From Gemmatimonadota bacterium (lineage in GTDB: Bacteria > Gemmatimonadota > Gemmatimonadetes > Gemmatimonadales > Gemmatimonadaceae), in contig JAHFCU010000032.1 of assembly GCA_023249305.1 (NCBI GenBank), positions 1-32,379 on the forward strand: 32,379 nt of DNA. The letters are read 5' to 3'. The translations under genes were made by a program, and so were the position numbers. Shown in pieces: positions 1 to 32,379 of this stretch. Under the pieces are notes generated by a model that did not search any database, had not been told where the DNA came from, and saw only the letters and a program-made list of their open reading frames with translations. Numbering within the stretch: the first letter of the stretch is position 1; each line of letters begins with the position of its first letter.

Positions 1-854
1 AGATCGCGCACCTCAAGACACAGGGACCGCGCAACTGGGGGAAGCTCGACACGATCTTCGCGAACATCGCCGAGACGCGCGCCGCGGGCATCGATGCGGC
101 GTTCGATCGGTATCCATATCTCGCGTACCAGACGGGGCTCTCGAACCTGTTCCCGGTCTGGGCGCGCGACGGCAAGCCCGAGGACTTCCTGCGTCGCATT
201 GACGAGAGCGCGACGGCGGCGAGAATCCGTGCGTACGCCGAGGAGAAGGCGGCGCTCATCGGCGGCTGGCACAACGTGCAAATCTCTGGTGTCGGCGCGG
301 CGGCCGACAAGGTGACGGAAGGAATGCGGCTCGACGACGTGGCGAAGACGCGCGGCCTCGCGCCCTACGACACTGCGGTAGCCCTGCTCAAGGCGAACCG
401 CGGGAGCGTCGGCATGGTGGGGTTCGCAATGAGCGAGGCGAATCTCGAGCGCATCCTGACGCATCCGCAGGCGATGGTCTGCTCCGACGGCGGCTCACTC
501 GCCGTGAGTGGGCCGGCGCGCACGGGGCATCCCCATCCGCGCGGCGCGGGCTCGTTTGCCCGCGTGCTCGCGCGCTACGTACGCGAGCGCAAAGTGCTCA
601 CGCTGGGCGCGGCGATCCACAAGATGAGCGCGCTGAGCGCGGAGCGATTGCATCTGAGCGGACGCGGACTGCTTCGCGTCGGCGCGTCGGCGGATGTGGT
701 AGTGTTCGATCCGGCGGCCGTGGCCGACACGGCAACGTTCGAGAACCCGTTCCAGTACGCGGTGGGCGTGACGGCGGTGTTCGTGAACGGCTCGATGGCG
801 TTCTTGCACGGCGAGCGCGGTGCGCGGACGGGAAGGGCGATACGGGTGGCGTAG
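1..854 (+). CDS. N-acyl-D-amino-acid deacylase (D-aminoacylase family amidohydrolase), 3' part
   Basis: Only the last 283 or so codons lie in the window; the reading frame is open from base 3 and the start is upstream. The family removes the acyl group from N-acyl-D-amino acids with a metal centre in an amidohydrolase barrel. The visible part begins with IAHLKTQGPRNWGK, matching the SHLK...NWGK segment that carries a metal-binding histidine in D-aminoacylases, followed by DRYPYLAYQTGL, the usual YPY segment. Further on, MVCSDGGSLAV carries the conserved SDG aspartate, and the C-terminus shows the typical small beta-domain with GRGLLRVGASADVVVFDP and a final VFVNGS strand. An M19 dipeptidase lies two genes on, so the two may both serve use of D-amino acids or peptides; that link is inference. 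The stop codon lies within a copy of a short repeat (852-865). Confidence 0.85.
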   Translation, partial: IAHLKTQGPRNWGKLDTIFANIAETRAAGIDAAFDRYPYLAYQTGLSNLFPVWARDGKPEDFLRRIDESATAARIRAYAEEKAALIGGWHNVQISGVGAAADKVTEGMRLDDVAKTRGLAPYDTAVALLKANRGSVGMVGFAMSEANLERILTHPQAMVCSDGGSLAVSGPARTGHPHPRGAGSFARVLARYVRERKVLTLGAAIHKMSALSAERLHLSGRGLLRVGASADVVVFDPAAVADTATFENPFQYAVGVTAVFVNGSMAFLHGERGARTGRAIRVA

Positions 855-865
855 ACGGCAGACGG
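852..865 (-). repeat. Two-copy CCGTCTR heptamer repeat
   Basis: TAGACGG-CAGACGG on the plus strand reads as CCGTCTG-CCGTCTA on the minus strand. The same heptamer occurs four times in tandem at 31838-31865. Here it overlaps the stop codon of the deacylase gene. Confidence 0.6.
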
Positions 866-929
866 CTGACGACGCCGACAGGCTGCTGAGCGGGCCCGAC
901 GCTGCGTGGCAAATCGTCATAGAACACTA

Positions 930-953
930 TATACTACTACAGCAATATATTGC
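930..953 (+). promoter_or_regulatory. Candidate -10 element and adjacent 12-bp palindrome
   Basis: An unusually AT-rich patch (about 911-952) lies in front of the DUF2892 gene. TATACT at 930-935 matches five of six bases of a sigma-70 -10 box; a convincing -35 is not seen. Starting 7 bases after it, GCAATATATTGC (942-953) is a perfect 12-bp palindrome covering the expected transcription start, a usual place for a repressor operator. The promoter and operator roles are inferred. Confidence 0.4.
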
Positions 954-979
954 GCTGCCTTCCCGAATCCGAGGTCTGC

Positions 980-1171
980 ATGTTCACCGTGAATGAAGGA
1001 ACCGTTGATCGCGCCGTGCGCGTGGTGCTGGGCATCGCGCTGGTGGCGCTTGCGCTGACGAAGGGCTGGGTCTGGGGTTGGATCGGGGTGTTGCCGCTCG
1101 TCACCGGGGCCGTTGGCTGGTGCCCGGGGTACCTCCCGTTCGGCATCAGCACCTGCGCGAAGAAGAGCTAG
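980..1171 (+). CDS. Small DUF2892 (YgaP-like) inner-membrane protein
   Basis: A 63-residue protein beginning MFTVNEGTVDRAVRVVLG, with two hydrophobic helices (roughly residues 13-28 and 33-50) separated by a short WVWGW turn. It ends in the family's hallmark WCPGY...GISTC, with two cysteines near the C-terminus. This is the DUF2892 fold, found alone or fused to rhodanese domains as in YgaP; its biochemical role is not settled. The ATG at 980 was chosen over an in-frame ATG at 950 because family members begin a few residues before the VGTxDRxxR motif and GAGG stands a few bases upstream (about 970-973). A palindrome-bearing AT-rich promoter region lies directly upstream. Confidence 0.8.
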   Translation: MFTVNEGTVDRAVRVVLGIALVALALTKGWVWGWIGVLPLVTGAVGWCPGYLPFGISTCAKKS

Positions 1172-1236
1172 GATTCCGGAGCACAGATTGGGCTTGAGGA
1201 TCCTGATTGAGGATCCAGATCCCCGATCGCGATTCA
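1171..1236 (+). repeat. Degenerate GGATTC/GGATCC short-repeat patch
   Basis: GGATTCCGG at 1171 is followed by two direct copies of TTGAGGATCC (1194-1203 and 1207-1216), then CGATCGCGATTCACGATG. Related GGATYCCGGATTC sequence recurs at 23031-23072, 29163-29214 and (reversed) 29408-29428, always between genes. Confidence 0.45.
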
Positions 1237-1241
1237 CGATG

Positions 1242-1273
1242 CCCTCGACGGTTGGTGTCCGAACCGTCGGGGG
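1242..1273 (+). promoter_or_regulatory. Strong hairpin upstream of dipeptidase
   Basis: CCCTCGACGGTT (1242-1253) pairs with AACCGTCGGGGG (1262-1273) around an 8-base loop, a 12-pair stem with one G-T wobble. There is no T-tract, so a simple Rho-independent terminator is not supported. TTGGTG (1252-1257) and TACATT (1276-1281), 18 bases apart, could form a promoter for the dipeptidase, in which case the hairpin covers the -35 box as DNA. Confidence 0.45.
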
Positions 1274-1316
1274 CCTACATTCACCCCCGCACTCCGTCCC
1301 TCTTCCCCTTCTGTCC

Positions 1317-2582
1317 ATGCGCCGCCTCGCCGCCTTCGCCCTGCTGCTGGCCGCCGTCCCGGTCCTTGCCCAAGCGCCCGACCCCTACCTCTCGCGCGTC
1401 AAGAAACTGCTCGCCACGACACCGGTCATTGACGGCCACAATGACGCGCCGTGGGAGATTCGCGAGAACCGGGAGATGCCGCGCGATGTGGACCACTACG
1501 ACCTGCGCACCGACCTGAAGGACCACGACACGGACCTCGCCCGCATGAAGGCGGGCGGACTCGGCGGGCAGTTCTGGTCCATCTACATCCCCGGCGAGGT
1601 GAAGGACTCGGGGTATGCGCGCATTCAGCTGGAACAGTTCGACATCGCGCGCCGCATGATCGCCAAGTACAGCACCGAGATGGTCTTCGCCAAGACGGCC
1701 GCGGACGCAAAGCGCGCGATTGCCGTCCATAAGTTTCCATCCTTCCTCGGACTCGAGGGAGGACACGCCATCGAGAACTCGCTGGGCGCGTTGCGCATCT
1801 ACTACGATCTCGGCGCGCGGTACATGACGCTGACGCACAACGTCACGCTCGACTGGGCAGACGCGGCGCAGGACAAGTTGGTGCATGGCGGGCTGACGAC
1901 CTTCGGCAAGGAAGTCGTGCGCGAGATGAACCGCCTCGGCATGATCGTGGACCTGTCGCACGTCTCGCCGGCCGTGATGAGCGATGCGCTGAACGTCACG
2001 GAATCGCCGGTGATGTTCTCGCACTCCTCCGCGCGGGCGCTCTCCGATCACCCGCGCGACGTGCCGGATTCCATCCTCGTGCGCGTCAAGCAGAACGGCG
2101 GCATCGTCATGGTGACGTTCGTTCGCGAGTTCGTCTCCCAGAAGAACCAGGACTGGCGATTGGCGCGCAATGCACGGCGGCGGGAGCTGACGATGAGCTT
2201 CGGCGGCGACACGGCACGCGTGCGCGCGGCGATGGACGAGTGGGCGCAGGCGAACCCGGAGCCGGTCGTCACGCTCGCGGATGTGGCCGATCACTTCGAT
2301 CACCTCAAGAAGCTCATCGGCGCCGACCACGTGGGCATCGGCGGGGATTTTGACGGCACGGGCGGCGAGCACATTCAGGGACTCGAGGACGTGTCGAAGT
2401 ACCCGGCGCTGCTGGCGGAGCTTGCGCGCCGCGGATGGACTGACGCTGAGCTTCGGGAGGTTGCGAGCGGGAACATCCTTCGCGTGCTCACAGCTAACGA
2501 GGTAATCGCCGCGCGCCTGCAGAAGACGCGCAAGCCGAGCACCAAGACGATTGACGAGATGGACCGCGCGCCGAAGATGTAG
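1317..2582 (+). CDS. Exported membrane dipeptidase (peptidase M19, renal dipeptidase family)
   Basis: A 421-residue zinc dipeptidase that cleaves dipeptides, often including those with a C-terminal D-residue. The ATG at 1317 starts a clear signal peptide (MRRLAAFALLLAAVPVLAQA), so the enzyme acts outside the cytoplasm; longer in-frame upstream starts give no signal peptide. Family motifs occur in order: DGHND (His41, Asp43), GLEGGH (Glu147, bridging zinc ligand), DLSHVS (His215), FSHSSAR (His236) and GGDFDG (Asp344). All expected metal ligands are present and the length is normal. It follows the deacylase and DUF2892 genes on the same strand but is separated by a repeat patch and a hairpin, so it probably has its own promoter. 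It converges with the serine operon. Confidence 0.92.
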   Translation: MRRLAAFALLLAAVPVLAQAPDPYLSRVKKLLATTPVIDGHNDAPWEIRENREMPRDVDHYDLRTDLKDHDTDLARMKAGGLGGQFWSIYIPGEVKDSGYARIQLEQFDIARRMIAKYSTEMVFAKTAADAKRAIAVHKFPSFLGLEGGHAIENSLGALRIYYDLGARYMTLTHNVTLDWADAAQDKLVHGGLTTFGKEVVREMNRLGMIVDLSHVSPAVMSDALNVTESPVMFSHSSARALSDHPRDVPDSILVRVKQNGGIVMVTFVREFVSQKNQDWRLARNARRRELTMSFGGDTARVRAAMDEWAQANPEPVVTLADVADHFDHLKKLIGADHVGIGGDFDGTGGEHIQGLEDVSKYPALLAELARRGWTDAELREVASGNILRVLTANEVIAARLQKTRKPSTKTIDEMDRAPKM

Positions 2583-2641
2583 GAAGCGTCGGCGCACCGT
2601 GGGACGCGCCGCGACTGAACACGCCAAGTGCGGTCGAGTGG

Positions 2642-3736
2642 CTAGAAGCCCGCGAGCACTTCGCCGAGCACGTCGAGCAGCCGCGATACCGTTTCGACGG
2701 TGTGGTCGCCCATGTGCCCAATGCGGAACGACGTCGCGGCAAGCTTGCCATATCCTGTGCCGACCGTAAAGCCGCGTTTCGCCACGGCGTCCACGATCGC
2801 GCGCGCATCCACGCCCGTGGCCGTCTTCACAACGGTGACGGTGGCGCTGCGCGCGCCGGCCGGCGCGAGGATGCCCGCGAGGCGGCCGTTCGGCCGCTGG
2901 TGCTCGACCCACGCGTGCACGGCTGACGCCATCGCGGCGTGCCGAGCCCAGCGGCATTCGATGCCGCTGGGTCCGATGGACGCCATCTGCGCCTCGAGCG
3001 CGTAGAACAGCGACACAGCGGGTGTATTGGGCGTCTGATGCTTGGCCGCGTACTTCGCGAACTCCGCGATGTCGAAGTAGCGTCCACGAGCCGGCGCGTC
3101 GGCGGCCGAGGCGAGATAGCGGTCGCTGACGCAGCAGAAGGCGAGTCCCGGTGGAAGCGCCAGCGCCTTCTGCGAACCCGTGAGGACGAAGTCGAAGCCC
3201 CACGCATCGGTCTCCACGGGAATGCCGCCGAGTCCGGAGACCGAGTCAATGAGCGAGTTGGCGCCGTTAGCGTGCGCGAGTTCGGCGATCGCCTGCACGT
3301 CCTGCGCTGCGCCCGTGGACGTCTCTGAATGCGCGGCCGTGACGGCGGCGAAGCGCTGGTTCCGTAGTTCATGCTCGACGATTTCGAGCGGCACGATCTC
3401 GCCGTACGTCACTTCAAGCGCGTGAACGGTGCGGCCGCAAGCGCGCGCGATGTCGGCGAAGCGCGCGGAGAATGCGCCGTTCACGAGCGAAAGAACCGGG
3501 CCGGCGGGCGCGTTGCGGATGGCCGCCTCCATGAGCCCCGTGGCCGACGAACTGCTGATGAAGACCGGGCGCGTGGTGCGGAAGGCGCGGCGCAGACCCT
3601 CGTCACAGTGCGCGTAGAGCGCTTCGAATGCGGCGCTGCGGTGCGAGATCATCGGGCGCTGCATGGCCGCGAGAATCTCGGGCCGCACTTCCGTCGGGCC
3701 CGGGAGGAAGAAGGTGCCGAAGGTGGACGAGGTCAT
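2642..3736 (-). CDS. Class V PLP aminotransferase (alanine-glyoxylate/serine-pyruvate type), probable phosphoserine aminotransferase
   Basis: A 364-residue fold-type I aminotransferase. The N-terminal FFLPGPTEVRPEILAAM motif is the signature of the serine-pyruvate/alanine-glyoxylate group, SSSSATGLMEA lies in the phosphate-binding loop, and Lys190 in GSQKALALPPG is the expected PLP Schiff-base lysine. It is the last gene of an operon with serA and a SerB-like phosphatase; its ATG overlaps the phosphatase stop by 4 bases (3733-3736). No conventional serC is in the operon, so the most economical role is 3-phosphohydroxypyruvate to phosphoserine, as reported for class V enzymes of this type in some other lineages. 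Glyoxylate or serine transamination is the alternative. The fold and reaction class are certain; the substrate is inferred from context. Confidence 0.85.
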   Translation of the reverse strand: MTSSTFGTFFLPGPTEVRPEILAAMQRPMISHRSAAFEALYAHCDEGLRRAFRTTRPVFISSSSATGLMEAAIRNAPAGPVLSLVNGAFSARFADIARACGRTVHALEVTYGEIVPLEIVEHELRNQRFAAVTAAHSETSTGAAQDVQAIAELAHANGANSLIDSVSGLGGIPVETDAWGFDFVLTGSQKALALPPGLAFCCVSDRYLASAADAPARGRYFDIAEFAKYAAKHQTPNTPAVSLFYALEAQMASIGPSGIECRWARHAAMASAVHAWVEHQRPNGRLAGILAPAGARSATVTVVKTATGVDARAIVDAVAKRGFTVGTGYGKLAATSFRIGHMGDHTVETVSRLLDVLGEVLAGF

Positions 3737-4377
3737 GCGGAAAGCACGTGGGCGACGAGGGCGGCGTACGAATCAAGCACGAGGGCGGCGCCGGCGACGA
3801 CGGCGTCGCGGCGCACGAATCCAATGTAAGCGGCAAAGACGTCCACGACGGAAGCCATGGCCAGGTCGGTGGCGCCGTCGCCGACGGCGAGCACGGGGCG
3901 GGGGAGCGCGAGGGCGCGCACGACGTCTCGCTTGCCGACTTGCGTAGTGAGTGGCGTCGGCCGAGTGGACGTCAGCCGGCCGTCGACGTCGGCGACGGGT
4001 TCCACGGCGTGCACGCGCGCATCCGTGATGCCCAGCGCGCGCGTCATCGGCAGGAGCGCGGGGCGTAGCCCGCCGCTCACCACGTGCACAACCACGCCAG
4101 CGGCCCGCAGCGCGGCGATCGCGTCGGCGGCGCCGGGCGCGAGCGCTGCTTGGTACGCGTCGGCCAGCGCGGCGACGTCGGCAGCCGTGGGTGCGATTGC
4201 GTGCAGCCGCTCGCCGTACACCGCTTCGAGAGCGAGTTCGCCGTTCATCGCCCGCGTGGTCAGCGCCTCGACCTGCCGCTGCACCTCGGGTCCGCGCCGC
4301 GCGGCGAGCCAGTCAATCCCCTCGATACCGGCGAGCGTGCTGTCGGCGTCGAGCACGACTGACGCGTAGCGCTTCAC
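3733..4377 (-). CDS. serB: HAD-family phosphatase, probable phosphoserine phosphatase
   Basis: A 214-residue HAD hydrolase. Motif I is DADST (Asp10 nucleophile, Asp12 acid/base), motif II is VVSGG with its serine/threonine position, motif III is the lysine in GKRDVV, and motif IV is GDGATDLAM. DxDST with GDGxTD and a helical cap between motifs I and II is the SerB pattern. The GTG start at 4377 overlaps the stop of the preceding dehydrogenase as GTGA; upstream in-frame codons (to 4476) lie inside that gene and add no family sequence. The last step of serine synthesis, phosphoserine to serine, fits both motifs and operon. The protein lacks N-terminal ACT domains, so feedback control, if any, is likely through SerA. 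Confidence 0.85.
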   Translation of the reverse strand: MKRYASVVLDADSTLAGIEGIDWLAARRGPEVQRQVEALTTRAMNGELALEAVYGERLHAIAPTAADVAALADAYQAALAPGAADAIAALRAAGVVVHVVSGGLRPALLPMTRALGITDARVHAVEPVADVDGRLTSTRPTPLTTQVGKRDVVRALALPRPVLAVGDGATDLAMASVVDVFAAYIGFVRRDAVVAGAALVLDSYAALVAHVLSA

Positions 4378-5735
4378 AAGATGTTCCCCGGCGCGAGGCG
4401 ATGCTCCGGGTCGAACTCGCGCTTCAGGGCGCGCATCAGCGCGAGCTGTTGCGGGCCAACCTGAAGAGAGAGCCACTTGCTCTTGATCTTACCGATGCCG
4501 TGCTCGGCGGCGACCGTGCCGCCCATACGGATGACCTCGCGCAGCGTCTCCGCGATGGCCGCCTCGATGCGTTGCACGTCGGCGGAGTCGCGCGCGATGA
4601 AATTCTGGTGCGGGTGGCCGTTGCCAACGTGTCCGTACGTCACGGGCGCGAGCTCATGCGCGTCGTTGACGAGCCGCGCCTTCGCGAGGGCGGCGGCCGT
4701 TAGCCGATAGGGCACGGCCCAGTCGGTGCTCATGCGACGTCCACCGTGCGCCAGATACGGCGCGGTGCGCTCATGCATGGCGGTTGGGAGCGCATGCCGC
4801 AGCCGCCGCGCCTCGCGCAGGGCCTGTTCGCCGTCGAACGCGCGCACGTCGCCCGCGGTTGCCCCGAAGCGCTCGGCGAGCGCGAGCCAATCGTCGAGCG
4901 GCGGTTCGCCGTCGCCGGCATCTTCGGTGTATACCATCGCTCCGGCGCGCGGCGCCCACTGCGGATCGTCCATCGCGGTACGCGCGATGGCGAACGACTC
5001 GCCGTCGAAGTACTCGAGGCAGCGCGGCGCAACGGCCGGCGTCTCGCGTGCTGCGACGATGAACGCGAGGGCGCTGGCCTCATCGGGGAACGGCACGCCA
5101 AGCCCGAGCACGCGCGGCGGGACGGGGAGCAGTGCGAGCTCGGCCTCAATCACGACGCCGAGCGTGCCTTCGCTTCCCACGAACCAGTCCACCGGATCGT
5201 GCGCGATCTGGTAGCCGACCGTGTTCTTCTCGACCGTCGTGCGGCGCGCGTCGAAGCGCGAGCCATCGGCAAGCACCGCGGTCAGCGCGCGCACGTGCGA
5301 CCGCGTGGCGCCGTAGCGCAAGGTGCGCGGCCCCGATGCGTTGCAGGCGATGGCGCCGCCCACCGTGCACTCCTCCTCGCTCGTCGGATCGGGCGCGAAG
5401 AAAAGCCCGAGGGGCGCACAGGCGCGCTGCAGGTCGCCGATAAGCACGCCGGGCTCCACGCGCGCAATGCGGCGAGCGGGATCAATGTCGAGAACGCGCG
5501 CCATCGCGCGAGTCGAGAGAAGCCATCCGCGCTCGGCGACCGACGCGCCGGTGGTGCTGGTTTGCGCGCCAGCGGCCGTGACGCAGCAGCCCTCGGCCGC
5601 GGCCTCGCGCATCAGCTCGACGACCTCGTCGCCTGACTCGGGACGGGCGACCGCCTCGGGGACGGCGCGCAGGCCCGACACGTCGCGCGCGTACGCCTCG
5701 AGCGCGGATGGATCGTGCAGGAGTTCGCGGCTCAT
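4374..5735 (-). CDS. FAD-linked D-2-hydroxyacid dehydrogenase (GlcD family), candidate D-2-hydroxyglutarate dehydrogenase
   Basis: A 453-residue flavoprotein. The N-terminal FAD-binding PCMH domain shows VARPESGDEVVELM, the glycine-rich GAQTSTTGAS loop, PDPTSEEECTVGGAIACNASG and GSEGTLGVV. The C-terminal FAD-oxidase domain has GHVGNGHPHQNF and AEHGIGKIKSKWL, which carry the metal and substrate histidines of the glycolate oxidase/D-lactate dehydrogenase family. It starts 4 bases inside serA (ATGA, 5732-5735) and ends 4 bases inside the phosphatase. SerA enzymes can reduce 2-oxoglutarate to D-2-hydroxyglutarate while oxidising 3-phosphoglycerate, and in Pseudomonas a D-2-hydroxyglutarate dehydrogenase of this family recycles it; the position between serA and serB points to that role. 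D-lactate or glycolate oxidation remains possible. Confidence 0.85.
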   Translation of the reverse strand: MSRELLHDPSALEAYARDVSGLRAVPEAVARPESGDEVVELMREAAAEGCCVTAAGAQTSTTGASVAERGWLLSTRAMARVLDIDPARRIARVEPGVLIGDLQRACAPLGLFFAPDPTSEEECTVGGAIACNASGPRTLRYGATRSHVRALTAVLADGSRFDARRTTVEKNTVGYQIAHDPVDWFVGSEGTLGVVIEAELALLPVPPRVLGLGVPFPDEASALAFIVAARETPAVAPRCLEYFDGESFAIARTAMDDPQWAPRAGAMVYTEDAGDGEPPLDDWLALAERFGATAGDVRAFDGEQALREARRLRHALPTAMHERTAPYLAHGGRRMSTDWAVPYRLTAAALAKARLVNDAHELAPVTYGHVGNGHPHQNFIARDSADVQRIEAAIAETLREVIRMGGTVAAEHGIGKIKSKWLSLQVGPQQLALMRALKREFDPEHRLAPGNIL

Positions 5736-7345
5736 GCCCCGCCGCCGAACCGGACGATGGTGGCGCTGCGCACGTCGCGCAGGGCCATGAGCATCTCGCG
5801 CACGTGTGCGGGCGGCGCGCCATCAATGGTGACGACGGCCAACGCCTCGCCGCCAGCGGCGAGGCGCGCCTGATGGTACTCGGCGATGTTCACGCCCGCG
5901 TCGGCGAGCGCGGTGCCCACGCGTCCGATGACGCCCGGCACGTCGTGGTTGGTCAGCACGAGCAGCGTGCCGCGCGGCGCGACGTCCACGTGAAAGTCGG
6001 CGATACGCGTGAGCCGCGGTGTGAAGTCGAGCGCCGCAACGCCGCCCACGCGCATCGTCTGCGCGCCGGCGGCGAGGCGCACCTCGATGGCCCGCGAATG
6101 CGGCGCGAAGCCGCCCTCGCCATGCGCGAGCACGACGCCGCGCGCGGTGGCCAGCGACCGCGCGTTGATCAGGTTGAGGCGCTCGTGCTCCACCACGCCC
6201 TCGAGCATTCCCGCTGCGGCGGCCGCGAGCAGCGCTCCGGCGCTCGCGGTCAGGTCGTCGCCCGTCTTGAGGGTGAGCGCGTCAATCGCGGTAGCACCGC
6301 GGTCGGCGAGCAGGGCGCGGGCCACGCTGGCCGCACGCCGCGCGAGCAGCAGGGCAGGGCCGAGCGTGGCCGCATCCTCGCCCGCGAGCGCGCCATTGAG
6401 CGAGCGTGAGAGGTCGCCGTTGAGGAGCGCGTCGCGCACTCCCTCGCACGCATCCACCGCCACGTTGCGCTGCGCTTCGGCGGACGACGCGCCGATGTGC
6501 GGCGTGAGCACCACGTTGTCATAGCCGCGGAACGGGTGGTCGCCGCTGAGCGGCTCCTTCTCGTACACATCGAGCACGGCACCAGCCACGTGACCGCGGT
6601 CGAGGGAAACGCGGAGGGCCTCGTCGTCGACGATGCCGCCGCGTGCCATGTTCACGACGATGGCGCCGGAGCGAAGGCGAGCGAGCGCCGGCGCGCCGAT
6701 CATCCCGGTTGTCTCGTCGGTCAGCGGCGCGTGCAGCGTCAGGATCTGCGTGGCATCGAGCAGGGCGTCGAGAGTCTGCGCACGCTTCACGCGCAACGCG
6801 GTGAATCGCTCTTCGCTCACGTACGGATCGTACGCATGGACGTCCATGCCGAACGCGTGCGCGCGGTGCGCCACTTCGCCGCCGATGCGGCCGAGTCCGA
6901 CAATACCCAGCGACTTGCCGCGCAGCTCGGCGCCGAGCAGGTCGGAACGCTCCCAGCGTCCCGCGTGCATGGAGGCGTCCGCGCGCGTCAGGTGGCGCAG
7001 AAGGGAGATGACACCGCCGAAGAACAACTCCGCCACCGCCACGGTGTTTCCGGCGGGCGCATTGATCACGGCGATGCCCAACTCGGTCGCGATGTCCATG
7101 GCGATGTTGTCCACGCCGACGCCAGCGCGTCCCACGACCTTCAGCCGGCGTGCGCGCCGCAGCAGTGGTTCGGTGATCTTCGTGGCGCTGCGGCCGACAA
7201 TCGCATCGTACTGGTCAATGCGCGCGAGCAGCTCAGTCGCGGGAAGCGTGGGCTGTTCATCCACGTCGAACTCGGGCACGGCACGCAGGAGCGCCACGCC
7301 GTCGCGGTCAATCTCGTCGGTGACCAGAATGCGCAGGGATGTCAC
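5732..7345 (-). CDS. serA: D-3-phosphoglycerate dehydrogenase with ASB and ACT domains
   Basis: A 537-residue protein catalysing the first step of serine synthesis from 3-phosphoglycerate. It begins with LRILVTDEIDRDGV, followed by GRAGVGVDNI, the NAD-binding GLGRIGG, the catalytic arginine region VNMARGGIVDDEAL and LTPHIGASSAEAQ with the catalytic histidine. After the catalytic domain come an ASB-like domain and a C-terminal ACT domain (LTNHDVPGVIGRVGTALADAGVNI), the usual site of serine feedback. This is the long SerA form. The start is taken as GTG at 7345 because similarity begins there; no Shine-Dalgarno site precedes it, but a serine-rich ORF on the same strand ends on the overlapping GTGA. 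It leads a four-gene operon in which every junction overlaps by 4 bases. Confidence 0.93.
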   Translation of the reverse strand: MTSLRILVTDEIDRDGVALLRAVPEFDVDEQPTLPATELLARIDQYDAIVGRSATKITEPLLRRARRLKVVGRAGVGVDNIAMDIATELGIAVINAPAGNTVAVAELFFGGVISLLRHLTRADASMHAGRWERSDLLGAELRGKSLGIVGLGRIGGEVAHRAHAFGMDVHAYDPYVSEERFTALRVKRAQTLDALLDATQILTLHAPLTDETTGMIGAPALARLRSGAIVVNMARGGIVDDEALRVSLDRGHVAGAVLDVYEKEPLSGDHPFRGYDNVVLTPHIGASSAEAQRNVAVDACEGVRDALLNGDLSRSLNGALAGEDAATLGPALLLARRAASVARALLADRGATAIDALTLKTGDDLTASAGALLAAAAAGMLEGVVEHERLNLINARSLATARGVVLAHGEGGFAPHSRAIEVRLAAGAQTMRVGGVAALDFTPRLTRIADFHVDVAPRGTLLVLTNHDVPGVIGRVGTALADAGVNIAEYHQARLAAGGEALAVVTIDGAPPAHVREMLMALRDVRSATIVRFGGGA

Positions 7346-7545
7346 GCGGGTGCCGGGGCAAGGGATGCGGGAGGCGAACTTCGGTAATTTGGCCACGCGT
7401 GTGCGAAGCCGCGACTGGCGCAGCCGATATCGCGACTCACTCGCGAACGCTGAGGGTCCACAGGTGAACAGCCCCACGGGGTGGGGACCGCTGGAACTCT
7501 CATCCGCGCGCTCCGTGAAGTAGATTTTGAGCGGGCGGCGTTCAC
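7342..7545 (-). CDS. Possible serine-rich leader ORF overlapping the serA start
   Basis: This hypothetical 67-codon ORF begins at a GTG (7545) and ends at a TGA that overlaps serA's GTG as GTGA, the same junction type used throughout the serine operon. Its start reads VNAARSKSTSRSAR, with serine at codons 6, 8, 10 and 12 encoded by TCA, TCT, TCA and AGC; TCA and TCT are uncommon in the neighbouring genes. About 11 of the 67 codons are serine. The GTG lies in one arm of a perfect 9-bp inverted repeat (7461-7469/7540-7548). A leader controlling serA by serine supply is possible, but no T-tract terminator is present and GC-rich DNA produces chance ORFs, so existence as a gene is unproven. An in-frame ATG at 7590 is an alternative start. 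Confidence 0.25.
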   Translation of the reverse strand: MNAARSKSTSRSARMRVPAVPTPWGCSPVDPQRSRVSRDIGCASRGFAHAWPNYRSSPPASLAPAPA

Positions 7546-7548
7546 CTG
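7461..7548. repeat. Inverted repeat in the serA-tal divergent region
   Basis: CAGGTGAAC (7461-7469) and GTTCACCTG (7540-7548) are perfect 9-bp complements; allowing one bulged base, GCC/GGC extends the stem to 12 pairs. Inside lies a smaller hairpin, CCCCAC/GTGGGG (about 7472-7486). On the minus strand, GGTCC...GGACC offers an alternative fold that excludes the long stem. The element sits between the divergent serA and transaldolase genes and could act as RNA structure or as paired operators. Confidence 0.5.
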
Positions 7549-7580
7549 CCGCTTGAAGTCCCATCCCCCTCGCGCTGACC

Positions 7581-8723
7581 ATGCCCGCACCGCGCCTCCG
7601 GGCCCTGCACGACGCCGGCCCGTCGCTCTGGCTTGACTACATTGACCGCCCGATGCTGCACAACGGCGAGCTTGCGCGTCGCATTCGCGACGACGTGCTC
7701 ACCGGCATGACGTCCAACCCGGCGATCTTCGAGAAGGCGCTGGCGCAGGGGACGGCGTACGACGAGCAAGTCGCGACGATGACCGGCGCACGCACGGCGT
7801 GGCAGCTCTTCGAGGAGTTGGCCTCCACTGACGTACGCGCGGCGTGTGACCTGTTCCACGGCGTCTATCACGCGAGCAGCGGGCTCGACGGCTACGTGTC
7901 GCTCGAGGTTTCGCCGAACGTGGCCAATGACACCGACGGCACGGTGCGCGAGGCGCGGCATCTCTGGGCGCTCGTGAACCGGCCCAATGTGATGATCAAG
8001 GTGCCCGGGACCACGGCGGGGTGTGCGGCGCTGCGCCAGCTCATCGCCGACGGCATCAACGTGAACGTGACGCTGCTCTTCGCCATCGACGCGCATGCGC
8101 GTGTCATCGAGTCGTACCTGGCCGGGCTCGAAGCGCGCGCCGCCGCGGGGGCGCCGCTCGGCGGCGTGGCGAGCGTGGCTTCGTTCTTCGTGAGCCGCGT
8201 GGACACCGAAGTGGACAAGCGGCTCGACGCCATGGTGGCGGCGGGGAGGATGTCGGCGGAGGCCGCCACGGCGCTCAGGGGCAAAGCGGCCGTCGCCAAT
8301 GCGCAACTGGCGTATCGTCTCTTCATCGCGTCGTTCAGCGGCCCGCGCTGGAACGCACTCGCGGCACGCGGCGCGCGCGTCCAGCGCCCGCTGTGGGCGA
8401 GCACTTCCGCCAAGAACGCCGCGTACCGCGACGTGATCTACGTGGAGGAGCTCATCGGGCCGCAGACGGTGAACACGCTGCCGCCGGCGACGCTCGAGGC
8501 GTTCCGCGACCACGGCGAGGTGCGCCGCAGCATCGACGCCGACACCGCGGCCGCCGAACGGGCGCTGGGGGCCGTGGAGTCTGCGGGCATCGCGATGCGC
8601 GACGTGACGGATCAGCTCCTCATGGAGGGGCTCTCTTCCTTCCAGAAGTCATTCGACTCGCTGCTCATGGGGCTCGAGCGCAAGGCAGCCGCGCTCGGCC
8701 GCCCCGTGACCGCCGGCCGATAA
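7581..8723 (+). CDS. tal: Transaldolase
   Basis: A 380-residue enzyme of the non-oxidative pentose phosphate pathway that transfers dihydroxyacetone between sugar phosphates. It shows WLDYIDRP, GMTSNPAIFEKAL, the catalytic-lysine segment VMIKVPGT (Lys140 forms the Schiff base), NVNVTLLFAIDAH and SVASFFVSRVD. The length fits the longer bacterial transaldolase class rather than the roughly 220-residue or 316-residue types. The ATG at 7581 matches the family N-terminus; no Shine-Dalgarno sequence is visible. It heads a run of carbon-metabolism genes, with pyruvate kinase 13 bases downstream, and is transcribed divergently from serA across a structured 235-base gap. Confidence 0.93.
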   Translation: MPAPRLRALHDAGPSLWLDYIDRPMLHNGELARRIRDDVLTGMTSNPAIFEKALAQGTAYDEQVATMTGARTAWQLFEELASTDVRAACDLFHGVYHASSGLDGYVSLEVSPNVANDTDGTVREARHLWALVNRPNVMIKVPGTTAGCAALRQLIADGINVNVTLLFAIDAHARVIESYLAGLEARAAAGAPLGGVASVASFFVSRVDTEVDKRLDAMVAAGRMSAEAATALRGKAAVANAQLAYRLFIASFSGPRWNALAARGARVQRPLWASTSAKNAAYRDVIYVEELIGPQTVNTLPPATLEAFRDHGEVRRSIDADTAAAERALGAVESAGIAMRDVTDQLLMEGLSSFQKSFDSLLMGLERKAAALGRPVTAGR

Positions 8724-8736
8724 GGGGGCGCCACCG

Positions 8737-10146
8737 ATGCCGGATAGCCGCAAGCGCACCAAGGTCGTTTGCACCATCGGGCCCTCCTCCTCCGATCCGG
8801 GCGTGCTGCGCGCACTGATGGAAGCCGGGCTCGACGTGGCCCGCATCAACTTTTCCCACGGCACGCATGCGCAGCACGCCGCGCGCATCGCCGACCTTCG
8901 CCGCATCGCTGCCGAGTTGAACCGCCCGGTCGCGATCATGGGCGACCTGCAGGGTCCGCGCATTCGCGTTGGCGACCTCGAGCACGCCATCCAGCTTGAG
9001 GAAGGAGCCGAGGTGACGCTCGCACACGAGAGCGTCGCGCGCCCATCGGACATCCCCGTCACGTACGACGCCCTCGCGCAGGACGTGCGGCCCGGCGTGC
9101 GTGTTCTGCTCGACGACGGCCTTCTCGCGCTTGACGTGCTCGCGATTGACGGCGCGTTCGTTCGCTGCCGCGTGGTCTATGGCGGCCCGCTCAAGTCGCA
9201 CAAGGGGATGAACCTCCCAGGCGTGAAGGTGTCGGCGCCGCCGCTCACCGAGAAGGACCGCGCCGACATCGCATTCGCCGCCGAACACGACCTCGATTAC
9301 TTGGCGCTATCCTTCGTACGCCAGCCGTCGGACCTCGCGACGCTGCGCGCGCTCGTGCCCAAGGGCATGCTGCTCGTGTCGAAGATCGAGAAGGACTCGG
9401 CGCTCATCGACATCGAGGAGATCCTCAAGGTGTCGGATGCCGTGATGGTGGCGCGCGGCGACCTCGGCGTGGAGCTGCCATTCGAGGAAGTGCCGATCGC
9501 GCAGAAGCGCATCATCGCACTCGCCAACCGGTACGGCCGTCCCGTGATCACCGCGACGCAGATGCTCGAGTCCATGATCACGAACCCGCGTCCTACGCGC
9601 GCCGAGGCGAGCGATGTGGCCAACGCCATCTTCGACGGAACGGACGCAGTCATGTTGTCTGCGGAGACGGCAAGCGGAGCGTATCCGATGCTCGCCGTCG
9701 AGGCCATGGTGCGCATCGCGCTCGAAGCCGAGCGCCAACCCGTGACGCGCGGTGTCGGCGCGGATCGTGTAGAGCCTGGCCAGGCGAGCGTCGAGGAGAC
9801 GATCGCCGGCGCGACCGTCACCGCGGTGCGCATGGTGGGCGCCGTGGCGGTGGCGGTCTTCACGAAGTCGGGTTTCGCGGCGCGCATCGTCGCGGCGCGG
9901 CGCCCGGGCGTGCCGATCATCGCCTTCACCGATCAGTCGCGCACGTACCGCCAGCTCGCGCTCGTCTGGGGCGTTACGCCGGTGCTCGTGCCGCACGCCG
10001 ACACCTACGAGCAGATGTCGTGGAAGGCGCGTGGGATTTGCTTGGACATGGGCGTCGCGAAACCCGGCGACCGCGTGGTGATGACGGCTGGCGTACCCTT
10101 CGACGTGCCGGGCACGACCAACACGCTCAAGGTGGAGACGGTGTGA
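8737..10146 (+). CDS. pyk: Pyruvate kinase
   Basis: A 469-residue glycolytic enzyme making ATP and pyruvate from phosphoenolpyruvate and ADP. Motifs appear in order: TKVVCTIGPSS, ARINFSHGTH (substrate arginine and asparagine), GDLQGPRIRVG, LSFVRQPSDL, the active-site strand LLVSKIEKDSAL with its catalytic lysine, ARGDLGVELPFEEVPIAQK (metal-binding glutamate and aspartate), and TATQMLESMITNPRPTRAE. The C-terminal regulatory domain is complete, so the protein is full length. It lies 13 bases after tal, and its stop overlaps the GTG of the next gene (GTGA, 10143-10146), so tal-pyk-hydrolase-pgi looks like a translationally coupled operon. Confidence 0.96.
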   Translation: MPDSRKRTKVVCTIGPSSSDPGVLRALMEAGLDVARINFSHGTHAQHAARIADLRRIAAELNRPVAIMGDLQGPRIRVGDLEHAIQLEEGAEVTLAHESVARPSDIPVTYDALAQDVRPGVRVLLDDGLLALDVLAIDGAFVRCRVVYGGPLKSHKGMNLPGVKVSAPPLTEKDRADIAFAAEHDLDYLALSFVRQPSDLATLRALVPKGMLLVSKIEKDSALIDIEEILKVSDAVMVARGDLGVELPFEEVPIAQKRIIALANRYGRPVITATQMLESMITNPRPTRAEASDVANAIFDGTDAVMLSAETASGAYPMLAVEAMVRIALEAERQPVTRGVGADRVEPGQASVEETIAGATVTAVRMVGAVAVAVFTKSGFAARIVAARRPGVPIIAFTDQSRTYRQLALVWGVTPVLVPHADTYEQMSWKARGICLDMGVAKPGDRVVMTAGVPFDVPGTTNTLKVETV

Positions 10147-10916
10147 AGCTGACCTTCCTCGGTACCGGCACGAGCTTCGGCGTTCCCGTTGTGGGGTGCG
10201 CGTGCACCGTCTGCCGGTCCGGGGACCCGCGTGACAAGCGCACGCGCGTCGGCGCCGTCGTTCAGGTGGGGCACACGCGTCTACTCATTGACACGCCGCC
10301 GGAGTTGCGGCTGCAGCTCATCGCGACGGGCATCGCCGACGTCGACGCCGTGCTCTTCACGCACGACCATGCCGACCACACGCACGGTCTCGACGACATT
10401 CGCGCGATCTCCGTGCGCCGCGAAGGGGCGATGCCCATCTACGGCCCGGCCGAAACGCTGCGGACGCTCCGCACCAAGTTCCCGTACATCTTCGATGATG
10501 CCGTGCGCCCGATGCCGGGCACATACAAGCCCGAGGGAACAGCGACGGCGCTCGAACCGGGCGTGACCGCGCGCATCGGCGACGCCGACGTGACGCCCAT
10601 TGAGGTGCCGCACGGCCGATGGCGCGTCTTCGGCTATCGCATCGGTGCGCTCGCGTATGTCACCGATGCCAAGACGATTCCCGACGCCGCGTTCGCGCTG
10701 ATGCAGGGGGCCGACGTGCTGGTGATCAACGCGCTCTTCCGCACGCCGCATCCGACGCACTTGAGCCTCGGCGAGGCGGTGGCGGTCGCACGCCGCGTGG
10801 GTGCGCGGCAGACGTGGCTGACGCACCTGACGCACGACAACCTGCATGCCACGCTCGCGGCGGAGCTTCCCCCGGACATTCAGCCGGCCTTCGACGGCCT
10901 TGTGGTGGAGTGCTGA
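10143..10916 (+). CDS. MBL-fold metallo-hydrolase, PhnP-like phosphodiesterase
   Basis: A 257-residue metallo-beta-lactamase-fold protein. It begins VKLTFLGTGTSFGVPVVGCAC, then CTVCRSGDPRDKRTR, the cysteine-bearing insertion that binds a structural zinc in PhnP-type enzymes. The metal motif THDHADHTHGLDD (HxHxDH) and the later VPHG, YVTDAKT and WLTHLTHDN supply the remaining ligands. PhnP hydrolyses cyclic ribose phosphates; the exact substrate here is unknown. The GTG start at 10143 overlaps the pyk stop by 4 bases, and upstream in-frame codons lie within pyk. Its stop shares one base with the pgi ATG (TGATG). Lying between two glycolytic genes, it may clean up a phosphorylated side product, but that is inference. 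Confidence 0.85.
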   Translation: MKLTFLGTGTSFGVPVVGCACTVCRSGDPRDKRTRVGAVVQVGHTRLLIDTPPELRLQLIATGIADVDAVLFTHDHADHTHGLDDIRAISVRREGAMPIYGPAETLRTLRTKFPYIFDDAVRPMPGTYKPEGTATALEPGVTARIGDADVTPIEVPHGRWRVFGYRIGALAYVTDAKTIPDAAFALMQGADVLVINALFRTPHPTHLSLGEAVAVARRVGARQTWLTHLTHDNLHATLAAELPPDIQPAFDGLVVEC

Positions 10917-12307
10917 TGGCGTTCACGCTCGATGTAACCTCGATGACGGAGCCGGCGGTACCTGCCGGCGTGCGTGATGATGACTGGCCGGCGCTCGCCG
11001 AGCGATTCCGTGCGGCGCACGCGACAGTGGCGGGCATCGCGGCCACCGGCGTCTACGGCTACCGCGAACTCGAACAACAGGCGTCGGAGCGCAAGCGGGT
11101 ATCGGCCTTCGCCGAGTCGGTGAAGGGACGCTACGACGACATCGTCGTGCTCGGCATCGGCGGATCGTCGCTTGGCGCGATCGCGCTGCGTACGGCGCTC
11201 CTTCCCGCCGCATGGAACGCGCGCACCGCCGCGGAGCGTGGCGGGCTGCCGCGACTGCACGTGCTCGACAACGTGGATCCGCGCACCATCGGCGGCGTGC
11301 TCTCGATCGTGTCGCTGCCTCGCACGCTGTTCGTCGTGATCTCGAAGTCCGGCGGCACCATCGAGACGCTGGCGCAGTATCTCGTCGTGCGCGACCGCTT
11401 GGTGCGCGCGGAGCTCGAGCTCGCGAGCCACTTCGCTTTCGTGACGGATCCTTCCAAGGGTGCATTGCGCGCCATCGCCGCGCGCGACGGCGTTCCGGCG
11501 TTCGACGTGCCGCCAAATGTCGGCGGTCGGTTCAGCGTCCTCTCGCCGGTCGGCACGCTCGCGGCCGCGCTGTGCGGCATGGACATCGAGGCGCTCTGCG
11601 CCGGCGCTTGCGTAATGCGCGATGCGACGATGAGTGCTGAACTCGAGCAGAACGCCGCAGGGCTTTTCGCGACGCTTCAGTGGCGTGCGCACGCGCAGGC
11701 GGGGCAGGGCCAGCACGTGATGATGCCCTACAGCGATGCCCTGCGTGATCTCGCACCGTGGTTCGTGCAACTGTGGGCCGAATCGCTGGGAAAGGAAGAT
11801 GCGGACGGACTGCACGTAGGCCCGACTCCCATCGCAAGCGTCGGCGCGACGGACCAGCACAGCCAGGTGCAGCTCTTCATGGAAGGGCCCGCCGACAAAA
11901 CGGTGACGTTCTTGCGCGTCGAAGGTGCGGCACACGACATCGAGATTCCGCGCCTCGAGCAGGGCGAGAAGGCGCTCGCCTACCTCGGCGGGCACACGCT
12001 CGGCGAGCTGCTGGACGTTGAGTGCCGCTCGACGGCGAGCGCGTTGGCACGGGCCGGGCGGCCGTCGATGACGATGACGGTGGGGGAGTCGGACGCGTGG
12101 CACGTCGGCGGCCTGATGATGTGGCTCATGCAGGCAACTACACTGGCCGGCGCGCTCTATCGGGTGAACCCGCTCGACCAGCCGGGCGTCGAGCTGGGCA
12201 AGCGGCTGGCCAACCGGGAGTTGGGGCATCCGGACCACGCGCACGCCAACGGGGTTGAGGGGGCGCGGGCGGCCGTGATTTCGCCCCGACGGTTGCGCGT
12301 CGGCTGA
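10916..12307 (+). CDS. pgi: Glucose-6-phosphate isomerase
   Basis: A 463-residue phosphosugar isomerase interconverting glucose-6-phosphate and fructose-6-phosphate. Visible motifs are VLGIGGSSLGAIAL (first SIS domain), VISKSGGTIET (phosphate loop), GGRFSVLSPVG, LWAESLGKE (catalytic glutamate), GATDQHSQVQLFMEGP (histidine) and the C-terminal QPGVELGK with the conserved lysine. It is somewhat shorter than the 550-residue E. coli type, as in many bacteria. The ATG at 10916 overlaps the upstream stop as TGATG; a longer in-frame version to 10619 lies inside the hydrolase and is discarded. It closes the tal-pyk-hydrolase-pgi operon; 109 bases separate it from the aldolase gene. Confidence 0.95.
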   Translation: MAFTLDVTSMTEPAVPAGVRDDDWPALAERFRAAHATVAGIAATGVYGYRELEQQASERKRVSAFAESVKGRYDDIVVLGIGGSSLGAIALRTALLPAAWNARTAAERGGLPRLHVLDNVDPRTIGGVLSIVSLPRTLFVVISKSGGTIETLAQYLVVRDRLVRAELELASHFAFVTDPSKGALRAIAARDGVPAFDVPPNVGGRFSVLSPVGTLAAALCGMDIEALCAGACVMRDATMSAELEQNAAGLFATLQWRAHAQAGQGQHVMMPYSDALRDLAPWFVQLWAESLGKEDADGLHVGPTPIASVGATDQHSQVQLFMEGPADKTVTFLRVEGAAHDIEIPRLEQGEKALAYLGGHTLGELLDVECRSTASALARAGRPSMTMTVGESDAWHVGGLMMWLMQATTLAGALYRVNPLDQPGVELGKRLANRELGHPDHAHANGVEGARAAVISPRRLRVG

Positions 12308-12416
12308 GCCGAGTTCGTTGTTGCCCCCCGCGCCTCAGACGAGCAAATTACTAGGCTGGCGCGACGGGTCCTGACCGGGGCTCAGCGCGCGCCGTATCTC
12401 ACCCCGAATTCCCCAC

Positions 12417-13838
12417 ATGTCGCATACGATAGACACTCTGCAACGACTACTCGGCGCCGCGGCCGCGGTCGAGAACAACCGTTTGGTATTGAAGGATCCG
12501 GCCGCGCTCGCGTCCTCACGCATGGACGAACTCGTGCGCCTCGCCGTGTTCGGCAGCGCGGACGAAAAGGACTGGGCGCGCTGGGCGATCCTCGAGCTCG
12601 GCGAAGCGGTGGGCGTGCGCTCGGCGTCCATTCACGAGCTGTACATGGCGCGCGGCCGCGGCGAGATCGCCGGCTTCACCGTGCCGGCCATCAACGTGCG
12701 CGGCATGTCGTACGACACGGCGCGCGCGATCTTCCGCACGGCCGTCAAGCTCAATGCCGGCGCCTTCCTGCTCGAGATCGCCCGCAGCGAGATCGCATAC
12801 ACCGACCAGCGGCCCACGGAGTACGTGGCCGTGATGATCGCCGCCGCGCTGCGCGAAGGGTACCGCGCGCCGGTCTTCATCCAGGGCGACCATTTTCAGG
12901 TGAACGCCAAGAAGTTCGCGGCCGATCCACTCGCCGAAGTGGCGGCCGTCAAGGCGCTGGCCACTGAGGCGATCGCGGCGGGCTTCTACAACATCGACCT
13001 CGACACCTCAACGCTCGTTGATCTGTCCAAGCCGACGCTCGCGGAGCAGCAGCGGCTGAACTACGAGATTGGCGTCGAGCTGACGCGGTTCGTACGCGGG
13101 CTCGAACCGAAAGGCGTGACCATCTCGCTCGGCGGTGAGATTGGCGAGGTCGGGACGAGCAACTCGACGGTGCCCGAGCTGCGCGCCTTCATGGACGGCT
13201 ATCAGACGACGCTCCAGCGCCAGGCGCCGGGCATGGTGGGGCTCTCCAAGATCTCGGTGCAGTCGGGGACGTCGCACGGCGGCGTGGTGAACGCCGACGG
13301 CTCAATCGCCGATGTGAAACTCGACTTCAAGACGCTCGAGGACCTGGGGAAGGTGGCCCGCGCGGACTACGGGCTCTCGGGAGCCGTGCAGCACGGCGCG
13401 TCCACGCTGCCCGATGCGCTGTTCAACAACTTCCCGCGCACGGAGACGGCGGAGATTCACCTCGCCACGGGCTTCCAGACGATGCTGTATGACCTCCTGC
13501 CGGCGGCGCTGCGCGCGGAGGTCTACGAGTGGCTGCGCGTGAACGCCAAGGACGAGCGGAAGCCGAGTGACACCGACGAGCAATTCTTCTACAAGTCGCG
13601 CAAGAAAGCGCTGGGGCCGTTCAAGAAGCAGCTCTGGGCGCTTCCGGCCGAAACGCAGGCCGCTCTGGCCCGCGCGTACGACGCGAAGTTCGAGTTCCTG
13701 TTCACCCAGTTGGCCGTCGGCGGCACCATGCCGCACGTCCAGCGGTATATCAAAGCACCTGAACAGCGGCGGCCCGTGCCGTCGCACGCCGGTCCGGCGG
13801 TGCAGGCGGCCCCCGACGACGCCGAAGCCGGCGAATAG
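12417..13838 (+). CDS. Class II ketose-bisphosphate aldolase (fructose-bisphosphate aldolase family)
   Basis: A 473-residue zinc aldolase. The core can be aligned to class II aldolases: PAINVRGMSYDTARAI, FIQGDHFQVN (Asp158 proton relay, His159 zinc ligand), GGEIGEVGTSN (glutamate of the active site), SGTSHGG (His287) and AVQHGASTLPDALF (His326, the HGGSG position), then the phosphate-binding end of the barrel. About 70 extra N-terminal residues and a long C-terminal tail (ending in a Pro/Ala-rich stretch) make it longer than the usual 285-360 residues. Coming right after pgi, it most likely supplies the fructose-1,6-bisphosphate cleavage/condensation step, though tagatose- or another ketose-bisphosphate is not excluded by sequence alone. 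The ATG at 12417 lacks an obvious Shine-Dalgarno site. Confidence 0.8.
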   Translation: MSHTIDTLQRLLGAAAAVENNRLVLKDPAALASSRMDELVRLAVFGSADEKDWARWAILELGEAVGVRSASIHELYMARGRGEIAGFTVPAINVRGMSYDTARAIFRTAVKLNAGAFLLEIARSEIAYTDQRPTEYVAVMIAAALREGYRAPVFIQGDHFQVNAKKFAADPLAEVAAVKALATEAIAAGFYNIDLDTSTLVDLSKPTLAEQQRLNYEIGVELTRFVRGLEPKGVTISLGGEIGEVGTSNSTVPELRAFMDGYQTTLQRQAPGMVGLSKISVQSGTSHGGVVNADGSIADVKLDFKTLEDLGKVARADYGLSGAVQHGASTLPDALFNNFPRTETAEIHLATGFQTMLYDLLPAALRAEVYEWLRVNAKDERKPSDTDEQFFYKSRKKALGPFKKQLWALPAETQAALARAYDAKFEFLFTQLAVGGTMPHVQRYIKAPEQRRPVPSHAGPAVQAAPDDAEAGE

Positions 13839-13897
13839 TTCCCGTAGTGCCGCGGATCCCGCTGGGGCGGGAGCCGCCTCATTCTCATGGAGACGAC

Positions 13898-14794
13898 ATG
13901 CGCAAGACATTCCTGATTGCCGCCGCCGCGGTGCTCGCCCTCACGGCCTGTGTGTCGAAGGGTGAATTGGAGAAGCAGCTCGAGCAGGTGAAGCTCATTT
14001 CGGCGGAGAAGGACTCGCTGCTCAAGGATGTGATGGCCACGTCGCAGTTCATCGCCGACGTCAACACCGAGCTCGCCAAGGTGAAGGACGCCAAGGCGGG
14101 CAAGCCCGTGGTGGGCGCGGCGGGAGAGCTGACGAGTCCGTCGCCGGCCGACCAGCGCGCGCAGATCCTCGCGCGCGTCAAGACGCTGACCGATCGCGTC
14201 AACGAGGCGGAGTCGCGCCTCGCCGCCAGCCGCCAGCGTGTGGCCGCCCTGTCGGGCGAAACTGACGCGCTCAAGAAGCAGCTCGCGCAGTACGATTCGA
14301 CGATCACCGCCTTCAAGTCCATCATTGAGAACCAGAAGGCTGAGATCGCATCGCTCACGTCGCAGGTCACCGCGCTGACGGGCGAGAATGTCGTGCTGAA
14401 GACCGAGAAGGCCCAGCTGACCACGGAAAAGACGCAGCTGACGGGCGAGAAGGAGGCGCTGACGGTTGAGCGCAACACGGTCTACTACGTCATCGGCACC
14501 AAGGCGGAGCTGCGCCAGAAGGGGATCATCGTGAAGAAGGGCGGTATCCTGGGCATCGCAGCGACGGACATTCCGGCGACAACGCTCAACCCGTCGGACT
14601 TCACGTCGATCGACAAGACGAAGGTGGCGTCCATCGCGCTGCCGAACCCGGACAAGAGCTACAAAGTGATTTCGCGGCAGGATCTTGGCGCCACCGAGCA
14701 GCCCGCGAAGGGCGGCTTCAAGGGCGCGATCAAGATCACGAACGCCGAGCAGTTCTGGGCGGCGTCGAAGTTCCTCATCATCGTCCAGAACTGA
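13898..14794 (+). CDS. Coiled-coil lipoprotein of unknown function
   Basis: A 298-residue protein beginning MRKTFLIAAAAVLALTAC, a lipoprotein signal peptide with lipobox LTAC and the lipidated cysteine at residue 18. Residues about 20-200 are rich in Lys, Glu, Leu and Gln, with heptads typical of a long coiled coil, including EKAQLTTEKTQLTGEKEAL near residue 170-188. A compact C-terminal part (about 205-298) contains KAELRQKGIIVKKGG and ends in FLIIVQN. The ATG at 13898 has GGAG six bases upstream. Similar proteins with a coiled coil followed by this C-terminal domain are known as uncharacterised lipoproteins in several phyla. Envelope attachment is secure; function is unknown. Confidence 0.75.
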   Translation: MRKTFLIAAAAVLALTACVSKGELEKQLEQVKLISAEKDSLLKDVMATSQFIADVNTELAKVKDAKAGKPVVGAAGELTSPSPADQRAQILARVKTLTDRVNEAESRLAASRQRVAALSGETDALKKQLAQYDSTITAFKSIIENQKAEIASLTSQVTALTGENVVLKTEKAQLTTEKTQLTGEKEALTVERNTVYYVIGTKAELRQKGIIVKKGGILGIAATDIPATTLNPSDFTSIDKTKVASIALPNPDKSYKVISRQDLGATEQPAKGGFKGAIKITNAEQFWAASKFLIIVQN

Positions 14795-14813
14795 TGCACC
14801 GAGTGTCCCGCGG

Positions 14814-15728
14814 ATGAGCGCGTCGCCGCCATGGGGGGCGGCGCGCCTCCGTGACGCGTTCGTCGACTACGCCCGTCGCATCTGGAAGAAGGGCGGAGAA
14901 GACGACCTGTTCTTTCTCGCCGGCGGGGTGGCCTACAACATCCTCCTCGCCGGCGTGCCGTTTTTCTTGCTGCTGATCGCCGGCATCGGCTACGTACTCA
15001 ACAAGCCGCAGGCCGACTCGATGCGCGACGTCGTCGAGTTTCTCGGCCGCCTGCTGCCCGTCGGCACCGACAACGGCCGGAGCTACCTCGATCCAATCCT
15101 GCGCGACGTGGTGCGCACGCGCGGCCAAGTGGGCTTGGTATCGGCCGCGGCCTTCGTCTGGTTTTCCACGCGCCTCTTCGGCACCCTGCGCAGCGTGCTG
15201 CAGCGCGTCTTCTCCCTCGGGCAGGGACGTGGCATCGTCGTCGGCAAGCTGTACGATGTCTGGTACACCGTGCTCTCGTCGGCGCTCTTCGCGGCCTACC
15301 TCGCCCTGTCGGCGTATCTCGCGATCATGGGCGATCGCGGCACGACCATCCTGCGCGAGATGGGGATGGACGCGACGATGATGGGCACGCTCGAGTACGT
15401 CCTGGGTCGCGTGCTCGCCTTCGTCGTCGTCGTCGTGATCTTCTTCAGCCTGTACAAGTTCCTGCCGGCGGGGCACGTGCCGTGGCGGCAGGCCTTCGTT
15501 GCGTCTCTGACCACCGGCGTGCTCTTCGAAATCGCGCGCAACGCGTTCGTGATGGTGGTGAAGCACTTCAACCCGGCCTCGCTGTACACCGGCACGCTGG
15601 GCGCGCTCGTGATCGTCGTGTTCTGGGTGTACTACGCGGCGCTGCTTTTCGTCGTCGGCGGCGAAGTGGCGCACGTGTATGCGCTGCGCCGCCGGCGACT
15701 GCACGGACGCGAAGCCATGGAGGGATAA
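14814..15728 (+). CDS. YihY/BrkB-family membrane protein
   Basis: A 304-residue integral membrane protein with about six hydrophobic helices: after an N-terminal amphipathic part ([20 protein letters not shown], the family's conserved first helix with AxxYxxL), segments follow near residues 110-125, 145-170, 190-210, 220-240 and 255-285. The late [22 protein letters not shown] matches the conserved G...vlllWlYysa.ilLlGAE block of the YihY family, ending with the glutamate before a basic tail. Family members were once called ribonuclease BN but are better regarded as membrane proteins of unsettled, possibly transport, function. The ATG at 14814 fits the family start; the stop shares one base with the next gene (TAATG). 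Confidence 0.88.
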
Positions 15729-16747
15729 TGATTGACCTGCGCAGCGACACCGTAACCAGGCCCACGCCGGCGATGCGCCGGGCGATGGCCGAGGCCGAAG
15801 TGGGCGACGACGTGCTCGACGGCGACCCGACTGTGCTCGCGCTGCAGGAGCGCGTGGCGGCGATGCTGGGCAAGGAGCGCGCGCTGTTCGTGCCGACGGG
15901 AACGATGGGCAATGCGTGCGGGCTCTGGGTGCACGGCAGGCACGGCACCGAAGCGTACGCGCACGACGACTCGCACATCGTCAACTGGGAGATTGCGGGG
16001 CTCGCCGGACTGCGCGGGCTTCAGGCGCGCATGGTGCGCGGCGCACCAGTGATGACGCTCGCGACGCTGCAGGCGGCCGTGCGTCCGCCGAGCAAGCACG
16101 CCCCGAAGGCGAGCGTGGTCTGCTTCGAGAACACGCACAATGGCGCGGGCGGCATGGTGACCCCCATTGGCGACCTGCGCGCCATGGCCGAGTTCGCGCG
16201 GACGACGCTCAAGCTGCCAATCCACCTCGATGGCGCGCGGCTGTGGAATGCGCACGTCGCGACGGGCACCCCGCTCTCCGATTTCGCGGCGTGCGCCGAC
16301 ACCGTGATGGTCTCGTTCTCCAAGGGACTCGGCGCGCCGCTCGGCGCCTGCATCACGGGAACTGCCGCGCACATGGAGGAGGCGTTTGTCGCCCGCAAGC
16401 GGCTGGGCGGCGGGATGCGCCAGAGCGGCATTGTGGCCGCGGGTGCGCTGCACGGTCTCGAGCACCATCTCGGCCGGTTGCACGAGGACCACGCCAACGC
16501 CAAGCGCTTGGCGGCGATCGTCGCCGACGGCGTTGCTGATGTGCAGGTCGTGCCCCCCGACACGAACATCGTGATGATTGACCTGCCCGCGCGCATTGAC
16601 GCGGCCACCGCGACGGCGCGTGCAAAGGAGCTGGGTGTGCTCATCTCGCAGTGGCACGCTACACGCGTGCGCGTGGTCACGCACCTCGACGCGTCGGCCG
16701 CGGACGTGGAGGTAGCGGGGCGCGCGCTGGTGAAGGCGCTGGTGTAG
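15728..16747 (+). CDS. Low-specificity threonine aldolase
   Basis: A 339-residue PLP enzyme splitting threonine or allo-threonine into glycine and acetaldehyde. It starts with the hallmark [20 protein letters not shown], then [27 protein letters not shown], the cofactor aspartate in [10 protein letters not shown], and Lys199 in [13 protein letters not shown], the PLP lysine. [13 protein letters not shown] completes the family pattern. The ATG at 15728 overlaps the preceding stop as TAATG and has GGAGGG a few bases upstream, so it is probably cotranscribed with the YihY-type gene. The stereospecificity (L versus D) follows the L-type family by motif; the physiological substrate was not deduced. 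Confidence 0.93.
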
Positions 16748-16770
16748 CGCGAGGGCCGACGCACGGACCG

Positions 16771-19179
16771 CTAGCGCGGCCGTCTTGTATGGAGCACCAG
16801 CACACCACAGGTGGAGTTCAGCCCGTTGTACTTCCCCGGCGTCTGCGCCGCGCTCGCGTAGTACTCGACCGCCTCGAGTTGGCCGGGGCTGAAGCGGTTG
16901 ATGTCAGGCACCTCGCCGTTTTCTCTTCCCGTGAATAGCGGGACGTCGTCTAGATACACTTGTGCAAAGCACCCACAGTCGGGCTTGTATCCCTCGAGCC
17001 AGACGGGTGTGCATCCAAGCGAGTTCCGGCCCCTCGCCCTAGCAACATATGCGCCGGGGTAGGACGAGCCCGTAGGATGTACGAGGTGCAATCCTGGAAC
17101 TTGCGCAAGCGCCTGTTCCAGCGAGGCGCCCTCGATTTTCGCGAGATCTGCTCTCGTCAGGAAATGCCCAAGCCCAATGCGGCGATTCTCCTCGAAATCC
17201 CGCATGCGTGGTTCTGTGGTTGAGACCGTCACCACGACCTGCTGGAGCGTTGTGATGCGCGCGAGGACGATTCGACGCTGGATCGTTTCACCCGCACGAA
17301 TAACGATCGCCGTGTCCACCGGCCCGTACCCCATCTTGCGAACGAGGAGACGGTGCGTGCCGGCGGGAATGTCCCTCAGGCGGAACAGCCCGCGTTCGCT
17401 CGTCAGCTGACTCTTCGCCAGCTCGGGGAAGACGATCTCCACCACCGGAATCGGCACGTCGCTGGAGTCGCGCACCACCGCGCCCGCGAAAATCGCACCG
17501 ACGGCGACCGCGGGATCAAGCACCATCTGGGCGCGGACTACGCGCCGGTCGTCGGGAATGCGCAGTTGCGCAGTCGGCGCGGCGAAGGAGTCGGCCGACA
17601 CGGACAGAATCAGCGTCTGACGCACCGGCACGCCGCAGAAGTGCGCGACGCCCTCGCGGTCGGGGCGCGCATTCACCCAGTGTGGCGTCCCGTCAGCGGA
17701 CAGCCACTCGATGGTCGCCTTGGCTCGAGACAGATTGACAACAGCGTCCTGCGCCTGGAGCGATACGAGCGCGATGCCGCTTCCGCCCGTTGCGCTGCCC
17801 GTCGCGAAGGCTGATCCGCACATCGCGCGTAAGACCGACGCCGGCGTCGGCAGTCGCACGTCGAGGTCGCTCGTCGTGTCGAAAACGGTCGCTGGCATGC
17901 GCACGAAGGTGCCCAGTGAGTCGAGCGCTGCCGAATGCACTTCTAGCGCGATGTCTCCCGACGGCACGCCACCGATCTCGAACCGGCCGTCGGTGTCCGC
18001 GACGACGTCCCGCCGCGCCGCATCCACCACGATGCGTGCGCCTGGCACGGCGCGGCCGGTGGAATCGGCCACGCGACCCGCGATCATTACTGGCGCATGG
18101 CGCCATACAGTGTCGGCGCCGCTGCGCACGCTTATCAGCTCACCGCCCACCTCACGATACCCGGCGACGGCGACCTCCCGTTCCGCACGAGGTGCGCGCC
18201 GCACTGGCAGCTCCTCGCGATGCTGCAGCTCGAGCATTGGCATGCGGATGGCCCACCGTGAGATCACCCACGCGCCGTCGGCCACGCGCGCGAACCGCAG
18301 CTCGCCCTCCGCGCCGCGTGCCTGCTCGGCCAGAGGCGCGTTCACGTAGCGAAACGTGAGTCGCCGAAGTTGCGCCGTGCTGCGGTCGAGCCAGAGCGTG
18401 CCGTTGAGCTCCGGCAGCTTGCGGCGCGCCGGCGAGGGTTCGAAGGCGATGCCGATCTCCGCCGGGTTCGCCGATGCCGCCAAGCGGAAGCAGTGGTCGC
18501 CGAGAAAATCCTCGCTGCTCAAGGCATCCAACCCCGGCGCGCGATACACAATGGAGTCCGCGTCGCGGCCGATGTAGCCGTTGGCGTGCAGACTGTCGGA
18601 CGGCACCGTCTTCCACGGTTCCGTCACCGCGCCGGAGCGCCATTCCGTTCGCCGCAGCGGTGGGCGTGCGGACGCCAAGTTGGCCGTCTGCTCGAATAGC
18701 ACACGCGTGATCTCCCACCGCGCTGCCTGCTCCAGCAAGCCTGCCGCGATGATCGCGCTTCGTGCCTGTTCCAGCACGCGGAAGCTCTGCAGCGCGGAGT
18801 CGCGGGCGATGCGGCACGACGCGCGGCCGCTGACGCGCACCGTGTCGAGGTGCAGCGCGATGCTCGCGAGCGCCACGTCGTGCGTCAGTTCGCGCTCGGT
18901 GCCGAGTGTGAGCGTCTCCGATGCGGTCGGTCGGAAACCGATGCGAAGGGAGCGTACGACGTACGCGCCCTGCACCGGCGCGCGCAGGCGATACGCGCCA
19001 CGGTCGCCGCTCAGCCCCTGCGCCACAACGCGCGACGCGCTGTCCAGCAACTGCATCAGGACACCGGGGAGCGGCGCGCCGGAGGCGTCGGACACTACAC
19101 CGCGCACCTGCTGCGTGCCGACGCTGCTCGCCGTCGCAATGAAGGCTACGGCCGCCACGGGTGTCCAAGGGGACCTCAT
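16771..19179 (-). CDS. Exported carboxypeptidase-regulatory-like/TonB-plug domain protein without a barrel
   Basis: An 802-residue exported protein. The ATG at 19179 follows GAGGGAAAAAGG and begins a signal peptide (MRSPWTPVAAVAFIATASSV). A first carboxypeptidase-regulatory-like beta domain (RGVVSDASGAPLPGVLMQLL, about residues 25-105) is followed by a large region of unknown fold, a second such domain (IAGRVADSTGRAVPGARIVV, about 365-440), a third (IFAGAVVRDSSDVPIPVVEI, about 585-665) and a terminal TonB-plug-like segment (about 690-802) with LEQALAQVPGLHL and VYLDDVPLF. It stops where a TonB receptor would begin its 22-strand barrel, so it is not a complete receptor. Odd paired cysteines occur in the plug (LGCTPVW, DCGCF, STCGV). 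It is the last gene after a DsbA-like protein and a Cys-rich peptide. Confidence 0.8.
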   Translation of the reverse strand: MRSPWTPVAAVAFIATASSVGTQQVRGVVSDASGAPLPGVLMQLLDSASRVVAQGLSGDRGAYRLRAPVQGAYVVRSLRIGFRPTASETLTLGTERELTHDVALASIALHLDTVRVSGRASCRIARDSALQSFRVLEQARSAIIAAGLLEQAARWEITRVLFEQTANLASARPPLRRTEWRSGAVTEPWKTVPSDSLHANGYIGRDADSIVYRAPGLDALSSEDFLGDHCFRLAASANPAEIGIAFEPSPARRKLPELNGTLWLDRSTAQLRRLTFRYVNAPLAEQARGAEGELRFARVADGAWVISRWAIRMPMLELQHREELPVRRAPRAEREVAVAGYREVGGELISVRSGADTVWRHAPVMIAGRVADSTGRAVPGARIVVDAARRDVVADTDGRFEIGGVPSGDIALEVHSAALDSLGTFVRMPATVFDTTSDLDVRLPTPASVLRAMCGSAFATGSATGGSGIALVSLQAQDAVVNLSRAKATIEWLSADGTPHWVNARPDREGVAHFCGVPVRQTLILSVSADSFAAPTAQLRIPDDRRVVRAQMVLDPAVAVGAIFAGAVVRDSSDVPIPVVEIVFPELAKSQLTSERGLFRLRDIPAGTHRLLVRKMGYGPVDTAIVIRAGETIQRRIVLARITTLQQVVVTVSTTEPRMRDFEENRRIGLGHFLTRADLAKIEGASLEQALAQVPGLHLVHPTGSSYPGAYVARARGRNSLGCTPVWLEGYKPDCGCFAQVYLDDVPLFTGRENGEVPDINRFSPGQLEAVEYYASAAQTPGKYNGLNSTCGVLVLHTRRPR

Positions 19180-19281
19180 CCTTTTTCCCTCGGGTGCGGG
19201 TTCACAGCCGGGGACCACCTACGAGGGTACCAGCGCCCCGTTCCCACGCGCAAGTCGCTTGGGTCCTGGAAGGCACAAGGC

Positions 19282-19959
19282 CTATTCGTCCCGATCGCTT
19301 CCCTTGCGCTTCAGTAGCGAATCGATCGCGGCTTCGAGCTCTGATCTACTCGGTGGCGACCCGAACCGCCAATCGTTGAGCAGTATTGTCGGCGTGCCAT
19401 CGATCCTCAGTTTCTTCGCAAGCGCAGCTCCTTGAGTCATTACTGTCGTCGTCTGGTTTGCAGCAACGCACCGAGAGAAACGGAGCGTATCCGAGATTCC
19501 GGCATCGCGTCCGAACGACACCCAGGACTTCAATCCGATTGAGTCCTGACGTTCGAACACGCGATCTACAAATGACTCAAAGCGACCCTGAAACTGCGCA
19601 CACTCAGCCGCGCGCGCGGCCGCTTCAGCGAATCGGTGGCCGGCTACAGGAGTATACACGAGTACTACCGCCACGTTCTGTGGATACCTCGCCAGAATAC
19701 TCCTGGTAGTGAGGTAGAACTGACGGCAGAACGGACATTCCAAGTCCGCGAACTCGATGAGCTTAAGCGGCGCTTCCGGATCACCGATCACTCGCCCGGC
19801 CGCCAGCGTTTCTCGCCACTCGGCGACCCTGCCGCTCTCATGCCGCAGGATCTCGCGCGAGGGGGTGCCGAAGAACTCACGATGCACGAAGACCCCAGCA
19901 ATCGCCAGCGCCGCGATGCCGAGAGCGGCGGAGCTAATCCGTTCAACGAGATTCGTCAT
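19282..19959 (-). CDS. Membrane-anchored DsbA-like thioredoxin-fold protein
   Basis: A 225-residue protein with one N-terminal transmembrane helix (about residues 9-26, SSAALGIAALAIAGVFVH) and a periplasmic thioredoxin fold. FADLECPFCRQFY carries the active-site CPFC pair, and GTPTILLND supplies the conserved cis-proline loop; a helical insertion lies between them, as in DsbA/DsbG-type enzymes. A role in forming or reshuffling disulfides outside the cytoplasm is the family expectation. It lies 98 bases downstream of a secreted protein with eight cysteines and 102 bases upstream of the plug protein, all on the same strand, which suggests that the peptide or the plug's cysteines are its clients; this is inference. 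Confidence 0.85.
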   Translation of the reverse strand: MTNLVERISSAALGIAALAIAGVFVHREFFGTPSREILRHESGRVAEWRETLAAGRVIGDPEAPLKLIEFADLECPFCRQFYLTTRSILARYPQNVAVVLVYTPVAGHRFAEAAARAAECAQFQGRFESFVDRVFERQDSIGLKSWVSFGRDAGISDTLRFSRCVAANQTTTVMTQGAALAKKLRIDGTPTILLNDWRFGSPPSRSELEAAIDSLLKRKGSDRDE

Positions 19960-20057
19960 ATCTCTTGAGCCGCAACGCCAAATTGCGCCAATCTCTCACT
20001 GCACACTGCTTGAAGGCGCGCACGAGGATGTCGCTGAAGTGGAACGAAGCTTGCTGC

Positions 20058-20303
20058 CTACTGATCCCAGTCGCAGTCAAGCACGAACCTCTCGCCGCCG
20101 CAAACGCCGAAAGGTGCGCCGTAGCACACGGTGGATCTGAGGCACGGCGAGCAGATGTCCGGAAGGAACACAGGACATTCGTCAACACATATCATACCGC
20201 ATTGCACCGCGGCGTCGGCCGTCGCCGTGTTGGAGAGGAGAGCAAGCGTTCCCATCGTGGCAACAACAGCGGCCTTCAGGAGAATGTGGCGTGGCATGGA
20301 CAT
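20058..20303 (-). CDS. Small secreted protein with eight cysteines, unknown function
   Basis: An 81-residue protein not recognised as any named family. It begins MSMPRHILLKAAVVATMGT, a signal peptide with a likely cut at ADA-AV near residue 31, leaving a mature part of about 50 residues. The mature part carries cysteines at 35, 39, 43, 51, 54, 60, 68 and 77 and an acidic C-terminus (DCDWDQ): an even number suited to four disulfides. GGAGGA stands just before the ATG at 20303; an ATG at 20297 is equally possible. The longer in-frame ORF upstream (to 20525) adds no signal-like sequence and is rejected. A DsbA-like oxidoreductase follows on the same strand. Possible roles include a structural envelope peptide, metal binding or a secreted toxin or signal. 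Confidence 0.6.
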   Translation of the reverse strand: MSMPRHILLKAAVVATMGTLALLSNTATADAAVQCGMICVDECPVFLPDICSPCLRSTVCYGAPFGVCGGERFVLDCDWDQ

Positions 20304-20708
20304 CGCTCCTCCAAACTCTAGGTGACTTGACCCTCTGCCGTTGATCGACCGCCTTGCGATTAACTCGGTCACTCGCTGGCAAACTGCGAGTTCTGACCGG
20401 GAGCGCAATGACCAATCTGGGGCACTGAGCGACCGGTTTGTTGCAGGCGAGGAGTAGGCCGCTCCGCGACTGCGGTCAACACGTTTTTTGACTGCCGCGG
20501 AAGGACTGAACCGGACGGCTGACAACGCGCAACACCGCGCGCCAGCCGTAGCTGCCGGGTGCTGATTTCAGTCACGGCCTCCCGCACTCGCCGAGTGACG
20601 CGCACGAGGGCGGATGAGTTCAGATCCTGAATCACAATGCTCAACGCGTGCGATTAGCGGCTTCACGACTTGCAACTCGGGCGGTATTACAGTGGCTAGA
20701 CGTCATTC
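20304..20708. other. Intergenic region between Cys-rich peptide and AraC-like gene
   Basis: No gene is supported in this 405-base divergent gap. It is less GC-rich in parts and should hold the promoters of both flanking genes, though no convincing -35/-10 pair was seen. A short ORF on the minus strand here (about 20369-20644) lacks protein-like character. The stretch may be degenerate or repeated sequence; a genome-wide nucleotide comparison would show this. Confidence 0.4.
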
Positions 20709-21536
20709 GTGGCCTCGCATCGGCAACGACTCACGGCGGCCCTGTGCGAACTCGACGACCGGATGCGTCGCATGATCACGAGCCGCGGCGACCAAAGCGT
20801 CGCGTTGACACCCGTAACATGGCGTGATAGGATCATATTTTCCGACGGGCGCGCCGGGTTCGATCCGCCATCGCGGGAGGATTGTACGTTTGCACACGAC
20901 CGCACTTGGCACATTGGTCGCAGTCTTGGACTATGCCGTGACCGGACCTCGCGCGCGACCTATTCGGACGCGCCGAGCGGCCTCGCGGGGGGGGCACTGG
21001 CCGGCACGCCCATTCTGCGCCAAACGCGCGTGAGCGCGCTCCGCCGGCCCGATTTGGGCTCTCAATTGCGTTCCAGCGCCCTCGCGGTCCATGCCGGGCA
21101 ACAAGACGCGAGCTTTCTCGCTACCGAGCACCTTCGCCCGGATATCGCGCGGGTTGTGTGTACACTACTGGAGCATGAACCGCGCGACCTCAATGTCAGC
21201 CGCGTCGCCTACACACACGGAGTGTCGCGGTGGACTCTAGGGCGTCGCCTTCACGCCAAAACGGGTCTGCACACGAAGGAACTTGTGGCGCTCGCTCAAC
21301 TCTGCACGGCACTCTCACGCCTTCTAGACTGGCTACCAGGCGAAGCGAACCTTCGCGGAGCTAACGGATCTCCGCTCACCCGAGTAGAGCGCGGCGCGAT
21401 TCGACGCCTTCTCGGTATACGACCTGTGCAGTTGAAGCGCGCGATATTGATCGGCGGAAGAAAAGGATTGCAGGAACTCCTGCGTGCACATCTCTCGCAC
21501 AAGATCCTCAGATCCCCGAATGACGCCGACTGGTGA
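20709..21536 (+). CDS. AraC-like helix-turn-helix regulator, possibly frameshifted in its N-terminal half
   Basis: The C-terminal half of this 275-codon frame resembles AraC-type regulators: after LRPDIARVVCTLLEHEPRDL comes VSRVAYTHGVSRWTLGRRLH with AKTGLHTKEL, the first helix-turn-helix of the family. The second half of the AraC DNA-binding unit (the usual GYxSxSxFxRxFRR) is not recognisable. The first 120 residues lack recognisable features and have weaker codon bias. A run of eight G (20987-20994) falls at a point where another frame (20824-21033, containing LGTLVAVLDYAVTG) looks more protein-like before it, suggesting a frameshift or slippage site. The start (GTG at 20709) is uncertain. 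It lies divergent to the Cys-rich peptide operon and could regulate it. Confidence 0.5.
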   Translation: MASHRQRLTAALCELDDRMRRMITSRGDQSVALTPVTWRDRIIFSDGRAGFDPPSREDCTFAHDRTWHIGRSLGLCRDRTSRATYSDAPSGLAGGALAGTPILRQTRVSALRRPDLGSQLRSSALAVHAGQQDASFLATEHLRPDIARVVCTLLEHEPRDLNVSRVAYTHGVSRWTLGRRLHAKTGLHTKELVALAQLCTALSRLLDWLPGEANLRGANGSPLTRVERGAIRRLLGIRPVQLKRAILIGGRKGLQELLRAHLSHKILRSPNDADW

Positions 21537-21885
21537 TACCATTTGGCCTCGTCGCTACCCAGCTATGCAGGCCGGGCCTCGAACATCGCGTGGTTTCGCC
21601 AGCAGGTTGTTAACGGCGAGCGCTCTTGAGTGAAGGAGGATGCCTTCCCCTGAATGGCTGCGGCCAGTGCCGGACCATTCGCTTCTCGGGCACCGCTCAC
21701 GCTCGGCGCGGCCGCCTACCTTGCCCGCAGCTTACTCCCGCAGTCATTGTCGACGTTGGGACCTTCACGTCATCTCATCCGATCTCAGGTTCCTTCCTCT
21801 GGCCGGGACGGGCTGGCGAACGGCGCGGCGCTCGCAGGAACGGGCGCCGCGCACTAGCTTGTGACCGTCACCACTGGAGCCCCCG
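21537..21885. other. Intergenic region upstream of HisC-like gene
   Basis: No gene is supported in this 349-base stretch. Short overlapping ORFs occur in all plus frames without family features; one (21654-21857) has AGGAGG upstream but at an unsuitable 14-base distance. The region should contain the promoter of the downstream aminotransferase gene; TACCTT near 21717 is a possible -10 element but has no clear partner. Confidence 0.35.
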
Positions 21886-23022
21886 ATGACCGTTTCCCGC
21901 CGACATTTTGTGTCCACCCTTGGCCTCGGAAGCGCGGGGCTGCTCTCGCCGCCGCTGTTCGGCGGGCGCGGACACGAAGCACGGCTCGCCGCGTGGCTTG
22001 CGAGTCCGGCGATGCCGCCGAGCCTGATCCGGCTCGACAGCAACGAGAATCCGAACGGTCCGGGACCGAAGGCGTTCGATGCCATCCGCGCGATGTTCGG
22101 CGAGGCCAATCGCTATCCCGATGATCCGGAACGTGCACTCATCGTGGCGATCGCGAAGGAGCATGGCGTTGCCGAGGAGAACGTGGTGCTCGGATGCGGG
22201 TCGAGCGAGATCCTGCGGATGTGCGTCGAGGCCTTCGTGAACACGGCGCAGCACCTCGTCACGGCCGGGCCAACATTTGAGTTGCCGGCGAACTTCGCGT
22301 ACACCATGGGACGGCCGGTCGTCACGGTACCCGTGGACGCCAAGCTGCGGCTCGACCTCGGTGCGATGGGCGACAAGGCCGGCGGGGCGGGGCTGATCTT
22401 CTTCTGCAATCCCAACAACCCGACGGCCACCGTGCACGGTGACGCCGCGGTGCGCGAGTTCGTGACGCACGTTCGCCGCAACTCGCCGGCCACGTTCATC
22501 CTGATTGACGAGGCCTACCACGAGTACGTGGATGAGCCCTCGTACAAGACAGCGATCCCGATGGCGTTGGCCGATCCGAATGTCATCGTGTCGCGCACGT
22601 TCTCGAAGGTGTTCGGCATGGCCGGCCTGCGGGCGGGCTACGCGATCGTGCACCGCGACACCGCACGGCGCATGGCGGGCTGGCGACTTGGCGCCGGCGT
22701 CAACGTGCTGGCGGCCGCCGCGGCCACCGCAAGCATCGGCGACCTCGTGCACATTGCTCTCGAGCAGCGCCGGAACCGCGACGCAAAGGCATTCACGCGC
22801 GCGTTCTTCGAGAAGGCCGGCTTCGAGGTGGGCGCGAGCGACACGAACTTCCTGATGATCGACCTGCGCCGCGACATGCGCCCCGTGCGCGACGCGTGCC
22901 GCAAGGACGGCATCGCCGTTGGCCGGCCGTTCCCGCCGCTGACGACGCACCTGCGCATCTCGATCGGGACGATGGAGGAGATGCAACGGGCGACGGAGGT
23001 GCTGAAGAAGGTGCTGGCGTAA
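21886..23022 (+). CDS. Tat-exported histidinol-phosphate-aminotransferase-like PLP enzyme
   Basis: A 378-residue fold-type I aminotransferase of the HisC group: LIRLDSNENPNGPGPKAF, YPDD, GCGSSEILRMCVEAF, FFCNPNNPTATV, LIDEAYHEYVD and Lys241 in SRTFSKVFGMAGLRAGY, the PLP lysine, with the C-terminal LRISIGTMEEM arginine segment. The N-terminus MTVSRRHFVSTLGLGSAGLL is a clear twin-arginine signal (SRRxF, then a hydrophobic run), absent from true HisC. The start is supported by GGAG six bases upstream of the ATG. Export through Tat would bring a folded, cofactor-loaded enzyme to the periplasm; substrate is unknown and no histidine genes are nearby. A Rho-independent terminator-like hairpin follows at 23098-23122. 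Confidence 0.87.
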   Translation: MTVSRRHFVSTLGLGSAGLLSPPLFGGRGHEARLAAWLASPAMPPSLIRLDSNENPNGPGPKAFDAIRAMFGEANRYPDDPERALIVAIAKEHGVAEENVVLGCGSSEILRMCVEAFVNTAQHLVTAGPTFELPANFAYTMGRPVVTVPVDAKLRLDLGAMGDKAGGAGLIFFCNPNNPTATVHGDAAVREFVTHVRRNSPATFILIDEAYHEYVDEPSYKTAIPMALADPNVIVSRTFSKVFGMAGLRAGYAIVHRDTARRMAGWRLGAGVNVLAAAAATASIGDLVHIALEQRRNRDAKAFTRAFFEKAGFEVGASDTNFLMIDLRRDMRPVRDACRKDGIAVGRPFPPLTTHLRISIGTMEEMQRATEVLKKVLA

Positions 23023-23030
23023 CCACGCAC

Positions 23031-23072
23031 CGGATTCCGGATTCCAGAACTGGAATTCCAGTTTGGAATCCG
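23031..23072. repeat. GGATTCCGG repeat with near-perfect palindrome
   Basis: After a first CGGATTCC (23031-23038), CGGATTCCAGAACTGGAA (23038-23055) is followed directly by TTCCAGTTTGGAATCCG (23056-23072), its reverse complement apart from one extra base. The element belongs to a GGATYCCGGATTC family also seen near 1171, 29163 and 29408. It lies between the HisC-like stop and its terminator. Confidence 0.55.
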
Positions 23073-23097
23073 AAGCCGACGAAGGAAGGTGAATGGG

Positions 23098-23122
23098 AAG
23101 GCCGCCTCCGAGGGCGGCCTTT
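23098..23122 (+). terminator. Rho-independent terminator of the HisC-like gene
   Basis: AAGGCCGCC and GGCGGCCTT form a perfect 9-bp stem with loop TCCGAG, followed by a short TTTGACTT. The T-tract is weak, but position 76 bases after the stop and the strong stem favour a terminator. Confidence 0.65.
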
Positions 23123-23466
23123 GACTTCCTGTCGCCCATCGCGGTCTTCACCGTCTCCTGCGCTGCGTGAGCGGCAGGGTCGCATGGCCGCGACGACGAT
23201 TCGCGGATTGCCCTATACGCCCACGCGGGATCTACTGTCACTCCGGCATCCCGCCCCACTCTTGCCGAAGGCGGTGTAGGGTGACATAGTGTAACAGTAA
23301 GCTGCTCGCGGGAAGCGGAGCATGGACACGCACGGTATGGTGACGGAGACTGCCCGCTGCGTCACGTGCTGTGGTGTTGCTTAGACGGGTCTTCGCCGCC
23401 CGAGGTTGTTCTCGCATCACGAGAGCTGTCTCACATTAGTTCGTTGCGCCGCCGCAGCGACTATCC
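23123..23466. other. Intergenic region before the signalling cluster
   Basis: No gene, tRNA or clear promoter was found in this 344-base stretch. A small hairpin-like CTCGCATCACGAG occurs near 23411-23423. The region adjoins the truncated receiver gene and may contain scars of the deletion that removed the front of that gene. Confidence 0.35.
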
Positions 23467-23925
23467 TTGCGCGACTGGACGCTGATGCCGACGCCACTCC
23501 ATGAGCGACCCGTCGTAACAGCCCCACGGTGGATGGTGCAGGGCTGCGCGCTCGCTGCTGGCGCACTGGCCACGTTCGGATGGGGCGCGTTTGCGATGGG
23601 TCAGTGGCGCGTCGCCGCTTTCGGCGCTCGCGCGCACAGCGGCCGTGACTGCGCCGACGCGCCGGTGCTGGTGCTGGTCGACCTCAAGCTGCCGCGCGTC
23701 GCTGGACTGGAGGTGCTTCGCCGGATCCGCGCCGACCCCAGAACCCGCCGCATCCCGGTCGTGATTCTCACCTCCTCGACCGAAACACAGGATCTTGCCA
23801 CCGGCTACGACCTCGGCACCAACAGCTACATCCGCAAGCCCGTTGATTTCATCCAGTTTGCCGAGGTCGTCAGGCAGCTCGGCCTGTACTGGCTGGTCAT
23901 CAACGAACCGGCACCGCGGGTGTGA
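23467..23925 (+). pseudogene. Response regulator receiver (Rcp1-like) lacking its first half
   Basis: The open frame (TTG at 23467, or ATG at 23485) gives about 152 residues. From about residue 52 onward it matches receiver domains of the cyanobacterial-phytochrome-partner type: AHSGRDCADAP, VLVLVDLKLPRVAG with the phosphoacceptor Asp72, RRIRADPRTRRIPVVILTSS, GYDLGTNSYIRKPVDF with the conserved lysine, and VRQLGLYWLVINEPAP. The first strand, the acidic pair of the metal site and the first helices are missing; the preceding 50 residues (WMVQGCALAAGALATF...) do not resemble a receiver. The gene therefore looks truncated by deletion or recombination and is unlikely to be phosphorylated normally. 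The hybrid kinase begins 7 bases after its stop. Confidence 0.65.
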
Positions 23926-23932
23926 GATCACA

Positions 23933-26900
23933 ATGTTGACGCTTGGCACACCGCTTTCCGTCCTGATCGTCGAGGACTCCGCCAGCGACGCGGAGCTGAT
24001 GGTTCGGCAGCTGCGGCAGGCAGGATACGAGGTCACGCACGAGCGTGTTGACAGCGCCGAGGCCATGCGTACCGCGCTTCACTCGCGGACGTGGGATGTC
24101 GCGCTGTCGGATTTCGCCGTGCCGGGTTTTGGTGCCACCGCGGCACTGGCCCTGCTGCGTGAGTCCAGACTCGACATTCCGTTCATCGTGGTGTCGGGGT
24201 TGATCGGCGAAGAGACGGCGGCCGAACTGATGCGTAACGGCGCGCACGACTACCTCATGAAGAGCAACATGGCGCGGCTCGCCCCAGCGGTGGAGCGGGA
24301 GTTGGCAGAGGCGCGTGAGCGAGTGGAACACCGGGCGGCGGATGCGGCGCGGCGGGTGAGCGAGGAACGGCTCCGCACCCTGTTTGCCCAAGCGCCCATG
24401 GGCATTGCCCTCATTGACTCCTTGACCGGCCAGCTGGAAGACGTGAATCCGCGGTTTGCAGAGATTACGGGCAGAGCCAGTGAAGAACTGCTCAACATGG
24501 ACTGGATGCAGATCACCCATCCAGATGATGTGCAGGAAGATCTTGATAACATGGCTCGGATGAATGCCGGGGAGATCACCGGCTTCCGCATGAACAAGCG
24601 GTATGTACGTCCGGATGGTTCGTTGGTGTGGATCGGCATGACCATTGCTCCGCTACACGTCGCGGAGAGGACACGCCCGCTTCATCTCTGCATGATCCAG
24701 GACATTACCGAGCGCCTGAAAGCCGAGGAGTCGCTGCGGGAGCTGAGTCAGTTCAACGCGGAAATCGTCAAGAGCGCACCGATGGGGGTCATCGTCTACG
24801 GTCCGGACCTGCGATTCCAGGTATGGAATCCGTACATGGAGCGGCTGACGCGTGTCCCGACCTCGGCGGTGGTGGGGCGCCTGCCACTCGAGGTATTTCC
24901 GTTCCTGCGTGAGAGCGGGGTGTTGGGGCGGGTCGAACGGGTTCTGGGGGGAGCCCCCGCGGAAATCAACGAGTTTGAAATGACGCCTCCCGACGCCGGT
25001 CACTCGGAGTGGGTGCGCGAGGCGACGAGCGCACTGCACAACACCGCTGGTAACATCGTCGGCGTCATTGCGATGGTTACCGACATCACCGAGAGCAAGG
25101 TCGCGGAGGCGGCCCTGCGGGCGAGCGAGTCCCGGTTCCGCAGCCTGTTCGAGATGAGTCGGTCCGTCATGATGACCATTGATCCCATGGACGGGTCGAT
25201 CGTTGACGCAAACGAGGCGGCGTCAAAGTTCTACGGCTGGCCGGTTGAGGAACTGCGACGGAAGGCGATCACGGACCTCAACGGGCTCACGACGGCCGAG
25301 GCGCGTGAGAGGATGGACCAGGTGCTACACTCGCAGGGGACGATCTTGCATGTGTCGCACAGACGAGCCGACGGGTCGGTGCGGGACGTAGAGGTGTCCG
25401 CCAGTCCCATTGACGTTGGCGAACGCACCCTGCTCTACTCCATCATCCACGACATCACCGAGCGCGCGCAGGCCGAGGAGTCGTTGCGCGAGTCACAGGC
25501 GCGCTATCAGGGCTTGGTGGAGCGCATGCCAGCCGCTCTTTACCAGTACTCGGTGAGGAGGGGCGGCGTGTTCTATTCGCCCCGCATCGAGGAGTACCTG
25601 GGATACCCGGTAGGCGAATTGTTGAGGAATCCCCGACTGTGGCATGATTCCATTCACCCCGACGATCTGCCGCACGTGAACTCGGTCATCGCGGCGGCCC
25701 GCGACGGAAGCAGGGGCAGTCTCGAGTACCGCATTCGGGACGCCGTCGGAAAGGAACGTTGGTTCCGCGAGGAGTTCATGGCGTCCGTGAAGCCCGACGG
25801 CGAGGTCCTCTTCGACGGGTTGGCGCAGGATATCACGGAGCGCAAGCAGATGGAAGAGCAGCTCGCCAAGCTCTCCCGCGCCTTGGAGCAGAGCCCGGCG
25901 ATGGTGCTTATTACCGACACCACGGGGAGAATCGAGTACGCGAACCCTCGATTCTCGGAGGTGACGGGCTACTCGCCGGCCGAGGTGGTGGGGCGTAATC
26001 CCCGGTTTCTCAAGTCGGGAGACACGTCGGTCGATGAGTACGACAAACTCTGGAAAACCATCGTGGCCGGTGGTGTCTGGCGCGGGCAATTGCACAACAA
26101 GAAGAAGGACGGCTCGTTGTACTGGGTGCGTGCAGTCCTATCACCCGTGCGCGGTGCGTCGGGGGAGATCCTCGCGTTTCTCGGCATTACGGAGGACATC
26201 ACTGCCCAGAAGGCCCTGGAGGAGGAACTGCGTCAGGCGCAGAAGATGGAGTCGGTGGGGCGACTGGCCGGCGGGATCGCTCACGACTTCAACAACATGC
26301 TGGGCGTGATCATGGCGCGCACGCAATTGGCGCAGTGGGAGTTGGAACCAGGGCACGGGGTGCACGAGCACCTCCTCGAAGTCGCGGATGCCACGCGGCG
26401 ATCGGCCGATCTGACGGCACAGCTTCTGACGTTCGCCCGGAAGCAGGTCATCGCGCCGCGGGTGTTGGATCTCAACGAGACGATTGCCAACATGCTGAAG
26501 CTGTTGCGTCGGCTCGTCGGCGAGGACGTGCTAGTGGCCTGGCGGCCGGATCCGACGCTGTGGCGCGTGGAGATGGATCCGGGGCAGATGGACCAACTGA
26601 TGGTCAATCTCTCCGTTAATGCGCGCCATGCGATGCCGCGTGGCGGGACGTTGACCATCACGACGTCGAACGTAAGCATCGCCGTACCGCCGCCCGGACA
26701 TCGGGCGGGCGAGTTTGTGCGCATTGATGTGCAGGACACCGGGCACGGCATGGACGCCGATACGCGTGAGCACGTGTTCGAGCCGTTCTACACCACGAAG
26801 GCGGCCGGCGAGGGGACGGGGCTCGGCTTGTCCACGGTGTACGGTATCGTGCAGCAGAACGGCGGCTGGATCACGGTGGACTCGGCCCCCGAACAGGGTG

Positions 26901-27346
26901 CCTTGTTCTCGATCGTCTTGCCGCGCGCCGTTACGGCGAAGACGCCGACGGTTGCCGTCACCTCGCCGGTAATCTCGGGACTGGAGACGGTCCTGCTGGT
27001 CGAGGACGAGGCGGCCGTGCTCGCGGCCGACCGGCTGATGTTGGAGCGACTTGGGTTCACCGTAATCTGTGCGTCGAGCGGGGCCGAAGCCATTGAGTTG
27101 GTGCGCCGCCACGAAGGGAAGATTGACGTGCTCATGACGGACGTCGTGATGCCGGGCCTCAATGGCAAGGAGGTCAGCGAGGCAGTCTTGGCCCTCAAGC
27201 CCGGCATCAAGGTGCTGTTTACGTCCGGCTACACGTCGGATGTGATCGGGACGGCGGGCGCAATACCGGCAGGCGTTCATTATCTCGAGAAGCCGTACAC
27301 GATCGAGAGCCTGGCTGCGGCCATATGCTCGGCGGTGGACTCCTGA
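23933..27346 (+). CDS. Hybrid sensor histidine kinase REC-PAS(x5)-HisKA-HATPase-REC
   Basis: A 1137-residue cytoplasmic kinase with no transmembrane segment. An N-terminal receiver (residues 8-125) has VLIVEDSASDAEL and phosphoacceptor Asp60 in LSDFAVPGF. Five PAS domains follow, at about 142-265, 273-385, 396-510, 520-640 and 650-760, each closed by a DITE/DITA type end. The kinase core has His784 in GRLAGGIAHDFNN, an N-box NLSVNARHAM (about 892), DTGHGMD (about 935) and GTGLGLS (about 962). A C-terminal receiver (about 1020-1137) carries Asp1070 in DVLMTDVVMPG. All catalytic residues are present. Receivers at both ends suggest input from another kinase as well as an output receiver. The truncated receiver upstream and the GGDEF protein downstream are likely partners. 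The signal is unknown. Confidence 0.93.
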   Translation: MLTLGTPLSVLIVEDSASDAELMVRQLRQAGYEVTHERVDSAEAMRTALHSRTWDVALSDFAVPGFGATAALALLRESRLDIPFIVVSGLIGEETAAELMRNGAHDYLMKSNMARLAPAVERELAEARERVEHRAADAARRVSEERLRTLFAQAPMGIALIDSLTGQLEDVNPRFAEITGRASEELLNMDWMQITHPDDVQEDLDNMARMNAGEITGFRMNKRYVRPDGSLVWIGMTIAPLHVAERTRPLHLCMIQDITERLKAEESLRELSQFNAEIVKSAPMGVIVYGPDLRFQVWNPYMERLTRVPTSAVVGRLPLEVFPFLRESGVLGRVERVLGGAPAEINEFEMTPPDAGHSEWVREATSALHNTAGNIVGVIAMVTDITESKVAEAALRASESRFRSLFEMSRSVMMTIDPMDGSIVDANEAASKFYGWPVEELRRKAITDLNGLTTAEARERMDQVLHSQGTILHVSHRRADGSVRDVEVSASPIDVGERTLLYSIIHDITERAQAEESLRESQARYQGLVERMPAALYQYSVRRGGVFYSPRIEEYLGYPVGELLRNPRLWHDSIHPDDLPHVNSVIAAARDGSRGSLEYRIRDAVGKERWFREEFMASVKPDGEVLFDGLAQDITERKQMEEQLAKLSRALEQSPAMVLITDTTGRIEYANPRFSEVTGYSPAEVVGRNPRFLKSGDTSVDEYDKLWKTIVAGGVWRGQLHNKKKDGSLYWVRAVLSPVRGASGEILAFLGITEDITAQKALEEELRQAQKMESVGRLAGGIAHDFNNMLGVIMARTQLAQWELEPGHGVHEHLLEVADATRRSADLTAQLLTFARKQVIAPRVLDLNETIANMLKLLRRLVGEDVLVAWRPDPTLWRVEMDPGQMDQLMVNLSVNARHAMPRGGTLTITTSNVSIAVPPPGHRAGEFVRIDVQDTGHGMDADTREHVFEPFYTTKAAGEGTGLGLSTVYGIVQQNGGWITVDSAPEQGALFSIVLPRAVTAKTPTVAVTSPVISGLETVLLVEDEAAVLAADRLMLERLGFTVICASSGAEAIELVRRHEGKIDVLMTDVVMPGLNGKEVSEAVLALKPGIKVLFTSGYTSDVIGTAGAIPAGVHYLEKPYTIESLAAAICSAVDS

Positions 27347-27569
27347 CCGCCTCCAACATGCCGCTGCTGGAGGAGGAGTGCCGTCACGCAGAGAGGCTGG
27401 CCGGCATCGGGCGCCTGGACTCGAGTGGCGACCTGACCACCGGCCTGCTCGATGGATCAGTCGTGGACGGGTGTGCGACGGACGACATCTAGGGCTATCA
27501 CGTCGCGCGGCCGCTCTCGGAACCGGGGCTCGCGGAGTGGACTTCGAAGTGGAACGCCAGAGGACGAAG
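27347..27569. other. Gap between kinase and GGDEF gene
   Basis: A 45-codon frame from an ATG at 27358 contains AERLAGIGRL, which resembles the segment before a kinase phosphoacceptor (compare QKMESVGRLAGG in the upstream gene), then runs to a stop. It may be a decayed fragment of another kinase; otherwise nothing is seen here. Confidence 0.3.
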
Positions 27570-28928
27570 ATGTCTACGTTCAAGCCCCCAGCCGCCATGG
27601 CCGGCCCGCACGACGCGGCCATTCCACGGCGAGCGCTGGCGGTCTCGCTGCTCGCCCTGGCAGCGCCCATCGCCGCCGTCTTCGCGTTCCCGCAGGGAAC
27701 CAGCAACAGCTTCGGCATGCTCGTCTGGCTCTCGGCCCTCATCCCGGCGTTCCTTCTGTCGTACTACCGCGGCCTTCGTGGCGTCGCCATCGCCTTCTCC
27801 GGCGGCATGGCCGTCATCACGGCGACCCAGTTGAGCGTCGTTGCCTTCGAGATCGCCGAACCCGACTGGTCGCTGCTCCTGGGCATCGTGGTCGTGTATC
27901 TCGGCGTGTCCATCGGCATCGCGATTCTCTCCGAACTATTGCGCAAGGACTGTCGCACTGCCGAGGACCTGGCCTTCACCGACCGGCTGACGAACTTGGC
28001 CAACCGCCGGCATCTTGACCTTGCACTCGAGGCGGCCTTTGCGGGGGCCGAGCGGGGTCGGCCCCTGGCAGTGGTGATGTTCGACCTCGACCGCTTCAAG
28101 CGGGTGAATGACGCGCACGGGCACGCCGCCGGCGACAGGGCGCTGCGCGAATTCGGCGGGGTGCTCAGCGGCTTGACGCGCAAGGAGAACCTGTCCGCCC
28201 GATTCGGCGGCGAGGAGTTCGCCTCCATTCTCTCAGGGAGCAATGCGAACGGCGCGGTCGTGTTTGCCGAGCGCGTGCTGGCACAGATGCGTGCGAAGGT
28301 CTTTCCTTGGGGGGTGCAGACGGTGAGTGCCGGCGTTGCCGTCCACGAGCAGGGAATGGGCTCATACGAACTGCTGCTCGGCGCCGCCGACCGTGCGCTG
28401 TACGACGCCAAGACCGAGGGTCGGGACTGCGTCCGTCTGGCAAAGCGGTTTGGTCCGCGTACCGGGGCGGACGTGGTGGCGACGGTGATCACGGCGGTCG
28501 AGCCGCCGCCGGCCGTCGTTCCCCCTCCGGCTCGGCGGCGATTGGTGTATCTCGTGGACGACCTGACCGAGATGCGCAGTGCGCTGCGCCGCATTCTCAT
28601 CCACAATGGGTACGAGGTCTGGGACTGCGGTAAACCGAAAGAGGTGGTGCGCCATTTCATCGAATCCCCAGCGACCGATCGGCCAGACGTCATCCTCACT
28701 GATGTGATCATGCCCGAAATGACCGGCATGACGATGATTGACCTGATCGCGCAGGTCGAACCGGGCGTGCGCGTGGTGTACATGTCGGGTTACGTGAACA
28801 GCCCGGTGTCGTGGGCGGGCCTGCCAGGGGCCGTCGTCGCGTTCCTCCACAAGCCGATCGCGATGGAGACGCTGCTGAAGACCATCGCGGACGTGATGGC
28901 GCGGGCGCCGTCGAGTGCGAGCAACTGA
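27570..28928 (+). CDS. Membrane diguanylate cyclase with C-terminal receiver domain
   Basis: A 452-residue protein. The ATG at 27570 has AGAGGA about 6 bases upstream; the longer frame to 27378 lacks protein-like sequence. About four membrane helices occupy residues 27-125. The GGDEF domain (about 135-290) begins DRLTNLANRRHLD and has FDLDRFKRVND and the active signature RFGGEEF (GGEEF 213-217), so it should make cyclic di-GMP. The inhibitory RxxD site is replaced by RKEN. After a proline-rich linker (VEPPPAVVPPPARRR), a receiver domain (about 325-445) has VYLVDDLTEMRS, Asp378 in ILTDVIMPEM and the conserved lysine in FLHKPI. A receiver at the C-terminus of a membrane cyclase is unusual. The adjacent hybrid kinase may phosphorylate it. 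Confidence 0.9.
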   Translation: MSTFKPPAAMAGPHDAAIPRRALAVSLLALAAPIAAVFAFPQGTSNSFGMLVWLSALIPAFLLSYYRGLRGVAIAFSGGMAVITATQLSVVAFEIAEPDWSLLLGIVVVYLGVSIGIAILSELLRKDCRTAEDLAFTDRLTNLANRRHLDLALEAAFAGAERGRPLAVVMFDLDRFKRVNDAHGHAAGDRALREFGGVLSGLTRKENLSARFGGEEFASILSGSNANGAVVFAERVLAQMRAKVFPWGVQTVSAGVAVHEQGMGSYELLLGAADRALYDAKTEGRDCVRLAKRFGPRTGADVVATVITAVEPPPAVVPPPARRRLVYLVDDLTEMRSALRRILIHNGYEVWDCGKPKEVVRHFIESPATDRPDVILTDVIMPEMTGMTMIDLIAQVEPGVRVVYMSGYVNSPVSWAGLPGAVVAFLHKPIAMETLLKTIADVMARAPSSASN

Positions 28929-29248
28929 GTTCCTGCGGCGAGACGGAAGTCGGGGAGGCGGCCAGTAGGCGGACGGCGCTGACGGCGGTCGCGTCTGGAC
29001 CGACCGCTGGTGTGTCGACGCGAGGCTCGGATCTGCTGGAGGCACTGCGGTGCGAGATCGGGCAGGGTGACTTCATTGCGCGCGCGATGTCCGAGTCGGG
29101 ACTCGACAGGTGGGCCGCGCGATGGATGTCGAGTCCGCGATAAGCCGTTCCGCCATCCTCCTCGGATCCCGGATTCGCATTCCCGTTCCGAAGTCCGAAT
29201 TCCTGTTCGTGATTGTACCGGACTCACCGTATCGCTAGATTATTCTCT
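28929..29248. other. Intergenic region upstream of ffs
   Basis: No protein gene is supported. The patch 29163-29214 (CGGATCCCGGATTCGC and following TTCCG/AATTC steps) belongs to the GGATYCCGGATTC repeat family. A promoter for the SRP RNA fits its right end: TTGTAC (29213-29218), 17 bases, TAGATT (29236-29241), then 7 bases to the RNA start. Confidence 0.5.
29213..29241 (+). promoter_or_regulatory. Promoter of the SRP RNA gene
   Basis: TTGTAC and TAGATT are separated by 17 bases and the -10 ends 7 bases before the first paired base of the RNA, the correct geometry for a sigma-70 promoter. Confidence 0.55.
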
Positions 29249-29345
29249 GCTTCAGGCCCCGGTGGGCGCGGGCCCGCCAACTCCGCCAGGGCCGAAAGGC
29301 AGCAACGGTACGTGGTGTCTCACGTCGCATCGTCAGGCCTGAAGC
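29249..29345 (+). ncRNA. ffs: 4.5S RNA (signal recognition particle RNA, small bacterial type)
   Basis: About 97 bases forming one long hairpin. The ends GCTTCAGGCC (29249-29258) and GGCCTGAAGC (29336-29345) pair perfectly over 10 bp. The apical domain IV is seen in GCCAGGGCCGAAAGGCAGCAACGG (split across 29285-29308): the CAGG and AGCA sides form the conserved symmetric and asymmetric loops bound by the Ffh M domain, and the tip is CC-GAAA-GG. Most bacteria have GGAA at the tip, so GAAA is a variant of the same GNRA-like class. The length and missing Alu domain identify the short form. A promoter with proper spacing precedes it and a strong GC-rich hairpin follows. dnaX, often next to ffs, begins about 2.5 kb downstream. 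Confidence 0.9.
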
Positions 29346-29350
29346 ACTCT

Positions 29351-29386
29351 CGCGGGGGCAGCCGGATTCAACCGGCGGCCCCCGCG
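29351..29386 (+). terminator. GC-rich hairpin after ffs, probable terminator
   Basis: CGCGGGGGC (29351-29359) pairs with GCCCCCGCG (29378-29386); an inner CCGG/CCGG pair closes an ATTCAA loop. No T-tract follows, so termination is inferred from strength and position. It also lies downstream of the convergent tyrA gene and could serve both. Confidence 0.5.
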
Positions 29387-29428
29387 AGTCGTTGGCAGGT
29401 CGCGGACATGGAATCCGGATCCCAGATC

Positions 29429-30268
29429 CTACGTCTTGTTCGCCGTCCAGGCCTGCACCGCCGCAAATGCCTCCTGAAGTGCCCGCCGGTCACGCCGCGC
29501 GACCGCCCCGCGCAGTGCGCCGAGCTGGGCCAGGCATGTCTCGAGCGCGTCGAGCAACGGAACGGCGTTTTCCATGAAGATCGGTCCCCACATCGCCGGC
29601 GACGAGGCGGCCATGCGTGTCATGTCACGGCCGCCGCCGCCCAGCCGGCTGCGCGCAATCGCGCGCGACGACAGCGTGCCGGCGAACGCGAGCGAGAGGA
29701 TCTGGGGGAGATGACTGCTGAAGGCCATCTCGGCGTCGTGCATGGCGGCGTCACGCTCCGTCGGCGTGGCGCCGACGGATCGCCAGAGCGCTCGGGCGCG
29801 CTTCCACGCGGCGCTGCCGGTGTCGGCGGTTCGACAGAGGTCCACACGAGCGTCCGCGAAAAGACCCCTCCGCGACGCCGGCCAACCGGCGCGATGGTCG
29901 CCGGCAATGGGATGACTTCCGACGAACGTCGCCGACAGTCCCAACGCGGCCGCGCTCTGCATGATACGCCGCTTGGTGCTGCCGACGTCGGTGATGAGCG
30001 CCGCATGCTGTACGCGCGCGCACGCCTGTTCCAGCAGAACGGGCGCGATGTCCACCGGAACAGCGAGCACCACAGTTTCCGCGTCACTCAGCGCGCGCAG
30101 GTTGGCATCAATCACGCGATCGATTACGCCCGCGCGCCGCGCGTGCCGAGTCGCCGCCTTATCGGCATCGAACCCCCAGACGGTCGCGCCGAGCGCCGAC
30201 AGGTCGTGCGCCAGCGAGCCGCCGATGAGACCGAGGCCGAGGATGGCGACCGGTCCAGTGGCCGTCAC
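29429..30268 (-). CDS. tyrA: Prephenate dehydrogenase
   Basis: A 279-residue NAD(P)-dependent enzyme turning prephenate into 4-hydroxyphenylpyruvate for tyrosine. The N-terminal Rossmann motif VAILGLGLIGGSLAHDL is followed by VVLAVPVDI, ITDVGSTKR, FVGSHPIAGDHRAG (the HPxxG active-site block) and AFSSHLPQILSLAFA, all typical of prephenate dehydrogenase. There is no C-terminal ACT domain, so feedback by tyrosine probably acts elsewhere. The start is GTG at 30268, which overlaps the chorismate mutase stop as GTGA (30265-30268); the longer open frame to 30616 lies inside the upstream genes. It is the last gene of the aroF - chorismate mutase - tyrA operon. Confidence 0.92.
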   Translation of the reverse strand: MTATGPVAILGLGLIGGSLAHDLSALGATVWGFDADKAATRHARRAGVIDRVIDANLRALSDAETVVLAVPVDIAPVLLEQACARVQHAALITDVGSTKRRIMQSAAALGLSATFVGSHPIAGDHRAGWPASRRGLFADARVDLCRTADTGSAAWKRARALWRSVGATPTERDAAMHDAEMAFSSHLPQILSLAFAGTLSSRAIARSRLGGGGRDMTRMAASSPAMWGPIFMENAVPLLDALETCLAQLGALRGAVARRDRRALQEAFAAVQAWTANKT

Positions 30269-30558
30269 GTTCCGTCGTCCTGCTGTGCGCGCCGGCACAT
30301 CGCCACCACGGGCCAGAAGATGTCGCGCACCGATTCCTCGGGCAGGCCCGCCTGCCGTGCGTGACGAGCGACCGACGCGACGACTTGCGCCTCGCGCCGC
30401 GGGTCGAGCACGGCAAGGCCGGCGCGCCGCTTTTCTGCTCCTATGCGCCGCGCGATGTCCATGCGGCGCGTGAGCAGCTCGATCAGTGCCGCGTCGAGCG
30501 CGCTCATCTCGTCGCGCAGCGCGGCCAGCGCCAGCGAAGACTTGGCCGACGGCGTCAT
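30265..30558 (-). CDS. Chorismate mutase, AroQ class
   Basis: A 97-residue all-helical protein converting chorismate to prephenate. It shows LRDEMSALDAALIELLTRRM with the conserved arginine and glutamate/aspartate of the first long helix, RRIGAEKRR with the substrate-binding lysine, VLDPRREAQV and a last helix near IFWPVVAMCR. The size is that of a free-standing AroQ domain. ATG at 30558 overlaps the DAHP synthase stop as TGATG; a GTG one codon earlier (30561) overlaps as GTGA and is equally possible. Being between DAHP synthase and prephenate dehydrogenase, it makes the operon specific for the prephenate branch leading to tyrosine (and phenylalanine). Confidence 0.9.
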   Translation of the reverse strand: MTPSAKSSLALAALRDEMSALDAALIELLTRRMDIARRIGAEKRRAGLAVLDPRREAQVVASVARHARQAGLPEESVRDIFWPVVAMCRRAQQDDGT

Positions 30559-31610
30559 CACGCCACCCGCGTCGTTCGATTCGCCGGGACGAGGGTGCGC
30601 CCCGCGGCCTCGGCAAAACCCGCGAGCGAACGCATCAGCGCACCGAACGCATCGAGAGTCAGCGATTGGTCGCCGTCGGAGAGCGCTTCGCCCGGTCGCG
30701 GATGCACCTCGATGATGAGGCCGTCAGCGCCGGCGGCAATGGCGGCGAACGCCAACGGAGCAACGAGGTCGGCGCGACCGCCGGCGTGCGAGGGATCAAC
30801 GATGACGGGGAGGTGTGTCTCGCGCTTCAGCACTGGAATGGCGGCGACATCCAGCGTATTTCGGGTCGCGGTTTCATAGGTGCGAATGCCGCGTTCGCAG
30901 AGGACCACGAGCTCGTTGCCGCGCGCCATGATGTGCTCGGCGGCGAGGAGCAGTTCGGTGATGGTCGCGGACAGGCCGCGCTTAAGGAGGATCGGACGCC
31001 GCACGCGTCCCACTTCGGCGAGCAGCGGATAGTTCTGCATGTTGCGCGCGCCGATCTGCAGCATGTCGGCATGCTCCGCGACAAGGTCCACGTGGCGCGG
31101 GTCCATTACCTCGGTCACGACTGGCAGTCCAGTAGCGGCCCGCGCGTCGGCGAGGAGCGCGAGTCCCTGCACGCCAAGTCCCTGGAAGGCCCACGGCGAG
31201 GTGCGCGGCTTGAAGGCGCCGCCCCGCAGCATCGCCGCGCCGTGTTCGCGCACCCCGTGCGCCGTCTCCAGCAGCATCGCCGCGTTCTCCACCGAGCACG
31301 GCCCCGCGGCGACCACGATGCGCTGCTCGCCCAGCGTGGTGCCTGCGGCGTCACCCAGCGGAACGAGCGTCGGTGCGGCGCGGAATTCTCGCGAAGCGAG
31401 CCGGTACGGAGTGCGCACCGGCACGACCGAGGCCACGCCCGGCCAGCGGCTCACGGCCCCGGCGTCGAGTTGCGACGTGTCGCCGATGCAGCCGACGACC
31501 ACGCGGTCGGTACCCCGCGAGACATGCGTGCGCACGCCGCGCTCCTCGAGGTGCTCGCGCAGCGCGTCGAGAATAGACTGGGGAATGCCAGCTTCGGTGA
31601 TGACGATCAC
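30558..31610 (-). CDS. aroF: 3-deoxy-7-phosphoheptulonate (DAHP) synthase, type I-beta with ferredoxin-like N-domain
   Basis: A 350-residue enzyme condensing phosphoenolpyruvate and erythrose-4-phosphate, the entry step of aromatic synthesis. The N-terminal about 70 residues ([21 protein letters not shown]) form the ferredoxin-like domain used for tyrosine or phenylalanine feedback in Thermotoga-type enzymes. The barrel shows [68 protein letters not shown] and VDPSHAGGR, carrying the PEP, sugar-phosphate and metal ligands. The ATG at 31610 lies just past a terminator-like hairpin and a Tyr/Phe-rich leader ORF. The enzyme is therefore probably controlled both allosterically and by attenuation. 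Confidence 0.95.
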
Positions 31611-31619
31611 AGCCGCTCC

Positions 31620-31660
31620 GGGAAGAAAAGAAAAAGGCCCGTGGTAAGCTCCACGGGCCT
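31620..31660 (-). terminator. Attenuator terminator in the aroF leader
   Basis: On the minus strand AGGCCCGTGG (31660-31651), loop AGCTTA, CCACGGGCCT (31644-31635), then TTTTTCTTTTCTTCC. This is a perfect 10-bp GC-rich stem followed by a T-tract, ending about 10 bases before the aroF ATG and about 24 bases after the leader ORF stop. It is an intrinsic terminator placed inside the 5' leader of an operon, the hallmark of attenuation. Confidence 0.88.
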
Positions 31661-31719
31661 GGTCTGCGATGGGTTGGTGTCAGCTATGCGCGAACGCCTG
31701 CCCCCGCGGCCCGTGTGAG
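31649..31719 (-). promoter_or_regulatory. Predicted antiterminator pairing of the aroF leader
   Basis: Minus-strand CTCACACGGGCC (31719-31708, leader codons 15-18) can pair with GGCCCGTGGAG (31659-31649), the 5' arm of the terminator and two following bases: 11 pairs with one bulged A. Forming this stem precludes the terminator. The upstream segment starts 6 bases after the Phe12 codon, so a ribosome waiting on Tyr7 or Tyr9 should leave it free, while one reaching the stop would cover or pass it. A six-base CCCGCG/CGCGGG pairing within the leader may act as the protector stem. Confidence 0.7.
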
Positions 31720-31761
31720 GCTGCGAAAGTAGGAATACGAGTACGCGCGGGCGCTGAACAT
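31684..31761 (-). CDS. Tyr/Phe-rich leader peptide of the aroF-tyrA operon
   Basis: A 25-residue peptide starting at ATG 31761: it begins MFSARAYSYSYFRS and ends GVRA before TAG (31684-31686). Tyr occurs at codons 7, 9 and 11 and Phe at 2 and 12, so five of the first 12 codons are the two end products of the pathway below. It stands directly before an intrinsic terminator and the DAHP synthase gene. This is the arrangement of the pheA-type leader: lack of charged tRNA-Tyr or tRNA-Phe would stall the ribosome and allow read-through. No Shine-Dalgarno site precedes the ATG; a promoter places transcription start at or next to it, so it is probably translated from a leaderless mRNA. Short length alone would be weak evidence, but composition, terminator and alternative pairing agree. 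Confidence 0.8.
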   Translation of the reverse strand: MFSARAYSYSYFRSLTRAAGAGVRA

Positions 31762-31767
31762 GCGAGG

Positions 31768-31797
31768 AGAGTACACGCGGCCCGCGCGGTTCGTCAA
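31768..31797 (-). promoter_or_regulatory. Promoter of the aroF leader
   Basis: On the minus strand TTGACG (31797-31792, five of six bases of the -35 consensus) and TACTCT (31773-31768) are 18 bases apart. Only 6 bases separate the -10 from the leader ATG, which predicts transcription starting at the ATG itself. Confidence 0.65.
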
Positions 31798-31837
31798 GTG
31801 GGGACGCGCCCCACACCGCCACGGCGAACGTTGTCAA

Positions 31838-31865
31838 CCGTCTACCGTCTGCCGTCTACCGTCTG
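31838..31865 (+). repeat. Four tandem CCGTCTR heptamers upstream of dnaX
   Basis: CCGTCTA, CCGTCTG, CCGTCTA, CCGTCTG follow without spacers, ending 12 bases before the dnaX ATG. Two copies occur in the opposite orientation at 852-865. The alternation of A and G gives a 14-base period. Confidence 0.75.
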
Positions 31866-31877
31866 CAGTATTATCCC

Positions 31878-32379
31878 ATGACCCTCGCCCTCGCCCGCAA
31901 GTACCGCCCGAAGTCGTTTGCGGCGGTTGCCGTGCAGTCGCACGTGGCGGGAACGCTTAAGGGCGCGATTGCCCGCGGCCGCGTGGCGCACGGCTACCTG
32001 CTGTGCGGTCCGCGCGGCACGGGCAAGACGACCTTGGCGCGCGTGCTTGCCATGGCGCTCAACTGCGAGCGGAAGCGGGACGATGGCGAGCCGTGCGGCG
32101 AGTGTCCGAGCTGCCTGCGCATCTGGAGCGGCGGCGCCTCGCTCGACGTCGTGGAGATTGACGCCGCGTCGAACCGCGGTGTGGACGACGCCCGCGACCT
32201 GCGCGAGCGCGCTCAGTATGCCCCCACAGGTGACGACCGCTACAAGGTCTACATCGTGGACGAAGCGCACATGCTCACGCGCGAGGCGTGGAACGCGCTG
32301 CTGAAGGTGCTCGAGGAGCCGCCGCCGCGTGTCGTCTTCGTCTTCGCGACCACCGAACCCCAGAAGATCGCACAGGCCG
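31878..32379 (+). CDS. dnaX: DNA polymerase III subunit gamma/tau, 5' part
   Basis: The first 167 codons of the clamp-loader ATPase; the rest lies beyond the window. It begins MTLALARKYRPKSFAAV, the standard DnaX start, followed by the Walker A loop GPRGTGKTT, the zinc-binding cysteines (one in ALNCE, then CGECPSC), IDAASNRGVDD, the Walker B VYIVDEAHML and NALLKVLEEPPPRVVFVFATTEP, which continues toward sensor 1. The ATG at 31878 has no Shine-Dalgarno site; TATTAT (31869-31874) lies 3 bases before it. The gene is transcribed divergently from the aroF leader, and a tandem heptamer repeat fills the space just upstream. Confidence 0.96.
   Translation, partial: MTLALARKYRPKSFAAVAVQSHVAGTLKGAIARGRVAHGYLLCGPRGTGKTTLARVLAMALNCERKRDDGEPCGECPSCLRIWSGGASLDVVEIDAASNRGVDDARDLRERAQYAPTGDDRYKVYIVDEAHMLTREAWNALLKVLEEPPPRVVFVFATTEPQKIAQA

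What the first reader, a model, noticed from the sequence alone, without database searches (positions are those of the whole stretch)
31620..31797. Complete Tyr/Phe attenuator in front of a DAHP synthase - chorismate mutase - prephenate dehydrogenase operon
Seen directly: a 25-codon ORF with Tyr at 7, 9, 11 and Phe at 2, 12; a perfect 10-bp hairpin with T-tract between it and aroF; and a leader segment (31708-31719) able to pair for 11 bp with the terminator's 5' arm (31649-31659). Known: ribosome-mediated attenuation (E. coli pheA, trp, his leaders) uses exactly these parts. Inference: starvation for Tyr/Phe stalls the ribosome and opens the operon. I know of no description of such a leader in this lineage.
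Basis: partly seen in the sequence, partly recalled or inferred. Interest (0 to 1): 0.85.

Follow-up and report, generated by a model that had tools for sequence, protein, structure and literature searches.

The report
Tyr/Phe attenuator of the aroF operon
A short RNA leader in front of genes for making aromatic amino acids carries a tyrosine/phenylalanine-rich mini-gene and a switchable stop hairpin that very probably turn the operon on when those amino acids run short, and similar leaders with histidine, threonine or asparagine codons stand before the fitting genes in related bacteria.

Summary
On the minus strand: a 25-codon ORF (Tyr 7, 9, 11; Phe 2, 12), a 10-bp terminator with T-tract, and a copy of the terminator's 3' arm inside the ORF, before DAHP synthase - chorismate mutase - prephenate dehydrogenase. 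The "11 bp" antiterminator is 8 contiguous pairs plus 3 beyond a bulge. Of 69 orthologous upstream regions tested, 62 show leader plus terminator (0 of 69 reverse complements; 2 of 345 shuffles). Both alternative stems covary, the antiterminator less strongly. The antiterminator arm begins a median 13 nt after the first base of the last regulatory codon, about the edge of a ribosome stalled there. A promoter-like element would start transcription at or beside the ATG (leaderless). Covariance models found similar leaders before hisG, hisC (His codons), pheA (Phe), phenylalanine hydroxylase, prephenate dehydrogenase (Tyr), thrA (Thr) and asnB (Asn): codons fit the gene in 70 of 74 assigned loci (permuted mean 27, maximum 44). 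Best reading: classical ribosome-mediated attenuation, one case of a multi-specificity attenuator set in Gemmatimonadota. Closest known: aroR-aroF of Corynebacterium glutamicum. No RNA or reporter data.

The parts
31768..31797 (-). promoter-like element: -35 TTGACG (31797-31792), 18-nt spacer, -10 TACTCT (31773-31768); -10 ends 6 nt before the leader ATG, so transcription probably starts at or next to the ATG
   Evidence: similar layout in relatives (92 of 100 leaders score at least 9.5, 4 of 100 after shuffling). The stricter generic scan reports no promoter here
31684..31761 (-). leader ORF, 25 codons, MFSARAYSYSYFRSLTRAAGAGVRA
   Evidence: leader plus terminator in 62 of 69 orthologous upstream regions
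31726..31743 (-). regulatory codons Tyr7 (31743-31741), Tyr9 (31737-31735), Tyr11 (31731-31729), Phe12 (31728-31726)
   Evidence: R2 begins 13 nt after the first base of Phe12
31708..31715 (-). R2, antiterminator 5' arm CACGGGCC inside the leader ORF; copy of part of the terminator 3' arm
31651..31660 (-). R3, terminator 5' arm AGGCCCGTGG, can pair with R2 or R4
31635..31644 (-). R4, terminator 3' arm CCACGGGCCT
31625..31634 (-). T-rich tract TTTTCTTTTC of the intrinsic terminator
31616..31619 (-). GGAG, Shine-Dalgarno-like site of aroF
30558..31610 (-). aroF: 3-deoxy-7-phosphoheptulonate (DAHP) synthase with N-terminal FXD domain (the label type I-beta is recalled)
   Evidence: Pfam PF00793, PF18152; NCBIfam PRK08673.1, 460.7 bits against cut-off 335
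30265..30561 (-). chorismate mutase type II, 98 aa
   Evidence: PF01817, 76.1 bits
29429..30274 (-). prephenate dehydrogenase
   Evidence: PF02153 and PF20463

Best explanation
It is a ribosome-mediated transcription attenuator that senses charged tRNA-Tyr (and probably tRNA-Phe) for the aroF - chorismate mutase - prephenate dehydrogenase operon. RNA polymerase starts at or beside the leader ATG and a ribosome loads on the start codon without a Shine-Dalgarno site. With enough Tyr/Phe the ribosome runs through the Tyr/Phe codons and over R2; R3 then pairs with R4 and transcription ends at the T-tract. When Tyr (or Phe) tRNA is short, the ribosome stalls on these codons with its leading edge just before R2; R2 pairs with R3 before R4 is made, the terminator cannot form and the operon is transcribed. 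Shown: sequence parts, conservation, covariation, codon-gene match, spacing, position of the promoter-like element. Inferred: the start site, translation of the leader, stalling, termination and the response to starvation. It appears to be one case of a set of attenuators in Gemmatimonadota that carry His, Phe, Tyr, Thr or Asn codons to fit the downstream gene.
For: Parts in the window. Conservation: 62 of 69 upstream regions against 0 of 69 reverse complements and 2 of 345 shuffles. Terminator covariation: 94.6% of cells paired and 9 of 11 pairs with changes on both sides, neither reached in 500 shuffles. Antiterminator covariation on the same 59 sequences: 89.6% paired, 30 cells changed on both sides against 9.4 in shuffles, sliding the partner by one column drops pairing to about 43%; similar with mixed classes. 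R2:R3 duplex stronger than with synonymous recoding in 56 of 62 leaders and than the mean with other leaders' arms in 49 of 62. Spacing: R2 starts a median 13 nt after the first base of the last regulatory codon (98 of 100 leaders measured; 32 at exactly 13). Folding with a ribosome masked at the last regulatory codon gives at least 5 R2:R3 pairs in 51 of 61 leaders; masked up to the stop codon R3:R4 forms in 61 of 61, which is nearly forced. Loci taken from model hits, not picked by codon content: codons fit the downstream gene in 70 of 74 assigned loci, permuted mean 27, maximum 44 in 20,000. Downstream genes: NCBIfam/Pfam for representatives, tblastn for the rest.
Against: No RNA-seq, ribosome profiling or reporter data. 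Of 69 upstream regions, 4 (L037, L039, L076, L077) show no leader directly upstream; L035, L038 and L058 fail my test but are hit by the model. Antiterminator covariation is weaker than the terminator's: the number of pairs with two-sided change is reached by 87 of 500 shuffles and the number of pair types by 172 of 500, the outermost pair fails in 24 of 59 sequences, and leaders with a GACCCGTG arm have an A-C mismatch. Spacing is shorter in the His leaders (median 8 nt, 10 leaders) and in the one Thr leader (8). A 1:2 hairpin that hides R2 has covariation only in a 17-sequence subgroup (where the number of pair types does not exceed shuffles); RNAalifold finds no ORF stem over all 59 and almost none in a 27-sequence class; R2 is mostly paired within the ORF in only 22 of 61 truncated free RNAs; but ORF folds are stronger than synonymous recodings in 50 of 62. 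Free RNA ending at R3 forms R2:R3 in 28 of 61, so untranslated leaders may read through. In C. glutamicum the analogous leader answers to Phe, not Tyr (passages of PMC11802643). The generic promoter scan finds none.
Confidence: 0.93

Rival explanations
1. A nascent-peptide arrest leader (as in TnaC or Erm leaders, recalled): the peptide itself senses free Tyr/Phe or another small molecule in the ribosome tunnel and stalls there.
For: A short translated ORF before a terminator would look alike; part of the peptide after the run (TGR, RMGPG, TRAAG) is kept in groups.
Against: The run changes with the gene (His, Phe, Tyr, Thr, Asn) and the kept peptide part lies where the codons spell R2, whose bases covary with R3; peptides otherwise diverge.
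Confidence: 0.03
2. A plain promoter-proximal terminator or 3' end of a small RNA, with the ORF kept as a small protein or present by chance; no amino-acid control.
For: Terminator-like hairpins occur by chance at a mean of 0.9 in shuffles of this 1.9-kb region.
Against: Codon content matches the downstream pathway in 70 of 74 assigned loci, R2 can replace R4 in pairing with R3, and controls give 0 of 69 and 2 of 345.
Confidence: 0.02
3. The leader acts at the level of translation or through Rho, with the hairpin not working as an intrinsic terminator.
For: In Actinobacteria a leuA leader with a Leu codon run has a stem that takes in the leuA Shine-Dalgarno box (LEU element, passages of PMC1262725); T-tracts in some relatives are interrupted (for example GGTCGTTT).
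Against: The window's stem is followed at once by TTTTCTTTTC and ends 24 nt before the aroF start, leaving its GGAG outside the stem. T-rich tails are no independent evidence in the relatives, because my test required them.
Confidence: 0.02

Closest known systems
aroR leader of aroF in Corynebacterium glutamicum (Neshat et al. 2014, not read; seen through passages of PMC11802643 and PMC4046766)
   Same: Leader peptide with Phe-Tyr-Phe before a DAHP synthase operon; attenuation by ribosome stalling
   Different: Another phylum; short F-Y-F run; reported to answer to Phe limitation and not to Tyr. I did not compare the RNAs directly
E. coli pheL-pheA, trpL and his leaders (recalled)
   Same: Regulatory codons, alternative terminator and antiterminator, T-tract
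   Different: Those leaders have Shine-Dalgarno sites (recalled); here R2 lies inside the ORF, ending a median 22 nt before the stop codon, and the start is probably leaderless
Sinorhizobium meliloti trpL attenuator (passages of PMC7298713)
   Same: Leader RNA begins with the ATG of the leader ORF (leaderless)
   Different: Trp codons, Alphaproteobacteria, 14-aa peptide
C. glutamicum ilvBNC leader (Morbach 2000, seen only as a title in the reference list of PMC4046766)
   Same: Leader peptide formed without a ribosome binding site, by its title
   Different: Valine-containing peptide, other operon, other phylum
Rfam Trp_leader RF00513
   Same: Weak similarity, 19.7 bits, E 0.1 over 31732-31629
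   Different: Far below its gathering score of 41; no Rfam 15 family passes at this site or in the 20 related loci given

Membership tests
ribosome-mediated transcription attenuator (trp/his/phe type) | short ORF with a run of codons for the operon's product | tested here: met
   codon-gene match 70 of 74 assigned model hits
ribosome-mediated transcription attenuator (trp/his/phe type) | intrinsic terminator between ORF and first gene | tested here: met
   sequence and covariation only:
ribosome-mediated transcription attenuator (trp/his/phe type) | mutually exclusive antiterminator using the terminator 5' arm | tested here: met
   weaker than the terminator and with mismatches in some genera
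ribosome-mediated transcription attenuator (trp/his/phe type) | protecting 1:2 hairpin over the regulatory codons | tested here: inconclusive
   covariation only in a 17-sequence subgroup; stronger folds than synonymous recoding in 50 of 62; no consensus stem over all 59
ribosome-mediated transcription attenuator (trp/his/phe type) | stalled ribosome leaves the antiterminator arm free | tested here: met
   (spacing and folding only; spacing shorter in His and Thr leaders)
ribosome-mediated transcription attenuator (trp/his/phe type) | termination falls when the amino acid is scarce | not testable with these tools
   needs RNA or reporter data
leaderless leader-peptide attenuators (S. meliloti trpL type) | transcription starts at the leader ATG, no Shine-Dalgarno site | tested here: inconclusive
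   best -10 ends 6-9 nt before the start codon in 85 of 100 leaders; SD-like motif in 6 of 100; 5' ends not measured
Rfam leader families (Trp_leader and others) | score at or above the gathering threshold | tested here: not met

The most novel reading that the evidence does not exclude
Gemmatimonadota carry one family of mostly leaderless attenuators built on a shared RNA chassis (start codon at or beside +1, swappable run of regulatory codons, an in-ORF antiterminator arm roughly 8-15 nt further on that copies the terminator 3' arm, and a terminator that is usually GGCCCGT...ACGGGCC). By changing mainly the codon run it has been fitted to Tyr/Phe (aroF), Tyr (phenylalanine hydroxylase, prephenate dehydrogenase), Phe (pheA), His (hisG, hisC), Thr (thrA) and Asn (asnB), so that codon specificity evolves apart from the RNA switch. 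Control of phenylalanine hydroxylase by Tyr codons and of asparagine synthetase by Asn codons would be targets for attenuation that I found nowhere described.
Probability: 0.5. Interest if true: 0.75.

Novelty: new variant of a known kind. Interest (0 to 1): 0.62.

Why it matters
My searches of the open PMC library for Gemmatimonadetes or Gemmatimon* with leader peptide or attenuator listed no paper on such leaders; a 2010 survey wrote that leader-peptide systems had been shown only in Proteobacteria and Actinobacteria, before adding Firmicutes itself (passages of PMC2965389). A large natural set in which the RNA switch stays and the codon run changes would show directly how attenuator specificity evolves, and would tell how these little-studied bacteria control amino-acid synthesis.

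Tried and rejected
Considered and rejected: T-box or riboswitch (no Rfam family at threshold; best weak match Trp_leader; codon content follows the gene); arrest peptide; chance ORF (controls). A stem inside the ORF common to all leaders: RNAalifold gave none over all 59 and almost none in a 27-sequence class, so I claim a 1:2 hairpin only for a subgroup. Pairs spanning the aromatic codons were hardly more numerous than after synonymous recoding (9.1 against 8.5). The model in other phyla: of 80 DAHP synthase loci from the genome collection, 8 have titles of Gemmatimonadota or one of its groups; R1 hits close upstream of the gene at E below 1e-4 in 6 of these 8 (not L184, L209). Among the other 72 the best are L222 (E 6.5e-6) and L242 (5e-4), both more than 500 nt upstream, and a partial match at L187 (0.049). 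The window genome has no HisG match and one model hit below E 0.001.

Selection and rows dropped: the 70 upstream regions are 65 of the 66 best hits (G002 skipped, at a contig start) plus five N-terminally shorter matches; L074 was too short, leaving 69. L046, L059 (near-identical) and L072 (doubtful start) were left out of alignment A1 (59 of 62). One leader fell out of the folding test (61 of 62) and 2 of 100 out of the spacing count. The promoter and spacing counts cover the 62 family leaders and 38 of the first 40 fetched hits, not the 40 fetched later. The 80 fetched model hits were picked by me from the listings: 20 mostly secondary hits in the family, 20 high-scoring hits outside it, and 40; six without an assigned gene (L156, L160, L305, L325, L326, L328) were left out of the codon test. 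Its five candidate amino acids were fixed after I had seen leaders. The four mismatches among 74 are L153, L154 (pheA, at least 3 Phe but Thr scored higher), L315 (hisG) and L316 (thrA). The 62 family leaders were selected by at least 3 Y/F/W and a T-rich tail, so these features are not independent evidence in them; R1 was trained on them and R2 on the classes already seen.

Full report
What is there. The minus strand of the window carries, 5' to 3', a promoter-like TTGACG-18-TACTCT, an ATG six bases after the -10 element, a 25-codon ORF MFSARAYSYSYFRSLTRAAGAGVRA, a 10-bp hairpin with a T-rich tail, a GGAG site and a GTG-started DAHP synthase. The following genes are a type II chorismate mutase and a prephenate dehydrogenase, so the operon makes DAHP and turns chorismate towards tyrosine. 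The divergent gene at 31878 looks like dnaX (clamp-loader type, Pfam DNA_pol3_delta2).

Origin. The best named relatives of its DAHP synthase have titles of Gemmatimonadaceae and Gemmatimonadetes, and the leader peptide of the record titled Gemmatimonadaceae SJ733 (L182) equals that of family member G026 (L031). I therefore take the window to be Gemmatimonadota, probably Gemmatimonadaceae.

Is it conserved? The DAHP synthase protein matched 177 of 179 genomes of the family. I took upstream DNA for 70 hits: 65 of the 66 best (the close ortholog group, not the paralogs at about 50% identity) and five N-terminally shorter matches; one was too short. A leader of 15-45 codons with at least three Tyr/Phe/Trp ending near a terminator was present in 62 of 69; in 0 of 69 reverse complements and 2 of 345 shuffled sequences. 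Four lack it directly upstream, and three have a broken hairpin or fewer aromatic codons but are recognised by the covariance model. Peptides diverge strongly, for example MNVGAATYFYYYYRTPVTGRGGRG and MTRHFSACRFYYVPTRMGPGMSGTRS.

Alternative stems. On 59 aligned leaders (A1) the terminator pairs in 94.6% of cells with two-sided changes at 9 of 11 positions. The antiterminator R2:R3 pairs in 89.6% with 30 two-sided changes against 9.4 in shuffles, and pairing collapses to about 43% when the partner is slid by one column. Clear cases: the leaders of G018 and G015 (one genus) have a GGCTCCCGGA arm and the ORF spells CCGGGAGCC; G073 has GGCCCGCGG with CCGCGGGCC. The R2:R3 duplex is stronger than after synonymous recoding in 56 of 62 leaders. 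Weak points: leaders with GACCCGTG keep an A-C mismatch, and the count of pairs with two-sided change in R2:R3 is matched by 87 of 500 shuffles. A hairpin within the ORF that could hide R2 has covariation in a 17-sequence subgroup but no consensus over the whole set, and R2 is mostly paired inside the ORF in 22 of 61 truncated free RNAs.

Spacing. R2 begins a median 13 nt after the first base of the last regulatory codon (98 leaders; 32 at exactly 13), and exactly 13 nt after Phe12 in the window. From recalled toeprint distances (about 15-16 nt from the P-site codon) this is about the first free base ahead of a ribosome with that codon in its A site. By class the medians are 13 (aroF), 14 (phenylalanine hydroxylase), 15 (pheA), but 8 for the ten hisG leaders and the one thrA leader, where a stall at an earlier codon of the run would be needed. 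Folding with the upstream part masked gives the antiterminator in 51 of 61 leaders; masking up to the stop codon gives the terminator in 61 of 61. The second result is nearly forced, since R2 is masked.

Start of the leader. In 100 leaders the best -35/-10 pair ends 6-9 nt before the start codon in 85, 92 score above a level reached by 4 of 100 shuffled sequences, and 6 have an SD-like motif, against 29 of 62 near the aroF start (aroF starts were taken from the protein match, not verified). Leaderless translation of the leader is therefore likely, as reported possible for S. meliloti trpL, whose RNA starts with the ATG (passages of PMC7298713). The generic scanner finds no promoter here; the -10 element TACTCT fails its 4-of-6 rule.

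A wider set. A covariance model of the aroF leaders (R1) hits 151 of 179 family genomes at E 0.01 or better and 173 of 298 drawn across the phylum, family members included; weak hits among these may be chance. A mixed model (R2) hits all 40 chosen genomes outside the family, every one of which R1 had already hit. I fetched 80 hits. 74 could be assigned to a gene: DAHP synthase 18, phenylalanine hydroxylase 16, hisG 23, hisC 1, pheA 9, thrA 4, asnB 2, prephenate dehydrogenase 1 (by tblastn to references, with NCBIfam or Pfam for representatives; the prephenate dehydrogenase of L299 starts 359 nt downstream). With start codons chosen by position alone, the most enriched of five amino acids fits the gene in 70 of 74; permuting labels gives a mean of 27 and never more than 44 in 20,000. 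Leaders read, for example, MTILRAHHRSHHHHGFTGRGGARARG (hisG), MPLRSSHFCFIFFFATHSTGRDWRHARD (pheA), MSSLSARANYSYRYYYATRSPGRRSERLRV (phenylalanine hydroxylase), MSMHALRAGTTYTTTTTRVTTTTGRRRSRVR (thrA), and an Asn-rich pair before asnB.

How shared is the design? The ten hisG leaders of the first set have CCCGTC in R3 with GACGGG in R4 where most others have CCCGTG and CACGGG; the matching G in R2 is present in 5 of these 10 (L130, L131, L136, L139, L140) and absent in the rest. The two asnB leaders have quite different arms (GGCTCCTCGG) and no TTGAC-type promoter at the usual place in the DNA printed. So the chassis is shared in outline and often in letters, but common descent of all classes is not shown.

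How it works, and how sure. The anatomy predicts classical attenuation: plenty of Tyr/Phe ends transcription, scarcity opens the operon. The features that sequence can test are met except the general 1:2 hairpin; translation, stalling and termination themselves are inferred. Whether Tyr, Phe or both are sensed is open: the window has three Tyr and one Phe in the run, but the C. glutamicum analogue answers to Phe only (passages of PMC11802643).

What is known. The kind is known since trp, his and phe of enteric bacteria (recalled), and aroF attenuation from C. glutamicum aroR. Rfam 15 has no family reaching threshold at this site or in 20 of the related loci; Trp_leader scores 19.7 of 41 bits. 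Searches with Gemmatimon* (0, 2 and 8 papers), phenylalanine hydroxylase (12 of 86 papers listed) and asparagine synthetase (10 of 18 listed) with leader or attenuation terms showed no paper on such leaders in the listings; I read passages of five papers only. Most subscription papers are not in that library, among them, as far as I recall, Vitreschak et al. 2004 on proteobacterial attenuators. I rate it a new variant: the mechanism is standard; the reuse of one design with several codon types, the arm inside the ORF and two targets appear new.

Noticed in passing
L126, L127, L128, L130, L131, L133, L136, L137, L139, L140, L297, L304, L311 and others: His-rich leaders of similar design before hisG, and before hisC in L311.
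   Followed up: yes
L300, L318: Asn-rich leaders before asparagine synthase B in two families of the phylum; arms differ from the usual ones. No paper on such control in the listing (10 of 18 shown).
   Followed up: partly
L121-L125, L129, L132, L134, L135, L144, L150, L152, L157, L159, L302, L308: Tyr-rich leaders before phenylalanine 4-monooxygenase, the enzyme that makes Tyr from Phe.
   Followed up: yes
L155, L296, L327: Thr-rich leaders before aspartate kinase/homoserine dehydrogenase.
   Followed up: partly
L187, L201, L210, L212, L252, L255, L261: Other phyla (Geobacter relatives, Calditrichota, Acidobacteriota and others) also have Phe/Tyr/Trp-rich short ORFs plus a terminator before DAHP synthase, of other sequence types; 15 of 78 loci passed a loose test run without a shuffled control.
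   Followed up: no
L325: A Cys- and Met-rich leader (CYCC, MMM) before a RimK-like ATP-grasp gene, unexplained.
   Followed up: no
L160: A Tyr-containing leader (RYRYYAG) before an ORF that reads like chorismate mutase; not tested against a family library.
   Followed up: no
window 31830-31895: Short GACGGTAGACGG-type repeats lie around the start of dnaX, upstream of the leader promoter; similar short matches occur at 23 other places in the genome.
   Followed up: no
window 29251-29346: Bacterial small SRP RNA on the plus strand, facing the end of the prephenate dehydrogenase gene.
   Followed up: no
G000 and genus members: 6 of 11 genus genomes, the window's included, have no HisG match, suggesting patchy histidine synthesis or incomplete assemblies.
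   Followed up: no
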